Origin: Acetomicrobium hydrogeniformans ATCC BAA-1850
GTDB lineage: Bacteria; Synergistota; Synergistia; Synergistales; Acetomicrobiaceae
DNA length: 64,000 nt
Direction of reading: 5' to 3'
Assembly (NCBI RefSeq): GCF_000160455.2
Contig: NZ_ACJX03000001.1
Coordinates: 1,870,001-1,934,000, forward strand
Notes under the pieces: model-generated
Told to the model about the DNA's origin: nothing
Seen by the model: the letters and a program-made list of their open reading frames with translations, nothing else
Database searches by the model: none
In this document: positions 1-64,000 of the stretch, in pieces
Position numbering within the stretch: the first letter of the stretch is position 1
Layout: every line of letters starts with the position of its first letter
Made by a program: the position numbers and the translations under genes

Positions 1-1
1 T

Positions 2-772
2 GAACGTATAACTACGCCAAGGCTCGCCCTTACCTGTGCGGAATATCTGGCTTTTGAGCTCGACATGCACGTACTCGTCATATTAACTGACATGACCAAC
101 TATTGCGAAGCCTTAAGGGAAATATCAGCAGCCAGAAAAGAGGTGCCCGGCAGAAGAGGTTACCCCGGCTACCTTTATACTGACCTAGCTACGATGTACG
201 AGAGGGCAGGCCGCCTGCGTGGCTATAAGGGCTCCATAACACAGCTTCCCATACTAACAATGCCCGAGGATGATATAACTCACCCGATTCCTGACCTGAC
301 GGGCTATATAACGGAAGGGCAAATTATTTTGAGCAGAGGTCTTCACCGTAAAGGCATATATCCCCCCGTCGATGTGCTGCCTTCTCTTTCGCGATTGAAG
401 GACAAGGGAATAGGAAGGGATAAAACGCGAGAAGACCATGCCGACCTTTTAAATCAGTTGTTCGCGGCATATGCCAGAGGAAAAGAGGCTAAAGAGCTGG
501 CCGTTATCCTTGGCGAGGGAGCATTAACGGAAAGTGATAAGGCATTCGCAGAGTTTGCCGATAAGTTTGAAGATAGATATGTAAGGCAAGGCGAGTACGA
601 GAACAGAACCATATTGGAGACTCTCGAGCTTGGGTGGGAACTGCTTGCGCCTCTGCCTTTGACAGAGCTGAAGCGGGTAAGGGATGAATACATCGAGAAA
701 TACCTAAAACCCAAACGTCAGGACGACGAAACAAATAAAGACGAGGTGGCCACCTCTTCTGCTACGTCGTAA
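2..772 (+). CDS. atpB: V-type ATP synthase subunit B, C-terminal part
   Basis: Non-catalytic nucleotide-binding subunit of the V1 sector of an archaeal/vacuolar-type rotary ATPase. The frame is open from the window edge, so the N-terminal part of a protein normally about 460 residues long is missing and 256 residues are visible. The fragment carries the family stretch [14 protein letters not shown] and then [15 protein letters not shown], which are strongly conserved in subunit B. The gene is followed 20 bases later by subunit D, the usual order in V-ATPase operons. In anaerobes this enzyme may make ATP or pump H+ or Na+; the sequence here does not decide which. Confidence 0.95.
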
Positions 773-792
773 ATTTAAAGGAGTGATAAGAG

Positions 793-1425
793 TTGGCCAA
801 TAAATTGAACGTCAATCCCAACAGAATGATGTTAAACGTCATCAAGAGGCGACTTGCGGCCGCAAAAAGAGGACATAAATTATTAAAAGACAAGCAGGAT
901 GCATTAATAAAGGAATTCTTGCAGAAAGCAAAAGATGTAAAGGAATTGCGCGAGAAAGTGGAAGCGGCCATTTTCGCCTGTTATCGAAGCTTCCTGATGG
1001 CGCGTGCCCAAATGGTGCCGGCCGTGTTGGAGCAATCTTTATTAATGGCTGGCGGCGGAGAAACAGGCGTTCATGTAAAGACTCGCAACCTTATGAGCGT
1101 CGTGGTTCCCGAATATACAATAGACAAAGCAGAAGAACAGGTGAAAGGTTACGGCTTTGCCATGACATCCGGCAGCCTGGATTTGGCGTTGGAGCAATTT
1201 CAGGAACTGCTCCCCGACTTGATACGCCTTGCCAGCGAAGAGAAGGCATTACGGTTGATGGCCATCGAAATAGAACGTACACGCAGAAGGGTTAATGCCC
1301 TCGAATATGTTATGATCCCGGCCTTTGAGGAAACGATAAGAGATATAACTATGAGATTAGACGAAATGGAACGATCTAACTTAAGCAGGTTAATGCGGAT
1401 AAAGGAAATAGTCAGATCCCATTAA
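793..1425 (+). CDS. atpD: V-type ATP synthase subunit D
   Basis: Central-stalk subunit of the V-type ATPase, linking the rotating shaft to the A3B3 head. The protein has 210 residues, the normal family size, and opens with the family-typical N-terminus VNPNRMMLNVIKRRLAAAKR. Both ends are long charged helices predicted to form the antiparallel coiled coil of the stalk. I chose the TTG at 793 because it lies 5-10 bases after AAAGGAGTGAT and because the family begins at this point. It is the last gene of the V-ATPase operon here and is followed by a strong terminator shared with the convergent cheR. Confidence 0.95.
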   Translation: MANKLNVNPNRMMLNVIKRRLAAAKRGHKLLKDKQDALIKEFLQKAKDVKELREKVEAAIFACYRSFLMARAQMVPAVLEQSLLMAGGGETGVHVKTRNLMSVVVPEYTIDKAEEQVKGYGFAMTSGSLDLALEQFQELLPDLIRLASEEKALRLMAIEIERTRRRVNALEYVMIPAFEETIRDITMRLDEMERSNLSRLMRIKEIVRSH

Positions 1426-1453
1426 GTAATTGACTATCTCCGTTGTTTGCGCG

Positions 1454-1500
1454 AAATCCCGCGGGATGTTCTTTATAAAAAATCCCACGGGATTTTTTAT
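1454..1500. terminator. Bidirectional intrinsic terminator between atpD and cheR
   Basis: Two arms of about 13 bases (AATCCCGCGGGAT and AATCCCACGGGATT) form an inverted repeat with one mismatch around a 13-base loop, followed by TTTTTT on the plus strand. The minus strand has AAAA-rich sequence on the other side, so the hairpin can serve both convergent genes. Confidence 0.85.
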
Positions 1501-1503
1501 CTT

Positions 1504-2301
1504 TTATTTTCTCCTATATAAAAATTGTCCCAGGGGCTCCAAATCGAGGCTGCGATAATCGTAAATATGCTCAGTGGCACCAACCATCATTATGCCTCCC
1601 GGACGTAGAGCCTTGACGAACTTTTGATACAAAGTTTTCTTAGTCTCTGCAGAAAAATATATCACGACATTTCGACATAATATTAAGTCATATTTGTTCT
1701 GAGGGAAGGGGGTATTGAGCAGGTTCATGATTTTAAATTGGACTCGTCTTCTTATCGTGTCCTTAACTTTAAAATGTTCTTCGTCAATTTTGACGAAATA
1801 TTTATCGATCCAATTTGGGGGTACATTTGCTAATTGTCTTTGGTGATATATGCCCTTTAAAGCAATGTTTGTTGCCTCTTCGTCAATATCCCATGCATCT
1901 ATGTAAGGCGGACACAAGAGCTTAAGCTCTTCAGCCAGAATTGCCAGAGAATAAGCTTCCTCTCCTGTAGCTGAGCCGGCACTCCACATATTAAGACGTC
2001 TTCCTTTCTCCTTTATTAACTCCGGCAAAACCTTGTCTCGCAAATGCCACCATATTGATGGATTTCTAAAAAATTCAGACACATTGATTGCGAGGTAGTC
2101 CAAAAACTCCTTTCGTTTTTCCGGATCTTTTTTCAGTATTTCGAAATATTCTTCATAATTGGAACATTTCCAACGCTGCATTAACATATGGACCCGTCGG
2201 TGAATTTGTTGTTTATAGGCGTCAAGTTCAATGTTCATTAGCGACTTTACTTTATCTTTGAATTCATCGTATCCGGGCATTGGTGAAAACTGCGTTTCCA
2301 T
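1504..2301 (-). CDS. cheR: CheR-type protein-glutamate O-methyltransferase
   Basis: S-adenosylmethionine-dependent methyltransferase that methylates glutamates of chemotaxis receptors. The protein has 265 residues, with a helical N-terminal CheR domain (about 10-75) and then the Rossmann methyltransferase domain. The conserved NVSEFFRNP lies at 73-81, the SAM-binding SAGSATGEEAYS at 107-118, and LILCRNVVIYF at 206-216. The ATG follows GGGAGGG by five bases. The gene stands alone between the V-ATPase operon and rnpB with no other chemotaxis gene in view, so its receptor partners must be elsewhere. Function as a receptor methyltransferase is from family knowledge. Confidence 0.95.
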   Translation of the reverse strand: METQFSPMPGYDEFKDKVKSLMNIELDAYKQQIHRRVHMLMQRWKCSNYEEYFEILKKDPEKRKEFLDYLAINVSEFFRNPSIWWHLRDKVLPELIKEKGRRLNMWSAGSATGEEAYSLAILAEELKLLCPPYIDAWDIDEEATNIALKGIYHQRQLANVPPNWIDKYFVKIDEEHFKVKDTIRRRVQFKIMNLLNTPFPQNKYDLILCRNVVIYFSAETKKTLYQKFVKALRPGGIMMVGATEHIYDYRSLDLEPLGQFLYRRK

Positions 2302-2333
2302 AAAAACCCTCCCTAAAAGCCAATATTATAGTG

Positions 2334-2362
2334 TTGAAAAAAGGTCTTCATGATGATATCTT
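2334..2362 (+). promoter_or_regulatory. Candidate promoter for rnpB
   Basis: TTGAAA at 2334-2339 and TATCTT at 2357-2362 are 17 bases apart, about 22 bases before the first paired base of the RNase P RNA. The -10 match is imperfect, so this is only a candidate. Confidence 0.35.
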
Positions 2363-2384
2363 TAATATAGAAAATAAACAAGAC

Positions 2385-2720
2385 TTCGAGCATTCCGGAT
2401 GACCGCGTTCCTGGGATGGAACGAGGAAAGTCCGGGCTCCACAGGGCAAAGCGCTGGATAACGTCCAGCAGGCGCGAGCCTCGGGATAGTGCCACAGAAA
2501 GATACCGCTCCAATTTGGAGTAAGGGTGAAAAGGTGGAGTAAGAGCCCACCGGTAATTGGGTGACCAATGAGCCAGGCAAACCCCGCTTGGAGCAAGATC
2601 TAATAGGGAGGGATGAGGTGGCCCGCTGACCTCCGGGTTGATCGCTAGAGGATGGGCGCGAGCTCATCCCGAGATAAATGGTCATCAATATCACAGAACC
2701 CGGCTTATGGAATGCTCGAA
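2385..2720 (+). ncRNA. rnpB: RNase P RNA, bacterial type A
   Basis: Catalytic RNA that removes tRNA 5' leaders. The 5' strand TTCGAGCATT (2385-2394) pairs exactly with AATGCTCGAA at 2711-2720, closing helix P1. The universally conserved core segments are present: GAGGAAAGTCCGGGCTCC near the start, a CACAGAAA segment near 2494, and CAGAACCCGGCTTA near the 3' end, which together build the P4 pseudoknot core. The length of about 336 bases fits type A. Open frames on the opposite strand here are chance products of this RNA. Confidence 0.97.
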
Positions 2721-2731
2721 ATAAATAATAC

Positions 2732-2781
2732 AAGCCCCAGGACCTAATAATATGTTGACTAAATTAGGCCCTGGGGCTTGT
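2732..2781 (+). terminator. Long hairpin between rnpB and mraZ
   Basis: Arms of 18-19 bases (ACAAGCCCCAGGACCTAAT and its near-perfect complement with one mismatch) flank a short loop. It probably ends rnpB transcription, though no long T run follows (ATTATGTG), so it may instead act as a 3' stabilising stem. A TTGACT lies in the loop. Confidence 0.6.
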
Positions 2782-2802
2782 ATTATGTGTTGACTTGGTG
2801 GT

Positions 2803-2832
2803 AAAGTGGTAGAAAGTGTATTAAAGTGGGAT
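2803..2832 (+). promoter_or_regulatory. MraZ box: three AAAGTG direct repeats with 10-bp period
   Basis: AAAGTGGTAG, AAAGTGTATT and AAAGTGGGAT follow one another without gaps. This is the arrangement known for MraZ operators upstream of dcw clusters (AAAGTG[G/T]-type repeats spaced one helical turn apart). The mraZ start follows directly, so the site fits autoregulation of the cluster. Binding is inferred from the known motif. Confidence 0.8.
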
Positions 2833-2842
2833 GGCGTGTGAG

Positions 2843-3271
2843 ATGATGATCGGGACCTATGAGCATCGCCTGGACAGTAAAGGCCGATTGGTATTGCCAT
2901 CTAGGTTCAGACAGGAGATGGGGGAACAGCTCGTTGCCTCTGTTGGCGTCGAGAGGTGCATCTCTTTGTATTCCAAGGATGAGTGGGAGAAGTTGCTTGA
3001 AAAATTGCAAAAGATGCCCTTTTCTCAAAGTAAGGCTAGAGATTTTTTGCGCGTATTTTTGGCAACGGCTCATGAAATTACCCTCGATTCGGCTGGGAGA
3101 ATACTTCTTCCACAGATGTTAAAGTCGCATGCATACTTAGAAACGGAGGTCAGCATCATCGGAGTTGGAGATCATCTGGAAATATGGGATCGCGAGACCT
3201 GGAACAAATATCGACAGGATATTTTGTCAAACCTGTCAACAATCGTCGAGGGCGTAGAATGGAAACAATAA
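2843..3271 (+). CDS. mraZ: Transcriptional regulator MraZ
   Basis: DNA-binding regulator of the division and wall cluster, built of two AbrB-like swapped-hairpin repeats. The first repeat (GTYEHRLDSKGRLVLPSRFR) and the second (ATAHEITLDSAGRILLP) are both visible, each with the family D-x-K/A-GR core. I chose the ATG at 2843 because homologues begin with M-x-I/M-G-x-Y; an ATG at 2831 in the same frame would add four residues and overlaps the third operator repeat. It is the first gene of the dcw cluster and its end overlaps rsmH by 13 bases. It very likely binds the AAAGTG repeats just upstream. Confidence 0.93.
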   Translation: MMIGTYEHRLDSKGRLVLPSRFRQEMGEQLVASVGVERCISLYSKDEWEKLLEKLQKMPFSQSKARDFLRVFLATAHEITLDSAGRILLPQMLKSHAYLETEVSIIGVGDHLEIWDRETWNKYRQDILSNLSTIVEGVEWKQ

Positions 3272-4161
3272 GGCATGTTCCTGTATTAACCAATGAAATT
3301 ATCAATATACTATCGCTATCCGACGATCTAAAGCTGGTTGTCGATGCTACTGTAGGACTTGGCGGGCATGCATATGCTTTATTGTCGACTTTTCCCGACA
3401 TTAAGCTTTTAGGACTCGATCAGGACGAGACGGCTTTAGAGATAGCTTATGAAAGGCTTAAACCTTTCGGGGAAAGGGTCTTGTTAGTTAAATCAAATTT
3501 TAGGTTCATAGACGATGTCGTTAAAAATCACTTTAGATCCGTAGCAGTTGATGCAATTTTATTCGATTTGGGTGTTTCTTCGTTGCAGATTGACGATGAG
3601 GAAAGAGGGTTTTCATTCAATAAACCAGGGCCTATTGACATGAGGATGGACCGTGAAGCCAAAGTAACAGCCTTTGATATAATAAATAACTATTGCATCA
3701 AAGATTTATCCGACATCTTTTACAAGTACGGCGAGGAGCGCTATTCCCGCCAAATAGCAAAGGCAATAGTCAGATATCGAGAGCAGAAAGGGTTGATCGC
3801 TTCCACTGCGGAGTTGGTGGAGATAATTAGGAGGGCACTTCCGGCAAAAATTCAGAGACAAATGGGAAAACATCCGGCAAGAAGGGTTTTCCAGGCTCTT
3901 AGAATTGTCGTTAACGATGAATTGGGAGCACTTGAAAGCGGATTGAAAAACAGCCTGGGTTGCCTTCGAAGCGGTGGACATTTAATAGTCATAAGCTACC
4001 ATTCTCTGGAGGACCGGATCGTTAAACATTCCTTTAAAGACTGGGAAAAAGAAGGAATTGGGAAGATATTTTCTAAGAAACCAATTTTACCGAAGAGGGA
4101 AGAAATCGAAGGTAATCCGAGATCTAGAAGTGCAAAATTGCGCGTTTTAATAAAATCCTGA
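3259..4161 (+). CDS. rsmH: 16S rRNA (cytosine-1402-N4)-methyltransferase
   Basis: SAM-dependent enzyme that methylates C1402 in the decoding centre of 16S rRNA; formerly mraW. The protein has 300 residues. It begins with the typical HVPVLTNEIINIL and has the SAM-binding DATVGLGGHA at 29-38. A conserved FDLGVSSLQ segment and FNKPGPIDMRMD follow, and the C-terminal SYHSLEDRIVK is characteristic. The ATG at 3259 lies inside the end of mraZ and gives a family-like N-terminus, so translation is probably coupled. Confidence 0.96.
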   Translation: METIRHVPVLTNEIINILSLSDDLKLVVDATVGLGGHAYALLSTFPDIKLLGLDQDETALEIAYERLKPFGERVLLVKSNFRFIDDVVKNHFRSVAVDAILFDLGVSSLQIDDEERGFSFNKPGPIDMRMDREAKVTAFDIINNYCIKDLSDIFYKYGEERYSRQIAKAIVRYREQKGLIASTAELVEIIRRALPAKIQRQMGKHPARRVFQALRIVVNDELGALESGLKNSLGCLRSGGHLIVISYHSLEDRIVKHSFKDWEKEGIGKIFSKKPILPKREEIEGNPRSRSAKLRVLIKS

Positions 4162-4185
4162 TATTTTTGATGGGGAGTGGTAAGG

Positions 4186-4575
4186 GTGGCGACAAAGGGC
4201 AAAAAGGGCATTTATGCTTATATTGTATTGGTTTCCCTAGCTCTCCTCGGACTTGCGGGGCTTCGTTTTTATAGTTTATATTTAGAACATGAATTGATGG
4301 CTTTAAACCAACAAATTGAAGCATTACAACAAAAGGATTTGCTTCTTTCTCAACGCCTTCTTTCCATGATGGCCCCGGATCAGGTAGTCTATTATGCCAG
4401 CGGGAAATTGGGCATGACGAAGGGCTTAGAGAGAGATTCCACGATACGACTTGCAATCGCTCCCGGTAGTGAACGTTTTCAAGGAGATAATTTGCCGACT
4501 GTAGCTGTGGAGAAAAGAAAGACGTTCGGAATTTTCTCTGCCTTTGCCAGCGCCAAGGAGGATAGAGAGGACTAA
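4186..4575 (+). CDS. ftsL: FtsL-like small division membrane protein
   Basis: Short protein of about 129 residues with one transmembrane segment near residues 9-26 (YIVLVSLALLGLAGLRFY) and then a predicted coiled coil (HELMALNQQIEALQQKD). This shape and the position between rsmH and ftsI are those of FtsL, which joins FtsB/FtsQ in the divisome and helps activate FtsW/FtsI. Sequence identity in this family is always low, so the name rests on topology and position. GTG at 4186 has GGGGAG eight bases upstream; GTG at 4177 is an alternative three codons earlier. Confidence 0.7.
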   Translation: MATKGKKGIYAYIVLVSLALLGLAGLRFYSLYLEHELMALNQQIEALQQKDLLLSQRLLSMMAPDQVVYYASGKLGMTKGLERDSTIRLAIAPGSERFQGDNLPTVAVEKRKTFGIFSAFASAKEDRED

Positions 4576-4577
4576 TT

Positions 4578-6227
4578 TTGAAAGGGTCTAGGGGTCTTTG
4601 GCTTTTAATATTTTTAGCCTTTGTTGTTACAACGGCTAAAGTTGCTCAACTTTGTCTTATTCCCGATTCAAGAGTTGTAATGTGGGCTAGGAGCCAGTAT
4701 TGGGAACAAGTTATGGCGACATCGTCGAGAGGCACGATTGCGGACAGAAACGGCATAACTCTGGCCTTATCCGTTCCGCGATGGAGCATGTTTGTCGATC
4801 CCGCATTTTGGGATCCAAGCCAATTGTCGGTTTTAGGCCAGCATCTTCCTAAGCAAGTCGTCCAGAAACTACAAAAGCCTCTAGAGGGTAGATTTATGTG
4901 GTTAGTCCGTAAATTAACATTGCAAAAGGGCGAAGAGATATTATCGTTAAATTTAAAAGGGGTATACGGCATAAAGGAAATGGAGCGCTCCTATCCCTTT
5001 GGAAAGCATATGGCCCATCTGATGGGCTTTGTCGACATAGATGAAAAAGGCCTTTCCGGAGTCGAGAGACAATGGGACTTTTTTCTGTACAATCCGCCGC
5101 GTATGAGAAATTTAATAAGAGACGCCGCAGGGAATTACTTCGAAGCAGCAAATTTATCTTCAGAGGAAGAAATGGTCTTTCCTAAAAGCGAGGTAGTTCT
5201 TACAATCGACTGGAGGTTGCAGTACATAGTCGATGATGCTTTGCAAAACGGGGCATCCATGAACAATGCGGAATGGGCAGCGGCTGTATGTATGGATCCC
5301 ATGACCGGAGAAATATTAGCCATGTCGAGTTTTCCTTCCTTTGACCCCGGGAATAGAGAGACCTTCTCGGGCGATGCACTTCGAAACAACACGGTAGGCA
5401 GGGTATATGAACCTGGCTCGGTACTAAAACCTGTCATTATGGGCATAGCCTTGGAAAACGGGTATGTTAACTCAAAAAGCAGGTTCAACTGCTCAGGATC
5501 AATAAAAATAGCCGATCATGTGATTCGTGAGGTCAATTGGCGTGCTCATGGAAATCAGGACTTCAATAAAATAATTATTAACTCATGCAATGTTGGGATG
5601 GCTCAAATTGGTATGATGATGCCCACAACCTTTACCTACAATGCCCTAAAAAGCTGGGGGTTTGGCGTTTCTACAGGTGTAGAATTGCCCGGTGAAGAAG
5701 AAGGATTGCTCCCCCTTCCATCTCAATGGTGGGGCGTTGTGCCTGCCAACATCGCTCTGGGGCAGGGTATAGCAGTTACGCCTCTCCAGTTAGCCCAAGC
5801 TTTTTCGGCCATTGCAAACGGAGGCCTTTTGGTTCGTCCCTATTTGACGAAAAACGTATTTGACAGAAAGGGCAACGAAGTTTACCACGGTCAGAGGCGG
5901 GAGATTGGCCGAGTGCTTTCAAATTCAACGGCTGAAAGGTTGAGAATGACCTTAAGGCAAGCAGTGGCAGAGGGCACAGGCAAGCGTGCCGATGTTGAGA
6001 ACGCGAAGGTGGCCGGGAAAACCGGTACCGCTCAGGTTGCCCATAGGGGAAAATATTTGCAAGATACTCACGTAGCCACTTTTGCCGGTTTTTGGCCATA
6101 TGACAGCCCTCGTTACGTTTTAATAGTCACTGTAGGAAACCCTGGCGCAAAGGGTTATTTAGCTGGAGCAATAGCTGCTCCTATTTTTAGGACAATCGTA
6201 GAAGAGATGATGGCAAGCGGCTTTTAA
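4578..6227 (+). CDS. ftsI: Division-specific peptidoglycan transpeptidase (FtsI/PBP3 class)
   Basis: Class B penicillin-binding protein that crosslinks septal peptidoglycan with FtsW as its glycosyltransferase partner. The protein has 549 residues: an N-terminal membrane anchor (about 6-25), a dimerisation region, and a transpeptidase domain. The catalytic SxxK is S281-V-L-K284, SxN is SCN at 336-338, and KTG is at 481-483 in AGKTGTAQ. There is no C-terminal PASTA domain, which fits a Gram-negative-type FtsI rather than SpoVD or PBP2x. Start is TTG two bases after the ftsL-like stop. Confidence 0.94.
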   Translation: MKGSRGLWLLIFLAFVVTTAKVAQLCLIPDSRVVMWARSQYWEQVMATSSRGTIADRNGITLALSVPRWSMFVDPAFWDPSQLSVLGQHLPKQVVQKLQKPLEGRFMWLVRKLTLQKGEEILSLNLKGVYGIKEMERSYPFGKHMAHLMGFVDIDEKGLSGVERQWDFFLYNPPRMRNLIRDAAGNYFEAANLSSEEEMVFPKSEVVLTIDWRLQYIVDDALQNGASMNNAEWAAAVCMDPMTGEILAMSSFPSFDPGNRETFSGDALRNNTVGRVYEPGSVLKPVIMGIALENGYVNSKSRFNCSGSIKIADHVIREVNWRAHGNQDFNKIIINSCNVGMAQIGMMMPTTFTYNALKSWGFGVSTGVELPGEEEGLLPLPSQWWGVVPANIALGQGIAVTPLQLAQAFSAIANGGLLVRPYLTKNVFDRKGNEVYHGQRREIGRVLSNSTAERLRMTLRQAVAEGTGKRADVENAKVAGKTGTAQVAHRGKYLQDTHVATFAGFWPYDSPRYVLIVTVGNPGAKGYLAGAIAAPIFRTIVEEMMASGF

Positions 6228-6257
6228 ATTCTCAAACGATAGGATGGGTGACTGGGA

Positions 6258-7775
6258 ATGAAAGTTTCGATCAAAGAATTGGCAGACTTTCTTTTCCGAA
6301 GACGATGTCTGAAGAAAATAATAGAAGCGGGCACTAACTGCTTGGAGAATGAAATTTTGGAGATTTCCATAGACAGTAGACAAGTAGGCGAAGGTGCTCT
6401 TTTTTGTTGCCTCGAAGGAACTAAAAGAAAAGGGGTTGAATTCGCACAGGACGCGCAACGGAGGGGAGCAGTGGCTGTACTTACATCCGAAAGGGTTGAT
6501 GATTTGGCGATACCTCAACTTATAGTAAAGGATGCAGGGGAAGCATGCGGATTAGCTTCGGCATATCTTTACGGTCTGCCTACGAGCAAACTACTGATGA
6601 TTGGGGTTACAGGAACTAACGGAAAGAGTACGACCACCTATCTTATCAAAAGCATTTTAGATACAGGTGACATGAAATGCGGATTAATAGGAACCATAGT
6701 CTATAACGACGGAAAAAGCCACGAGGATGCCGATCGCACAACTCCTCAAGCTCCGTTGATTCAGTCATTGTTAAATAAAATGGTAGATAACAGATGCCAC
6801 GCATGTGTAATGGAGGCCTCTTCTCATGGCATAGAGCAAAAGCGTATCTTCGGCTGTCTATACGATAGGGCAGTGTTTACGAACTTGACGCCCGAACATT
6901 TGGATTATCATGGTGATATGGAAAACTATTTTTGTGCAAAGAGAGATCTCTTCATAAAATATATGCGTGGCGACTGGAAAGCTTCCATAAATACCGATGA
7001 TCCTTATGGAGAAAAGATTGCAAATGAGTTTGCGCCACATGTTTTAGGTTTTTCCCTGCGCCAAAAGGCAGATAACGCCTTTTATGGTTCCATAAGACGT
7101 AGCTCAATTAGAGGTATCATCATGGATATAAGTTTCCCTGACGGCTCTACGCTGGAAAATGTCACCCTACCTTTACTGGGAGAATACAATGTATTGAATG
7201 CCTTAGCTGCCTCTAGCGTTGCCTGGTCGTTAGACTTTGACGCGGAGGTGATCAGAAAGGGCTTAGAAAATTGCCCTCCCGTTCCGGGAAGACTGGAAAG
7301 GTATTTTGTAGAAGATGGCCCTGTATGTATAATTGACTATGCCCATACTCCGGATGCTTTAGAAAAAGTACTTTCCACAGTCAAACCCCTCTGCAGTGGG
7401 AGGGTGTGGCTTGTTTTCGGCCATGGAGGAGAGCGTTTTAAAGAGAATAGGCCGATATTAGGGAGCATAGCCGCCCGATTTGCGGATTGTATAGTCGTTA
7501 CTATGGATAATCCGAGGAGCGAGGATCCCAGGGATATTGCGTTGCAGATAGCAGATGGAATAAAATCATCCCCCGGGAGCTCTGAATATTGGACTATCAT
7601 AGACAGGAAAGAGGCTGTACATTTCGCGTTAGATCGCGCGGGTAAAGGAGACGTAGTTTTGGTAACAGGGAAGGGGCCAGAGCGTCAAATAATATTCAAA
7701 GACAGGACGATACCTTATAACGACTTCGAAGCCTTGAAGGAATGGTGTAATCTAAGGGGAAAGGTGCTTTCATGA
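6258..7775 (+). CDS. murE: UDP-MurNAc-tripeptide ligase, meso-diaminopimelate-adding
   Basis: Cytoplasmic ATP-dependent ligase that adds the third stem-peptide residue to UDP-MurNAc-L-Ala-D-Glu. The protein has 505 residues with the ATP loop GTNGKST at 119-125, the substrate motif TTPQAP near 161, and HxLDYH in the middle domain. DNPRSEDP at 417-424 is the signature of enzymes selecting meso-diaminopimelate, so the wall peptide is predicted to contain DAP. The ATG is preceded by GGATGGGTGACTGGG. The gene overlaps murF by four bases (ATGA). Confidence 0.96.
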   Translation: MKVSIKELADFLFRRRCLKKIIEAGTNCLENEILEISIDSRQVGEGALFCCLEGTKRKGVEFAQDAQRRGAVAVLTSERVDDLAIPQLIVKDAGEACGLASAYLYGLPTSKLLMIGVTGTNGKSTTTYLIKSILDTGDMKCGLIGTIVYNDGKSHEDADRTTPQAPLIQSLLNKMVDNRCHACVMEASSHGIEQKRIFGCLYDRAVFTNLTPEHLDYHGDMENYFCAKRDLFIKYMRGDWKASINTDDPYGEKIANEFAPHVLGFSLRQKADNAFYGSIRRSSIRGIIMDISFPDGSTLENVTLPLLGEYNVLNALAASSVAWSLDFDAEVIRKGLENCPPVPGRLERYFVEDGPVCIIDYAHTPDALEKVLSTVKPLCSGRVWLVFGHGGERFKENRPILGSIAARFADCIVVTMDNPRSEDPRDIALQIADGIKSSPGSSEYWTIIDRKEAVHFALDRAGKGDVVLVTGKGPERQIIFKDRTIPYNDFEALKEWCNLRGKVLS

Positions 7776-9178
7776 GTCCGACGGATTCTTTTCCTGATGC
7801 TATGACTGTGGGGAAACTCTTCAACTGCACTCGCCTTTGCGGTGCTGATATTTCTTTGCCTTGTTCAATAAAGACGGACAGCAGAAAGATCGAAAAGGGA
7901 GATATATTCATAGCCTTAAAGGGAAATAGGTCCGATGGCCATTCATTCATAAGCGATGCCATAAATAGGGGTGCAAAGGGAGTAATACTTAAAGATGAGG
8001 AGATGTCAAAGTTTACTTCTTTTAATAAAGATATCTCTTTTTTTGGAGTCCCTTCGCCTGACGTGGCCATTTTAGAGGCATCGGAAAGATATCTTGCAGG
8101 GCTTTCGTCCCTAAGAGAAATCGTTGCTGTTACCGGAAGCGTTGGAAAGACCACGACCAAAGAAGCGATAGGCAAGGTCCTGGAAAGAACATATCGCGTT
8201 CATATCTCAAGAGGAAACTACAACACCCTATTGGGCTGTTGCCTTACAATATTGGTTGCGCCAAGGAATACGGAATTTTTGGTTTTGGAAATGGGGGCCA
8301 ATGCTAAAGGAGAAATTGGAGAGATTGCTAACAGATTCAGGCCATCGTCATCGGTGATAACCTCTGTCGATCCTGTACATCTAGAGGGCTTTGGGGGTAT
8401 TGACGGTGTTTTGGGGGCAAAACTGGAAATTGTAACCGCCGACTGCAAACTGTTGTTTGTGAACGGCGATTCACCAATTTTGAATTCAGGTATCGATAAA
8501 TTAAAACATCGACCTTCTAAAATAATAAGCGTTGGTACGAGCACTTCGTGCATCTATAGAATCACTGACTCATCATTGCGTTTGGATGGGAACCATTATT
8601 TCAGGAAGATAACTATAGATTCACCTTTTGGCCTTAAAACTGTTGAAAGCAAGTTATGGGGAAAGCAACACACACTTATAATATCGCTTGCTTTTGCCGT
8701 TGGGTGCGAGTATGGTGTTGCTCCGGATGATATTGCTCAGGGGTTATTTGTTATGAGTTTGCCTAGAGGCAGAGGGGCTATACTTCAAAGCGAAGAGGGA
8801 GTTTTATTCATCGACGAATCATACAATGCCAGCCCCGTATCCGTGAAGGCTGCCATAGATAATCTCTGCTTAATACCTTCAAGGGGACGCAAAATTGCCG
8901 TATTGGGCGGAATGAAAGAGCTGGGCAGTTACGCAAATCGTTTTCATGACGAGATCCTGGATTATGCTGCCAAAGCAGCTGACCAGGTGTTGATACATGG
9001 GAGCGAGTGGAAGGGCATAAACAAAAATTATAAGAACGTATTATGTCTCCAGGATATGGAAGATATCGTCAATCATTTAAAGGCCATCTTGAGAACAGGA
9101 GACGTCGTTTTAGTAAAGGGATCTAGGGCATATGAAATGGAACGCGTTTACGATTGGTGGTCTTTGCATGAATTATAA
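7772..9178 (+). CDS. murF: UDP-MurNAc-tripeptide--D-alanyl-D-alanine ligase
   Basis: Adds D-Ala-D-Ala to the UDP-MurNAc-tripeptide, the last cytoplasmic step of the stem peptide. The protein has 468 residues. The N-terminal substrate domain has TDSRKIEKGDIFIAL, the ATP loop is TGSVGKTTTK at 121-130, and the C-terminal ligase domain has IDESYNASPVSVKAAI, typical of MurF. Start and the murE stop overlap as ATGA, and its end overlaps mraY by 11 bases, so coupled translation is likely. Confidence 0.96.
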   Translation: MSPTDSFPDAMTVGKLFNCTRLCGADISLPCSIKTDSRKIEKGDIFIALKGNRSDGHSFISDAINRGAKGVILKDEEMSKFTSFNKDISFFGVPSPDVAILEASERYLAGLSSLREIVAVTGSVGKTTTKEAIGKVLERTYRVHISRGNYNTLLGCCLTILVAPRNTEFLVLEMGANAKGEIGEIANRFRPSSSVITSVDPVHLEGFGGIDGVLGAKLEIVTADCKLLFVNGDSPILNSGIDKLKHRPSKIISVGTSTSCIYRITDSSLRLDGNHYFRKITIDSPFGLKTVESKLWGKQHTLIISLAFAVGCEYGVAPDDIAQGLFVMSLPRGRGAILQSEEGVLFIDESYNASPVSVKAAIDNLCLIPSRGRKIAVLGGMKELGSYANRFHDEILDYAAKAADQVLIHGSEWKGINKNYKNVLCLQDMEDIVNHLKAILRTGDVVLVKGSRAYEMERVYDWWSLHEL

Positions 9179-10127
9179 TTATTTGTTCTTTGTCTTGGGT
9201 TTTTTAATCGTTCTTGGAATTTTCTTGCTAAAAATATGGATAGGGTTATTTTTGAGATTTAAGTGGGGGCAGACACCAAAAAGCTATGGCCCCGAGCGTC
9301 ATTTAGTCCTAAAGGCGGGGACGCCGACTATGGGCGGCGTTATATTTGTAGTATTGACGTTCATCGCCTCGCTTTTTTTAAACGTAAAAAGCGGGAATGC
9401 GATGGAAACTTTAATCCTTTGGTGGTTGCCCCTTGGTGGAGCGGCAGTGGGTTTTTTAGACGATTTTATTAAGTTGTCAAAACGATCAAGCGAAGGATTG
9501 ACGTCAAGGGCGAAATTGTTTGGCCAGATAATCGTTGTCTTGCCCTGGTCATGGATTGCTTCCAGAGAGATCAATCTCTTTTTTTCTCAATATTTGCCTG
9601 CAATTCCTTCGGGTTTAGCCTTCATATTTTTAGCTTTCTTTGCTCTAGGATTGTACAATGCATTGAACATTACCGATGGTCTCGATGGACTTGCTGCAGG
9701 GGCTTCGGCAATATCGCTTGTCATACTTCTACTCGTCTCGAATATCGATTCATGTATTATATCCGTCATCATTGGGTTGGCATGCACTCTTTCTTTTTTA
9801 TGGTATAATTCCCATCCGGCCAAGGTGTTTATGGGAGATGTGGGAGCTCATTTTATCGCTGGCTTATTAATGGGAAATGTTGCTCTTTCAGGGCACATAT
9901 TATTGATAATTCCAATTTCTTTTATATTTGGCATAGAAATAGTTTCCGTAATATTGCAGGTCATATCCTTTAGGTGCTTCGGAAAGAGAATTTTTAAGAT
10001 GAGTCCCTTGCATCATCATTTCGAGTTATGCGGTTGGCCTGAAGGCCATATCGTAATACGGTTTTGGCTCGTACATCTTGTGGGAGCGTCTCTTTTGATG
10101 GCATTGTTGGCCCGGCAGGTGATCTAG
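9168..10127 (+). CDS. mraY: Phospho-MurNAc-pentapeptide transferase
   Basis: Integral membrane enzyme that transfers phospho-MurNAc-pentapeptide to undecaprenyl phosphate, making lipid I. The protein has 319 residues and about ten hydrophobic segments. Diagnostic stretches are TPTMGG near residue 46, the metal-binding DD in GFLDDFIKL, NITDGLDGLA, and FMGDVGAHFIAG, ending with MSPLHHHFE. The ATG at 9168 fits the family N-terminus (a membrane helix starting almost at once) and lies inside the murF end. Confidence 0.96.
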   Translation: MNYNYLFFVLGFLIVLGIFLLKIWIGLFLRFKWGQTPKSYGPERHLVLKAGTPTMGGVIFVVLTFIASLFLNVKSGNAMETLILWWLPLGGAAVGFLDDFIKLSKRSSEGLTSRAKLFGQIIVVLPWSWIASREINLFFSQYLPAIPSGLAFIFLAFFALGLYNALNITDGLDGLAAGASAISLVILLLVSNIDSCIISVIIGLACTLSFLWYNSHPAKVFMGDVGAHFIAGLLMGNVALSGHILLIIPISFIFGIEIVSVILQVISFRCFGKRIFKMSPLHHHFELCGWPEGHIVIRFWLVHLVGASLLMALLARQVI

Positions 10128-10130
10128 AAC

Positions 10131-11492
10131 ATGAAAGTAACTGTAGTTGGGAGTGGAATAAGCGGAAAGTCTTTGGCTCTTCTCTCGAAAAAATTGGGAT
10201 ATGAAGTTTTCGTAACCGAGCGGGAAGAGATCGATCCAGAAACCAGGGATCTCTACCGTAAAAAAGGTATCTTGTGGGAGGAAAAGGGCCACACGAATAA
10301 AATGCTGGACTGCGATTTAGTAGTATTGAGCTCGGGAATATCCCCGCAAAGCTTGCCTGTAGAGATGGCAAAAAATGCCGGGGTGCTTATCCAAGGAGAG
10401 CTTGATTTTGTGTTTCCTTTTTTAACAGGAAAAATCATAGGGGTAACGGGGACTAACGGAAAAAGCACCACATCTGCTTTAATAGCTCATTTATTATCTA
10501 AATTGGGTTACAAGACGGCATTGGCCGGAAATTTCGGCTTTCCGTTGGCGGATTTTGCAAAACAGGACTTGGATTTCATAGCAGCCGAAATTAGCAGTTT
10601 TCAGCTTCATTGGGCAAATCGGTTCAGTTGTCATATAGCGGTCGTTACAAATATATGCCCAGATCATCTCGACTGGCACGGAAGTTTTAAAGCTTACGTC
10701 GAGTCGAAAAAGCGTATTATAGATCTTCTTTCTTCCGATGGATATTGTGTATACCAGAATAAAGACCGAGAGCTTTTAAGGACAAATGGATGTCGGGGGG
10801 CTGTTTTGCGTTGGGCCTCCGATTGCAGTACTGGCAAATGCGAAGAACAAGACGAAATAATATTGCACGATTCTGAAGCCTATTTAAGGACAGAAAGCCG
10901 CGATATAAAACTTTTTTCATATAGCATCTTGCCTTTATATGGCCGCCACAACGTCGAAAATACGGCCATGGCCATGACTGCAGTTTATTACCTGGGGTGT
11001 GACGCGGAAAGAACATCTCACTTATTATCGGATTTCAAAAACCTTCCCCATCGATGCGAAAAAGTTGGAGAAAAAAAGGGCATAACTTTTATAGACGATT
11101 CGAAAGGAACTAACGTAGCCTCCTCAATAACTGCTATAACATCTATTCCCGGCACAAAGGTTATTATTTTGGGGGGAAAGGGAAAGGGAGAGCAGTACGA
11201 TGAACTCGCCAAGGCTGTTAAAGCGCATGCTCGCGGTGCGGTTTTGTTGGGCGCAGAAAAAGGAGCGATATCCGAAGCTCTGGAGAGCGCAGGTTTTCGC
11301 AATTATATTCTTGTGTCTTCCATGGAGGAGGCAGTGTATTGTGCCTTTAATATGGCCTGCCCGGGCGATATAGTGTTGCTTTCTCCAGCCTGTACAAGCT
11401 GGGACATGTATAAAAACTACCACGAAAGAGGAGAGGATTTTAAGAGAATAGTTAAAACCATTGTCGAGGCGGATAGTGTGAAAAATGGATAA
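10131..11492 (+). CDS. murD: UDP-MurNAc-L-alanine--D-glutamate ligase
   Basis: ATP-dependent ligase that adds D-glutamate to UDP-MurNAc-L-Ala. The protein has 453 residues. The N-terminal UDP-binding domain begins VTVVGSGISGKSLA, the ATP loop is GTNGKST at 107-113, then NICPDHLDWHGS in the central domain and DDSKGTNVASS in the ligase core, followed by ILGGKGKG. It starts three bases after mraY and overlaps ftsW by eight bases. Confidence 0.96.
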   Translation: MKVTVVGSGISGKSLALLSKKLGYEVFVTEREEIDPETRDLYRKKGILWEEKGHTNKMLDCDLVVLSSGISPQSLPVEMAKNAGVLIQGELDFVFPFLTGKIIGVTGTNGKSTTSALIAHLLSKLGYKTALAGNFGFPLADFAKQDLDFIAAEISSFQLHWANRFSCHIAVVTNICPDHLDWHGSFKAYVESKKRIIDLLSSDGYCVYQNKDRELLRTNGCRGAVLRWASDCSTGKCEEQDEIILHDSEAYLRTESRDIKLFSYSILPLYGRHNVENTAMAMTAVYYLGCDAERTSHLLSDFKNLPHRCEKVGEKKGITFIDDSKGTNVASSITAITSIPGTKVIILGGKGKGEQYDELAKAVKAHARGAVLLGAEKGAISEALESAGFRNYILVSSMEEAVYCAFNMACPGDIVLLSPACTSWDMYKNYHERGEDFKRIVKTIVEADSVKNG

Positions 11493-12621
11493 CGAAAGAG
11501 GTAACTTTCAAGCTCAAGAAAATTCGCATGCCTTTGATCTGTGGTTGATTGTGATCCCGTTAGCTCTGTCGGTATTTGGGATCATAATGATAACATCTGC
11601 TTCGGGCTATTTTTCAATCAAGCAGTTTGGGACGCCTTGGATGTATGGAATGAAACAAATCAAGTGGTTCCTGGTATCCCTGGCTGGAATGGCTCTGTCC
11701 TATTCTGTTCCCACTGATATATGGAGAAAAGTTTCACCATTTCTTTGGATTTTAGCTTTCCTGTTGTCCTTTGCGACGTTGATACCTTCATTTGGAATGT
11801 CTGTAAGCGGATCTTCTAGATGGATAAGGTTGGGGCCTTTCTCATTTCAACCATCGGAGTTTTTAATTTTTTCTGTCGTTATCTACCTCTCCAGCGTTAT
11901 ATCTCGATATGAAGAACCTCCAATGAGCGCATTCGTGCGCACGATGAGCGTACTGATCGTGAGTGCTATTCCTCTCCTTTTTCAGCCTGATATCGGATCC
12001 ACAATGATTCTCTTTGCAATAGGTTTGGGGATATTCATCATGAAGTACGGATGGAAATATCCCTTAATTTTGTTGGTCACCACCTCTGTCCCCGCAATCA
12101 TTCTGATATTCAACGCTTCCTACAGATTAAGACGACTTAAGGCTTGGATTGATCCGTGGCAAGATCCGTTGAACGAGGGGTTTCAAATAATACAGGGGTT
12201 GATCGCCTTTGCAAACGGAGGTTTTTGGGGGGTCGGGCTTGGCAGGAGTTTACAAAAACTCCAATATTTGCCTGCAGCACATACTGACTTTATATTTGCC
12301 ATTTCTGCTGAGGAACTGGGTGTTTTAGGTTCCATGGCGGTTATTGGCGCTTTTGCCGTGATCTCTGTCAGGGTTTATTACATGTGGCGTGACTTTGATG
12401 ATGGATACCGCAGATATCTTGTCTTCGGGCTTTGGCTTTCGATATTGATACCTTTCTTTATCAACGTTGGAGGCGTGACCACTCTAATTCCTTTGACGGG
12501 TAAGGCCATGCCCTTTTTGAGTTACGGTGGTAGTGCTTTGCTGGCAACGTGGGTTAAAATAGGATTGTTGTTGCGCTGTTCTGCCGAGAATAATAGGATG
12601 ATCAAAAGGAGCGCGTCTTGA
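11485..12621 (+). CDS. ftsW: Septal lipid II polymerase FtsW (SEDS family)
   Basis: Multi-pass SEDS-family glycosyltransferase that polymerises septal glycan with FtsI. The protein has 378 residues with about ten membrane segments. Family segments include ITSAS near residue 31, SGSSRWI and FQPSEF around 110-125, FQPDIGSTMI, and the C-terminal TGKAMPFLSYGGSALLATW. Its stop and the murG ATG overlap as TGATG. Confidence 0.95.
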   Translation: MDNERGNFQAQENSHAFDLWLIVIPLALSVFGIIMITSASGYFSIKQFGTPWMYGMKQIKWFLVSLAGMALSYSVPTDIWRKVSPFLWILAFLLSFATLIPSFGMSVSGSSRWIRLGPFSFQPSEFLIFSVVIYLSSVISRYEEPPMSAFVRTMSVLIVSAIPLLFQPDIGSTMILFAIGLGIFIMKYGWKYPLILLVTTSVPAIILIFNASYRLRRLKAWIDPWQDPLNEGFQIIQGLIAFANGGFWGVGLGRSLQKLQYLPAAHTDFIFAISAEELGVLGSMAVIGAFAVISVRVYYMWRDFDDGYRRYLVFGLWLSILIPFFINVGGVTTLIPLTGKAMPFLSYGGSALLATWVKIGLLLRCSAENNRMIKRSAS

Positions 12622-13730
12622 TGGGCAATAAGTTGAAGATGCTATTTGTTGCCGGAGGAACTGGCGGGCATATATTGCCGGCAGTCTCCTTCGGCAACTG
12701 GATCGAAGAAATGAAATTGCCCGCCGAAATTATTTATCTATGTGGAAATAGAATGCTGGAGCAAAAAATTTACAATGCGTTAAACATAGAACCCATAACA
12801 TTATCGTTATCAGGATCTCCCTTTGGCGTTAAGGGATTGCGCTCTTTCATCCGTTGGAAAGAATTGATTTTTTCTTTGGTTAAGATACGCAATATAGTAA
12901 GAAACATTAAACCCGATCTCATCGTTCTCTTTGGAGGCTATTTATCGGTTCCCTTTGCTTTAATGACTTCTTTATTGAGGGTGCCAATGATCGCTCACGA
13001 ACAAAATGCTGTTGCCGGCAAATCTACCAGGCTTTGCAGCAGGAAGGGAATGCTTATTATTACGGGATGGGAGGAATGCATAAACTTAGGAAAGAGTGAT
13101 TTTAGACATGTGGGTATTCCCGTTCGTAAATTCAATATAATAAAAAAACAAAAGGCATGGGAGACGCTTGGAGGAGATGGCGTTCTTCCGCCAAAGAAGA
13201 GATTTTCTCTGGTTATGGGCGGTTCTATTGGGGGAGAATCTTTAAAACATGCCGTAATGGAGGTCGCTAAACGCGAAAGCCTGAAAAATCATATCTTCAT
13301 GTTGTTAGGACCGGAAGGCAAACATGGTATACGGTGGATCTCCGATAACGTGATTGTTTTGCCTCAAGCGTGGGATCTGTCCGCTCATTTTTCCCTGGCC
13401 GACTACGTCGTTACAAGATGTGGAGCATCGACACTTTCGGAGCTTATCTGCTATCATGTACCAAGTGTATTAGTTCCTTGGGAAGAGGCGTCGGACAACC
13501 ATCAATTGGCAAACGCAGAAATTTTCTTACGCTCAGGAATAGGGACAGTTTGGCAAGAGAGGAACGGCTTAGATCTTTTGGAAGAAGCAATTTTGGAAGT
13601 ATCGGATAAATGCAGGTCTGGTATTGATCAAAATATGTGTGACGAGAAAAGGAACGACATATGTGCCCGTTTCTGGAGCGTGGTATCGTCTTTTTCTACG
13701 AAAGGAGAGGGCCCCATTGGGTGTTTTTAA
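12621..13730 (+). CDS. murG: UDP-GlcNAc--lipid I N-acetylglucosaminyltransferase
   Basis: Peripheral membrane GT28 glycosyltransferase converting lipid I to lipid II. The protein has 369 residues. The glycine loop GGTGGHILPAV lies at 12-22, HEQNAVAGKS near 130, the second loop MGGSIGGES near 200, and the donor-binding region TRCGASTLSELICYHVPSVLVP near the C-terminus. ATG at 12621 has AGGAG nine bases upstream; an in-frame TTG three bases earlier is less likely. The end overlaps murC. Confidence 0.95.
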   Translation: MGNKLKMLFVAGGTGGHILPAVSFGNWIEEMKLPAEIIYLCGNRMLEQKIYNALNIEPITLSLSGSPFGVKGLRSFIRWKELIFSLVKIRNIVRNIKPDLIVLFGGYLSVPFALMTSLLRVPMIAHEQNAVAGKSTRLCSRKGMLIITGWEECINLGKSDFRHVGIPVRKFNIIKKQKAWETLGGDGVLPPKKRFSLVMGGSIGGESLKHAVMEVAKRESLKNHIFMLLGPEGKHGIRWISDNVIVLPQAWDLSAHFSLADYVVTRCGASTLSELICYHVPSVLVPWEEASDNHQLANAEIFLRSGIGTVWQERNGLDLLEEAILEVSDKCRSGIDQNMCDEKRNDICARFWSVVSSFSTKGEGPIGCF

Positions 13731-15174
13731 AAATATTAACGAAAAGATGCTTCTGGGAGACGGAATAAAATATCTTCATTTGATGGGAGTCGGTGGCGCC
13801 GGAATGAGCGGTTTGGCTCATTTGCTGAAAGAGATGGGTTATGAAGTGTCTGGTTGCGATGTAACTAGGACTAACTACGTATATAATTTAGAGAAGCTTG
13901 GCGTAAAGGTTCTTTGTGGCCATGGTGCATCTCATATAGATATTTTCAGGCCGGATATGCTGGTATATAGCAGCGCGATCGCATGGGATAACGATGAATT
14001 AGTTTATGCCAGAAAAGCAGGAGTAAATGTGGCAAGAAGAGGAGACATCCTCAGCTCGATATTCAACCGACTAAAAGGCATAGGTGTAGCCGGTGCTCAC
14101 GGGAAAACTACCACATCATCAATGATCGCGACTGTCTTGGATGCAGCAGGGCTCGATCCTACTATCGCTATAGGGGGCGAGGTGTCGGATATAGGGGGCA
14201 ATGCCAGACTCGGGCATGGGGATTATATGGTATCTGAGTTGGATGAAAGCGACGGATCTTTTGAGCTCTTCTCCTGTTATATACCGGTGGTTACGAACAT
14301 CGATTGGGATCATGTAAATTTTTATCCTACATTTCAATCCGTTCAGGATGCTTTTGTACGTTTTTTATCAAAACGCAAGGATGACGGCAAGATTATCATA
14401 TGTGGCGAGGACACAGGATGTCAGTCGGTAGCAGGAAAGTTCGCGCCCCAGTGTATTACCTATGGTTGGGGAATGCAATGGGATTGGGGTGCTGTTGGGG
14501 TCAATCACTCCGTTGGCGGGGGGGTTTCTTTCACCGTTGTCAAACGGGGAGCCGAGATAGGCGAAATAAACCTAAGAGTGTCAGGAGAGCATAATGTGTT
14601 GAACGCCCTTGCTGCTTGTGCTGTTTGCGATTTATTGGGCATAAGCTTCAATACGATTCGACATGCACTCCATAAATTTAAAGGAACAAAGCGAAGGCTG
14701 CAATGTCTCGGCGTATGCGATGATATCTATTTTTACGATGACTACGGCCACCATCCGAGGGAGGTGCAGGCTACACTCGATACTTTACGTAACATCTTTC
14801 CATCCCGCAGGCTAGTGGTAATTTTTCAGCCACACAGGTATTCGCGCACCAAGGCTATGTATAGGAAATTTGCCGAGGCTCTTATGAAGGCTGATTTGGT
14901 GTATATATTGCCCGTATACCCGGCTGACGAAAAGTTGGAACTGAGCATCAGTTCGGACCTGATAGTTGATAGCCTTACAAGTGAGTGCGGCCATAAAAAT
15001 TGCCTTTCCCTTTCCGATGACGAGGTGGTTTCAAAAGTTGCTGAAAATATACTCCCTGGTGATATCCTCTTGACCTTAGGTGCCGGCAACGTGAATATAT
15101 ACGGGAATCAAATACTGAATCTGATCGCTTCAAACAACAAGAAACAAGGAACTGTGTCCATGCAATGGACGTGA
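13717..15174 (+). CDS. murC: UDP-N-acetylmuramate--L-alanine ligase
   Basis: Adds the first stem-peptide residue, L-alanine, to UDP-MurNAc. The predicted protein has 485 residues. The UDP-binding GVGGAGMSG is at about 24-32, the ATP loop GAHGKTTTSS at about 126-135, and DDYGHHPREVQATL and FQPHRYSRT mark the C-terminal domain. I chose TTG at 13717 because AAAGGAGAGG stands six bases before it; a longer open frame upstream lacks family similarity. murB, which often follows murC, is absent here. Confidence 0.95.
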   Translation: MGVFKNINEKMLLGDGIKYLHLMGVGGAGMSGLAHLLKEMGYEVSGCDVTRTNYVYNLEKLGVKVLCGHGASHIDIFRPDMLVYSSAIAWDNDELVYARKAGVNVARRGDILSSIFNRLKGIGVAGAHGKTTTSSMIATVLDAAGLDPTIAIGGEVSDIGGNARLGHGDYMVSELDESDGSFELFSCYIPVVTNIDWDHVNFYPTFQSVQDAFVRFLSKRKDDGKIIICGEDTGCQSVAGKFAPQCITYGWGMQWDWGAVGVNHSVGGGVSFTVVKRGAEIGEINLRVSGEHNVLNALAACAVCDLLGISFNTIRHALHKFKGTKRRLQCLGVCDDIYFYDDYGHHPREVQATLDTLRNIFPSRRLVVIFQPHRYSRTKAMYRKFAEALMKADLVYILPVYPADEKLELSISSDLIVDSLTSECGHKNCLSLSDDEVVSKVAENILPGDILLTLGAGNVNIYGNQILNLIASNNKKQGTVSMQWT

Positions 15175-15178
15175 TATA

Positions 15179-15976
15179 TTGAGGGAACCAAAGGTTGCTA
15201 AAATAAGAGTCGTACCATTATTGATGATACTAGCGGTTGTCTTTGGTTTTTTGTACGGCATTGAAGAGCAATCTTATGTGTTTAGATTAAGATATATCGA
15301 AGTAGTTCCAAAAAGTTCATTGTTAGAAAATGAGGTAAGCAAGTTGGCCGGAGGTTCGGCTTCCAGGTTGTGGCCCTTGGTATTTTTTGAATATAAACAT
15401 TTGAAAAATGAAGTGGAGAAAAAATACCCCATCCAAATTTCCATGAAAGTTGAAGGTTGGGGAAGGGTGGTCCTACAGTGGACTCAATTGCAACCGTATT
15501 TTGCCGTCAGATGGCGTGACAGGAAATGGTTTATAACGACAGCGGGGTTATGTTGGCCTGAGAGCAACCCTTTATGGAAAGATGGTGGCATCGATAATCC
15601 AAGCTATAATGAGCTAAACATAGTATGGGACGATACAATGCCTCCTTTGGTTCCCGATATAGATTCCACAAATCTCATTGAGGTGCGACAGAGCATTTTC
15701 CCTGTTAGGCCAATGGTAAAATTTATAGAGGAGATGCACCAGACACCGTGGGTAGAAAAAATAAGAGGAATTACATTATCAAAATTAGCGGGAGATGTTG
15801 TTGCAGAGGTTTCCTTTGCATTTATGGGTAGAGATGTTAACATATTGTTGGAATTCTCTGAAAGTATATGGAAAAGCTTATCTCCTGCAATTGAAACAAT
15901 CATTAAATCTTCCGATGCGAATGTCTTGTATCTTGATGCAACATATAAAGATAAAATAGTGATTAAGACAAGATGA
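15179..15976 (+). CDS. ftsQ: FtsQ/DivIB-like division protein
   Basis: Predicted single-pass inner membrane protein of 265 residues. A membrane segment lies near 11-27 (VVPLLMILAVVFGFLYGI), followed by RLRYIEVVPKS, the start of a POTRA-like domain as in FtsQ, and a soluble remainder. In the divisome FtsQ holds FtsB/FtsL at the septum. Position between murC and ftsA is exactly where ftsQ normally stands. Sequence similarity is weak, so the call depends on topology and synteny. Start is TTG five bases after murC. Confidence 0.72.
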   Translation: MREPKVAKIRVVPLLMILAVVFGFLYGIEEQSYVFRLRYIEVVPKSSLLENEVSKLAGGSASRLWPLVFFEYKHLKNEVEKKYPIQISMKVEGWGRVVLQWTQLQPYFAVRWRDRKWFITTAGLCWPESNPLWKDGGIDNPSYNELNIVWDDTMPPLVPDIDSTNLIEVRQSIFPVRPMVKFIEEMHQTPWVEKIRGITLSKLAGDVVAEVSFAFMGRDVNILLEFSESIWKSLSPAIETIIKSSDANVLYLDATYKDKIVIKTR

Positions 15977-16030
15977 GCCTCTTTTGTTTGTTTTTTAAGT
16001 AGATGTCACGGGATGGAGGCATCAGCCAAA

Positions 16031-17338
16031 ATGTACGAAAAGATTGAATTAATCGCAGGGCTTGATATAGGCACGACAAAAACTTCATTAATCGTGGCAG
16101 AACGAGACCGACATACCGGAGAAGCTCAGATTATTGGAGTAGGATCGGCTCGTTCCGTTGGTTTGCGTAAGGGCCTTATCGTCAACTTTGAACATGTGGT
16201 CAAATCCATCGCATCCTCTCTGGAGGATGCAGAAGGAATGACAGGAATAAGCGTGGACCGTGCCTTTGTTTGTTTTAGCGGTGCCCTTACCACCAGTATA
16301 ACCTCAAAGGGGATGATTTCCCTCGGCAGCACTCCAAGACAAGTCGTCGAAGCCGATATTCAAAGGGTTATAGAGGCCTCGTTGTCTGAGATAAGCATGC
16401 CAAACAATTATTGCACTGTCCATACAATACCGATAATGTACTCGATAGACGGACAAAGAGGTATCGACGATCCCTTGGGGATGACAGGTGTTCGTCTTGA
16501 AGTCGAGGTTCAATCGATCATGTCTCCAACGGCAACGGTACAAAATGTTATCAATTGCGCAGAACGTGCAGGCATCAGCGTCGCCGGGTTGATAGTAAAG
16601 CCGCTGGCCAGTGCGTTAGGTGTGCTGACACCCGGAGAGATATTGTCAGGCGTAGCTGTTGTAGATATAGGTGGTGGGACTACCGGCATTTCCATTTACG
16701 TAGACGGAGCTCTTAAAAAATTATCGGTGATTCAAATTGGCGGGGATCATATAACCAACGATATAGCACGAGTCCTGAAGATACCAATAGAAGCTGCAGA
16801 AGAAATAAAAAAACATGTCTCTTTGGGGGAGGATGTCGATGCCTTCGACGAGGAAATTGAGTACGCTGCTCAAGGTAAAAGGGGAGCATGCAATGCCGGA
16901 CAGGTGCATGAAGTGGTTTATAATCGTTTAGAAGAGCTCTTCGAGGATTTTGTAAAAAAAGAGCTTCGCGATGTTGGTTCCATATTGCTCCCAAGCGGCG
17001 TTGTTCTAACAGGAGGGGTTGCAAAAACATATGGCATAGCAGAAATGGTGTCGGATGTGCTGGGCATGCCAGTAAGGGTGGCGGGACCTATGGAGTCTCA
17101 AAAAATGCCTCCCGGAAGAAATGGGTGCGAGTACGCCTCAACGGCGGGTATCATTAAGTATGTGAACATCCTGGAGAAATATCCCTTAAAGTTCATAGGC
17201 CCCTCTATTTCTTTCGCTTCTGCCGGACAACAAATAAAAACGAAGGCGCGAAGGGAGAAAGATGAAAGTTTTCATCCTTTCGAGGCTGTTAAGTCAGCGT
17301 TGAGCGCTATAAAAAGGACTTTTAAGGAACTTTTTTAA
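16031..17338 (+). CDS. ftsA: Cell division protein FtsA
   Basis: Actin-like ATPase that tethers FtsZ to the membrane. The protein has 435 residues. The phosphate-1 loop [14 protein letters not shown] is at the N-terminus, the phosphate-2 loop [14 protein letters not shown] in the middle, and [11 protein letters not shown] is the adenosine motif. The C-terminus ends in an amphipathic stretch ([13 protein letters not shown]), the expected membrane-targeting helix. ATG 16031 has GGAGG 11 bases upstream; an in-frame ATG at 16013 is an alternative with no clear ribosome binding site. Confidence 0.95.
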
Positions 17339-17364
17339 ATGATTTTTTCTGGGGGAGTTGCCAA

Positions 17365-18519
17365 ATGGCTGAGAAGGCAAAGTTATTTGAAATTGATAAC
17401 GAAAACCACAGTCGCAAATACAAGGAAGTAATTAAAGTAATTGGCGTTGGTGGGGGAGGTAACAACGCGTTAAATCATATTATTTCAAGTGGTCTCAAGG
17501 GAGTCGAGTTTATAGCCGCTAACACCGATGTAACTCAATTGGAGCAGAACCTGGCTGATATTAAAATAGTGCTTGGAGAGCAGTTGACGAGGGGGTTAGG
17601 TGCCGGTTCGGATCCTGAAATCGGTTTTAAGGCAGCCAAGGAATCCGCTGATGAATTAAAGGATATTTTACAAGGCGCCGACATGGTCTTTTTGACAGCA
17701 GGAATGGGGGGAGGAACGGGAACGGGCGCCTCTCCGGTCGTAGCGGAAACTGCAAAAGAAGTTGGTGCTCTTGTCGTTGCTGTAGTGACAAAGCCGTTTA
17801 TGTTCGAAGGCAAGAGGCGGCTTATGCAAGCTTTGGAAGGAATAAAGAATTTACAGGGCAAGGTGGACGCGCTCATCGTGATACCCAATGACAAACTGCT
17901 TGAAATATCCGACAAGAAGGTCGCAGTATTAGATTCCTTCAAACTTGCCGATGAGGTGCTGCGCCAGGCGGTTCAAGGGGTCACGGATCTAATATTGCGT
18001 CCCGGCTTAATTAATGTGGATTTTGCCGATGTTAGAGCTGTAATGAGCAATGCCGGATCCGCTATCATGGGCATTGGCGAGGCTACGGGCGAGAATCGGG
18101 CTATTACAGCTGCAAAGGCAGCCATAAACAGTCCTCTAATGGAGACTCCTATGCAGGGAGCAAAGGGCATTCTTTTTAACATTACCGGAGGCAACAACGT
18201 AGGTATTCACGAAATAAAAGAAGCAGCCCAGGTTATCACGGAAGCTGCTTCAGAGGATGCAATAATCATTTGGGGACACGTCTTGGATCCGGAAATGGAT
18301 GACAAGTTGCAAATTACTGTAATAGCTTCCGGCTTTGCTTCGACCCTTTCTCAGGGTGAAACCGGTAAGGGAAGGCCTACGCAGGGCAAAAGGAAATCTC
18401 GCGTCGACCTTGAGGAGGCCGAGGTTAAAATGCCGGAGGAAGATTTGTTTAGAATAAGCGGCGTTCAGATCGATACGTTCGATCTTCCAACAGTGGTCAG
18501 GAGGAAAAAGAAGGAATAA
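17365..18519 (+). CDS. ftsZ: Cell division protein FtsZ
   Basis: Tubulin-like GTPase that forms the cytokinetic ring. The protein has 384 residues with the tubulin signature GGGTGTG at 115-121, the N-terminal [14 protein letters not shown], and the T7-loop region [12 protein letters not shown] short linker is followed by the C-terminal conserved peptide [13 protein letters not shown], which binds FtsA. The ATG follows GGGGGAG. It closes the dcw cluster proper; the next gene starts three bases later. Confidence 0.98.
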
Positions 18520-18522
18520 TAA

Positions 18523-20010
18523 GTGTCAAACGTAAATCTTGACGAAACGGTCCTTTTGGATATGCCCAGAGGAGGAGCACCCCTGTGGGCATATATATAT
18601 CCCAATACCTATAAAGTGGGCATGGCGAATTTGGGGTTTCACTATATATACGCAGCATTACAGAAAAGAGGCGTCGGGGTAGAACGTTTCTTTCTCGACA
18701 TGATGGAAAGATCTGTCGAGGGGCAGCGAAAGTTATCGGAGTTTTCTGTAATAACTGCGTCGGTTTCCTTTGAAACTGATTATATCAATGTTTTGAAAAT
18801 GTTGCGTTATAATAAAATACCGTTACATTGGCGCGATAGGGCCTCTATTGACGGCCCTGTTGTAGGAATCGGAGGAGCCGTGACATATATAAACCCGCTT
18901 CTTTTTTCGGCAGTAGCTGATTTCGTTTGCTTGGGCGACGGGGAAGTGGTTATAGATCATCTAGTAGCATCTATACGATCCTATATGCACCATGGCAACA
19001 AGAAAAAACTGTGGGATGACCTTTCTACATCCTCATCCATATATGTTCCGCCAATCCATAACCGTACAATTATATCAAAAAACGATACTTTAAACCGAAA
19101 AAGAGGAAGAGCAGAAGACCTTTCACAATCCATGGGACATAGCCTTTGGTTGACATCCAAGGCTGCCCTTGGAAGGACTTTACTTTTGGAATTGCAGCGA
19201 GGGTGTTTTAGAAATTGTCCATATTGCGTTGTACCTAATAATTTTGGAGAAGCGAGGTATAGATCGGCAGAAGACATAGCATCGTATATCTATGAATTTA
19301 AAGATTACGATAATTTTAACGTTGGACTGGTTACTCCTGAGGCTGGCGATCATCCCGAATTAGATTTCATTCTGGATGTTATTACAAAGGTTAAAAAGAA
19401 AGTCAGTTTTGCTTCTCTAAGGATAGATGCTTTGAGCGAAAAAGTTGTTGAGGCTATGGCAATGGGAGGAAAGAGAAGTATAACTATTGCACCTGAGGCC
19501 GGGAGCGATGATCTGAGAAGTTCGTTAAAAAAACGCTTTACCAATAAAGTTATAATTGAAAAGCTCGCAATGACTAACGAATATGGAATTAGTTCGATTA
19601 AAATGTATTTTATGCTGGGACTTCCCGATGAAAAGGATGACGACGTCAGAGCCATTGCGGAATTGACGAAAGAAATTTGGGAGCAGCTGAAATTAAAATC
19701 TACCATATCGATAAGTCCCTTTGTCCCAAAACCAGGCACTCCCTTTTCCGACCAGCCTTTTGTAGGAATAAAAGAGGGTCAGAGAAGATTAAAAATATTG
19801 AAAGAAAATTTAAAAGGCTTTGGTAAGGTAATAACGTTAAAATCTGTTGATTTTAAGGGTTCCTTTAAGGAATATGTGTTATCATGGTATGGTTTAACAG
19901 AGGCCGAAATGTCGATCGATGTCTTTGAAAAAAATAAAGATAATAGTTTCATTAATTTGCCGTTGTCAAGGGAAGATCAAAAAGAGCAATCGGCAATTCT
20001 TGGATTTTAG
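18523..20010 (+). CDS. Radical SAM protein with cobalamin-binding-like N-terminus
   Basis: Protein of 495 residues. C228, C232 and C235 in GCFRNCPYC form the C-x3-C-x2-C site for the 4Fe-4S cluster that cleaves SAM. The first 150 residues resemble a B12-binding-type Rossmann domain (YIYPNTYKVGMANLG, GIGGAVTYINP), as in the radical SAM families with that fold. Later segments ITIAPEAGSD and KMYFMLGLPDE are normal for the TIM-barrel core. The substrate is unknown. GTG start three bases after ftsZ makes co-transcription with ftsZ very likely; whether it matters for division cannot be told from sequence. Confidence 0.85.
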   Translation: MSNVNLDETVLLDMPRGGAPLWAYIYPNTYKVGMANLGFHYIYAALQKRGVGVERFFLDMMERSVEGQRKLSEFSVITASVSFETDYINVLKMLRYNKIPLHWRDRASIDGPVVGIGGAVTYINPLLFSAVADFVCLGDGEVVIDHLVASIRSYMHHGNKKKLWDDLSTSSSIYVPPIHNRTIISKNDTLNRKRGRAEDLSQSMGHSLWLTSKAALGRTLLLELQRGCFRNCPYCVVPNNFGEARYRSAEDIASYIYEFKDYDNFNVGLVTPEAGDHPELDFILDVITKVKKKVSFASLRIDALSEKVVEAMAMGGKRSITIAPEAGSDDLRSSLKKRFTNKVIIEKLAMTNEYGISSIKMYFMLGLPDEKDDDVRAIAELTKEIWEQLKLKSTISISPFVPKPGTPFSDQPFVGIKEGQRRLKILKENLKGFGKVITLKSVDFKGSFKEYVLSWYGLTEAEMSIDVFEKNKDNSFINLPLSREDQKEQSAILGF

Positions 20011-20043
20011 GACGACAGTCCATGCAAAAGGAGTGACAGTGAA

Positions 20044-20694
20044 ATGATGAAAAGAGACAGGCAAAAGGAGAAAAAGCAAAGCACTTTTTCTTTTGGCCAA
20101 ATAATGGTTCCTCTCATCGGGTTGGTGGCTATAGGGCTCTTATATCTTGGAGTAAAGATGTTTTTCTTCGCTCCTGTAAAAACGTTGTCGGAACAAGCAA
20201 CAGCTCCCAACGTTATAGATCAACCTGCAACCCCTAAATCCGAGGAGAAACCCCAGGTTTCTACTGCTTCTAAAGTAGCTAAACCCTCTGTTCCTATAGA
20301 AGAACCTTCTTTAAGACCTGAAAATAACGTTATTGCTACCCCTTCTTCCAGAGCGTCTACCGATAGCTCCACTGCATCGGTACAAGAATCTCAAACAGTT
20401 GCAAAACAGCAGCCGTCTCAATCTCAAACGTCTCAGCCGTCGGATCGTCAAATTTCCGATGGCGGTTGGGGAGTTCAGGTAGGTTCATTTGCCGAAAAAT
20501 GGAGAGCGGATGACGTCAAAAATAAACTTGAAACATCGGGATATCAAAATAAAGTGCGCATAATTGAAGCCGTTGTAAATGGTAAACGATACTATAGAGT
20601 ACAAGTTTACGCAGGCAAAGATAATTCCGATGCAAAGGAATTGGAAAAGAACCTTAAAGCCATGAATCTGCCTACGTTAATAGTAAAATATTAG
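20044..20694 (+). CDS. SPOR-domain membrane protein
   Basis: Protein of 216 residues. A charged N-terminus is followed by one membrane segment (about 20-42), a low-complexity Ser/Gln/Pro/Thr linker (about 50-140), and a C-terminal SPOR domain beginning at WGVQVGSFAEKWRADDVKNK. SPOR domains bind glycan strands stripped of stem peptides and gather at the septum, so a periplasmic division or wall role is likely. It follows the ftsZ-radical SAM pair in the same direction. The specific protein family beyond SPOR is not recognised. Confidence 0.85.
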   Translation: MMKRDRQKEKKQSTFSFGQIMVPLIGLVAIGLLYLGVKMFFFAPVKTLSEQATAPNVIDQPATPKSEEKPQVSTASKVAKPSVPIEEPSLRPENNVIATPSSRASTDSSTASVQESQTVAKQQPSQSQTSQPSDRQISDGGWGVQVGSFAEKWRADDVKNKLETSGYQNKVRIIEAVVNGKRYYRVQVYAGKDNSDAKELEKNLKAMNLPTLIVKY

Positions 20695-20714
20695 AATACA
20701 AATTAGAATACAAA
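20691..20714 (+). repeat. Exact 12-bp tandem duplication across a stop codon
   Basis: TTAGAATACAAA occurs twice in direct succession. The first copy contains the TAG stop of the SPOR-domain gene; the second lies just before the ribosome binding site of the next gene. Confidence 0.9.
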
Positions 20715-20725
20715 AGGAAGGTATC

Positions 20726-21970
20726 ATGTCGGGTTTTGTGGAAGAATTGTTGGAAAGATCCGAGGCGCTCAAGCTTGTATGCGATAGCTTGGGCTTTCCC
20801 TATAAAATGAGGACGAGGAGAGTGGACATCGACAACGCCTGTGGATTGCGTTTGGGGAAAGACCTGAAAGCTCCAGAACCACATCCTCCCTTTCCCAGGA
20901 GCCTCCGCGACGGATATGCCGTTAGAAGTGCTGATGTTATTGGTGCATCGCCCTCTTCGCCCGTTTTTTTAAGAAAGTGTGGCATTGTTCCTATGGGAGG
21001 AGTGGTTGAGGAGCCATTGCCTCATGAAGGTGCAATGCAAATTTTTACGGGTGGTATTCTACCCTGCAATGGAGATGCCGTGGTGATGCTGGAGGACACC
21101 GAAGAAAGCGGCCCATGGATCGAGGTAAGAAAAAGCGTAATGCCCGGAGAAAACATCATTTCCCGGGGAGAAGAGATAGCAACAAATGATGTTATAGCCG
21201 AAGTCGGAGACATTCTCGATTTTAAGAATATCCCGGCCGCCTGCGGTTTAGGTATTAGACAGATCGATGTAATTGATCTTGAAATTGGGATCCTCAGTAC
21301 AGGAGATGAAGTCGTTGATATATCTACAAATCCGCTTCCTCCCGGATGTGTAAGAGATGTCAATGGTGTTATGCTTCATCTTTTGTTAAAGCATTACGGA
21401 TTCCATTCTAGGTTTTTAGGGATAGTTCCCGACAATTTTCGTCGTCTTAAGGAATCTGTTGAAAATTCTTTAGAGAATTTTGACGTCATTATCTTGAGCG
21501 GTGGGTCCTCCGTTTCGAGTAGAGATTTTTGCTATGACGTAATCCAAAACCTGGGAGACCCCGGTTTAATCGTGAGAGGCATCAATATGAAGCCTGGCAA
21601 GCCCACCCTTATAGGAGGCATTAATAAAGAAGGATCATCAAAATTAGTCATCTCTCTACCGGGACATCCCTTGTCTTGCTCAGTAGTCGCCAGGGTTGTT
21701 TTGCTTCCATTGCTTGATATGATGATCGGGGGGACTCGCCTTTATGAGAAAAACTTTAAAATAATTAAACTTAAATGTCTTGATGATTTCATAAGTCGGA
21801 GTGGGGTGGAAGAGTATATACCTGTTTCATTAAAATTCGACGGCGTTGTACCTGTGAATTCTAAATCGGGCTACATATCTGCCTTGAAAAGGACAGCAGG
21901 ACTCGCTGTCTTGCCCATCAATAGGGAGACGACTAGAAAGGGAGAGGAGATAGAAGTTATTCTATGGTGA
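20726..21970 (+). CDS. moeA: Molybdopterin molybdotransferase MoeA
   Basis: Inserts molybdate or tungstate into adenylylated molybdopterin. The protein has 414 residues. RDGYAVRSAD near residue 60 and the G-A-M-QIFTGGILP stretch near 105 are MoeA hallmarks, the MoCF_biosynth core STGDEV lies near 193, and GGSSVSSRDF and LPGHPLSC follow. It starts behind AAAAGGAAGG and overlaps the second moeA by seven bases. Two MoeA paralogues in tandem are common in organisms that handle both molybdenum and tungsten; which metal each serves is not shown. Confidence 0.92.
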   Translation: MSGFVEELLERSEALKLVCDSLGFPYKMRTRRVDIDNACGLRLGKDLKAPEPHPPFPRSLRDGYAVRSADVIGASPSSPVFLRKCGIVPMGGVVEEPLPHEGAMQIFTGGILPCNGDAVVMLEDTEESGPWIEVRKSVMPGENIISRGEEIATNDVIAEVGDILDFKNIPAACGLGIRQIDVIDLEIGILSTGDEVVDISTNPLPPGCVRDVNGVMLHLLLKHYGFHSRFLGIVPDNFRRLKESVENSLENFDVIILSGGSSVSSRDFCYDVIQNLGDPGLIVRGINMKPGKPTLIGGINKEGSSKLVISLPGHPLSCSVVARVVLLPLLDMMIGGTRLYEKNFKIIKLKCLDDFISRSGVEEYIPVSLKFDGVVPVNSKSGYISALKRTAGLAVLPINRETTRKGEEIEVILW

Positions 21971-23877
21971 GAGAACATATATCCTTAAAAGAAGCTTGGG
22001 AATTATTAAAAGCACATTGGGGTAATCGGGATTTTCTAGTCAAAAATGTCCCCTTGTCGAAATCTCTTGGGGGATTGCTCGCAGAGGATATAGCGTCTCC
22101 TGTCAATGTGCCTCACTATCCGGCATCAGCGGTAGATGGATATGCTGTCTCTTCAGACTCTACGGCCAGGGCTACTGCGGCCACGCCTGTAGCGTTAAAT
22201 ACGGGACAATATCAATGGGTAAACACAGGCGCTTTTGTTCCGCCTCAATATGATTCGGTTGTGATGGTGGAGGATACATCTTTAAAAAATGATAACCTAT
22301 ATGTCTATATATCTGTTCCTCCCGGTGCAAATCTCAGGCCCATAGGTGAGGATATAGTAAAAGGACAAATTGTGGCCCATTTTGGCGATGAGGTAGATCC
22401 TAATTTAATGGCCCTATTTTATGCCGTGGGATTGCGAGAATTGCCCTTGCTTTCCAAGCCTAGGGCAATATTTATTCCAACGGGTGACGAGATCGTTCCA
22501 AGGAAACCCGAGGAAAGCCCCGATGGCTTGCCCCCCGGTAAAGTAATGGAAAGCAACTCGATAATGCTTGAGGGAATGTTTGAACAATGGAAAATCCCCT
22601 TCGTCGTTGGCCCTCACGTAAAAGATGACCCGGAAAAATTGAAGGAAGTTTTGGCGGATGCCGTAAACAAATATGATTTGGTTCTCATTGGCGCCGGTTC
22701 GGCCAAAGGGAAGAGGGATTTCACAGCAAATGTAATAGAGCAGGAAGGACAGCTTATCTTTCATTGGGTTTTAATGCGACCCGGAAGGCCAGCTTTGCTT
22801 GGTACAGTAAAAGACAAACCTGTGGTGGGAATGCCGGGGTTTCCGATGTCAACAATGGTTGTTGCCTGGAGCGTTGTCTATCCTTTGTTGCAATTGTTGA
22901 TGAAGGGAAATTTTGACGAGAATAAAATTTTGGACGAAGCCATGGTTGTAAGGGAAAAGTTAAGCCTGCCTCTTCTTATATCTCATTCATCCCCACAGGG
23001 GATAAGCGAATGGCTGAGAGTGAAGGTTGTCAAGCTAAGAGGCAAAAAGTACGCGTGGCCTATTTCCGGGGGATCAAGTTCCATGAGAGCGACAGCTGAT
23101 TCGGATGGTTTTGCTTTAATACCTCCAAAAATCTATGAATGTCCTAAAGGCAAGGAAATAGAAGTTAGGTTAACAAAAGAGGTCCTGTGGGAAAAGCGGG
23201 TTTTATTTCAAGGCTCCGATGACCCGGCAGTGGCCCAGTTGGTCTCATTTGTTAGAAAAAGAGGTGCTGATTTGGTAATTAGGTCTGTCGGAAGCTTGGG
23301 CGGATTGGCAGCATTAGCCAGAGGAGAAGCCCACCTTTCGGCAGCACACCTTCTGGATCCGAAAGATATGTCATACAACGATACTTATATAGCAAGTTTT
23401 AAGCCTATAAGCGATAAATGGAGGCGTTTTTTGCTTTTCTATCGTCAGCAGGGATTTATAGTAAAAAAGGGAAACCCGAAGAAGATAAGTTCCATCCAAG
23501 ATTTGGCACGTGGCGATGTGCGTATCGTCAATAGACAGCCGGGTGCAGGGACCAGAGTGTTGCTCGATTCGCTGTTGAGGGAAGAGGGAATAGAGAGTGC
23601 TTCCGTCAAAGGCTACGAGGATCAAACGATGACCCATCTCGATGCTTCCTGTAGGGTAGCCTGGGGAATGGCCGATGTCGCGCTTGGCATAAAATTTGCT
23701 GCTGATGCCCTAGGTTTGGATTTTATTCCGATTACTGAAGAACCTTACGAGCTTGTAATTCCTGAAGAGGAATTGACGCATCCCGGCATTGAGGCGCTCA
23801 TCGATTCCGTCAGCGATTCTAAATTTATAGAAAAGGTTAAGAGAATGGGGGGATACCGTTGGCCCTCAAGCTCATAG
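21964..23877 (+). CDS. MoeA fused to a periplasmic-binding-protein-like domain
   Basis: Protein of 637 residues. Residues 1 to about 405 are a complete MoeA: SAVDGYAVSSD, NTGAFVPPQYDSVVMVED, the MoCF core PTGDEIVP, GAGSAKGKRDF and MPGFPMS. From about 410 to the end follows a PBP-like domain of the kind found in some molybdopterin synthesis proteins, with FQGSDDPAVAQL, VNRQPGAGTRVLLDSLL and a C-terminal MADVALGIKFAA segment. This domain family resembles oxyanion or LysR-effector binding domains and is thought to bind molybdate or tungstate. It lies between moeA and moaA, overlapping both. Confidence 0.9.
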   Translation: MVREHISLKEAWELLKAHWGNRDFLVKNVPLSKSLGGLLAEDIASPVNVPHYPASAVDGYAVSSDSTARATAATPVALNTGQYQWVNTGAFVPPQYDSVVMVEDTSLKNDNLYVYISVPPGANLRPIGEDIVKGQIVAHFGDEVDPNLMALFYAVGLRELPLLSKPRAIFIPTGDEIVPRKPEESPDGLPPGKVMESNSIMLEGMFEQWKIPFVVGPHVKDDPEKLKEVLADAVNKYDLVLIGAGSAKGKRDFTANVIEQEGQLIFHWVLMRPGRPALLGTVKDKPVVGMPGFPMSTMVVAWSVVYPLLQLLMKGNFDENKILDEAMVVREKLSLPLLISHSSPQGISEWLRVKVVKLRGKKYAWPISGGSSSMRATADSDGFALIPPKIYECPKGKEIEVRLTKEVLWEKRVLFQGSDDPAVAQLVSFVRKRGADLVIRSVGSLGGLAALARGEAHLSAAHLLDPKDMSYNDTYIASFKPISDKWRRFLLFYRQQGFIVKKGNPKKISSIQDLARGDVRIVNRQPGAGTRVLLDSLLREEGIESASVKGYEDQTMTHLDASCRVAWGMADVALGIKFAADALGLDFIPITEEPYELVIPEEELTHPGIEALIDSVSDSKFIEKVKRMGGYRWPSSS

Positions 23878-24833
23878 ATAGGTTGGGAAGAAAACTGAAC
23901 TACGTGCGCATATCTGTCACCGACAGATGTAACTATCGCTGTCGGTATTGTATGCCTGAAGAAGGGGTAGAGTGGATACCCCATGATAAAATAATGACGT
24001 ATGAAGAGATACGATTGTTAATCCAACTTTTAATGGAACTCGGAGTCAAAAAAGTCAGGCTAACGGGAGGCGAGCCTTTCGTAAGAAAGGGTTTTGCGCA
24101 ATTATTACAAACCTTGCGCCAGTACTTTCCTGCGCTGGAGCTTGCAGTAACGACTAACGCTTCTCTGCTCTCAAAATATATAGATGAAATAAAAGATCTG
24201 GGAATAAGGCTGAACGTAAGTCTGGATACCCTCGATGCCGAAAAGTTCAGGTTCATAACAAGGATCGGGAATTTAAACGAAGTAATTGAGGGGATAACGC
24301 TATGGAGCTGTTTGAAATTGCCTTTAAAGATCAATACCGTTTTGATAAAAGGCTTCAACGAAGAGGAAGCAATGTCCTTGGCCGATTTTGCTAAAAAGAT
24401 TGGAGCTACCTTGAGGTTTATAGAATTCATGCCCCTCGATGAAGGATTGTGGTCTAGATATTCCTTTATTTCCGCTTCCACTATAGAAAATTCCCTTTTT
24501 ACATCCGGAGATTGGAAGATGGCGGAAGAAACTCCTTCGGCAACCGATGGGCCGGCGAAATATTACGTTAATTCGAAGACCGGGCAGAAAATAGGGATAA
24601 TAGCCGCGGTAACCCACCATTTTTGCGATAGCTGCAACCGGTTGCGTGTTACCGCGACAGGGGAGATAAAAAACTGTCTCTTCGCTGCCGGGGGATTCGA
24701 TTTACTCTCTCCATTAAGAAAGGGAGATTTAGAGGAAGTAAAACGCAGGATATTGATGGCTGCTTGGGAAAAACCCGCGAATTGGAAAAAGTTGGTCCCC
24801 GGAGACAGTCATATGTCCCAAATAGGAGGTTAA
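23859..24833 (+). CDS. moaA: GTP 3',8-cyclase MoaA
   Basis: Radical SAM enzyme that with MoaC turns GTP into cyclic pyranopterin monophosphate, the first step of molybdenum cofactor synthesis. The protein has 324 residues. The N-terminal cluster site is C24-x3-C28-x2-C31 in CNYRCRYC; the C-terminal cluster cysteines lie in FCDSCNRLRV and IKNC. It ends in the conserved Gly-Gly. TTG at 23859 follows GGGGGGA and overlaps the previous gene by 19 bases. Confidence 0.95.
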   Translation: MALKLIDRLGRKLNYVRISVTDRCNYRCRYCMPEEGVEWIPHDKIMTYEEIRLLIQLLMELGVKKVRLTGGEPFVRKGFAQLLQTLRQYFPALELAVTTNASLLSKYIDEIKDLGIRLNVSLDTLDAEKFRFITRIGNLNEVIEGITLWSCLKLPLKINTVLIKGFNEEEAMSLADFAKKIGATLRFIEFMPLDEGLWSRYSFISASTIENSLFTSGDWKMAEETPSATDGPAKYYVNSKTGQKIGIIAAVTHHFCDSCNRLRVTATGEIKNCLFAAGGFDLLSPLRKGDLEEVKRRILMAAWEKPANWKKLVPGDSHMSQIGG

Positions 24834-24836
24834 ACG

Positions 24837-25337
24837 ATGGGCTTTGTAACGCATCTGGACGATTCAGGCCATCCTATGATGGTAGATGTCGGTTCGAAAG
24901 ATCTTACTTCAAGAAGAGCTGTAGCCTGCGGTTGGATCATTTTGCCGAATAAAATATATAATATGGTTGATAAGGGCGATGTCCCAAAAGGCGATGTTTT
25001 AAAGGTCGCCGAACTTGCAGGCATAATGGCTGCCAAAAAGACTTGGGAGATAATTCCGCTGTGCCACAACTTAAGGTTGGATCATGTGAAGGTCCGGTGC
25101 GAATTGGATGAATTACGCCATGGCATAAAGGTAACGTCTGAAGTATCTGCCAGAGAAGTTACAGGCGTAGAGATGGAGGCATTGACGGCAGTTTCTGTAG
25201 CCCTTCTGACCATATATGACATGTGTAAAGGAATAGACAAGGGAATGCATTTTGAGGCAATACACTTGGTCGAAAAAAGCGGCGGCAAAAGCGGCAACTA
25301 CCTTTGGGAGGATAGGGAAAGTGCACAGGATGATTAA
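24837..25337 (+). CDS. moaC: Cyclic pyranopterin monophosphate synthase MoaC
   Basis: Partner of MoaA in making cyclic pyranopterin monophosphate. The protein has 166 residues with the conserved MVDVGSKDLTSRRAVA near the start, KKTWEIIPLCHNLRLDHV in the middle, and AREVTGVEMEALTAVS and YDMCKGID in the second half, all MoaC signatures. It starts three bases after moaA and overlaps the next gene by 17 bases. Confidence 0.95.
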   Translation: MGFVTHLDDSGHPMMVDVGSKDLTSRRAVACGWIILPNKIYNMVDKGDVPKGDVLKVAELAGIMAAKKTWEIIPLCHNLRLDHVKVRCELDELRHGIKVTSEVSAREVTGVEMEALTAVSVALLTIYDMCKGIDKGMHFEAIHLVEKSGGKSGNYLWEDRESAQDD

Positions 25338-26124
25338 GAAGAGACTGATAAGAATTTATGATGGCGAAAAGGACGTTACAATGGCATATCTTCATGTAGG
25401 TAATAAGAGAGAGACTATGGTCGATGGAATGGTAAAGAAGATTTTTATAACCGCTCCCATGCCTTTGTTGCCATTAAACGAGTCGGCTTTGACTTTGGTA
25501 CTATCTCATGGAGTCGAAGACAGCGAAAATCTCGTTTCCTTTGACAATGGAGAGGTTATCTTAAAGTTGCATAGCGACAATAAAGCTGAGATATTCAAGG
25601 GTGGATTTTTACGTCTATCTATGGAATATGACGAGTGGTTTCCCATCAACTTGGGGATTTTGACAGTCAGCGACAGAAGAAGTAAAGGGGAGTTAACAGA
25701 TACCTCTGGCCCATCCCTTGAGGAGAATTCTCAATCTATAGGTGCAGTGAGAAAAAAATACGATATAGTACCTGACGAAATAGAGGAAATACAGAGGGTT
25801 GTCCGGCATTGGTGTGATGATGTAGGGCTCGATTTAATTTTGATAACTGGGGGCACCGGTATCTCGCGAAGGGATGTGACTCCCGAGGCCATTTTAGAAA
25901 TATCGGACAAGATTATCTATGGTATAGGCGAGTATATGCGCTGGTCGACATCTTTAAACAATCCAATGTCCATCTTGAGCAGGGGAATGGCTGTAACGAG
26001 GGGAAAGACCGTTATAGTTGCCCTTCCCGGGAGTGAAAAAGGGGCGACAGAATGCTTCTCTGCCGTATCTCCCACCCTAAGGCACGCTGTGGAGGTGCTA
26101 ACAGACAGGCATGTCCAACATTGA
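25321..26124 (+). CDS. MogA/MoaB-type molybdopterin adenylyltransferase with extra N-terminal domain
   Basis: Protein of about 267 residues. From about residue 112 (FPINLGILTVSDRRSKGELTD) it is a standard MogA/MoaB domain with LITGGTGISRRDVTPEA and ALPGSEKGATECF; this domain adenylylates molybdopterin before metal insertion by MoeA. The first roughly 110 residues are not part of MogA. They end with AEIFKGGFLRLSMEYDEW, faintly like the end of a MOSC domain, but no catalytic cysteine motif is obvious, so a degenerate MOSC relation is only a guess. GTG 25321 has GGGAGGAT eight bases upstream; ATG 25330 is an alternative. Confidence 0.85.
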   Translation: MHRMIKKRLIRIYDGEKDVTMAYLHVGNKRETMVDGMVKKIFITAPMPLLPLNESALTLVLSHGVEDSENLVSFDNGEVILKLHSDNKAEIFKGGFLRLSMEYDEWFPINLGILTVSDRRSKGELTDTSGPSLEENSQSIGAVRKKYDIVPDEIEEIQRVVRHWCDDVGLDLILITGGTGISRRDVTPEAILEISDKIIYGIGEYMRWSTSLNNPMSILSRGMAVTRGKTVIVALPGSEKGATECFSAVSPTLRHAVEVLTDRHVQH

Positions 26125-27082
26125 CGGGAACAATAATAAAAGGCAAATCGATATACCGTGCAATAACCACGATGAGGAATATGGGAAGCAAGGCATCTCA
26201 AAGTGTATTATCATTACCGGAATGTCAGGCGGTGGTAAATCTACCGCCTTAAAGATATTGGAAGACATTGGTTTTTATGCCATAGATAATATTCCGCCGG
26301 CAATACTGCCGCAATTGATAGACATGCTTAAAACTCACGAGGCAGCCGTCAATAACGGTATAGTTGCGGTAATTGATGTTAGGGGCGGCATCCTTCTTAA
26401 AGGTTTTGAAGATGTTATAACGACGCTCAAAAGCAAAGTGTCCTTAGTTAAGGTGATTTTTTTGGATGCCGGCGACGAAATATTAATAAGGCGTTATGAA
26501 ACGACGAGAAGAAGGCACCCTTTAGGCAAAGATCTGCCTTTGAGCGTAATGATCTCAAAAGAGAGGAGCGTGGTGGCTCCCGTAAGGGAGTTGGCCGATG
26601 TGGTAATAGACACGAGTAATTTAAATATTCAAGAGCTGAAGGATGCCTTGTTAAAATCGTTGGGTATGATGGATGCGGAACCATCGGTCATCATAACTTC
26701 CTTTGGATATAAATATGGCATCCCTTCGGACTGTGATTACGTTTTTGACGTAAGATTCTTGGAAAATCCATTTTATTGCCCATCCCTTCGTAATCTTACC
26801 GGGGTTGACGTCGAGGTCCAGGAATATCTGTTAAATTTCACTGAAACTGAGAAATTTTACAACGAATCTTTGCGTTTGATAAAGCTGATTCTTCCCTTAT
26901 ATCGAAAAACGGGCAAACCGCAGGTGCACATTGGTGTAGGCTGTACAGGAGGAAGGCATCGTTCCGTTGCCTATTCCGAATGGCTTGCCAAAGAGCTGTC
27001 GATCGATGGAGAAAAGTGTATTATCAGGCATCGGGACATAGAAAAGGATAAGGAGAAAGTGAGCAATGTCATCGCTGATTAG
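26111..27082 (+). CDS. rapZ: RapZ/YvcJ-type nucleotide-binding protein
   Basis: P-loop protein of 323 residues. After a roughly 30-residue hydrophilic extension (asparagine-rich) comes the Walker A GMSGGGKS at 37-44, then DNIPPAILPQLI, RRHPL and the C-terminal domain with VGCTGGRHRSVA. In Proteobacteria RapZ controls decay of small RNAs for amino-sugar synthesis; in other phyla the function is less clear. It forms the widespread trio rapZ-yvcK-whiA with overlapping genes, as here. Confidence 0.93.
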   Translation: MSNIDGNNNKRQIDIPCNNHDEEYGKQGISKCIIITGMSGGGKSTALKILEDIGFYAIDNIPPAILPQLIDMLKTHEAAVNNGIVAVIDVRGGILLKGFEDVITTLKSKVSLVKVIFLDAGDEILIRRYETTRRRHPLGKDLPLSVMISKERSVVAPVRELADVVIDTSNLNIQELKDALLKSLGMMDAEPSVIITSFGYKYGIPSDCDYVFDVRFLENPFYCPSLRNLTGVDVEVQEYLLNFTETEKFYNESLRLIKLILPLYRKTGKPQVHIGVGCTGGRHRSVAYSEWLAKELSIDGEKCIIRHRDIEKDKEKVSNVIAD

Positions 27083-28244
27083 TTTTTTTGCCGGTGCATT
27101 TTTGGGTGGAGCCGTGGCTTATATATTTTCTAAGAAAGCAGCTGATTCCACTAATAACGACGGTATGGCAAAAGACAGGAAAAAAAATAAAGAAAAATAT
27201 AGGGATGTTTATCTCCGCGCGTCGCGTCAGAGGCTTTCTATGGGGCCCTACGTGGTCGCTATTGGCGGAGGAACAGGGCTGTCTGCTTTGTTGAGGGGTT
27301 TGAAATGTTTCACCAGAAATATAACGGCTGTCGTCGCGGTGACCGATGAGGGTGGTAGCTCCGGGCGCTTGCGCCAGGAGTGGGGGGTATTGCCGCCGGG
27401 TGATATTAGAAATTGTCTTTTAGCTCTTGCTGAAGATGATAGTTCTTTAAACAGGCTTCTTAACTTTCGATTTGATCGTGGAGAATTAACCGGCCACAGT
27501 TTGGGCAACCTGCTTCTCCTTGCAGCGACAGAAATAGCCGGTGACTTCAGAATGGGAATAGAGGAATTGAACAATATGCTGGCTATAAGGGGGCAAGTAC
27601 TCCCTGTTACCACTGAAAGCGTAACTTTAGTGGGAAAAACTATAAACGGCGAGAGAATTGAGGGTGAGTTGAATATCACAAATTACGGCAAATACCTGGA
27701 AGATATCTGGCTTGAGCCTAAGAGCGTAAAGCCTCTGTCCGAGACGTTGAAGGCGATCGAAAATGCCGATCTTATAATTCTTGGACCGGGCAGTCTTTTT
27801 ACCAGTGTCATACCCAACCTCCTTGTTGAAAAAGTCGCCGATTCCGTTAAAACTTCTTCCACGCCGGTTGTTTATGTTTGCAACCTCATGACTCAACCAT
27901 GCGAAACCGAGGGGTTTACCGTATGGGACCACGTGAGATGGATCAGTAAAGTTTTAAAAGGCTTTCCTGACTTTGTAGTGGCCAATTCGAAGGCTTTGCC
28001 TCATGAAATTGTATCAAAATATGTTGCCCAAGGTTCGATGCCGTTGTTGTTAACACCCGAGGAAAGGGAGAAGTTCAAGAAAATCGGTATATACTTAATT
28101 GAGGATGAGTTATGTAAGATTGAAGAAGGGGCGGTCCGGCATGATTCAATTAAATTAGCCGAATGTCTGATGAAGATAGCGAGAAGCGCGAGGGAAAAGG
28201 AAATATGGAAAGAATCGATTCAATTTTCTGGGATGAGTGGATAA
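27066..28244 (+). CDS. yvcK: YvcK/CofD-like gluconeogenesis factor
   Basis: Protein of 392 residues. Residues about 3-22 form a hydrophobic N-terminal segment (LISFFAGAFLGGAVAYIF), unusual for a mostly cytosolic family, followed by a basic stretch. The UDP-sugar-binding core starts with VVAIGGGTGLSALLRGLK near 64-80, then VTDEGGSSGRLR, PPGDIRNCL and LGPGSLFTSVIPNLL. In Bacillus YvcK is needed for cell shape under gluconeogenic growth and binds UDP-sugars. It overlaps rapZ by 17 and whiA by 40 bases. Confidence 0.92.
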   Translation: MSSLISFFAGAFLGGAVAYIFSKKAADSTNNDGMAKDRKKNKEKYRDVYLRASRQRLSMGPYVVAIGGGTGLSALLRGLKCFTRNITAVVAVTDEGGSSGRLRQEWGVLPPGDIRNCLLALAEDDSSLNRLLNFRFDRGELTGHSLGNLLLLAATEIAGDFRMGIEELNNMLAIRGQVLPVTTESVTLVGKTINGERIEGELNITNYGKYLEDIWLEPKSVKPLSETLKAIENADLIILGPGSLFTSVIPNLLVEKVADSVKTSSTPVVYVCNLMTQPCETEGFTVWDHVRWISKVLKGFPDFVVANSKALPHEIVSKYVAQGSMPLLLTPEEREKFKKIGIYLIEDELCKIEEGAVRHDSIKLAECLMKIARSAREKEIWKESIQFSGMSG

Positions 28245-29107
28245 ATAGCGTATCTTTAGATAAAAGCAGGACAGATACCGAATGTTCAGGAATCATAGAA
28301 GGAATTTTTGTCAAGCAAAAGATGAATTATGCAATATGTGCATCGCTGCGATTGTATGTATTTAGGAGGCTTTATTCGCTCTGGAAATATACGCGATGGT
28401 CGGATGTTAATATTTCGTCATATATGAGAGTTCCCGAAAACAAAAAAGGTCGGGTTAAGTTGATCTTGCCCATTGATCTTTACGAAGACATCTCTAGATC
28501 AAAGGCCTCTTGGGCATGGTTGCGGGGATTATTTGGCAGCTGCGGTTCAATATTCTGGCCTAAGAACGGCTATCACTTAGTCTTCAGGATTAAAAATGAT
28601 AAGTTATGCGAAAAGCTATTGGCTTTCATGAATGCCAAGGGAATCAAGAATACCTTCAGAAATCGTTCTGGCAGTTACGAGGTGCAGGTTCGTAGCCACG
28701 AATCCATCACGACGCTTCTTGCGGGCATGGAGCTTATGAAGACCTCTCTTATGCTCGAGGAAAAATTTATAATCCGATCCGTTAAAAGCAGAGCAAATAA
28801 ACAGGTTAATTGCGACACGTCCAATATCAGAAAAAGCCTTCAGGCGGCCGAAAAGCAGCTTTATATTAGTAAATTGCTTGTTAAAACCGGCATTATAAAC
28901 GATCTTCCTGCATATATGCAGGATCTCGTGCTTGTACGACTAAACTACCCCAGTGCTACTCTTCGGGAAGTCGGGCAATTGCTATCCAAGCCCGTCAGTA
29001 AAAGCACTGTAGAATACAGATGGAACAAACTTGAAAACATGATCAAAGAAATTTCCGATATAGACCTGGATGCCGGTTATGAAGGAGTCAAATTTTCCGG
29101 CTCATGA
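28205..29107 (+). CDS. whiA: DNA-binding protein WhiA
   Basis: Protein of 300 residues with the two-domain WhiA plan: an N-terminal domain derived from LAGLIDADG homing endonucleases (AWLRGLFGSCGSIFWPKNGYHL near 95-120) and a C-terminal helix-turn-helix (LVRLNYPSATLREVGQLLSK). WhiA is linked with division and chromosome segregation in Gram-positive bacteria and with sporulation in Streptomyces. ATG 28205 is behind AAAAGG. Finding it with rapZ and yvcK is the conserved arrangement. Confidence 0.92.
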   Translation: MERIDSIFWDEWINSVSLDKSRTDTECSGIIEGIFVKQKMNYAICASLRLYVFRRLYSLWKYTRWSDVNISSYMRVPENKKGRVKLILPIDLYEDISRSKASWAWLRGLFGSCGSIFWPKNGYHLVFRIKNDKLCEKLLAFMNAKGIKNTFRNRSGSYEVQVRSHESITTLLAGMELMKTSLMLEEKFIIRSVKSRANKQVNCDTSNIRKSLQAAEKQLYISKLLVKTGIINDLPAYMQDLVLVRLNYPSATLREVGQLLSKPVSKSTVEYRWNKLENMIKEISDIDLDAGYEGVKFSGS

Positions 29108-29213
29108 TTCGATTTGTAATAACCCATCATGGCTGCTAAAATATAATATAAGTTGTACCTAATTTTGAACAATCAAGTTGATCTTCTAATGCTAACAGGA
29201 GGTGGAGTGTATT

Positions 29214-30227
29214 ATGACAAAAAAAATAGCTATAAACGGTTTTGGGCGTATTGGACGTTTGTTTTTGAGGGCTTTGATGCAATACGATGCCCAGAAAGAA
29301 TGTGATGTGGTGGCCGTCAATGATTTGGCATCGCCGGAGATATTGGGTTATCTCTTCAAGTATGATTCCGTCCATCGTCGTTATCCGGGCGAAGTAAAAG
29401 TGGACGGCGATTATATAATTATAGATGGGCATAAGATAAAAGTATGCGCTGAGCCAGATCCTTCCAAGCTTCCGTGGAAGGATCTCGGCGTAGATGTCGT
29501 AGTGGAATCAACGGGTCGATTTACCGATGGCGAAAAGGCAAAAGCCCATTTAGCAGCAGGAGCTAAAAAGGTAATCATTTCGGCACCTGCGAGCAATGAA
29601 GACATCACAATAGTAATGGGAGTAAATGAGGATAAATATGATCCTACCAAACATGTAATCATCTCCAATGCGTCTTGTACCACAAATTGCCTTGCTCCTT
29701 TAGTTAAGGTGTTGCACAAGGAATTCGGTATTTTGCGTGGGCTCATGACCACGGCGCATTCTTATACGAACGACCAGGTGACTTTAGATTTTCCCCACAA
29801 AAAAGACCCCGCTCGCGGCAGGGCTGCGGGCCTTTCTATAATTCCTACATCTACGGGTGCAGCAAAGGCCATAGGCAAGGTAATTCCGGAATTGAAGGGA
29901 TTGCTTAACGGAATTGCGCTCCGCGTTCCTACGCCAGATGTGTCCATCGTGGATCTGGTTGCAGAATTAAAGAAACCGGCAACAGTTGAAGAGATCAATG
30001 CAGCAATGAAAAAGTACGCGGAAGGAGAGTTGAAAGGCATTCTCGCCTACGAACCTGGTCCTTTGGTGTCCGCAGACTTCATAGGAGATCCCCATTCTGC
30101 TATATTTATGCCAAATCAAACGATGGCAATAGACTGCACGGTTAAGGTCTTTGCATGGTACGACAACGAATGGGGCTATTCCTGCAGGCTGGTCGATTTG
30201 GCAAACTACGTTGCAAAATCGCTTTAG
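29214..30227 (+). CDS. gap: Glyceraldehyde-3-phosphate dehydrogenase, type I
   Basis: NAD(P)-dependent glycolytic and gluconeogenic enzyme, 337 residues. The dinucleotide fold begins [10 protein letters not shown] at about 7-16, the catalytic cysteine is C155 in [12 protein letters not shown], and the catalytic histidine lies in [13 protein letters not shown] 29214 has AGGAGGTGG eight bases upstream. It heads the gap-pgk-tpiA run. The 106 bases before it are AT-rich and hold several TATAAT-like hexamers, but none has a well-spaced -35 box. Confidence 0.97.
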
Positions 30228-30245
30228 TCAGGCTGGTGGTTGCAT

Positions 30246-31439
30246 ATGAAATTGAGGATCCCAGACTCCAAAGACGTATCAGGTAAAAAAGTTCTAGTCA
30301 GGGTCGATTTTAATGTGCCTATGAAGGACGGTGTCGTTACCGACGACACGCGCATTAAAGCACACCTCGATACTTTAACGTTTTTGAGAAATAGCGGGGC
30401 CCGTCTCGCCTTGGTATCCCACTTAGGTCGCCCTAAAGAGGGACGGGATTCGCAGTTCTCGCTTAAACCCGTAGCAGAGCATTTAAAGGCATTGACCGGA
30501 TGGAAGGTTACTTTTATTCAAGATTGCATTGGCGAAGAAGTGACGCGCGCAGTCGCTTCTCAGCAACAAGAAGAAGTGCTCGTCTTGGAAAATGTCCGTT
30601 TCTATAAGGGGGAGACCAAAAATGACCCCGACTTTGCGAAAGAGCTTGCAAAGCCCTTTGAGGTTTTCGTCATGGATGCCTTTAGCGCTGCCCATAGAGC
30701 ACATGCTTCTACACGTGGGGTGGTCGATTATCTGACGTCCTTTGCAGGTTTTCTCATAAAAAGAGAAATCGATTCCCTCGGCCTTGTAAGGGACAATCCG
30801 GCTCATCCTTATATACTTATCTTAGGCGGAGCGAAGGTGTCGGATAAAATAGGAGTTATCGAGAACCTCATTTCTAAGGTCGATCACATCATCATAGGCG
30901 GAGGCATGGCATATACCTTCCTAAAAGCTAGGGGATACGGGATAGGAAAATCTTTGTGTGAAGAGGAAAAACTGGAATATGCTAAGGAAATGCTTGAGCT
31001 TTCCCGTTCTAGGGGCGTTGAGATTCATCTTCCCGTTGATTCCGTCGTAGCACCAGACGTAAAAGCCGATGTACCAGCATCTGTCATAGATCTTGAGACG
31101 TCAATACCGGAGGACATGATGGCCCTTGATATTGGACCGAAGTCCATTGATAATTTTAGCAAGATAATAGGTAAAGCGAAAACAGTCTTTTGGAACGGTC
31201 CTATGGGAGTATTTGAACTGGAGCCCTTCAGAGCCGGTACCGAAAAGGTGGCATTGGCTGTAGCACAAGTCACTAAAAATGGCGGACACACAGTTATCGG
31301 TGGGGGAGACACCGCTGCGGCCGTGAATATGCTCGGATTTTCCGATCAAATGTCTCACGTTTCCACGGGAGGCGGAGCCAGCCTTGAGTTTATGGAGGGT
31401 AAGGTACTTCCCGGTATCGAGCCCCTGTTGGCGGAATAA
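30246..31439 (+). CDS. pgk: Phosphoglycerate kinase
   Basis: Transfers phosphate between 1,3-bisphosphoglycerate and ADP. The protein has 397 residues with VLVRVDFNVPMKDG near the N-terminus, LVSHLGRPK, the AFSAAHRAHAST stretch in the substrate domain, ILGGAKVSDKI at the hinge, and the nucleotide-binding GGGDTAAAV near the end. ATG 30246 gives the typical start; it lies 18 bases after gap. Confidence 0.97.
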   Translation: MKLRIPDSKDVSGKKVLVRVDFNVPMKDGVVTDDTRIKAHLDTLTFLRNSGARLALVSHLGRPKEGRDSQFSLKPVAEHLKALTGWKVTFIQDCIGEEVTRAVASQQQEEVLVLENVRFYKGETKNDPDFAKELAKPFEVFVMDAFSAAHRAHASTRGVVDYLTSFAGFLIKREIDSLGLVRDNPAHPYILILGGAKVSDKIGVIENLISKVDHIIIGGGMAYTFLKARGYGIGKSLCEEEKLEYAKEMLELSRSRGVEIHLPVDSVVAPDVKADVPASVIDLETSIPEDMMALDIGPKSIDNFSKIIGKAKTVFWNGPMGVFELEPFRAGTEKVALAVAQVTKNGGHTVIGGGDTAAAVNMLGFSDQMSHVSTGGGASLEFMEGKVLPGIEPLLAE

Positions 31440-31463
31440 AGAAAATTAGAAGAATAAAGAAAA
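31434..31463 (+). repeat. 12-bp direct repeat copying the pgk stop region
   Basis: GAATAAAGAAAA occurs at 31434-31445, where it contains the pgk TAA, and again at 31452-31463, six bases later. Confidence 0.85.
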
Positions 31464-31469
31464 CTATGC

Positions 31470-31496
31470 AAGCGGAGCGCCAAAAGTGCTCCGCTT
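31470..31496 (+). terminator. Hairpin between pgk and tpiA
   Basis: AAGCGGAGC and GCTCCGCTT form a perfect nine-base stem with a nine-base loop, followed by AACTTTAATAAATTT. The lack of a strong T run suggests partial termination or an mRNA-stabilising stem inside the gap-pgk-tpiA transcript. Confidence 0.6.
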
Positions 31497-31531
31497 AACT
31501 TTAATAAATTTAATAAAAAGGAGGATCAATC

Positions 31532-32341
31532 ATGAGAAGAGTTCCTTTTCTTGCCGGCAATTGGAAGATGCACAAAGGACCCAAGGAGACGAAGGAATAT
31601 ATCGTCGAGCTTTTTGAAGCCGCAGCAAAAGATACGTCTCTTAAAGGGGTTTTAAAAGAAAACAAAGTAGAACTCGGTATATTTCCGCCCTTCGTCAGTT
31701 TAGAGACTGCTGGCAGAGAAATTGCTTCGGCGGATATCTCCCTTTCCTTGGGAGCTCAAAACATGCATTGGGAGGACAGTGGAGCCTTTACAGGCGAAAT
31801 AGCTGGAAAAATGTTAATGGAAGTAGGGTGTAAATATGTGATCCTTGGACATAGTGAAAGGCGTCACATATTTGGCGAATCGGACGAGACGATCGGGAAG
31901 AAAATGAACAAAGCTTTAGAGATAGGACTAAAGCCTGTGTTGTGCGTTGGGGAGACGCTCGAGGAAAGGGATGAGGGAATTACCGAATTCGTAGTTAAAA
32001 GACAGCTGGAGGAGGCTTTGAGAGGCATCAGAGAGCACGAAAATATCAAAGACAATATAGTTATAGCCTATGAGCCTGTTTGGGCCATTGGAACGGGCCG
32101 TAAGGCCAGCGATGAGGATGCTCAAGGCGTATGTGCATATATAAGAAAATTTATCGAAGAAAGTTTTGGTTCCACAGCTGCCGAGGGCATTCGAATCCTA
32201 TATGGCGGAAGCGTAAAACCCGATAATGCAAAGGGTTTGATGGAACAGAAAGATATTGATGGCGCTTTGATTGGCGGCGCGTCATTAGACGTTGGAACCT
32301 TTTTGGGAATTATAAGAAACACGATCGAAGCTCTACAGTAA
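31532..32341 (+). CDS. tpiA: Triosephosphate isomerase
   Basis: Interconverts dihydroxyacetone phosphate and glyceraldehyde 3-phosphate. The protein has 269 residues, slightly longer than the usual 250. AGNWKMHK at 8-15 supplies the catalytic lysine region, GHSERR at 106-111 the catalytic histidine, and AYEPVWAIGTG at 179-189 the catalytic glutamate and flexible loop; YGGSV near the end binds phosphate. The ATG follows AAAAGGAGG. It completes the glycolytic gene set. Confidence 0.97.
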   Translation: MRRVPFLAGNWKMHKGPKETKEYIVELFEAAAKDTSLKGVLKENKVELGIFPPFVSLETAGREIASADISLSLGAQNMHWEDSGAFTGEIAGKMLMEVGCKYVILGHSERRHIFGESDETIGKKMNKALEIGLKPVLCVGETLEERDEGITEFVVKRQLEEALRGIREHENIKDNIVIAYEPVWAIGTGRKASDEDAQGVCAYIRKFIEESFGSTAAEGIRILYGGSVKPDNAKGLMEQKDIDGALIGGASLDVGTFLGIIRNTIEALQ

Positions 32342-32382
32342 CCATGAATATGAGCGCACGATCGAAGTTCTACAGTAACCAT
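32321..32382 (+). repeat. 25-bp near-exact direct repeat of the tpiA 3' end
   Basis: The last bases of tpiA with its TAA (32321-32345) recur with one mismatch at 32358-32382. The 12 bases between the copies are unrelated. Confidence 0.9.
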
Positions 32383-32426
32383 ACTAACTGATAACTAACT
32401 GATAACTGAATGGAAGCTGAATGGAA
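32383..32426 (+). repeat. Two consecutive 11-bp tandem duplications
   Basis: ACTAACTGATA is repeated exactly (32383-32393, 32394-32404) and is followed by ACTGAATGGAA/GCTGAATGGAA (32405-32415, 32416-32426). They lie in the non-coding spacer between tpiA and rsfS, which has no gene in 32342-32617. Confidence 0.9.
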
Positions 32427-32484
32427 ACTTTAAATTTCGACGTAACAAATGTAACATAAGATACATTATAGGACACTATGAAAA

Positions 32485-32529
32485 ACACATAAGACCAGGT
32501 GCTCTTTTTCTGATCCTGGTCTTATGTGT
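32485..32529. terminator. Perfect 15-bp stem between convergent tpiA and rsfS
   Basis: ACACATAAGACCAGG at 32485-32499 pairs perfectly with 32515-32529 around a 15-base loop. It lies between convergent genes and probably ends transcription from one or both sides, although T runs are short. Confidence 0.7.
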
Positions 32530-32540
32530 AACTTATCTAT

Positions 32541-32565
32541 TCTATAGTCTATAGCAAGTCTATAG
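32541..32565 (+). repeat. TCTATAG heptamer repeated three times
   Basis: Two adjacent copies (32541-32547, 32548-32554) and a third after CAAG (32559-32565), in the same spacer as the other short duplications. Confidence 0.8.
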
Positions 32566-32617
32566 CAGAAGTTAATGCTTGCTAAAATTATTACTACATG
32601 ATATTTAATATTGCTTT

Positions 32618-33010
32618 CTATGCGTTAAGTACCGCTACAGGTTCTCCGTCTTCGTCGTAATGTAGTATAGGTACATCTCCCCAGATGCGCTCCAAGTCGT
32701 AAAATTTTCGTCCTTCCTGACTGAAGATGTGGATGATTACGTCGCCGCAATCTATCAAACGCCACAAGTTACTGTCTCTGCCTTCGACTGTATAGGTAAT
32801 TTGGCGTTCATCCAGCGCGTCCGTTATGGTGTCTAAAAGGGCTTTCATATGGCTCTCTGAATTACTGTTTGAGATGAAAAAGATATCGGCGAACCCGGAA
32901 ACCTCGCTGATATCTATAGAAATAATATCTTGGGCTTTCTTGGAGGCTAAAACCTTTGCAATCCATTCGTATTTTTCCATTACACCTTCGCTCGCCTTGC
33001 TGATGTCCAA
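32618..33010 (-). CDS. rsfS: Ribosomal silencing factor RsfS
   Basis: Binds uL14 on the large ribosomal subunit and blocks subunit joining when growth slows. The protein has 130 residues. KKAQDIISIDISEVSGFADIFF and the C-terminal GDVIIHIFSQEGRKFYDLERIWGD are typical. The TTG start is preceded by GGAGGGG. It is the last gene of the rplU-to-rsfS minus-strand run; nadD and rsfS are neighbours in many bacteria, here separated by the LCP gene. Confidence 0.94.
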   Translation of the reverse strand: MDISKASEGVMEKYEWIAKVLASKKAQDIISIDISEVSGFADIFFISNSNSESHMKALLDTITDALDERQITYTVEGRDSNLWRLIDCGDVIIHIFSQEGRKFYDLERIWGDVPILHYDEDGEPVAVLNA

Positions 33011-33077
33011 TCACCCCTCCTTAAATTTGTCTCGCTTCTTTAACTTTCATTATACCTCATCTTTATCCAGCTTACTA

Positions 33078-33091
33078 CCTACAGCCTACAG
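33078..33091 (-). repeat. 7-bp tandem duplication just after the LCP gene
   Basis: CCTACAG occurs twice in a row on the plus strand, within a few bases downstream of the LCP gene's TAA (33095-33097 on the complement). Confidence 0.75.
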
Positions 33092-33094
33092 CCT

Positions 33095-34369
33095 TTACCT
33101 CAAACCGCTCTCCAGCCTTGCGAGGATGGACTTATAATCATGTCCTATAATGATTGTAAGGTTGGTTGTGCTATCGCTTGGCTTTACCAGAGCGTCGGAA
33201 ATGCCAAGCAACTGACCTAGCATCTTCGATTCCCTCTCGAGATTTCTTGGATACAATATAGATGTATAGTGATAGTCGAAGTGCCGGGCATTACTTTTAT
33301 ACGCTATATCGATACCATACCGTTGTAATACGTCTGCAAATTGATTTGCTAGTCCTGCGGTCCCATCACCATTTAATACAGCTACCCTACAAGTGATATT
33401 TCGAGCTATCGTATTTCTATCGATTTGCTCTTTACCCTCTTCTAGCAATTTCTCGGGTGATGTGGCCGTATCTTTCATCGCATTGCCCTCTTCTTGTTCT
33501 TCTTCGCTTATTGGAGCTGAAAGCATCGCTAAAGCCCTGTTTACATCGCCCAGCCAGTAGCTGACGCCCGATAAAACAGCGGGCTTTCCTGGCAGCGTGA
33601 AAAATCTTATATTCTGTGGCGGTATATCTCTAAAGTACATTGCCAATTTAAGTGCCTCTTCGGCCGGCAAATCAGTCTGAAGTGCTTGTATAATTTCCTT
33701 CAACAACGTTGGCATTTTCGTGCTAACGGCTTGATTGACGATCTTTTGAAGCAGCGCCTTCATGAATTGTTGTTGTCTTTTAATCCTCCCTATATCACCT
33801 AATGCGTCATGTCTAAATCTAACGAACTTTAATGCAGTTTCTCCATCCATGTGTTGTAAACCCTGTGGGATATCTATGTAGAGGCCACCTGCCCTATCGA
33901 CATATTTAAGCCTTTTTTCGACGTATATATCGACTCCTCCCAGCAGGTCTACTATCTTAGGAAAGGAGCTATAGTCCAATTCGATATAATAATGGATTGG
34001 CATTCCTAGGTAGTTTATGAGTGTTCTGTTCAGTAGTTCTATCCCCCCATAGGGATAGGCATGATTGATCTTATCCCAACCGCGACCAGGAATTTGGACC
34101 CTGGTGTCTCTGGGGATGGATAAAACTTGAACTGTCTTATTGTCAAGATCCAGCGTAGTGAAGAGGATTGTATCGGCACGATGGGAATCTTCGGTGTTGT
34201 CTTTGCCTACTATGCAAATATTTATCTTCCCCGTTTTTTCGTCGTGTTGAACGCTCTCTTTTATCGACTCTACTTTAGGCGAAAAATAGCCGTACAGACG
34301 AACGTAAGCTCCTCCTACGGTTGCAACGACCATAGCCATTATCAAAAGTGCGAGCTTCAATTTCGTCAA
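33095..34369 (-). CDS. LytR-CpsA-Psr (LCP) family cell wall protein
   Basis: Protein of 424 residues. One N-terminal membrane segment (about 4-22) is followed by the LCP domain (about 48-200) with DTILFTTLDLDNKTVQVLSI, IPRDTRV, and KINHAYPYGG, then RFRHDALGDIGRIKRQQQF, which holds the arginines that bind polyprenyl pyrophosphate. A C-terminal LytR_C-type domain (about 325-424, CRVAVLNGDGTAGLA) follows. LCP enzymes attach glycopolymers to peptidoglycan in Gram-positives; in Gram-negative-type bacteria the substrate is unclear. TTG start six bases after nadD. Confidence 0.9.
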   Translation of the reverse strand: MTKLKLALLIMAMVVATVGGAYVRLYGYFSPKVESIKESVQHDEKTGKINICIVGKDNTEDSHRADTILFTTLDLDNKTVQVLSIPRDTRVQIPGRGWDKINHAYPYGGIELLNRTLINYLGMPIHYYIELDYSSFPKIVDLLGGVDIYVEKRLKYVDRAGGLYIDIPQGLQHMDGETALKFVRFRHDALGDIGRIKRQQQFMKALLQKIVNQAVSTKMPTLLKEIIQALQTDLPAEEALKLAMYFRDIPPQNIRFFTLPGKPAVLSGVSYWLGDVNRALAMLSAPISEEEQEEGNAMKDTATSPEKLLEEGKEQIDRNTIARNITCRVAVLNGDGTAGLANQFADVLQRYGIDIAYKSNARHFDYHYTSILYPRNLERESKMLGQLLGISDALVKPSDSTTNLTIIIGHDYKSILARLESGLR

Positions 34370-34375
34370 ATGAGG

Positions 34376-34990
34376 TCACCTTCCCTCTAATGAATAAAGG
34401 TTTCTCTTATATATAAAATGCTCCACGGTCCAGGGCAAAAAATATCTTATGCTTTGCCCTGCAGCGACACGTCTTCTTATTTCTGTGCTCGATATGGCAA
34501 GCAGCGGTATTTCCAGCGGTATCACTGCCCGCTTTATCTCCTCCGGCAATGACTCCAATTGCGAGACATTGTAACCCGGCCTTGAAGCTGCAACTATATG
34601 GGCAACGCGAGCGATCTCGTAAGGTTCCTTCCATAAAGGCATTTGCAATACGGCATCGATGCCTGTTATGAAAAAAAATTCTACCTCCCTCGGCAAATAC
34701 CAATGTCTCATTTCCCTTAACGTGTCAATGGTATGCGATGGTCCTCCGCGTTCGATCTCGATTTTAGATATTTTAAAATGGGGATTATCGACTATGGCCA
34801 TACAGGTCATGATATAGCGATCTTCTGCAGACGTTATCATTTTATTGTTTTTATGGGGAGGGCTGCCCGTTGGTACAAATATCACCTCTGACAGGTTGAG
34901 CGATATATAGGCCTCTTCTGCAACAACCAAATGCCCGAAATGAATGGGATCAAAGGTGCCTCCCATGATGCCAACTTTAAGTCTGCTCAT
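34376..34990 (-). CDS. nadD: Nicotinate-nucleotide adenylyltransferase
   Basis: Makes deamido-NAD from nicotinate mononucleotide and ATP. The protein has 204 residues from the ATG at 34990, beginning MSRLKVGIMGGTFDPIHFGHLV with the nucleotidyltransferase GGTFDPIHxGH motif; ISSTEIRRRVAAGQS near the C-terminus is the ISxTxxR signature. An ATG at 35044 overlapping the obgE stop as ATGA would add 18 unconserved residues and cannot be excluded. It lies between obgE and the LCP gene. Confidence 0.93.
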   Translation of the reverse strand: MSRLKVGIMGGTFDPIHFGHLVVAEEAYISLNLSEVIFVPTGSPPHKNNKMITSAEDRYIMTCMAIVDNPHFKISKIEIERGGPSHTIDTLREMRHWYLPREVEFFFITGIDAVLQMPLWKEPYEIARVAHIVAASRPGYNVSQLESLPEEIKRAVIPLEIPLLAISSTEIRRRVAAGQSIRYFLPWTVEHFIYKRNLYSLEGR

Positions 34991-35040
34991 AAAATTGGAT
35001 CGCCTCTGAGGCAAGACCATATCTCCCCTTTCTTCGTCGA

Positions 35041-36330
35041 TCATTTGACATCGGGTTCATATTCGAACTCCAAATCACCTATGCAAACGGTATCTCCTTC
35101 TTTTGCTCCCATCTTGTCCAGTAATTCCTCTACTCCTAATCTGGCAATGATCTTACCGAAACGCAAAATCGCCTCTTCTTGGCCAAAGTCATATCGTTTT
35201 ACTAATTCTTCAAGATATGGACTGATGACCCTATATTTACCCTCTTCAAGGATTTCTATCCTTATGTCCGAATCGCGGTAAAATTCTGACTTGGTGGCAT
35301 GTCTTAGGGGATAAAGCCTCCTGTTGTCGGGGGTCAACTTCGAAAGTTTCTGCAATAACAGCTCTGCCAGTTCTTTTATACCTCTTCCCGTTACAGTGCT
35401 TGTAAAGCAAATCTCTTGCTTTGACTTCTCTGCCCATTTTGCGATCTGATCCAAAAAAGAGGCATCATCAATCAGATCCGTTTTATTGGCCACCAGCAAA
35501 GAAGGTTTTTTGAGTATTTGATCGTTATATTTTGAAATCTCCTCACGAAGAGTTATCCATTGTTCCTCTATGTTGTCGATCGAATGAGATGATACATCTA
35601 AAACATGTAATATGAAGCGACTTCGCTCTATATGCCTCAGGAACGAGAGACCTAATCCCTTGTTTTCCGATGCACCCTCTATCAACCCCGGGATATCTGC
35701 CAAAGTTATGCGGAAATCATCTTCCTGTATAACGCCAAGGTTGGGATTTATGGTTGTAAATGGATAATCGGCAATTTTAGGCTTCGCATTTGATAAACTA
35801 GCTAGCAAGCTGGATTTCCCCACATTCGGAAGCCCTATTATCGCCACGTCGGCAAGTATCTTTAGTTCTAATATAAGATGTTTTGTTTGGCCCTCTTCCC
35901 CTTTTTCGGAAAAGCGGGGAGCTTGGTTGACGGGCGTCGTAAAAGCAGCATTCCCCCTTCCACCTCTTCCTCCAAGGGCAACTAACAAGCCGTCGCCAGG
36001 ATTTACTAAGTCGCCCAAGGGCTCGCCGGTCTCTGCGTCCCACACGATCGTCCCACAGGGAACTTCTATTATTAGATCCTCTCCATCCTTGCCGGACTGA
36101 TTTCTCTTTCTTCCATCTTGGCCTGATTGAGCTTTAAACTGGGTTTTGTAGGTAAAATCTTCGAGGGTTTGAATTTTGTCAGAGGCTTTTATGTAAACGT
36201 TTCCCCCTCTTCCTCCGTTTCCACCATCCGGGCCACCTTTAGGGACGTATTTTTCTCTCCTAAAACTCATGCATCCCTTGCCACCATGGCCGGCATGAAC
36301 AATAATTTCCGCTCTATCGATAAACTTCAA
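35041..36330 (-). CDS. obgE: GTPase Obg
   Basis: Large-subunit assembly GTPase of 429 residues. The glycine-rich Obg fold fills residues 1 to about 158 (GHGGKGCMSFRREKYVPKGG), the G domain starts with GLPNVGKSS at 166-174 and has DIPGLIEGA and NKTDL, and the C-terminal OCT domain covers roughly 350-425. TTG start is behind GGGTGAT. It sits in the conserved rplU-rpmA-obgE order. Confidence 0.96.
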   Translation of the reverse strand: MKFIDRAEIIVHAGHGGKGCMSFRREKYVPKGGPDGGNGGRGGNVYIKASDKIQTLEDFTYKTQFKAQSGQDGRKRNQSGKDGEDLIIEVPCGTIVWDAETGEPLGDLVNPGDGLLVALGGRGGRGNAAFTTPVNQAPRFSEKGEEGQTKHLILELKILADVAIIGLPNVGKSSLLASLSNAKPKIADYPFTTINPNLGVIQEDDFRITLADIPGLIEGASENKGLGLSFLRHIERSRFILHVLDVSSHSIDNIEEQWITLREEISKYNDQILKKPSLLVANKTDLIDDASFLDQIAKWAEKSKQEICFTSTVTGRGIKELAELLLQKLSKLTPDNRRLYPLRHATKSEFYRDSDIRIEILEEGKYRVISPYLEELVKRYDFGQEEAILRFGKIIARLGVEELLDKMGAKEGDTVCIGDLEFEYEPDVK

Positions 36331-36351
36331 TTTACATCACCCGTAGTAATA

Positions 36352-36384
36352 GAATAGGGACCTGACATGACAAGGCCCCTATTC
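36352..36384 (-). other. Intercistronic hairpin between rpmA and obgE
   Basis: GAATAGGG-CC and GG-CCCTATTC form an 11-base stem with one mismatch. No T run follows on the minus strand, so it is more likely an mRNA-processing or stabilising stem than a terminator. It could set different levels of L27 and Obg. Confidence 0.6.
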
Positions 36385-36409
36385 GCGTATTTGTCAAACC
36401 TATTTTATC

Positions 36410-36691
36410 CTATTCTTCAACGGGAATTACGCTCACGTATTTCCTGTTTCTTTTGTTTTCGAACTTAACTACTCCTTTTTTTAGAGCAAAAATAGTGTAA
36501 TCCTTGCCGAGCCCTACATTTTGTCCGGGATGAACTTTAGTACCGCGCTGGCGGACGATGATGTTACCGGCATCCACGACTTGCCCGTCGTACCTTTTAA
36601 CTCCTAACCTCTTGCTAATGCTGTCTCTGCCGTTTTGGCTGCTCCCCTGCCCTTTTTTGTGCGCAAACAACTGTATATCAAACCTGATCAA
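36410..36691 (-). CDS. rpmA: 50S ribosomal protein L27 with cleavable N-terminal extension
   Basis: Ribosomal protein bL27, 93 residues. Mature L27 normally begins AHKKGxGSSxNGRDS; here it is preceded by MIRFDIQLF, giving IQLFA-HKKG. Such an extension (xLxxFA) is the known site cut by the protease Prp in Firmicutes and relatives, and prp is the next gene upstream in the operon with a four-base ATGA overlap. Cleavage before the histidine is inferred from that family knowledge. Confidence 0.96.
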
Positions 36692-37023
36692 TTTATACTC
36701 ACCTCCACAATTTGCACATACCCGGGATAGGAATCGGCAATGGACCTTAAGCTGCCCAGCACTGTTTCTATTACCGCCTTCGCCTTTGGATCTTCAAGGG
36801 TTCCTTCGTTCCAAGAGAGGAAAAACAAAGGTACGTCATCTTGGATATCGAAAACTACATCTTTAGCTTCGACGACCTCTTTTAGTCCTAAAAGGAGGGC
36901 ATGCATTAAGGTCGACACTGCTGCGCAAACGACATCTTCTCCCTTTTGAGCATATCCGCTGTGTCCTCTGGCTTCAACCGATAATGGCCCTTTTTCCCCT
37001 ATCCCTATACTAATTTTAATCAT
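36688..37023 (-). CDS. prp: Ribosomal-processing cysteine protease Prp
   Basis: Cysteine protease of 111 residues that trims the N-terminal extension of L27. The catalytic pair is H21 in [20 protein letters not shown] and C33 in the same stretch. The gene lies between rplU and rpmA, its standard position, and overlaps rpmA by four bases. The L27 encoded next to it has the matching extension. Confidence 0.94.
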
Positions 37024-37063
37024 TCTTACCGAAATCTGAAATACTTCATTATGTTTAGATAAG

Positions 37064-37384
37064 TTAATACTTCACGGACAAGATCTCGATTTCCGAGTAG
37101 GGTTGACGGTGGCCTTTGAACCTTTGATAATTAGTTTTGTTTTTGAATTTGAAGACGATGACTTTTTTGTCTTTGCCGTGATTCTTAATGGTTGATTCCA
37201 CGCTGGCACCGGGAATAGTCGGATTTCCCACCTTTACTTCCTGATCGTCGGATATCATTAGAACTCGATCAAGCTTTACTATATCTCCTGGTTGTCCCTC
37301 TAGCTTCTCGACTTTCAACACATCTCCAGGCGATACACGATACTGCTTCCCACCGGTTTCTACAATAGCATAAGTCAAACTCAT
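37064..37384 (-). CDS. rplU: 50S ribosomal protein L21
   Basis: Ribosomal protein bL21 of 106 residues, beginning TYAIVETGGKQYRVSPGD and containing KVIVFKFKNKTNYQRFKGHRQ near the C-terminus, both family signatures. The ATG at 37384 follows GAGAGGAGGTA. It is the first gene of a seven-gene minus-strand operon that has its own consensus promoter and a folded leader. Confidence 0.97.
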   Translation of the reverse strand: MSLTYAIVETGGKQYRVSPGDVLKVEKLEGQPGDIVKLDRVLMISDDQEVKVGNPTIPGASVESTIKNHGKDKKVIVFKFKNKTNYQRFKGHRQPYSEIEILSVKY

Positions 37385-37464
37385 TACCTCCTCTCGCTGA
37401 GCAACTCGGGCGGCAATTGCCTTGGAGCCCGTCTCAAGCGGTAATCGTCCCATATTTATGGGAC
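37385..37464 (-). promoter_or_regulatory. Structured 5' leader of rplU, candidate L21 leader
   Basis: Starting at the predicted transcript start, the leader opens with a perfect hairpin (GTCCCATA-TT-TATGGGAC, 37447-37464). A second fold follows: GGGC...GCCC enclosing GGCAATTGCC, bracketed by GCTTGAG and CTCAGC, ending directly before the GAGGAGG of rplU. That position suits feedback control by L21 as in known r-protein leaders; membership in that RNA family is inferred only. Confidence 0.5.
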
Positions 37465-37470
37465 TTATGC

Positions 37471-37499
37471 ATTTTAAATAAGAAGGACCGTGAAGTCAA
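37471..37499 (-). promoter_or_regulatory. Sigma-70-type promoter of the rplU operon
   Basis: On the minus strand TTGACT (37499-37494) and TAAAAT (37476-37471) are separated by exactly 17 bases. The predicted start falls about 80 bases before the rplU ATG. Confidence 0.8.
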
Positions 37500-37710
37500 T
37501 AAGAAACTCACTACCTCCAGGACAAATTTATTTCTTGGCTATATGTCATTTGCCCTTGTATGACTGCGGACAAGACTATAACCACTTATATTAGGCATTG
37601 GATCACAATCCTGGCGACATGACCTCAATAACCTTCTTTTAAGTTTTAGTATACTACTTTTCTATATAAAACAAAACCGATCAGTAGTCATACTATAAAC
37701 GGGCACGCAT

Positions 37711-37727
37711 TTGCAACCTAGTTGCAA
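37711..37727. promoter_or_regulatory. Perfect inverted repeat, candidate operator
   Basis: TTGCAAC-CTA-GTTGCAA, with seven-base arms, lies about 70 bases before the broken binding-protein gene and overlaps its candidate -35 box. The rest of the 37500-37796 spacer holds no gene. Confidence 0.45.
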
Positions 37728-37750
37728 TATATATCTAACTGTGATAATTT
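37722..37750 (+). promoter_or_regulatory. Candidate promoter of the molybdate-type binding-protein gene
   Basis: TTGCAA (37722-37727) and TAATTT (37745-37750) are 17 bases apart, with the start of transcription predicted about 40 bases before the TTG start codon. Confidence 0.45.
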
Positions 37751-37796
37751 ACTATACAAGCACATGTCCCATTCAATATAAGAGGGGGTAAATCAA

Positions 37797-38565
37797 TTGA
37801 AACGAGCTGTTAGAGTTTTTGTAATTATCATGTGCGTCCTGTCAATATGGTGTGCACCAGTTATGGCTAATGTGGTTGCCGTTGCAGCTGGCATAGCTCC
37901 CTGCGTTGAAGAGGTGATGGAGGCTTATGCCGAGGCTGGAGGAGAAAAAATGGAATTTGTAAAGGAAGCGTGTGGTCCTTTGGCAAATAAGATAGCGATG
38001 GGTGCGCCATATGATATGTTTTTGGCTTCTGAGCCCAGATGGCCAAAATGGTTAAAGGCCAAGGGAATGCTAGTCGACGTTCACGCCTTTGCCGTTAAAG
38101 GCCAAGGGAATGCTAGTCGACGTTCACGCCTTTGCCATAGGGCAATTGGTGATGTGGCGTTTTTCTTCGGAGGCTCCATGTGAGAGCGATATTGAAAAGT
38201 CCAAAATAGCCGTGCCAAATCCCGATATAACAGCTTATGGAAACCTGGCAAAGCAATATCTTGATGAGGCAGGATTATGGGATAAAATGATGGCTGAAAA
38301 GAGGATTATTTTAGTTGGCAATGCACCGCAGGCTGTCGTCGCGGCGAAAGGAAGTGCTGCCGAGATAGCGTTTATTCCTCTCAGCATGGCCATAAAAGCA
38401 GGCGGCAATTATACTCCTCTATCCGGAATGACTGTCGATCAAGTGGGGGGTCTCACTATTAGAGCCAATGAGGAGGTCCGCAAATTTTGGATTTTCTGTC
38501 GTTCCGAAAGGTCTTTTCCTATTTGGACGAAGTGGGGATTTTTATCGCCAGATAACACGAAGTAA
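37797..38565 (+). pseudogene. ModA-like periplasmic oxyanion-binding protein, frameshifted by a 43-bp duplication
   Basis: The TTG start behind AGAGGGGG opens a signal peptide (VFVIIMCVLSIWCAPVMA) and a binding-protein N-terminus (VVAVAAGIAPCVEEVMEAYAEAGG). The later part (LAKQYLDEAGLWDKM, then APQAVVAAKGSAAEIAFIPLS) matches the second lobe of molybdate-type binding proteins. An exact 43-bp tandem duplication at 38051-38136 throws the frame, so the first part stops at 38183. Removing one copy gives a continuous frame to 38565. The tail near 38481-38520 also reads oddly (KFWIFCRSER where KFLDFL would be expected). No ABC permease or ATPase gene is adjacent. Confidence 0.8.
38051..38136 (+). 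repeat. Exact 43-bp tandem duplication inside a coding region
   Basis: 38051-38093 and 38094-38136 are identical, both beginning GTTAAAGGCCAAGGG and ending CGCCTTTGCC. Because 43 is not a multiple of three, the host gene is frameshifted. Confidence 0.97.
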
Positions 38566-38584
38566 TAGGGGGGGTTAATGTGCA

Positions 38585-39364
38585 ATGAAGTGCATTGAAA
38601 ATAACAAAAGTTCTGATTTGCTTCTCGATGTAAGAAAAATAGTGTTAAAAAATATTAAAAGCCTTTCTCATCTTCTGGATGAGTCTGTTTTCGTAGAGCC
38701 CCTAGGCGTTGAAGAAGCACTTGGAGACCCTGCTCCCTATAAAGATTTTGCTCTTCAGCGCGGGGAGGAAAAGCTTATCGAGGCTACGCTAAATGGAGAA
38801 AAGGGGCAGGCCTTTACGTCAAGGCCTTCCCGTTGGAGGGGGACTCTCGAAGAAGTGCTTCTTTTGCCATTGAATCTGGAGAAAAACAGGGCTATTTTCT
38901 TGGCTACAGTTAATGCATTGGGAAGGCATCTTGGCTGGGACGATCATACCATTCATTGCAAAGATAAAGCTCCAGACCGTTGCGGGCGAAAAATGGCGGA
39001 ATTTGTAAGCGAGACATTAGATCCTTCAGCCAAAGTGGGGATAATAGGATACCAACCGGCAATTATTAAACATATGGCGGAAGTTTTGGGAAAAGAAAGG
39101 GTCAAATTATGTGACTTAAACCCTCAAAATATAGGAAAAGATGTCTTTGGAGTGAGAGTATTGGACGGTGACACAGCGCTTGAAGAGATCGCAAGGGATT
39201 GCAGAGTCTGTCTCATTACCGGCTCGACTCTAGTAAATAGCACACTGGATAGAATACTTCAGACCATGGAAACCAGAGGGGTAAAACCTTTTATTTATGG
39301 TACAACCGCAGCTATACCCGCCAAACTTTTGGGCATTGAAAGACTATGTTTTGAGGCCCAATGA
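38585..39364 (+). CDS. DUF364 family protein, putative heavy-metal chelation
   Basis: Protein of 259 residues. An N-terminal enolase-like region contains RGEEKLIEATLNGEKGQAF and LATVNALGRHLGWDDHTIHCKD, and a C-terminal Rossmann-like domain contains VGIIGYQPAIIKHMAEVL and LITGSTLVNSTLD; this is the DUF364 plan, which has been proposed to bind metal or a pterin-like compound, without proof. It starts 19 bases after the broken ModA-like gene, so the two probably share a transcript and a metal-related role. The 158 bases after it hold no gene. Confidence 0.8.
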   Translation: MKCIENNKSSDLLLDVRKIVLKNIKSLSHLLDESVFVEPLGVEEALGDPAPYKDFALQRGEEKLIEATLNGEKGQAFTSRPSRWRGTLEEVLLLPLNLEKNRAIFLATVNALGRHLGWDDHTIHCKDKAPDRCGRKMAEFVSETLDPSAKVGIIGYQPAIIKHMAEVLGKERVKLCDLNPQNIGKDVFGVRVLDGDTALEEIARDCRVCLITGSTLVNSTLDRILQTMETRGVKPFIYGTTAAIPAKLLGIERLCFEAQ

Positions 39365-39522
39365 ATTAAGTGAGATTGCCAAACTCTCGGATGTAAAATA
39401 TGAAAAGCATATGGGTAACATGTGCTCTTTGGTATATTTTGTCCCTCGTTATGCCTTAAATTTTAGTTTTTGTCATGTTATGATTAACTCAAAATTAAGG
39501 AAATGCAGAGGTTTGAAGTTAT

Positions 39523-41103
39523 ATGTCAAAAATAGAATTGAACGAAGACTTTCGCAAAGCATTAGATCTCATGGAAAATTCCGATAAAAACGTATTCGTT
39601 ACCGGCCGTGCCGGAACAGGAAAGTCCACATTATTGTCTTATTTCCAACAGAACACGAAAAAAAGAGTCGTGGTTTTAGCCCCCACCGGCGTTGCTGCCT
39701 TGAACGTCAAAGGTCAGACCATTCATTCTTTTTTCGGTTTTAAGCCCAACGTTACTCCCGACCAGATCAAAAAGTCTCGTTCTCCCAATGGTGCGACGAA
39801 CATTTACAAAAAGATAGATACGATCATCATAGACGAGGTCTCCATGGTCCGAGCTGATTTACTAGACTGCGTCGACAAGTTTTTGAGACTCCATGGGCCC
39901 AAAAGCAAGTTGCCCTTTGGTGGAATTCAAATGGTATTCATCGGAGATTTGTATCAACTTCCCCCCGTTGTAACGAAAAACGAAAGAGATGTTTTTAAGA
40001 CCCTCTATAAGACACCTTATTTTTACAGTGCCAAGGCCTTTGAGACCTTGGATGTGGAATTTGTGGAGTTGGATAAGATATATCGCCAGCACGACCAGAA
40101 GTTCATAGATTTGCTGGGAACAATTCGCAACAAGACCATAACGGATGAGGATATAAAGCTACTGAACAGCCGCGTAATGCCCGACTTCGAGCCCGATCCT
40201 GAAGAATTCTTCGTATATTTGACCACAACAAATAAACGTGCGGAAGAAATTAATGAGCAGCACCTTTTCCAATTAAAAGGTATGACTTATGTTTTTAAAG
40301 GCGCTATCAAAGGCGATTTTGGTAACGAATATCTGCCGACGGCCTTGGAGCTTAAGGTAAAAGAGGGAGCCCAAATTATGCTTTTGAACAACGACTCCCT
40401 GGGCAGGTGGGTAAACGGAAGTATCGGGAAAATTATCGAGATTTATAAAGACGTCTTAGAGGACGATCGAGAGGAATACGTCATAGTGGTAGAGCTTTCA
40501 GACGGAAGGGAGGTCGAAGTGACCCCTCACACCTGGGAGATTTACGACTTTTACGTAGACGGAGATAAACTGAAGTCTCAAACCGTAGGCAAGTTCAGGC
40601 AATATCCAATGATGCTTGCCTGGGCAGTGACGATACATAAAAGCCAGGGCAAGACCTTCGATAAGGTCATCATTGACATTGGACGCGGGGCCTTTGCCCA
40701 TGGCCAAGTTTATGTTGCTTTGAGCCGTTGCACTTCTCTGGAGGGAATCATACTAAAAAAACCCATCAAGAAAGAACATATCTGGATGGACTGGAACGTG
40801 GTGCATTTCTTGACGGAGTGCCAATATAGCAAGGCTGAGGAGATGCAATCCCTAGACGACAAGATCGGGAGAATTAGAGAGGCCATAAACAAAGATTTGG
40901 CTTTGGAAATCGTTTACCTTAAGCCAAATAACGAGAAAAGCAAAAGAATCATAACCCCCTTTGAAGTCGGAGAGATGGAATACAAAGGGAAAAAATACAT
41001 AGGAATACGGGCATTTTGCAACTCCAGACAGGGAGAAAGGGTTTTTAGAGTTGACAGGATTTTAAGTTTAAAGGTTTTAGAAAGTCCTGTCCTTAAAGAA
41101 TAG
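39523..41103 (+). CDS. Pif1-like superfamily 1B DNA helicase with C-terminal WYL-like domain
   Basis: Protein of 526 residues. Walker A is GRAGTGKST at 28-36, motif II is IIIDEVSMV near 104, then GDLYQLPPV, and the late motifs WAVTIHKSQGKTFDKVIID and VYVALSRCTSLEG near 370-405 define the Pif1/RecD2 class of 5'-3' helicases. The last roughly 65 residues (about 460-526) resemble a WYL domain: IVYLKPN, RIITPFEV, YIGIRAFCNSRQGERVFRVDRI. Such a Pif1-WYL fusion is known from Thermotoga, where the domain binds single-stranded DNA. No operon partner is visible. Confidence 0.9.
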   Translation: MSKIELNEDFRKALDLMENSDKNVFVTGRAGTGKSTLLSYFQQNTKKRVVVLAPTGVAALNVKGQTIHSFFGFKPNVTPDQIKKSRSPNGATNIYKKIDTIIIDEVSMVRADLLDCVDKFLRLHGPKSKLPFGGIQMVFIGDLYQLPPVVTKNERDVFKTLYKTPYFYSAKAFETLDVEFVELDKIYRQHDQKFIDLLGTIRNKTITDEDIKLLNSRVMPDFEPDPEEFFVYLTTTNKRAEEINEQHLFQLKGMTYVFKGAIKGDFGNEYLPTALELKVKEGAQIMLLNNDSLGRWVNGSIGKIIEIYKDVLEDDREEYVIVVELSDGREVEVTPHTWEIYDFYVDGDKLKSQTVGKFRQYPMMLAWAVTIHKSQGKTFDKVIIDIGRGAFAHGQVYVALSRCTSLEGIILKKPIKKEHIWMDWNVVHFLTECQYSKAEEMQSLDDKIGRIREAINKDLALEIVYLKPNNEKSKRIITPFEVGEMEYKGKKYIGIRAFCNSRQGERVFRVDRILSLKVLESPVLKE

Positions 41104-41108
41104 ACATT

Positions 41109-41128
41109 ATGTAAAAATATGTAAAAAT
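41109..41128 (+). repeat. 10-bp tandem duplication after the helicase gene
   Basis: ATGTAAAAAT occurs twice in direct succession, starting six bases after the helicase stop codon. The rest of 41104-41200 shows no feature. Confidence 0.8.
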
Positions 41129-41200
41129 TTAAGTGAATTAACTTTCTATAATGTTGCTAAGCCTATCTTTTGTCTTAAGGTTTGGCGCGTGTTAAGTCGG

Positions 41201-41629
41201 TTAATTGTGTCCGACGTTTAAATCAGAAGAATTTACGGTAAACTCCGTCAGCTTTATGTCCATGTATATTGGTGCGTTATAGGCGACGGCAAGGGCGATT
41301 GCATCGCTGGGGCGAGAATCAACTTCATATGTGTAACTTTTGTGCCTAAGATAAAGGTTAGCATAATAGACATTGTCTTTAATGTTGTTGATTATGACTT
41401 GCTCCACCTCCGCGCCCAAAAGGTCCAATAGGTTTCTTAAGAGGTTGTGAGTAAGTGGGCGACTGGGCGTTACGCCCTGCAAGTTCATTAAAATGGCCAT
41501 AGCTTCAACGGGACCGATGACGATAGGCAGGACTTTAGTTTCCTCCTTATCACTGAGCATAACAATATGATTGTTGTCCTCGTCCACAGCTATGCCTTTT
41601 ACGAAGACTTCAATGTTGTTGTCAAACAT
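41201..41629 (-). CDS. Bifunctional nuclease (BFN, DUF151) family protein
   Basis: Protein of 142 residues covering the whole BFN domain: VLPIVIGPVEAMAILMNLQG and SRPLTHNLLRNLLDLLGAEVEQVIINNI, then the conserved DSRPSDAIALAVAYNAPIYM. Members are described as nucleases in plants, and bacterial members are of uncertain activity. ATG 41629 has GAGG eight bases upstream. It is directly downstream of the lys operon (20 bases after lysK on the same strand) and may be its last gene. Confidence 0.88.
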   Translation of the reverse strand: MFDNNIEVFVKGIAVDEDNNHIVMLSDKEETKVLPIVIGPVEAMAILMNLQGVTPSRPLTHNLLRNLLDLLGAEVEQVIINNIKDNVYYANLYLRHKSYTYEVDSRPSDAIALAVAYNAPIYMDIKLTEFTVNSSDLNVGHN

Positions 41630-41658
41630 TGTTATCACCTCGCTTCTCTGTTATTTTA

Positions 41659-42735
41659 TCACAAAAACCCTACCCCACTTGACACATAAGAAGAGATCAA
41701 TACTATCGCAGTTTCGAGAACGTCGATGGATTTTAAATATTCACTTAAGACGATATGTTCGGTCATAGTGTGATCTAGGGTGCTGTCGCCGGGCCCGTAT
41801 GCGACCATAGGGCAATCCCAAGCAGCTGCATGATTGAAATCAGCCGTTCCGCTTTTGACGACTACGCGGGGTTCCAGTTTTTGTCGTCTCAGGGCTGTGC
41901 GAAAGGCTTTTGCGACTATGTTGTTTTTGTCCGTCACGTGGGGTGGTATGGCAAGAGCGATATCATATTCTACTTTATATTTTTTATATTTTTTGCATAT
42001 TTTCTCAACCAGCAAGCGGTATTCTTCTAGGGTGCCTCCGATGGGAACGCGTATGTCGAGCTCCATCTTTGCAGTCCTTCGTCCCCTTTCCTGTCCCCGC
42101 ATGGAAACGATTGCCCCAGATGGGCTATATGCAATGGATTTGCCCGATTGGTCATTTGAGCGCAATCGATTTAATATCTCTGAAGCTGCCAGGGTAACGC
42201 TGGTAAGGGGACCTGCGTCGGCGCTTCTGTGGCCTCCGCCATCTTTTGCCTTGAGGATTGCCCTAATACAACCGCGATAGCCTATGGTTATTCCCCGAGT
42301 GTTCGACGGCTCTCCCACGATGCAGGCTTTAGGCTTATGGAGCGGCAGTCTGTAAAGGATGCCCCGTGAGTCGGATTCCTCTCCGATGGCGGCAATGAGG
42401 GTCAATTTGCAGTTTCGTGCAAGTTTTACCTTGCCACCGGCAATGGCCATCGCGCAAAGGGGCCCCTTTGCATCGACAGCACCCCTCCCCCATAGGGTGT
42501 CGTCTTCTACTTTGGGCTTTGGTCCGCCCTCAACTGTATCGATGTGACCGAGGAGGATTATTTCGTTATCGCCCTCCCCTTTTGTGGCCACGACATTGCC
42601 CACATAGTCTATGTAAGACTTGTCCCACCCCAAAGAAGGGAGGCGGGCATTGAGATAATCACACGCCTCGGCTTCTTTGTAACTTGCGCTGGCTATTGAA
42701 ACCAGATCGAAGAGCAAATTCCTTTCAGCAGACAT
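41659..42735 (-). CDS. lysK: LysW-lysine/LysW-ornithine hydrolase (LysK type)
   Basis: M20-type metallopeptidase, 358 residues, that releases the finished amino acid from the LysW carrier protein. LLGHIDTVEG, GRGAVDAKGPL and IGEESDSRG hold the expected metal ligands and general base. It is the last step of the LysW pathway. The ATG at 42735 overlaps the end of lysJ by 11 bases. Whether lysine, ornithine or both is the product is not determined by sequence alone. Confidence 0.88.
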   Translation of the reverse strand: MSAERNLLFDLVSIASASYKEAEACDYLNARLPSLGWDKSYIDYVGNVVATKGEGDNEIILLGHIDTVEGGPKPKVEDDTLWGRGAVDAKGPLCAMAIAGGKVKLARNCKLTLIAAIGEESDSRGILYRLPLHKPKACIVGEPSNTRGITIGYRGCIRAILKAKDGGGHRSADAGPLTSVTLAASEILNRLRSNDQSGKSIAYSPSGAIVSMRGQERGRRTAKMELDIRVPIGGTLEEYRLLVEKICKKYKKYKVEYDIALAIPPHVTDKNNIVAKAFRTALRRQKLEPRVVVKSGTADFNHAAAWDCPMVAYGPGDSTLDHTMTEHIVLSEYLKSIDVLETAIVLISSYVSSGVGFL

Positions 42736-43861
42736 CGCCCTTTTCCTTCTCTTCCAATACAGCTTTAAAGATGTCAGCTGTTTTTTCAAAATGTTCTGTC
42801 GTAGACGTCAGGGGCGACAAAAATCTCACCACAAAAGGTCCGGCCGGAAGGGCGAGTACACCCCTATCCTGAAGTTCTTTGACTAAGGGTATGGATTTTA
42901 CGGAAAGCTCCACTCCGTTCAACAACCCCCTTCCGCGCACCTCACGTATAAGCGGTGAGCTAATTTTTTGTAATAGACCTCTGAAGTAGTCGCCTAATTC
43001 CACTCCCCTTTGCATATAGCCTTCATCTTGCAATAACGATATAGTAGCTAGCCCCAAAGCCATGGCAAGAGGATTGCCTCCGTACGTTGAACTGTGCCCC
43101 GAAGGAGGAAAGCCGCCTAACTTTTCCTTCCATAGCATCATCCCTACGGGAAAACCTCCGGACACACCCTTCGCGAGACATATTATGTCAGGATCAAGAC
43201 CACACTTTTCGCTTACTGAATAATCGCCACACCTTCCCCAACCGCATTGAACCTCATCGCTGACGAGCAAAGCTCCGTGCAATTTGCACGCCTCTTTTAT
43301 CTTTTTACCAATTTCCTCCTCGAGCGGATAGACTCCGCCTTCCCCTCTGACGGGCTCTACAAATACCGCAACGGTATCTTCATCTACCCTTGACGGCAGT
43401 TCCTCTGGTTCTAAATGGGTTACGGGCAAAAGAACGTGTGTCCAAGGGTTTCTGTAAAGCGGGTTAAAGGTTAAAGACAAAGCACCAAGCGTGCGTCCGT
43501 GAAAGCTTCGGCGTAGGGCAAGGATTTTTTTTCTGTTTGAGTTTAAAAAGGTGACAAGTTTAAGTGCGGCCTCCACTGCTTCAGATCCGCTGTTGCAGAA
43601 GAAGCATTCTCTGTCCGGAAATATCTGTTTTAAGGATTCCATGAACTTATTTCTCGTATCCGATCCCATGCCTATCCCTACCGTCCACGGCATTTCCGAT
43701 GCTTCTTTTAATGTCTTAACAAGGTAGGGATGGCAATGTCCGAAGAGCGCAGCTCCGCTGCCACAGTAAAAATCTATATATTCTTTTCCTTCTTTATCTC
43801 TGATTATTGCACCATTCCCGTATGTTAAAGTTATACCGCGGCTTCCGTAAAGCTCCGACAT
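42725..43861 (-). CDS. lysJ: LysW-gamma-aminoadipate semialdehyde / glutamate semialdehyde aminotransferase
   Basis: Class III PLP-dependent aminotransferase of 378 residues, in the acetylornithine aminotransferase family. SDEVQCGWGR at 201-210 and the PLP lysine K231 in CLAKGVSGGFPVG are present, with FFCNSGSEAVEAALK near 87-101. In this operon it transfers an amino group to the LysW-bound semialdehyde. Start overlaps lysZ by 31 bases, so translation is tightly packed. Confidence 0.9.
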   Translation of the reverse strand: MSELYGSRGITLTYGNGAIIRDKEGKEYIDFYCGSGAALFGHCHPYLVKTLKEASEMPWTVGIGMGSDTRNKFMESLKQIFPDRECFFCNSGSEAVEAALKLVTFLNSNRKKILALRRSFHGRTLGALSLTFNPLYRNPWTHVLLPVTHLEPEELPSRVDEDTVAVFVEPVRGEGGVYPLEEEIGKKIKEACKLHGALLVSDEVQCGWGRCGDYSVSEKCGLDPDIICLAKGVSGGFPVGMMLWKEKLGGFPPSGHSSTYGGNPLAMALGLATISLLQDEGYMQRGVELGDYFRGLLQKISSPLIREVRGRGLLNGVELSVKSIPLVKELQDRGVLALPAGPFVVRFLSPLTSTTEHFEKTADIFKAVLEEKEKGDVC

Positions 43862-44688
43862 AAGTGCGTCCCTCCTCCAGAGAATATCGTCTTTATCGGA
43901 TTTGGTTGCCTGCTGTCTCCTATAAATACCGAATTAACTCCGCCTTCGAGCGCTTCTTTTGCCGCTAGCAGTTTGCGCTTCATGTTTCCCCGAGAATAGC
44001 TTTCCAGTTCGGTCCAGTCTTCGAGCGTAGACATTTTAATCAACGTGGAAGTATCGTTTGGATCTTGAAGCAATCCCGGAATGTTGCTTAATATGACCAA
44101 TACATCTGCTTTAACAGACGCAGCTGCTGCAGCAGCCATGCGATCCCCATCGACGTTCAAGACGCCGTTACCTTTCTCGTCATAAGCCAGAGGAGGTAAG
44201 ACGGGAAGAGCACCTAAATCCCACAATGCAAAGATACTTTCGTTTCGAAAGGACGTGATAAATCCGCTGCAATTGCCTCTAATTAAACGCACTTTGCCAT
44301 TTTCTGTAACCCGTAGGACATCCTTTCTTTTAGCAACGGCGGATATGTTGTCTGGCGGATAAAGCGGGACGGCATTAACCCCCAGTTGACCGAAGGAGCT
44401 AACAAGTTGTATGGAAAATACGGAGCATGCAGCTCGAAACAATTCCAGATCGGTCGAGTTTACGAAGCGGCTCTTAAAACCACCGGGGCTCATAACGTAT
44501 TTTGGAGTAATATTTAAAGCCCTCGATAGATTGTCCATATAAGAACTTGCGCCATGAACAAGAAGCCACTCTTCTCCCTTCTTTACTCTTTCAGAAAGTT
44601 CCTTGACGAGATATTCAAGGTTATTGCCGCTTGCTCCCCCGATCTTTACTACTCCCCTTTTAATGGAACTAAGGTTTTGATATGTCAC
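43831..44688 (-). CDS. lysZ: LysW-gamma-aminoadipate / LysW-glutamate kinase
   Basis: Amino-acid kinase family protein of 285 residues, related to N-acetylglutamate kinase. VVKIGGASGNN at the start binds phosphate, VHGASSYMDNL forms the second loop, and VDGDRMAAAAAASVKADVLVILSNIPGLL is the substrate/nucleotide core. It phosphorylates the LysW-bound side chain. GTG start with AAAGGA nearby, 31 bases after lysY. Confidence 0.9.
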   Translation of the reverse strand: MTYQNLSSIKRGVVKIGGASGNNLEYLVKELSERVKKGEEWLLVHGASSYMDNLSRALNITPKYVMSPGGFKSRFVNSTDLELFRAACSVFSIQLVSSFGQLGVNAVPLYPPDNISAVAKRKDVLRVTENGKVRLIRGNCSGFITSFRNESIFALWDLGALPVLPPLAYDEKGNGVLNVDGDRMAAAAAASVKADVLVILSNIPGLLQDPNDTSTLIKMSTLEDWTELESYSRGNMKRKLLAAKEALEGGVNSVFIGDSRQPNPIKTIFSGGGTHLCRSFTEAAV

Positions 44689-44719
44689 TGTCCTTTCTCC
44701 TTTCAGTGAGTCATGTTGC

Positions 44720-45769
44720 TTACACGGGGTAAACGGGCATCATGGTAAGTCCTTCGGTTTCGTTTAACCCCAGCATCAGGTTGGATGCCTGGACAGCCGT
44801 TCCTGCTGCCCCTTTCATCAGGTTATCTATGGCCGTAACTACCAACATCCTGCGCCCGTCCTCGTGGAGGGTAAAACCAGTCATTGCCTGATTGCTACCC
44901 GTCACCATCTTTGGTTCGGGAAGCCTGAGATGAGCAGGTTTGGCCGGACAAAGCTGCAAAAAGGGCTTGTCTCTATAAGCATTCTTGTAGAGCCTCCATA
45001 TTTCTCCCTCTCTCACTTTTTCCGACAGTCGAATATGAGCCAACATTTGTGCACCGCGGACGATCTCCACGGCTGTCATCGTCATCGTTACTGCATCTTC
45101 CTCAAGGGAAAGTTCCTGCAGGATTTCAGCCAAATGGCGATGCCTAAAAGGTTCGTACACTCTTAACGTCCTGCTTCTGTAGGGATGATGGCTTCCCAGT
45201 GTCGGTGTTGCACCAGCTTCGGATGATCCAACCCTCACTTCGATTCGGATTTCCTCTATCAAGCCCTCTCTGGCGAGGGGAAAAAGCCCCAATATACAGC
45301 AGGCTGCGTTACAACCTACTCCGCTCACTAAATTTGACTCTTTGATTTCCTTCCCATGGAGCTCGGGCAAACCGTAAACCGCACTGATCAATAAATCCGG
45401 GTTTGGATGAGGCGACCCGTACCATTTTTCATAATCTTTAGCAGAATAAAGCCTAACGTCAGCAGACAGATCTACTACCTTCGTGCCTTTTTCCAAGTAT
45501 TTTTCGATGACGGACACGGCTGTGCCGTGAGGGACTGCTAAAAATACGATATCTGCTTCTTTTAAAAATGCCTCATCGTGGTCGCAAAATGTTAAATCGC
45601 CATATTCATCCCTTAAATGAGGGTGTGTCTGCCATATGAATTGTCCTTTTTTGTTCTTTGAGACGGCACATTCCACTTTTATATCGGGATGTCGGGCCAA
45701 TATTCGCAGAACCTCCCCGCCTGCCATTCCGCTTGCTCCCCATACCGCTGCTTTAAAAGTCATTTTCAT
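44720..45769 (-). CDS. lysY: LysW-phosphate reductase (ArgC/LysY family)
   Basis: NADPH-dependent reductase of about 349 residues, homologous to ArgC. The N-terminal Rossmann fold is KAAVWGASGMAGGEVLRIL. The active-site cysteine lies in SGVGCNAACCILGL (first cysteine near residue 153), and VRVGSSEAGATPTLGSHHP is typical of the LysY/ArgC branch using LysW. It reduces the acyl phosphate made by LysZ to the semialdehyde. Alternative starts exist at 45772 (GTG) and 45763 (ATG); it overlaps the end of lysX. Confidence 0.9.
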   Translation of the reverse strand: MKMTFKAAVWGASGMAGGEVLRILARHPDIKVECAVSKNKKGQFIWQTHPHLRDEYGDLTFCDHDEAFLKEADIVFLAVPHGTAVSVIEKYLEKGTKVVDLSADVRLYSAKDYEKWYGSPHPNPDLLISAVYGLPELHGKEIKESNLVSGVGCNAACCILGLFPLAREGLIEEIRIEVRVGSSEAGATPTLGSHHPYRSRTLRVYEPFRHRHLAEILQELSLEEDAVTMTMTAVEIVRGAQMLAHIRLSEKVREGEIWRLYKNAYRDKPFLQLCPAKPAHLRLPEPKMVTGSNQAMTGFTLHEDGRRMLVVTAIDNLMKGAAGTAVQASNLMLGLNETEGLTMMPVYPV

Positions 45770-46610
45770 CACTCTTTTGAGCTAATGTCCAAGCCATCTC
45801 GACTATCTTTCCGGCAACATCAACGCCTGTTATCCTTTCCTGAGAGCTTCTAAACTCCGGTTGGCCGTTTACTTCGTTCACGAGATAGCCGTTATGGGTC
45901 TCAAACACATCGACGGCAAGTAATTTTCCACCAATAGCCCTTTGAACATCAACAAGCAATTTCTTGAGTTCATCAGTCAGAGGGTAGTTTTGTGCCTCGC
46001 CGCCCCTTGCAGTGTTCGTAATCCAATGATTGCTGCACCTTCTTATGGCCGATACGGGAGAATCTCCTATTATGGTGGCCCTTATGTCGAATCCATTTTT
46101 GTCGACATATTTTTGAATGTAAATTGCGCTGTGCTGCGAACCCAAGTGCAGCTTATGTTCGACTACTGCTTCCAGCGCGTCCTTGTCGTTGACCTTTGCC
46201 AAAAGCCTTCCCCAACTGCCGACGGGGGGTTTCAAGACGACGGGATATCCCATTTTTTCAACGCATTTTAGTGTGCCCTCCAACGAAAAGGCCACAGCAT
46301 AATCGGGTTGGGGAATGCCGGCTATGGAGAGCTTCGAAGAAGTGGCGATTTTGTCTGAACATATATTCATGACATTGGAAGGGTTTATGGTGGTTACGCC
46401 CTTTGCCTCTAACGTTAACGCCAGCGCAAGATTTTGCCTGTGCCCAATACAGCGGCACAGGGCCACATCTTTCCTTTGACAAATATCGTTGGGCCAGACT
46501 AAGTCGGAGACGACAATCGATTCTAAAGGGATTTCTCTTGCCTTTGCTGCCTCAATTATCATTTTCTCCTCAGCCCTGAGACGGGAATAGAACATGAAGA
46601 CCTTGGCCAT
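45753..46610 (-). CDS. lysX: ATP-grasp ligase LysX: attaches the substrate to LysW
   Basis: RimK-like ATP-grasp ligase of 285 residues that joins alpha-aminoadipate or glutamate through its amino group to the C-terminal glutamate of LysW. It begins MAKVFMFYSRLRAEEKMI; YPVVLKPPVGSWGRLLAKV holds the ATP lysine, and VFETHNGYLVNEVNGQPEFRSS the metal-binding acidic residues. Its ATG overlaps the lysW stop as TAATG, behind GGGGAGA inside lysW. AAA versus glutamate specificity cannot be settled here. Confidence 0.9.
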   Translation of the reverse strand: MAKVFMFYSRLRAEEKMIIEAAKAREIPLESIVVSDLVWPNDICQRKDVALCRCIGHRQNLALALTLEAKGVTTINPSNVMNICSDKIATSSKLSIAGIPQPDYAVAFSLEGTLKCVEKMGYPVVLKPPVGSWGRLLAKVNDKDALEAVVEHKLHLGSQHSAIYIQKYVDKNGFDIRATIIGDSPVSAIRRCSNHWITNTARGGEAQNYPLTDELKKLLVDVQRAIGGKLLAVDVFETHNGYLVNEVNGQPEFRSSQERITGVDVAGKIVEMAWTLAQKSDENDF

Positions 46611-46783
46611 TATTCTCCCCAATCCTCCTGCACTTCGGGTGCTTCCGCCACCGTGAAGGGATCCAAAGAAATCACTTCCAGTTCAGACCCGCAGTCGGGA
46701 CAGGTGATAATTTCCCCTTCTAAAAGTTCATCGGATACTTCCACCTTTCCTTCGCACACTACGCAATTTACAAATTTAGACAT
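46610..46783 (-). CDS. lysW: Amino-group carrier protein LysW
   Basis: Very small acidic carrier protein, 57 residues, on which lysine or ornithine is built. Two CxxC pairs, C7-x2-C10 and C29-x2-C32, form a zinc ribbon (NCVVCEG and TCPDCGSELEV). It ends in EDWGE, the conserved tail whose last glutamate carries the growing amino acid. The ATG is preceded by GGAGGGATCGTC. First gene of the lysW-X-Y-Z-J-K operon, 37 bases after a consensus -10 box. Confidence 0.96.
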   Translation of the reverse strand: MSKFVNCVVCEGKVEVSDELLEGEIITCPDCGSELEVISLDPFTVAEAPEVQEDWGE

Positions 46784-46819
46784 GACGATCCCTCCAAACC
46801 AGAATTTAATAATTTCGAG

Positions 46820-46848
46820 ATTATAAACTAGAGTTTCATGTGTGTCAA
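46820..46848 (-). promoter_or_regulatory. Consensus sigma-70 promoter of the lys operon
   Basis: On the minus strand TTGACA (46848-46843) and TATAAT (46825-46820) are separated by exactly 17 bases. Both hexamers are full consensus. The ISL3 target duplication begins at the base next to the -35 box. Confidence 0.92.
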
Positions 46849-46857
46849 GCTCTTAAC
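46849..46857. repeat. Left target-site duplication of the ISL3 element
   Basis: GCTCTTAAC stands directly before the left inverted repeat and recurs at 48178-48186 after the right one. ISL3 elements usually make 8-bp duplications, so one of the nine matching bases may be chance. Confidence 0.9.
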
Positions 46858-48177
46858 GGCTCTATTTCAAATAGTGTGGAAACATTTTTGTGGTAAGAAC
46901 CCCAGCATCATCTTTTTTGTATAGACCTCTATGTTCCTTAGACCGAAGGAGAGACGTTTTAGCATCTTCACCTTCGTATTACATCCTTCGGTATAGGCGT
47001 TGGTAGTCTTGTTATCGAAGTAGTTTAAGATTGGTTGTTGCCACCTCTTAAGTGTATTTGCCCATCTTCTGGCCTCGGCATCGTCAGAGGCCTTCAGGTT
47101 CATGATGACTAGCTCCAACTGCTTAGAAGCCTCTCCTTTGTCCTTTGCACTGTAAAGCTTCCTCAATTTTTCCTTTGCCCAGTAGAAGTCCTTTAGGTTT
47201 GGGTATTTGCTTAAAAGCTCATCTAGCTTTTTTACCCCCTCCTCGCTTAGACGCTCAAAGCCAACGAGGAATATCTTTTTGGGTATCTTCACCTTGCCCT
47301 TGTTCGTTACGTCCTGTTCGATCCTCCTTGCCTCATCCATGTATTTGTTAGCATTAGCTATCACGTGGAAATGATCTACGACCACGTCAGCCTTAGGAAA
47401 TAGCCTTTGGGCTAACTTTCTGAAGCCTTCCTTCATGTCTATGCACACTTCCTTGACCTTATGGGGAGGGATCTTCTTTAAAAATTCCTCCAGGGTAGAA
47501 AGGCGATCGTCCTTTAGTATTCCAAGCACCCTCTTTGCCCTTACATCGGTCACCATAATAGCCATCTCCTGATGCCTGAAGCTGTGTTCATCTATCCCGA
47601 TGTGAAGTTCTTTTAAGTCGTCTGCGACTAACTCCGGTAGCTTTATCATCGCTAAGGCTTCCATCAATACCTTTTTAACCCTGCCGTAGGAGATGCCAAG
47701 CATCTTTGACACCTCTTTGAAGCTAGTATGTTTTAGCAACCACAGTACCCACATCTCGGCCGTATTGGTGAGCCTGCTTTTTGGCCTTAGGATCTCAAGC
47801 TGTTGGGTGAAGGTACGACCACATCTCCTGCACTTCCACCTCTGCAGTCCCTGTATCTTTAGGTATATCCTCTTGCCGCAAACGTAAGCATGTAGCACCC
47901 TCCTTGGCTTCGCTTTACCGTGCCTGTAAAGGTGCTTTGAGGCGCAGTGAGGACAGAAGATCTCCTTCTCCTTTTTTGGCTGAACTTTAATTACAATGAT
48001 CTCCTCCTCTTCGACTACCTCCAATACCCTTAGACCTTCCAACCCAAGCAGTTTGGTGATATTATATTTATGGCCTTTGGCCATGGTGGTAAGAGCCTCC
48101 TTTCTTAATGGGTTTGGTTGGTTCTTACCACCATTATATTTTTTGTGTCAAATTTCCACACAAAAGATTATAGAGCC
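46858..48177 (-). mobile_element. Complete ISL3-family insertion sequence, 1320 bp
   Basis: The ends are imperfect inverted repeats of about 25 bases: both read GGCTCTAT, eight variable bases, then GTGTGGAAA when viewed inward, and a second matching block GTGGTAAGAACC follows further in on both sides. A 9-bp direct repeat flanks it. One transposase gene fills the element. Intact ends, intact gene and identical target duplication suggest a fairly recent insertion. Confidence 0.93.
46867..48084 (-). CDS. ISL3-family transposase
   Basis: DDE transposase of 405 residues. An N-terminal zinc-binding region (CPHCASKHLYRHG, then WKCRRCGRTF) is followed by a helix-turn-helix (FKEVSKMLGISYGRVKKVL) and the catalytic domain with GIDEHSFRHQ, VVVDHFHVIANANKY and, near the end, TTNAYTEGCNTKVK, the typical ISL3 spacing of the DDE residues. 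No frameshift or stop interrupts it, so it is probably active. Confidence 0.95.
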   Translation of the reverse strand: MAKGHKYNITKLLGLEGLRVLEVVEEEEIIVIKVQPKKEKEIFCPHCASKHLYRHGKAKPRRVLHAYVCGKRIYLKIQGLQRWKCRRCGRTFTQQLEILRPKSRLTNTAEMWVLWLLKHTSFKEVSKMLGISYGRVKKVLMEALAMIKLPELVADDLKELHIGIDEHSFRHQEMAIMVTDVRAKRVLGILKDDRLSTLEEFLKKIPPHKVKEVCIDMKEGFRKLAQRLFPKADVVVDHFHVIANANKYMDEARRIEQDVTNKGKVKIPKKIFLVGFERLSEEGVKKLDELLSKYPNLKDFYWAKEKLRKLYSAKDKGEASKQLELVIMNLKASDDAEARRWANTLKRWQQPILNYFDNKTTNAYTEGCNTKVKMLKRLSFGLRNIEVYTKKMMLGFLPQKCFHTI

Positions 48178-48186
48178 GCTCTTAAC
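48178..48186. repeat. Right target-site duplication of the ISL3 element
   Basis: GCTCTTAAC, identical to 46849-46857, directly after the right inverted repeat. Confidence 0.9.
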
Positions 48187-48190
48187 ATGG

Positions 48191-48219
48191 TTCATAAAAA
48201 ACACAAAGCCATGTATAAT
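48191..48219 (+). promoter_or_regulatory. Candidate promoter of the AbgT-type transporter gene
   Basis: A consensus TATAAT at 48214-48219 has only a weak -35 (TTCATA) 17 bases upstream. It was probably back-to-back with the lys promoter before the IS separated them. Confidence 0.4.
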
Positions 48220-48277
48220 TCCAAGGTGACTTTCAAATTTTAAATGTCGTTTTAAATATCGAAGGGAGGAATTCGTT

Positions 48278-49801
48278 TTGGCTAAGAGTGAGAATGGCAT
48301 CTTATCGAGGTTCGTTGGATGGATTGAACGAGTCGGAAACAAGTTGCCCCACATATTTTGGATATTTTTGTTTTTCTGGCTACTTGTAATTGTCCTTTCC
48401 GGTGTTCTGGCTGGCATATCTGCAGTTGCACCAGGCAGCAATGAGAAAGTCGAAATTATCAGTTTATTAAATCGAAAGGGATTGGATTGGATTCTGTCAA
48501 ATATGGTCGGAAATTTCACCAAGTTTCCGCCATTAGGTCTGGTTTTGGTTATGATGATGGCAGCTGGTTTTGCTGAAAGGGCTGGATTCATACCTGCGAT
48601 AATGAAAACGCTCACCACGGTTCCTGATAAATTGATGATCCCGGCCATTTTTATAATAGGCATGTGTTCCAATTTAGCCTCAGATGCCGGAACAGTTATT
48701 ATTCCGCCTTTAACAGCTGCACTATTTTATGCAAGAAAGAAAGATCCTATTTTTGGTTTAATATTAGGTTATGTTGCTGCTGCTTCGGGATTTACTGCAA
48801 ATTTGTTTATAGCCGGAACTGATGTGCTCTTGGCAGGCATTACAAGCACGTCAGCAAGAATAGCTGATCCATCCTATAACGTTTATCCCACAGCCAATTA
48901 CTTTTTTATGATTGCATCCGTTTTTGTGGTTACCATTGTCGGAACAGTATTTACCATTAAATTTGCTATGCCAAGGCTGGCGAGATGGGATCCCGAATAT
49001 GAACATGCTCAAGTTCCTCATGAATACTTAACACCCCTTACAGAGAGGGAGCTTAGTAGTATGAAAAAAGCCGGATTGGCTGCTTTTGGTTTCTTTCTTT
49101 TGATGTTTCTTCTGACGCTGATACCGGGCGGTCCTCTGCGTGATCCCGTTAAAAACACGATAGTTCCCTCCATTTTCTTGAGGGGAATGATTCCAATCCT
49201 GTTCGTTTTCTTCGTTATCGCCGGTTGGGTATACGGAAAGAACGTGGGCACGGTCAAAAAGCCTACCGATATGATCAATTATATGGTAGAGAGCATGAAG
49301 ACCATGGCCTCATACATCGTTGTCATGTTGCCGATAGCTAACTTTACCTATACTTTTACCCATACAAATATGGCATCAATTCTTGCCATCAAACTTGCCC
49401 ACATTTTAGAAGTGGCCAACTTTACAGGCGTGGGGCTTTTTGTGTCCATAGTAATAATCTCAACTTTTGTGAACCTGTTTTTGTCCAGCGGTTCAACGAA
49501 GTGGGCCTTTTTAGCGCCTGTCATAGTACCAATGATGTATTATCTCGGTTACACTCCCGAATGGACGCAGTTACTCTATAGAATAGGAGATTCCAGCACA
49601 AATTCATTTACTCCGCTTTTCACTTACTTTCCGATAATTCTTGGTTTTGCGAGCGTGTATAAGAAAGACGTGGGAGTAGGGACCATTATATCTAGAACGT
49701 TTATCTATTCCCTGCTCTTTTTGGTCACCTGGACGGCGATGATATTAGTTTGGTTTTATCTGGGACTACCTCTTGGACCGGGCGCTCCAATAAGGCTATA
49801 A
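48278..49801 (+). CDS. AbgT-family transporter
   Basis: Integral membrane protein of 507 residues with about twelve hydrophobic segments. GFAERAGFIPAIM, CSNLASDAGTVIIPPL, and the C-terminal SSGSTKWAFLAPVIVPMMYYLG are typical of the AbgT family. Known members import p-aminobenzoyl-glutamate or export sulfonamides. The next gene encodes an M20 amidohydrolase, the same pairing as abgT with abgA/B in Escherichia coli, so uptake and cleavage of an N-acyl amino acid is likely. TTG start behind GGGAGG. Confidence 0.9.
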   Translation: MAKSENGILSRFVGWIERVGNKLPHIFWIFLFFWLLVIVLSGVLAGISAVAPGSNEKVEIISLLNRKGLDWILSNMVGNFTKFPPLGLVLVMMMAAGFAERAGFIPAIMKTLTTVPDKLMIPAIFIIGMCSNLASDAGTVIIPPLTAALFYARKKDPIFGLILGYVAAASGFTANLFIAGTDVLLAGITSTSARIADPSYNVYPTANYFFMIASVFVVTIVGTVFTIKFAMPRLARWDPEYEHAQVPHEYLTPLTERELSSMKKAGLAAFGFFLLMFLLTLIPGGPLRDPVKNTIVPSIFLRGMIPILFVFFVIAGWVYGKNVGTVKKPTDMINYMVESMKTMASYIVVMLPIANFTYTFTHTNMASILAIKLAHILEVANFTGVGLFVSIVIISTFVNLFLSSGSTKWAFLAPVIVPMMYYLGYTPEWTQLLYRIGDSSTNSFTPLFTYFPIILGFASVYKKDVGVGTIISRTFIYSLLFLVTWTAMILVWFYLGLPLGPGAPIRL

Positions 49802-49839
49802 GAGTTTTAAAGAATAAATTATGTTAGAAGGGGTTTGAA

Positions 49840-51021
49840 ATGACTAACAGTGATTTAACAAATGAAATCATCGAATTTGCCAAGAAAATGCAGGGTTTTG
49901 TCGTGGAAAGGCGAAGGGATTTTCACCAACATCCCGAGGTTAAATTCGAGGAAAAAAGGACAGGAGATATCGTGGAAGAACTTTTAAAACAGTGGGGTTA
50001 CGAAACAAAGAGGACCGCTGGTACTGGAGTAATAGGAACTTTGAAATGTGGCGAAAAAGGAAAGACCGTAGCGCTCAGAGCAGATATCGACGCGTTGGAT
50101 GTAAAAGAGGAAAACGACGTTCCCTACAAATCCGCTTTTGAAGGAAAAATGCATGCCTGTGGCCATGATGCGCATGCAGCGATGCTTTTGGGTGCTGCAA
50201 AGATAATATCCGACATGAAAGATTCATTTGTGGGCACTGTAAAACTTATATTTCAACCGGGAGAGGAAGGCGGAGCCGGCGCTAAGCAAGTCGTAGAAGA
50301 AGGCCATATTGACGATGTAGATGCCATATTCGGAATTCATGTATGGGTAGAAGTTCCGTCGGGAGTTTTAGCTACCAGGAAGGGGCCCATGATGGCTTCG
50401 TCAGACGGTTTTCAAATTAAGATCTCTGGCAAAGGAGGGCACGCGGCGCACCCTCACCTGACCAATGATCCCACAGCACCAGCTGCGGATATATATAACG
50501 CCTTTCATAAATTAGTCTCCCGAGCCGTTAATCCCTTTTCTCCGGCAGTAATTACGTTACCGGTGATCGAGGCAAGCCACGGATACAATATAATTCCCGA
50601 TTCAGTGGAGATGAAGGGTACGCTGAGGACTTTTGATTCCGATTTGAGGGATATGCTGGTAAAGAGAATGCAATCCTTGGTTGAGTGCTATTCTAAAGGA
50701 TGGGGATGTAATTCTTCATTTGAGTTTTTTCGAGCTCCCTACCCTCCCCTGATAAACGATCCCCAACTTACGGACTTTGCGTTGGACGTTTTGAAGGCAA
50801 TTGGGCCCGTCATGGAAGCCGAAATGACCATGGGTGGCGAGGATTTTGCTTTCTATACGCAAAAAATTCCCGGCGTATTTGTTCAACTTGGCATCAGAAA
50901 CGAAGAGAAAGGTATAATATATCCTCACCATCACCCCAAATTTGACGTGGATGAAGATGTCTTGTGGCAAGGCGTGGCGACATACGTGCTGCTGGCCAAA
51001 AAATATCTGGAATTGAATTAG
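49840..51021 (+). CDS. M20-family N-acyl amino acid amidohydrolase
   Basis: Metal-dependent amidohydrolase of 393 residues, M20D subfamily (aminoacylase, IAA-amino acid hydrolase, AbgA/AbgB). RRDFHQHPEVKFEE near the start, MHACGHDAHAAMLLGAAKII near 105-125, QPGEEGGAGAKQVVEEG, and MGGEDFAFYTQKIPG near the end are conserved and supply metal ligands. It starts 38 bases after the AbgT-type gene and probably cleaves what that protein imports. The exact substrate is unknown. Confidence 0.92.
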   Translation: MTNSDLTNEIIEFAKKMQGFVVERRRDFHQHPEVKFEEKRTGDIVEELLKQWGYETKRTAGTGVIGTLKCGEKGKTVALRADIDALDVKEENDVPYKSAFEGKMHACGHDAHAAMLLGAAKIISDMKDSFVGTVKLIFQPGEEGGAGAKQVVEEGHIDDVDAIFGIHVWVEVPSGVLATRKGPMMASSDGFQIKISGKGGHAAHPHLTNDPTAPAADIYNAFHKLVSRAVNPFSPAVITLPVIEASHGYNIIPDSVEMKGTLRTFDSDLRDMLVKRMQSLVECYSKGWGCNSSFEFFRAPYPPLINDPQLTDFALDVLKAIGPVMEAEMTMGGEDFAFYTQKIPGVFVQLGIRNEEKGIIYPHHHPKFDVDEDVLWQGVATYVLLAKKYLELN

Positions 51022-51067
51022 GTTATAACAATAATTCCATATCTTATCTATAGGCATCTTATATCTC

Positions 51068-51126
51068 GGGGACGGTTTTCTTTTGAATGAAGCTGCGCGA
51101 AACCAAAGAAGCCGTCCCTATTTTTC
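51068..51126 (+). terminator. Intrinsic terminator after the amidohydrolase gene
   Basis: GGGACGG-TTTTCTTT pairs with AAAGAA-GCCGTCCC around a loop of about 22 bases, followed by a T run (TATTTTTC). Confidence 0.8.
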
Positions 51127-51142
51127 TGGAAATTTAGTGTTT

Positions 51143-51172
51143 TTGACACCGATTATAATGTCTTGGTAAAAT
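51143..51172 (+). promoter_or_regulatory. Promoter of the peptide ABC importer operon
   Basis: Consensus TTGACA (51143-51148) and TAAAAT (51167-51172) are 18 bases apart, about 35 bases before the binding-protein ATG. Confidence 0.75.
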
Positions 51173-51206
51173 TACGATACCCTATCAGTTGAGGAGGTAT
51201 AAGTAA

Positions 51207-52796
51207 ATGAGGAAAAGGGTTATGGTGTGGTGTTTGGCGTTTCTGAGTTGTTTTTTGTTTGCCTCTGCTTCTTTTGCAGCGATTCCTAAAGATTCATTGG
51301 TTATCGCTGCCGATACGCAGATATTAATTTCACTGGACCCGGCCGTTTGTTACGAGACCTTTGCGGCACAGATTACGGAGGCAGGCTATTCGGGGCTAAC
51401 CCATATCCAACCGGTTAATGGGGTTTTAACTCCCGTACCGGCCTTGGCAGAAAGCTGGGACATCCTGGAAGACGGCACGAAATATGTATTTCATCTTAGA
51501 AAAAACGCTCGCTTTTCTAATGGCGATCCCGTCACGGCCGACGACGTCATCTTTTCCTTTCAAAGGCTTTTGAGCATTGGAAAGTCGCCTGCATGGTTGT
51601 TGGAGGAAATTGGTTTAACAAAGGAAAATATGAATGAAACGATCCTAAAAGAAGATGATATGACTGTCGTTTTAAAGACCAAACCCCTCGCCCCGAATAT
51701 AATCCTTTCTATTTTAGGAGGCTCTTGGGGGGGAATTGTAAACAAAAAAGTTGTCATGGCAAACGAAATAAATGGTGACTTTGGAGAGGCTTTCCTCCAG
51801 GATAAATCTGCAGGAGCAGGCGCGGGGCCCTATGAGATAGTCGAATGGAAGAGAAATGATCACGTCTTGCTTCGTGCTAATCAATACTATTGGGGTGGTG
51901 AACCTGCTATTAAACAAATATATATTAAAGACGTGCCTGAAGCGACGACTCAGTTTCTCCTTGTGCAAAAAGGCGATGTCGATGTGGCCTGGAGGGTTAC
52001 GACGGAACAGGCTGCCCAGCTCAGAGATTCGCCCCAAAAGGGCGTTAAGTTGGTAACAGTCCCGTCTCAGTCCAATGAATACGTTGCCATGAACGCCCAG
52101 TGGGGGCCCTTTAAGGACGAGAGAGTTGTCAAAGCCGTCAAATACGCTATTGATTACGATGCGATAATTGATTCCGTGCTCAAGGGGTTTGCCGTACTCA
52201 ACCAAAACTTTATTCCCATCGGCTACTTTGGTTATATCGAGATGAACCCTTACAAAAAGGATGTAGAAAAGGCAAGGCAATTATTGAAAGAAGCAGGGTA
52301 CTCTGAAGGTTTTGAAGTCGAACTTTTGACGAATCCGACTCAAATCAGAATGGATGAAGCTGTGCTTATCCAATCCAACCTCGCGGAAGTGGGGATAAAA
52401 GCCAAGGTGACAACAATGCCGGCTTCTGAAATGTACGCTAAATACAGGCAGCAGGGACATCAAATGATATTGGCAGGATGGGGCATTGATTATCCGGACC
52501 CGGATGCCTTGGCAAAGCCCTTCGCAAACTACAGGGTAAAGCAACTTGCCTGGAGGACCATGTGGTACGACGATCATGCAGCTGATCTTGCGGAGAAAGC
52601 AGGATTGGAATTAAACGACGAACGGCGATTGGAACTTTACAAGGAACTTCAGGAATATTGGATCGAGAAAAGCCCCTTTGCTCTGCTCTATCAACCATTG
52701 GATTTCTGGGTAATAAGGGATAATTTAATAGGATTTGAAGAGGCAGCTGCAGGTTACAGCATCACCTTCGACTTTACTAAAATTTCGAAGAAGTAA
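51207..52796 (+). CDS. Peptide/nickel-type ABC transporter substrate-binding protein
   Basis: Secreted binding protein of 529 residues, SBP family 5 (DppA/OppA-like). The signal peptide runs to about residue 24 (VWCLAFLSCFLFASASFA) with a likely cut before AIPKDS. LAESWDILEDGTKYVFHLRKNARFSNGDPVTADDVIFSF is the standard family stretch in the first half. It lacks a lipobox cysteine, so it is probably periplasmic, which suits a double-membrane cell. The ATG has AGGAGGT eight bases upstream. It leads the operon with two permeases and two ATPases; dipeptides or short peptides are the likely cargo. Confidence 0.93.
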   Translation: MRKRVMVWCLAFLSCFLFASASFAAIPKDSLVIAADTQILISLDPAVCYETFAAQITEAGYSGLTHIQPVNGVLTPVPALAESWDILEDGTKYVFHLRKNARFSNGDPVTADDVIFSFQRLLSIGKSPAWLLEEIGLTKENMNETILKEDDMTVVLKTKPLAPNIILSILGGSWGGIVNKKVVMANEINGDFGEAFLQDKSAGAGAGPYEIVEWKRNDHVLLRANQYYWGGEPAIKQIYIKDVPEATTQFLLVQKGDVDVAWRVTTEQAAQLRDSPQKGVKLVTVPSQSNEYVAMNAQWGPFKDERVVKAVKYAIDYDAIIDSVLKGFAVLNQNFIPIGYFGYIEMNPYKKDVEKARQLLKEAGYSEGFEVELLTNPTQIRMDEAVLIQSNLAEVGIKAKVTTMPASEMYAKYRQQGHQMILAGWGIDYPDPDALAKPFANYRVKQLAWRTMWYDDHAADLAEKAGLELNDERRLELYKELQEYWIEKSPFALLYQPLDFWVIRDNLIGFEEAAAGYSITFDFTKISKK

Positions 52797-52853
52797 GCTC
52801 CGACTCATACTAGAGACTTCTCTTAAATACCTTTTTGCGAGATGTTGGAATAT

Positions 52854-52896
52854 AAATCATATATAAGGGGTTTAATAAACCCCTTATATATGATTT
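52854..52896 (+). other. Perfect 20-bp stem-loop between binding-protein and permease genes
   Basis: Two perfectly complementary 20-base arms (starting AAATCATATATAAGGGG) enclose a three-base loop. No T run follows directly. In such importer operons a stem here commonly protects the binding-protein mRNA and lowers expression of the membrane genes. Confidence 0.8.
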
Positions 52897-52933
52897 AATC
52901 TATTAAGAGATAAAGCAGGGGGATTAAGTATAA

Positions 52934-53944
52934 ATGAAGCTTGAAACCTTCATCATAAAAAGGTTATTTTTGATGCTTATCGTCCTATTTGGCGTATCCG
53001 TTGTGGTCTTCGTGGTAGCTAGAGCGATACCTGCAGATCCCGTAGGCGCAATTTTGGGAGGCAACGCCCCTATAGAATTGGTTGATGAGATGAGAAGGCG
53101 CTTAGGTTTGGATAAACCCCTTTTCGACCAATTTCTCGATTTCATGTCGGGTGTCGTGAGAGGCGATTTGGGAGTATCAATTAAAAGCAACAGGCCGGTC
53201 ATAAAGGATATTGCTGAGTTTTTCCCTGCAACGTTAGAGCTTGCTTTAGTGGCAGCTCTAATCTCCATAATTTTAGGAGTACCTTTGGGAATTTTTTCTG
53301 CGGTACATCGTAACAAGCTGGTAGATCATTTTTGTAGAGTTTTTTCTATATTGGGTGTATCTATGCCCGTTTTCTGGACGGGCCTTTTGCTTTTAATTCT
53401 CTTTTATTATCGTTTGGGTTGGCTGCCAGGCAGCGGGAGGGTTGGAATATTTACCGTCATGCCGCCCAAGGTTACGGGTCTTTTGCTGTTGGACTCCCTT
53501 CTGGCAGGAGACTTTGGTGCTTTTAAAGATGCTTTATCGCATATAATATTACCTGCTGTCGTCCTCGGTTACTCCGCGACAGCTTCAATTGCTAGAATCA
53601 TGCGATCGAGCATGTTAGACGTATTAAGGCAAGATTTCATAAGAACAGCTAAGGCCAAAGGAATAGGAAGAAGGCTTGTCATATACAGACATGCCTTGCG
53701 CAATGCCTTGATACCTGTTGTTACGGTAATAGGATTGACCTTCGGCAGCTTGCTCGAGGGAGCTGTTTTAACTGAAACAATTTTCGGTTGGCCCGGACTC
53801 GGTCGATACATAGTCAATTCTTTGCTTCTCTTGGATTATCCGGCAATCATGGGTGGCACCCTATTTGTCGCTGTTGTTTATTCCCTAGTCAACTTGGTTG
53901 TTGATATAATCTACGCAGCTTTAGATCCAAGGATGAGAGTATAG
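52934..53944 (+). CDS. dppB: Peptide ABC transporter permease, DppB-like
   Basis: Inner membrane permease of 336 residues with six predicted helices. It has the DppB-type N-terminus (IIKRLFLMLIVLFGVSVVVFVVARAIPADP), RLGLDKPLFDQF, and the coupling EAA-like loop DFIRTAKAKGIGRRLVIYRHALRNALIPVV. It follows the binding protein after a hairpin and precedes the second permease by 12 bases. Confidence 0.94.
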   Translation: MKLETFIIKRLFLMLIVLFGVSVVVFVVARAIPADPVGAILGGNAPIELVDEMRRRLGLDKPLFDQFLDFMSGVVRGDLGVSIKSNRPVIKDIAEFFPATLELALVAALISIILGVPLGIFSAVHRNKLVDHFCRVFSILGVSMPVFWTGLLLLILFYYRLGWLPGSGRVGIFTVMPPKVTGLLLLDSLLAGDFGAFKDALSHIILPAVVLGYSATASIARIMRSSMLDVLRQDFIRTAKAKGIGRRLVIYRHALRNALIPVVTVIGLTFGSLLEGAVLTETIFGWPGLGRYIVNSLLLLDYPAIMGGTLFVAVVYSLVNLVVDIIYAALDPRMRV

Positions 53945-53956
53945 GGGGGTTGCAGT

Positions 53957-54841
53957 TTGCATAACGAAGGCTCGAACGTGATATCACGCCGACAACTTTT
54001 GGTCGAAGATTGGAAACATACCCTTTATCTATGGAGGCAAAACAAACTGGCGATGGTGGGGACCGTTCTGGTTGCCTTTTTCATATTGATTGCCATGTTT
54101 GCTCCCTTAATAGCTCCCTACGATCCTATAGAAGTCGATCTTTCCCGAACCCTGCTCCCACCAAGCAGTGAGCATATATTTGGGACGGATCAATTTGGCA
54201 GGGATATCTTTAGCAGAGTTGTATACGGGGCGCGTATTGAAGTTGGTATTATTTTGCTTGTTACAGTGATTAGCGGAACGATAGGGCTTGCAGTAGGTAT
54301 AACGGCAGGATATTTTGGCGGTGTAATCGACGATGTTTTAATGAGAATTACCGATGTATTTTTGTCCTTCCCCAACTTGATCTTGGCCATGGCTTTATCG
54401 GCCATGCTGGGTCGTGGAGTATTTAATGCCATCATCGCAATATCCTTTGTAGGGTGGACCATTATAGCAAGGTTAGCGCGTGCCGAATCAATGAAGATAA
54501 AATCGTTGCCTTACATTGAAGCGATAAGAGCTCTGGGCGCCAGCAACATTAGGATATTGCTCCTTCATATATTGCCCATGTGTATGTCGCCAGTGTTGGT
54601 TCAGTTGTCCTTGAGGATGGGGTCCATAATATTGACGGCAGCAGGTTTGGGCTTCCTCGGCCTTGGTGCCCAGCCTCCTACACCTGAATGGGGTGCTATC
54701 GTAAGCGATGGCCGAAGTTATCTCGTGGAACAGTGGTGGATATCGACATTTCCCGGTTTATTCATAGCATTGGTAGTCTTGGGATTTAATCTTCTCGGCG
54801 ATGGTATACGTGACATGATGGACCCGAGGATTAGGAGGTAG
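53957..54841 (+). CDS. dppC: Peptide ABC transporter permease, DppC-like
   Basis: Inner membrane permease of 294 residues. FGTDQFGRDIFSRVVYGARI near residue 75 and the loop SLPYIEAIRALGASNIRILLLHILPM are DppC signatures, with LGLGAQPPTPEWGAIVSDGR after it. TTG start. It pairs with the previous gene to form the channel. Confidence 0.94.
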   Translation: MHNEGSNVISRRQLLVEDWKHTLYLWRQNKLAMVGTVLVAFFILIAMFAPLIAPYDPIEVDLSRTLLPPSSEHIFGTDQFGRDIFSRVVYGARIEVGIILLVTVISGTIGLAVGITAGYFGGVIDDVLMRITDVFLSFPNLILAMALSAMLGRGVFNAIIAISFVGWTIIARLARAESMKIKSLPYIEAIRALGASNIRILLLHILPMCMSPVLVQLSLRMGSIILTAAGLGFLGLGAQPPTPEWGAIVSDGRSYLVEQWWISTFPGLFIALVVLGFNLLGDGIRDMMDPRIRR

Positions 54842-54849
54842 TTTTCGCC

Positions 54850-55827
54850 ATGTCGAGGTTGCTTGACGTAGAAAACCTACGAGTTATCTTCCACACATAC
54901 AGAGGGACTATTAAGGCTCTTAACGGCATTAGATTATGGCTTAACGAAGAAGAGCGCCTGGGAATAGTCGGAGAAACAGGGTGCGGAAAATCGGTTTCCG
55001 CTCTTTCTGTCATGAGACTAATAGAGGCTCCAGGTGAAATAATAGATGGGCAAATTTTGTTCGAGGGCAATGACATCCTAAAGCTTTCCGAAGAGGAAAT
55101 GGACAGACATATTCGAGGTAAAAGAATGTCCATGATATTTCAGGAACCCATTTCTGCCCTAAACCCCGTTTTCAAAATAGGATTTCAGATTGCAGAGGCA
55201 ATTGCCCATAGAAAGGATATCAGTATAGGCGATGCCTACAAACTTGTGCCTGAGAGTTTGGAAATGGTGGGTCTAGATTGGAAAAGATCGATAGATTTAT
55301 ACCCCCACGAATTGAGCGGTGGCATGGCCCAAAGGGCAATGATTGCCATGGCACTGGCGATAAAACCAAAACTACTGATAGCAGATGAACCAACTTCTGC
55401 GCTAGACGTAACCATTCAGGCACAGATACTTCAATTACTGGACGAATTGGTGAAGATTGGGAAAAACGCAGTTATCCTGATAACCCACGATCTTGGGGTT
55501 GCCTCAGAATTTTGCGACAGGATAACCGTGATGTACGCCGGGAATGTCATCGAGATATCTAACTCGGAGGAAATATTCGATGAACCTTTGCATCCTTATA
55601 CAAAGGGCCTGATAAGTTCTATTCCAATAATAGGAGCTTCTAGGGAGTTGACCGGCATCCCTGGTTCTGTGCCTGATTTGGTATCCCCTCCCTCCGGATG
55701 CAGGTTTCATCCCAGGTGTGATTTTTGTTTTGACAGATGTCGCATGGAACCTCCTGCTTTAAGTGAAATATTGCCAGGGCATTTTGTAGCATGTCATCTT
55801 TATTCTGACGGCGTGAAGGAGGGCTAG
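54850..55827 (+). CDS. dppD: Peptide ABC transporter ATPase, DppD-like
   Basis: Nucleotide-binding subunit of 325 residues. Walker A is VGETGCGKS near 38, the Q-loop MIFQEPISALNP, the signature LSGGMAQR and Walker B LLIADEPTSALD follow in order. The C-terminal oligopeptide/dipeptide transporter extension contains CRFHPRCDFCFDRC, whose cysteines are likely to bind an iron-sulfur cluster as described for DppD-type ATPases. Two bases separate it from the next ATPase gene. Confidence 0.94.
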   Translation: MSRLLDVENLRVIFHTYRGTIKALNGIRLWLNEEERLGIVGETGCGKSVSALSVMRLIEAPGEIIDGQILFEGNDILKLSEEEMDRHIRGKRMSMIFQEPISALNPVFKIGFQIAEAIAHRKDISIGDAYKLVPESLEMVGLDWKRSIDLYPHELSGGMAQRAMIAMALAIKPKLLIADEPTSALDVTIQAQILQLLDELVKIGKNAVILITHDLGVASEFCDRITVMYAGNVIEISNSEEIFDEPLHPYTKGLISSIPIIGASRELTGIPGSVPDLVSPPSGCRFHPRCDFCFDRCRMEPPALSEILPGHFVACHLYSDGVKEG

Positions 55828-55829
55828 AC

Positions 55830-56789
55830 ATGGAAGCAATCGTTACAATTGAAAATCTACGAAAATACTTTGATATTAAAAAATCTATATTCTCCAAGCC
55901 TCGCAAGGTAAAAGCGATAAACGATATTTCTTTGAATATTCCAAGGGGTTCCATCTTTTCCGTCGTCGGAGAGTCAGGTTCTGGCAAGAGTACGCTGGGC
56001 AGGCTAATTCTAAAACTTATCGAGCCTACATCAGGAAAGATCTGTTTTGAGGGTGAAGATATCACCGATCTTGGTTCTAAAGATCTGATCAAATATAGGC
56101 GAGAAATGCAAATAGTTCAACAAGACCCATACAACTCTCTACACCCCAGAAAGCTGATCAAAGATATCGTCGGAGAAGGGTTGAAAATACATTACAAGCT
56201 TCCGTCAGACGAGATATACGTCAGAATTAAAGAAATTCTGGAGCGCGTCGGTTTGCGGGAGGAGCATATGTTCAGATACCCCCATGAATTTTCCGGTGGT
56301 CAACGGCAAAGGATAGCGATGGCAAGAGCTCTTGTGTTGCGTCCCAAGTTCTTAGTCTTAGACGAGCCCACATCCGCACTCGACGTATCCGTTCAGGCGA
56401 GGACCCTGGCTTTGTTAAAGGAACTGAAAGAAAGCCTAGAATTGACATATCTTTTCATAACCCACAACCTCGCAGTGGTAGATTACATTGCCACTCACGT
56501 CACGGTCATGTATTTGGGCAAAATCATGGAATTGGGAAGCAAGGACGAAATATTTTCGAACCAGAAACACCCCTACACAATGAGCCTTCTTGAGGCAATA
56601 CCCAGCGTAGGCAGGGGAAAGAGGATCCGAAAAATACCGCGGGGAGAGATACCAAGTCCCCTGGATCCCCCTAAGGGTTGTCTCTTTCACACCAGATGCG
56701 TGCAAGCGATGGATATATGTTCAAAAGAAGAACCCGATGAAATAGAAATTTCCAAGGGGCATCTTTGCAGGTGCCATCTTTATTCTTAA
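55830..56789 (+). CDS. dppF: Peptide ABC transporter ATPase, DppF-like
   Basis: Second nucleotide-binding subunit, 319 residues. Walker A GESGSGKST near 48, QQDPYNSLHPR at the Q-loop, FSGGQRQR signature and LVLDEPTSALD Walker B. The C-terminal CLFHTRCVQAMDIC matches the cysteine-containing tail of this family. It ends the five-gene importer operon; no clear terminator hairpin is visible in the 68 bases before the convergent regulator gene. Confidence 0.94.
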   Translation: MEAIVTIENLRKYFDIKKSIFSKPRKVKAINDISLNIPRGSIFSVVGESGSGKSTLGRLILKLIEPTSGKICFEGEDITDLGSKDLIKYRREMQIVQQDPYNSLHPRKLIKDIVGEGLKIHYKLPSDEIYVRIKEILERVGLREEHMFRYPHEFSGGQRQRIAMARALVLRPKFLVLDEPTSALDVSVQARTLALLKELKESLELTYLFITHNLAVVDYIATHVTVMYLGKIMELGSKDEIFSNQKHPYTMSLLEAIPSVGRGKRIRKIPRGEIPSPLDPPKGCLFHTRCVQAMDICSKEEPDEIEISKGHLCRCHLYS

Positions 56790-56857
56790 TATTTGTTACA
56801 TCTTAAGGCACATCTAGACTCGAGGGCATACATCATAACTCATTTTGGGAGGGCATC

Positions 56858-58468
56858 CTAAACTCTGCGACTTCGTGGCCAACTGTGCAATGATTTACTG
56901 TGCTCTAACCTATACAGCATAAAGGCCAAGGTAACCTCAAAGCGTTGTTTTCCCTCTTGCAGACCATTGATTTCCAAAATTTCTTCCAGTTTTTTAATTC
57001 TATATTTTAGTGTGTTGTAATGAATGTGGAGAAACTCGGCCGTTGGTCTCATTTGCCAGTCGTTTATAATAAGTGCTTCAAGCGTTTGCAGCAAAAACGA
57101 TGAACTTTCATCCTGTCTATCGATCAACTTGCCCAAAATATGTCTCCAGAAGTTTTGGCTCATTTCGGTTCCTTTGAGAGCACATAAAACCTTCTCTACG
57201 CCAAGGTCACACCATGAATATACACCTGGTTTTTGTTCAGTTCGTCTTAAGATGTCAAAAGTTTCCAGGCATTCGGAAAAAGCACGGGGAGCTTCCAATA
57301 AATCCTTTTTTACAGAACTTAGGGCTATGACAAGGTCAATTTTTTTAGATTGCGATATTATTTGATGTAGTTCTTTTATTTTATTGCGTAAAAAGGTGTA
57401 ATTTTCTTCTTCTCTTACGGGGATTAGGGCTACGTAATGTGGGTCAATCCGGGTCAATATTGTGCCCGGGAAATAGGCAGCGAATTTTTGGGACAACGAA
57501 AATTCATTTTCATTCCTGGAGTTGTTTGTTAAATTATCATCGAAATTTTTTTTGTGTATGTTATCGATGTAAATTACAACTACGATTAGTTTCCATGTGG
57601 GATCCCACCCATATATTTTGGCCTGCAGAAACACCTCGGCTGGTTTCTTAAACTTAGAGTACAGGAGATCTTTTAAAAATACATCCCTATGGCGCCTTTC
57701 GACTTCATGAGCAAATTCCATTTTTTGATAATTCAAGAGCAATGCCCTTTGAGCTTCACGAATTGCAATATCAGCAAAACTAGTTAAATAACTCGGCTCT
57801 TTTTCGTAAATCAAATATCCTATAACCCTATCCTCGATGGTAATTTGAGTGTTTGGATATTTATTTACTATCTCAGTTATGTATGAGTTTTCAATTGCAC
57901 CTTTTAGGCCGCTATTTCTGGAATAATAACGTATCCCAAGAATATTGTCGACAAATGCTATGCCCATGTTTAAAAATTCTTCCAATATGTAAAGTATATC
58001 TTCGACTCCCTTGCTTAATAAAATCGAATCGAGAAACTTGTTCCTTAGGGTTTCCGTTGTTTCTAGCAATTTATATTGAGTGTTGATGATAGCTGAAAGT
58101 ACCGGATTTATAATATCTACATGATTCATATACGTAGGTATCTTTAAGATAGGAAAATTGTATTTATTGGCCTTTGATATTGCTTCATCCGGTATCTTGC
58201 TTAAGAAACGACCGATCTTAACACCTAAAGCGGCTGCATTTTTTTGGGCAAGACTATCGACCAGATCAATAAAGGAGAACTCGTCATCTGCAAAAAGGTA
58301 TCCAGAAGTGAGCAAAAATTCTCCGCCTCTAATCCATTGACCTGCGTTTGGTACATCTATTACCACTACGGTCTTAACCGCTCTACTGGAAAGGCCGCGC
58401 TCGCCTGCCAAGACTTCCACATCCTTTAAATCGCCGATTTGTAACATTTCTTCTACGGTTAAAGGCAT
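56858..58468 (-). CDS. PucR-family transcriptional regulator
   Basis: Protein of 536 residues. The N-terminal PucR domain (about 1-125: LTVEEMLQIGDLKDVEVLAGERGLSSRAVKTVVVIDVPN) is followed by a central GGDEF-like/CdaR region and a C-terminal helix-turn-helix (MRPTAEFLHIHYNTLKYRIKKLEEIL). Such regulators usually activate nitrogen or purine/amino-acid catabolic genes in response to a small ligand. ATG 58468 follows GGGGGG. It is divergent from the aminopeptidase/racemase/OPT operon, which it likely controls, and convergent with the dpp operon. Confidence 0.9.
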   Translation of the reverse strand: MPLTVEEMLQIGDLKDVEVLAGERGLSSRAVKTVVVIDVPNAGQWIRGGEFLLTSGYLFADDEFSFIDLVDSLAQKNAAALGVKIGRFLSKIPDEAISKANKYNFPILKIPTYMNHVDIINPVLSAIINTQYKLLETTETLRNKFLDSILLSKGVEDILYILEEFLNMGIAFVDNILGIRYYSRNSGLKGAIENSYITEIVNKYPNTQITIEDRVIGYLIYEKEPSYLTSFADIAIREAQRALLLNYQKMEFAHEVERRHRDVFLKDLLYSKFKKPAEVFLQAKIYGWDPTWKLIVVVIYIDNIHKKNFDDNLTNNSRNENEFSLSQKFAAYFPGTILTRIDPHYVALIPVREEENYTFLRNKIKELHQIISQSKKIDLVIALSSVKKDLLEAPRAFSECLETFDILRRTEQKPGVYSWCDLGVEKVLCALKGTEMSQNFWRHILGKLIDRQDESSSFLLQTLEALIINDWQMRPTAEFLHIHYNTLKYRIKKLEEILEINGLQEGKQRFEVTLAFMLYRLEHSKSLHSWPRSRRV

Positions 58469-58535
58469 CAATATCCCCCCAATGGATGTTTTCCGCAATA
58501 AGATTTTATTGTATCTTACAATATATTAGCACAAA

Positions 58536-58555
58536 ATTTGTAATATTTGACAAAT
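58536..58555. promoter_or_regulatory. Inverted repeat in the divergent PucR/peptidase spacer
   Basis: ATTTGT and ACAAAT are separated by eight bases, and further TTACAA/TTGTAA-like words lie nearby (58517-58543). It is a possible operator in a 232-base, very AT-rich spacer that holds no gene; a TATAAT at 58649-58654 is a possible -10 box for the rightward operon. Confidence 0.3.
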
Positions 58556-58700
58556 AATATGCCATGATAATCCCAAATTGTTCGAAAATTACAAACAGTC
58601 ATTCTGGTATTTATTTCGTTAGATGATGTAAATAATCATGTGCTTGAATATAATCAAGGTAATATATTAAAAAATATAAAAAAAGGAAGGCGATTTGATC

Positions 58701-59768
58701 ATGGAATTTAAAAGCGGGATAGAACCAACGGAAAAATATTGTTCTATGGAAACCATGAACGGAGCCCTGAAATTGGTGCGGGACGTCATGCTTGCAAAGA
58801 AAGGAGAAACTGTCGTTGTTACTTGTGATAGCTCAGGCGATAGAAGAGTTGCCGAAGCGATTGGTGATGCTGCTTATGCCATCGGCGCTAAACCCATTGT
58901 ATTATACTACCCTACCCCTGCTAAGACCTTTGCGAGCGAAATGCCAGCCCATATGGCAGCCGCGACAGCAAATGCAGATGTTTGGATAGAAATTGCATAC
59001 GCCACCGTTATGCATTCACAAACCTGGAGAGATGCTATGGAAAAAGGTTGCAGATATATCAATCTTACGGGTATGGATGTAATGATGCTGGTAAATTGTA
59101 TCGAAAGAATAGATTACGATATGGTGGTCGAGCTGGGGCGTCACTTCCAGGAGATACTTGGGAAAGCAAATAAGGTTGAAGTCAAAAATTCTAGCGGAAC
59201 CAATCTGGTGGCATATAACCAAGGACGCAAGATACGCCTCTCGGGAGAAAAAGCTACGAAAAAGGGATATCCTATCATGCTAGCTGGCCAGGTAAGTTGG
59301 TGTCCCATAGAAGAGACAATAAACGGCACAGTGGTATTTGACGCAGCAGTGTTTCCTCCGGCACAACTTGGAATCATAAAGGAACCGATAGCATTAGAGA
59401 TAGAAAAAGGTGTGATACAGTCAATATCCGGTGGAAGAGAGGCAAAGATCTTTGAGACGTGGCTTAAATCTTTTAATGATCCGAATATGTTCAGGCTCGC
59501 CCACTACTCTCTTGGTTTTAATCCGGGCGTAAATGCTCCGACCGGCAGGATCGTCGAAGACGAGAGGATTTTTGGATGTATAGAATTTGGTTTTGGCAGT
59601 CAAGGCAAACAAATTATGGGCAAATGTTGGTCTGCAGCATCTCACACGGATGGCGTTACCCTAAATCCTACCATTTTGCTTGATGGCAGTGTCTTTGAAG
59701 AAAACGGAATTTACAAAGATCCGAAGGCCGTCGAGATTTGTAAGAAAATGAATATCCCAGGCTATTAA
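58701..59768 (+). CDS. Aminopeptidase T (M29)-like metalloenzyme
   Basis: Protein of 355 residues resembling the M29 aminopeptidase/NicX group. The middle has VEVKNSSGTNLVAYNQGRKI, and the C-terminal half has the family metal-site stretches LGFNPGVNAPTGRIVEDERIFG and IEFGFGSQ followed by SHTDGVTLNPTILLDG. In this group some members are aminopeptidases and one branch is a pyridine-ring dioxygenase, so the precise reaction is open. It is the first gene of the PucR-linked operon. ATG 58701 has GGAAGG ten bases upstream; TTG 58695 is an alternative. Confidence 0.75.
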   Translation: MEFKSGIEPTEKYCSMETMNGALKLVRDVMLAKKGETVVVTCDSSGDRRVAEAIGDAAYAIGAKPIVLYYPTPAKTFASEMPAHMAAATANADVWIEIAYATVMHSQTWRDAMEKGCRYINLTGMDVMMLVNCIERIDYDMVVELGRHFQEILGKANKVEVKNSSGTNLVAYNQGRKIRLSGEKATKKGYPIMLAGQVSWCPIEETINGTVVFDAAVFPPAQLGIIKEPIALEIEKGVIQSISGGREAKIFETWLKSFNDPNMFRLAHYSLGFNPGVNAPTGRIVEDERIFGCIEFGFGSQGKQIMGKCWSAASHTDGVTLNPTILLDGSVFEENGIYKDPKAVEICKKMNIPGY

Positions 59769-59784
59769 ACGAAAGGAGAGTTCT

Positions 59785-61185
59785 ATGACTTCCCTTGATG
59801 CTAAAATTACAAACTTGTTTCCTTCCATAATATTAAATTTGCAGGAGTCCGTAAGAATTCCAAGCCTTCAAAGTGACCCTGCCCCTAATGCTCCTTTTGG
59901 AATCGAGGTCGAAAGGGCATTAGATCAAGCATTAAAGACGGCTTCTTCGTTAGGGTTTGCCACACAAAATCTGGATGGCTACGTTGGTTGGGCAGAATAC
60001 GGAGAAGGAAAAGATATGGTTGCTGTCCTTGGACATCTAGACGTCGTCCCTCCCGGAGATGGATGGACATATCCTCCTTTTGCTGGAGAAATTCATGGAA
60101 ATAAAATGTTTGGACGAGGCACGATGGATGACAAAGGGCCGACGATAGGTGCGTTATGGGCTTTGCATGCCATAAAGGAACTTTCTATACCTGTAAAGCG
60201 CAGGATTCGTATCTTATTTGGAATGAACGAAGAAAGCGGCATGAAGGACATGAAGTATTATCTGGAGCACGGCGGAGAAATACCGCTGATGGGTTTTACA
60301 CCCGACGGAGAATTCCCGATAATTGCATATGAAAAAGGACAGCTGCATATACGTATTGATGTGCCATTTATCCAGCCTAAGGCTTCAGAGTCTATACTTT
60401 TAGATATAAATGGCGGGACTGTTCCCAATGTCGTGCCTTCTGAAGCAAAAGCCACTATCAGGTTTTTGGATTCAGATAAGAAACAAACAACATTAAACAC
60501 CATCAAGGAAACCGCACAAAGTAATGACATAAAAATCTCCCTTCTTGAGGAAGATAATGAGGTTACATTAAAAGTATTTGGGGTTGCTGCTCACGGAAGC
60601 ACTCCTGAATTAGGTGTAAATGCCATAGCAGATCTCATGTATGTTTTAGGATCTTCTATTGACGAGGATTGGGGCAAGATTGTAGGTCAGCTGGGAAAAT
60701 GTTTTTATGGAGATGTAAATGGAATGAATCTTGGAATTTTTGTCCAAGATGAATTGTCCGGTAAATTGACATGCAACCTGGGGCTACTAACATTTCAAGA
60801 TGGGTATTTATCATTAGTGCTGGATATACGTTTTCCTGTCAGCTTCCAATCCGAAGATATAGTTTCTCCCCTTAAAGCTTTTGCAGAAAAGAACAGATTT
60901 TCCTTATCGATCCTCCGCGAAAAGGCTCCACTTAACATGCCAGAAGACAGCATATTAATTAGAAAGCTTCAGAAGGTGTATGAAGAAAAGACCGGACAAG
61001 AAGCAAAATTGCTATCGATGGGCGGGGGTACTTACGCAAAAGCCCTCCCAAACATGGTTGCCTTTGGCCCGAAGTTTCCAGGAAGTCCAGATGTAGCACA
61101 CAAAGCAGATGAGTTCATAGACCTAGACGAATACTTAAAGGTCATCCAAATAATCGGGGCTGCCATGGTGGAGTTGGCAAATTAG
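59785..61185 (+). CDS. M20-family dipeptidase, PepV-like
   Basis: Zinc peptidase of 466 residues. H84 and D86 in GHLDVVPPGDGW, D115 in GRGTMDDKGPT and the E149-E150 pair in GMNEESGMKD give the standard M20A active site, and AAHGSTPELGVNA is in the lid domain. PepV-type enzymes cut a wide range of dipeptides, including beta-Ala and some D-amino-acid dipeptides. It follows the M29-like gene by 16 bases and is probably cytosolic, acting on peptides brought in by the OPT or Dpp carriers. Confidence 0.9.
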   Translation: MTSLDAKITNLFPSIILNLQESVRIPSLQSDPAPNAPFGIEVERALDQALKTASSLGFATQNLDGYVGWAEYGEGKDMVAVLGHLDVVPPGDGWTYPPFAGEIHGNKMFGRGTMDDKGPTIGALWALHAIKELSIPVKRRIRILFGMNEESGMKDMKYYLEHGGEIPLMGFTPDGEFPIIAYEKGQLHIRIDVPFIQPKASESILLDINGGTVPNVVPSEAKATIRFLDSDKKQTTLNTIKETAQSNDIKISLLEEDNEVTLKVFGVAAHGSTPELGVNAIADLMYVLGSSIDEDWGKIVGQLGKCFYGDVNGMNLGIFVQDELSGKLTCNLGLLTFQDGYLSLVLDIRFPVSFQSEDIVSPLKAFAEKNRFSLSILREKAPLNMPEDSILIRKLQKVYEEKTGQEAKLLSMGGGTYAKALPNMVAFGPKFPGSPDVAHKADEFIDLDEYLKVIQIIGAAMVELAN

Positions 61186-61289
61186 CTTACTCCTTTATAC
61201 CAAACATGTAGCTTTAGATGAAATATTAGGATTTCAATGCAATTAGAGAATTTTTAGTATATACCAATATTAAGAAGGGAGGGTAGGAG

Positions 61290-61982
61290 ATGGCTTTCCT
61301 GGATATATTAATACCCGTATCTACTGGCGTTTGGAATGAAAGCGTAAAGAGTGCTGCCGAAAAAATAAGCAAAAAAGAAGAAATTAATATAAGAGTTACA
61401 TCCTTAGACAAAGGGCCAATATCAATTGAGTCAGAATATGACGAAGTTTTGGCATCGCCTGAAGTCATAAAAAAAGCAGAACAATTGGAGAAAGATCAGT
61501 CCGACGGAATAATAATTTACTGCTTTGGTGAGCCAGGTTTGGAGGCATGCAAAGAAAAGTTAAGCATACCCGTTGTTGGCCTGAGAGAATCTGCCGTATC
61601 TATGGCAAGGCTTTTGGGACAGAATATAGGTGTTATTTCCACAATACCATCCGCGATACCCAGACATTACAGAGATTTGAAAAATGATGTTCGAAAAATA
61701 ATCCCGCTAAATATTTCTGTTACGGATCTTACAAATTACAGCAACGTAGAAACGAGTTTAAGAGAAGGAGCGAAAGAGCTTCTGAATTGTGGCTGTGATG
61801 TAATAGTATTAGGATGTGGGTCAATATTAAACATTGAATTTGGAAAGCTTCAGGACGAAATAGGGATTCCAATAATAGTGCCCCTGTATTCTTCTTTGTT
61901 TGTATGTGAGTATTTTCTTCAATGCAATCTAAAGCAAAGTAAAGTTGCATATCCGTTTCCACCAAACAAGCCAGTGAAATAA
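61290..61982 (+). CDS. Asp/Glu/hydantoin racemase family protein
   Basis: Protein of 230 residues. Cofactor-free racemases of this family use two cysteines, and here C78 (IIYCFGEPGLEAC) and C176 (VIVLGCGSIL) occupy the expected positions in the two half-domains. MARLLGQNIGVIST is the usual link. Substrate may be aspartate, glutamate, a hydantoin or another alpha-amino acid derivative. The ATG follows GGGAGGGTAGG. It is within the PucR-linked operon next to a transporter and peptidases. Confidence 0.82.
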   Translation: MAFLDILIPVSTGVWNESVKSAAEKISKKEEINIRVTSLDKGPISIESEYDEVLASPEVIKKAEQLEKDQSDGIIIYCFGEPGLEACKEKLSIPVVGLRESAVSMARLLGQNIGVISTIPSAIPRHYRDLKNDVRKIIPLNISVTDLTNYSNVETSLREGAKELLNCGCDVIVLGCGSILNIEFGKLQDEIGIPIIVPLYSSLFVCEYFLQCNLKQSKVAYPFPPNKPVK

Positions 61983-62017
61983 TGCTTAATGTTTAATAAA
62001 AAGAGGGGGGTAAGGTG

Positions 62018-63598
62018 ATGGAGGAAAATAAAAAACATCCAAAAGCACTGGAAGTGCATATTTTAGTAGTTACTGTATTGGTTTCGGTTTTAGGCGTGAT
62101 CGTTGGTTTAGAGCTTATAACCCGTTTAGGAATCACTACTAATACGTCAATCATAGGGGCATTGATAGCAATTGTGGTGGCACGTATTCCATTACGAGCC
62201 CTGAAGGGATTTGCTGATATTCATAGTCAAAATTTAGTACAAACCTCGATTTCTGCATCGACATTTGTAGCTGGCAATGCAATCCTTTTGCCCATTGGCG
62301 TTCCTTGGCTTCTTGGAAGATTTGATCTTGTTTTACCGATGTACATAGGTGCATTTGTAGGGGTAATCGCGAGTATAACTCAAGTATATTGGATATTCGA
62401 TACCAGAGTATTTCCTGCTAGTAACGCATGGCCGCCAGGGATTGCAGCAGCAGAAGCTATTTTGGCTGCAGCTAAAAAGGGAAAAAGAGCCCTGTTGTTG
62501 CTTTATGGCGGTATTGCCGGTGCTGTATTGAATGGTTTTTTCGGTATTCCTGCTGACGTTTTGGGTGTTTCTTGGATAGGCAATATTTGGGCACTTACGA
62601 TGTTTGGTATAGGCTTACTCGTTAGAGGTTATTCGCCTGCGATATTGGGTGTGGATGTTAATAAGTTATATATACCGCATGGCATAATGATAGGAGCAGG
62701 GGTGGTTGCTTTAATTCAGATCATATCCATCATTAGGGGGAAAGGTCACTCTGATACAAAGGGCCCAGAGCCAATGATGCCTGAGAAAATGATCAAGTAT
62801 ACTCTTACCCGCGGTATTAGCCTATATCTAGTCATTGCAATATTAATAGTGGTCATAGGAAGATTATTTAACGAAATGTCTTTGGGAATGACAATCTTAT
62901 GGATAATTTTTGCAGCCATTGCCTCTCTATGTTCACAATTTCTCGTTGGCTTATCGGCCATGCACGCTGGTTGGTTTCCGGCCTTTGCTATTGCCTTGAT
63001 AGTGTTGGCCTTGGGTATGCTTATAGGGTTTCCTGCTCCAGCCTTAGCATTATTGGTTGGCTATGCAGCTTCTGTTGGCCCTGCCTTTGCCGATATGTCA
63101 TACGATTTAAAGGCGGGTTGGATATTGCGTGGAAGGGGCGTGGACCCAAAATTCGAACTAGAGGGAAGAAAACAACAGTACATTGCAGAATTAGTTGGAG
63201 CAGTAATGGCCGCCATATTAGTGTTTTTTGCCTATGAATTTTATTTTGCACAAGATTTGTTTCCCCCTGTTGATAGAGTTTACGCATCGACAATTTTAGC
63301 CGGAGTGGATCCTACAATAGCAAGAAATTTATTTACCTGGATGATACCGGGAGCCATTATTCAGGCTATAGGAGGTCCGGCAAGACAGCTCGGAGTACTT
63401 TTTGCGACTGGTCTATTAATTTTAAATCCAATTGCAGGTTTTACAGTTTTAATAGGCATTGGAATTCGCCTGATCGTTTTAAGAAAGATGGGAGACAAAG
63501 GGCAAGACTATTTATACGTATTAGGAGCAGGTTTCATAGCAGGCTCAGCGTTAGTCAGCTTCTTTACCTCTACCCTTAAATTGGGTAAGCCAAAGTAG
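62018..63598 (+). CDS. OPT-family oligopeptide transporter
   Basis: Integral membrane protein of 526 residues with about fourteen hydrophobic segments. NLVQTSISASTFVAGNAILLP near residue 70 and WPPGIAAAEAI near 140, then GYAASVGPAFADMSYDLKAGWILRG in the second half, fit the bacterial OPT family. Members import peptides or metal chelates by proton symport. ATG 62018 has GAGGGGGG seven bases upstream; a GTG at 62015 precedes it. It stands between two racemase-family genes. Confidence 0.85.
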   Translation: MEENKKHPKALEVHILVVTVLVSVLGVIVGLELITRLGITTNTSIIGALIAIVVARIPLRALKGFADIHSQNLVQTSISASTFVAGNAILLPIGVPWLLGRFDLVLPMYIGAFVGVIASITQVYWIFDTRVFPASNAWPPGIAAAEAILAAAKKGKRALLLLYGGIAGAVLNGFFGIPADVLGVSWIGNIWALTMFGIGLLVRGYSPAILGVDVNKLYIPHGIMIGAGVVALIQIISIIRGKGHSDTKGPEPMMPEKMIKYTLTRGISLYLVIAILIVVIGRLFNEMSLGMTILWIIFAAIASLCSQFLVGLSAMHAGWFPAFAIALIVLALGMLIGFPAPALALLVGYAASVGPAFADMSYDLKAGWILRGRGVDPKFELEGRKQQYIAELVGAVMAAILVFFAYEFYFAQDLFPPVDRVYASTILAGVDPTIARNLFTWMIPGAIIQAIGGPARQLGVLFATGLLILNPIAGFTVLIGIGIRLIVLRKMGDKGQDYLYVLGAGFIAGSALVSFFTSTLKLGKPK

Positions 63599-63616
63599 TT
63601 TAAGGGGGCAAGAATT

Positions 63617-64000
63617 TTGAAAACACAAAGAATAGGTCTCATCCGCGTGCTTACAACAGAGGATAAGGATTTGCTCGAACTTCACGGGAAAAAGGTGATG
63701 TCATGGTTTCCGGAACTTGAGGTAGTATCGCGCTGTATTCCGGATCAGCCTGAAGGCATACACGACGACGCAACAGAGCAGATGGCCGTTCCAAAGGTCG
63801 TAAATTTGGCAAAGGAATTTGAAAGCGAAGGGTTCGATGGAATATTAATAAGCTGTGCAGGAGATCCTGCAGTAAACGAACTTAAAGATGTGCTTTCGAT
63901 ACCCGTAGTGGGTGCAGGGAGGACAACAGCCTGCATCGCCCTTTCCTTTGATCTCCCCATTGGGGTTTTGGGAATTACCGATGAAGTACCCGTGGGCATG
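63617..64000 (+). CDS. Second Asp/Glu/hydantoin racemase family protein, 5' part
   Basis: The frame from TTG 63617, behind AAGGGGG, runs open for 128 codons to the window edge, so the C-terminal part is missing. IGLIRVLTTEDKDLLELHGK at the start, then GILISCAGDPAVNELK with C80 as the first candidate catalytic cysteine, and IPVVGAGRTTACIALSFDLPIGVLG show the first half-domain of the family. It is paralogous to the gene at 61290 but clearly diverged. It likely belongs to the same operon as the OPT transporter, 18 bases upstream. Confidence 0.8.
   Translation, partial: MKTQRIGLIRVLTTEDKDLLELHGKKVMSWFPELEVVSRCIPDQPEGIHDDATEQMAVPKVVNLAKEFESEGFDGILISCAGDPAVNELKDVLSIPVVGAGRTTACIALSFDLPIGVLGITDEVPVGM

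Follow-up and report, generated by a model that had tools for sequence, protein, structure and literature searches.

An ISL3-type insertion sequence group that appears to integrate directly upstream of sigma-70-type promoters

The insertion sequence at the lys promoter

The window analyzed here, a stretch of 64,000 nucleotides from the heat-loving bacterium Acetomicrobium hydrogeniformans ATCC BAA-1850, carries a lys operon whose first gene, lysW (46622..46783, minus strand; PF21344), lies behind a promoter composed of a TTGACA -35 box (46843..46848, minus strand) and, 17 bp away, a TATAAT -10 box (46820..46825, minus strand), both together matching the consensus at 12/12 positions. Upstream of this promoter lies an ISL3-family insertion sequence (IS) of 1320 bp (46858..48177, minus strand), delimited by its ends (GGCTCTA/TAGAGCC) and by comparison with an empty site, and beyond it an AbgT-type transporter gene (48278..49801, plus strand; PF03806) divergent from lys. 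The IS is flanked by a 9-bp target duplication, GTTAAGAGC on the lys strand, whose lys-side copy (46849..46857, minus strand) abuts the -35 box, base 46849 being at once the neighbor of TTGACA and the first base of the duplication; the abgT-side copy (48178..48186, minus strand) is a direct repeat of it. The R end of the element (transposase 3' side) faces the lys promoter, and the transposase gene is transcribed in the lys direction. The first-pass annotation had described an ISL3 element placed flush against a fully consensus -35 box, leaving the lys core promoter intact and separating it from the AbgT-type gene, a description borne out on each of these points.

The transposase gene (46867..48084, minus strand) is intact and encodes 405 residues, with a zinc ribbon, a helix-turn-helix (HTH) and a DDE domain according to Pfam, NCBIfam and an AlphaFold2 model (mean pLDDT 89.9). 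Its scores were 277 bits against NF033550 (cut-off 180) and 194.7 against PF01610 (cut-off 23), and PF14690 and PF13542 were also above cut-off, giving the zinc ribbon and HTH ahead of the DDE domain that are found in ISL3; residues D165, D216, D237 and E366 are invariant across ISL3 relatives. An 8-bp target duplication is typical of the ISL3 family but does not define it, and the group of elements to which the window IS belongs makes 9-bp duplications. We file this group as ISL3 by its transposase, as a separate clade within the family.

Comparison with relatives indicated how the locus looked before the insertion. Genome G061, of the same species, holds the lys operon, the promoter and abgT without the IS (aligned pieces 96-100% identical), and its spacer has a single repeat copy, TTTAAGAGC, one base off the duplication in the window. 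In G004, of the same genus, abgT and lys are likewise divergent and the IS is absent, similarity to the window being confined to the stretch from the -35 box to the start (84% over 68 bp). The insertion at lys is lineage-specific; no copy occupies this site in G061, G004 or Acetomicrobium sp. UBA5826 (genome G003, LysX 96% identical), and the -10 box is kept in all three.

It had also been claimed that the IS replaced everything upstream of the core promoter, including any operator, and might have made lys expression constitutive. Replacement holds beyond the first 9 bp, whereas the target duplication has kept 9 bp of native sequence, at about -36 to -44, next to the -35 box. As for an operator, the 100 bp at 48178-48277 that once lay beside the promoter match G061 only (96%), G004 giving no match, and in UBA5826 all sequence upstream of the same lys -35 box has been replaced, independently of the window. 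With nothing in G004 matching the replaced stretch, and UBA5826 having lost it independently, the comparison of these three genomes gives no sign of a conserved upstream operator, and for the same reasons constitutive lys expression is unsupported. The effect of the IS on lys is probably modest, the core promoter, the leader and the first 9 native upstream bp being kept.

Several other features of the region were recorded. A candidate abgT promoter, TTCATA-17-TATAAT (48191..48219, plus strand; 10/12 matches), has a score that alone is within chance expectation, as a promoter scan of 46600-48400 returned 4 promoter-like sites against 3.2 in shuffled sequences, the only perfect one being that of lys; in the IS-free alignment 13 bp separate its -35 from that of lys. 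An imperfect inverted repeat (ACTTGA-n12-TCAAGT, 46827-46850) spans the lys -35 box and spacer, perfect in UBA5826 and decayed in the window and in G061, and is a possible operator lying beyond the reach of the IS. In UBA5826 (L037, 5437-5800; also L077) there is no abgT, and roughly the first four fifths of the amidohydrolase gene that follows it are gone as well; the leftover C-terminal amidohydrolase fragment adjoins the lys promoter just upstream of the -35 box. In G001 (89% complete; L075, 1-560) the entire lysW-lysK block is absent between a bifunctional nuclease gene and abgT, and a LysX search of that genome returned a distant relative only.

A fixed distance between IS ends and -35 boxes

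Ends of the IS were searched for in the window genome, in 6 genomes of the genus and in 180 genomes of the order (the window's own included); the DNA searches scored no more than four candidates per genome, which leaves the census incomplete, and several genomes are fragmentary. Seven genomes yielded usable ends, five belonging to Acetomicrobium (G000, G061, G001, G002 and G003) and two to another family in that order (G005 and G014). Host DNA was read outward from each end, L denoting the transposase 5' side and R the 3' side. Matches starting after base 4 of the IS end (L090 and an eroded second end beside L002) and internal matches were dropped, and merging identical flanks, either fetched twice or shared between species (L005/L098/L094), left 44 distinct junctions (21 L, 23 R).

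In 20/44 junctions TTGAC begins at host base 10; at no other offset from 1 to 30 does it begin in more than one, the counts at offsets 8, 9, 11 and 12 being 0, 0, 1 and 0. Chance is excluded as a source of this peak, since TTGAC occurs at only 0.0011 per position in the window (binomial p ~8e-48, treating the junctions as independent). The shorter TTG is found at offset 10 in 24 junctions, and these, together with L049 (TAGACT-TATAAT) and L002 (offset 11), make up 26 promoter-side junctions (17 at R ends, 9 at L ends); the weakest of them is L006, with TTGGAC and a poor -10.

Grouping the junctions by hand gave 33 insertions, 11 two-sided and 22 one-sided, although the flank pairs L056/L120 and L002/L118 are alike and the number of independent insertions may be 31. 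Eight of the two-sided insertions were paired by exact 9-bp repeats, the others being L002, L054 and L095. All 11 have a -35-like box on one side (one at base 11), and in each of the eight exactly paired ones TTG occurs at offset 10 on just one of the two sides (6 TTGAC, 1 TTGCC, 1 TTGCT). Among one-sided insertions, 15/22 show the -35 at offset 10 and 7/22 do not on the side that was recovered.

L124 (G001, C51 6329-6453) is a MITE, about 125 bp long and consisting of the two IS ends, 9 bp upstream of a TTGACG box. L002 (G000, C1 1812643-1813967) is a decayed copy with 10 stops in its transposase, located 10 bp upstream of the TTGACA that precedes a dapA-like gene; next to it is another, more diverged end of this type. 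The flank of L090, dropped above, also has a TTGACA nearby. A remnant L end is found at the same promoter before a tRNA-Val gene in G000, G061 and UBA5826 (L005, L098 and L094), thus some insertions are old and common to several species.

These junctions bear on whether the lys insertion was retained for a change in lys expression, constitutive or uncoupled from abgT, its position being then a product of selection. The IS does replace the DNA from about -45 upward and split the divergent genes, and the same upstream region was independently lost in UBA5826; however, the identical offset recurs at unrelated promoters, tRNA operons among them, across seven genomes, and the upstream sequence is not conserved between species. 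We consider selection at lys very improbable as the cause of the position. The flush position at lys is better read as a habit of this IS group, which makes an explanation specific to lys unnecessary.

The target sites as promoters

A -10 box, defined by at least 4/6 matches at a spacing of exactly 17 from TTGAC, is present at 15 of the 20 offset-10 TTGAC sites. As background, 454 kb of the window genome gave 59/919 for all TTGACs and 15/87 for those outside open reading frames (ORFs) of at least 80 aa, the latter differing from the target sites with Fisher p 1.4e-6 in a comparison that sets one genome against targets from seven. A similar test using the 64-kb window as background, with 8 non-coding sites, was not significant (p 0.15). 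The profile of 25 target sites displays TTGAC and, at the -10 position, TAnnnT, the latter not having been a selection criterion. Moreover, weak -35 boxes accompanied by a good -10 are also used (TTGCTT/TATATT and TAGACT/TATAAT).

An ORF of at least 80 aa behind a ribosome site follows 15 of the 26 promoter-side junctions (this limit passed over lysW at the lys locus and found lysX instead), and tRNA genes lie downstream of the target promoters at 4/12 loci scanned. The genes behind these promoters include lysW and, from reading the translated starts, infC-like and dapA-like genes. The promoter pre-exists at four orthologous empty sites, namely those of lys (in G061), of the infC-like gene (in G000, G003 and G002), of C8 (in G003) and of L003 (in G002, G003 and G061), while a search for the L004 site gave no usable one. 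The infC-like and C8 empty sites each hold one exact 9-bp copy, which supports a duplication length of 9 bp. Taken from their sequences, the targets look like working promoters.

It could be argued that the transposase reads the TTGAC word only and that selection, by removing insertions inside genes, produced the bias towards promoters. TTGAC is indeed by far the strongest element of the target profile, but 72/87 non-coding TTGACs are without a -10 box at 17 bp whereas 15/20 targets have one, and sites with TAGACT, TTGCTT, TTGCAT and TTGCCA were used as well, mostly with a -10-like box. We regard recognition of the word alone as unlikely, though with an appreciable chance of being right. The -10 enrichment relative to non-coding TTGACs and the sites joining a poor -35 to a good -10 favor the view that the promoter, or the polymerase bound to it, is recognized rather than TTGAC alone.

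We therefore hold it very probable, on the evidence of these junction sequences, that this IS group integrates just upstream of sigma-70-type promoters, with the -35 box beginning where its 9-bp duplication ends. The transposase-DNA complex would recognize the promoter as a whole, whether through direct reading of the -35 and -10 DNA or through docking on the promoter-bound RNA polymerase/sigma complex, the latter being in our view the slightly more likely route, and the cut would fall at the upstream border of the -35 box. Such a position places the IS where neither a gene nor a core promoter is broken.

Mimicry of sigma-70 region 4 by the HTH of the transposase was considered and rejected, the Sigma70_r4 match (20.5 bits) being below its cut-off of 24.1 and that to sigma70-ECF reaching 19.1 against 42.9; no Sigma70_r4 hit was obtained in the sister transposase L047 or in the ISL3 element L232. 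Sigma factors were also absent among the VIA structural matches listed, an absence that excludes nothing.

Relation to other ISL3 elements and to known promoter-targeting elements

Other ISL3 elements share with the window IS the transposase family and terminal repeats starting with GG, their transposases being 23-30% identical to that of the window. Nine of them with clean ends were compared, one copy each, taken from 5 of 12 loci (11 plasmid loci and L078) and from 4 of the 70 ISL3 loci obtained with an alignment query. The duplication is 8 bp long in all nine, and in no case is it followed at once by TTG, as judged by eye for the five from the plasmid and L078 loci; in L236 a TTG follows after one intervening base, with no -10 box to accompany it. 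As far as sampled, the promoter rule is thus not a general ISL3 property, while a weaker preference may exist elsewhere in the family. In viral contigs, the transposase query found no relative, and a 16-base R-end pattern gave 62 stretches that we regard as chance; none passed either test except L156, in which TTGAC stands at offset 10 but the inner portion of the IS end is missing.

Insertions that avoid genes are as a rule tolerated better, so that randomly inserted copies might persist in compact genomes only when located just upstream of promoters. Selection for harmlessness, however, would not yield a single base-exact distance, as seen in the near-empty neighboring offsets, and the nine other ISL3 elements display no such positioning; we find survivorship of this kind hardly credible, and integration at promoters by the IS group itself remains the reading we adopt.

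The closest known parallels are described in the main text of Guerillot et al. (2014, PMC3942029), from which ISL3 is absent. There, TnGBS/ISLre2 elements (p-MULT 3) are reported to insert 15-17 bp ahead of the -35 boxes of sigma-A promoters, in most cases with their right end nearest the promoter, and contact with the RNA polymerase initiation complex is proposed. The window group resembles them as a DDE element found at a fixed distance upstream of a sigma-A-type promoter. It differs in that distance, its -35 starting at base 10 after the 9-bp duplication rather than at 15-17 bp, in using both ends (17 R and 9 L of 26) where TnGBS/ISLre2 favors the right one, and in its transposase, assigned to ISL3 by Pfam (4 families listed) and NCBIfam (11 families listed), without an ISLre2-type model in either list. 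ISKra4 elements (p-MULT 4) insert at this same 15-17 bp distance from sigma-A -35 boxes and, like the window group, have promoters on either side of the element (PMC3942029), but belong to a different transposase family and have inverted repeats matching at 83-100%, whereas those of the window IS match perfectly over 7 bp and at 73% over 26 nt. Elements of p-MULT 3 and p-MULT 4 are described in that paper as having in common a sequence motif that includes a conserved aspartate and lies between domains N1 and N2.

The solved structure nearest to the transposase model was that of ISCth4, an IS256-family (p-MULT 1) element (Foldseek E 7.2e-9; VIA Z 15.2, 317 residues aligned, rmsd 6.1), while a sequence search of solved structures with the window transposase returned no transposase. 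Since the model is closest to ISCth4, the predicted fold lies close to the Mutator-like transposases, a group with known cases of promoter targeting; for IS256 itself, insertion is described in the same main text as likely random (PMC3942029). In the open-licence literature we found no report of promoter targeting by ISL3 elements, nor a paper joining ISL3, TTGACA and insertion sites, although a report in a subscription journal may exist.

If our reading is true, an ISL3 lineage is added to the small set of promoter-targeting elements known from prokaryotes, and its rule is simpler than theirs, the duplication ending exactly at the -35 box. Comparing it with ISL3 relatives in which the rule is not seen would help in asking how DDE transposases sense promoters in bacteria, and a site at which gene and promoter both stay intact could be of interest to designers of insertion tools. 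Moreover, copies of such elements would mark promoters in a poorly studied lineage.
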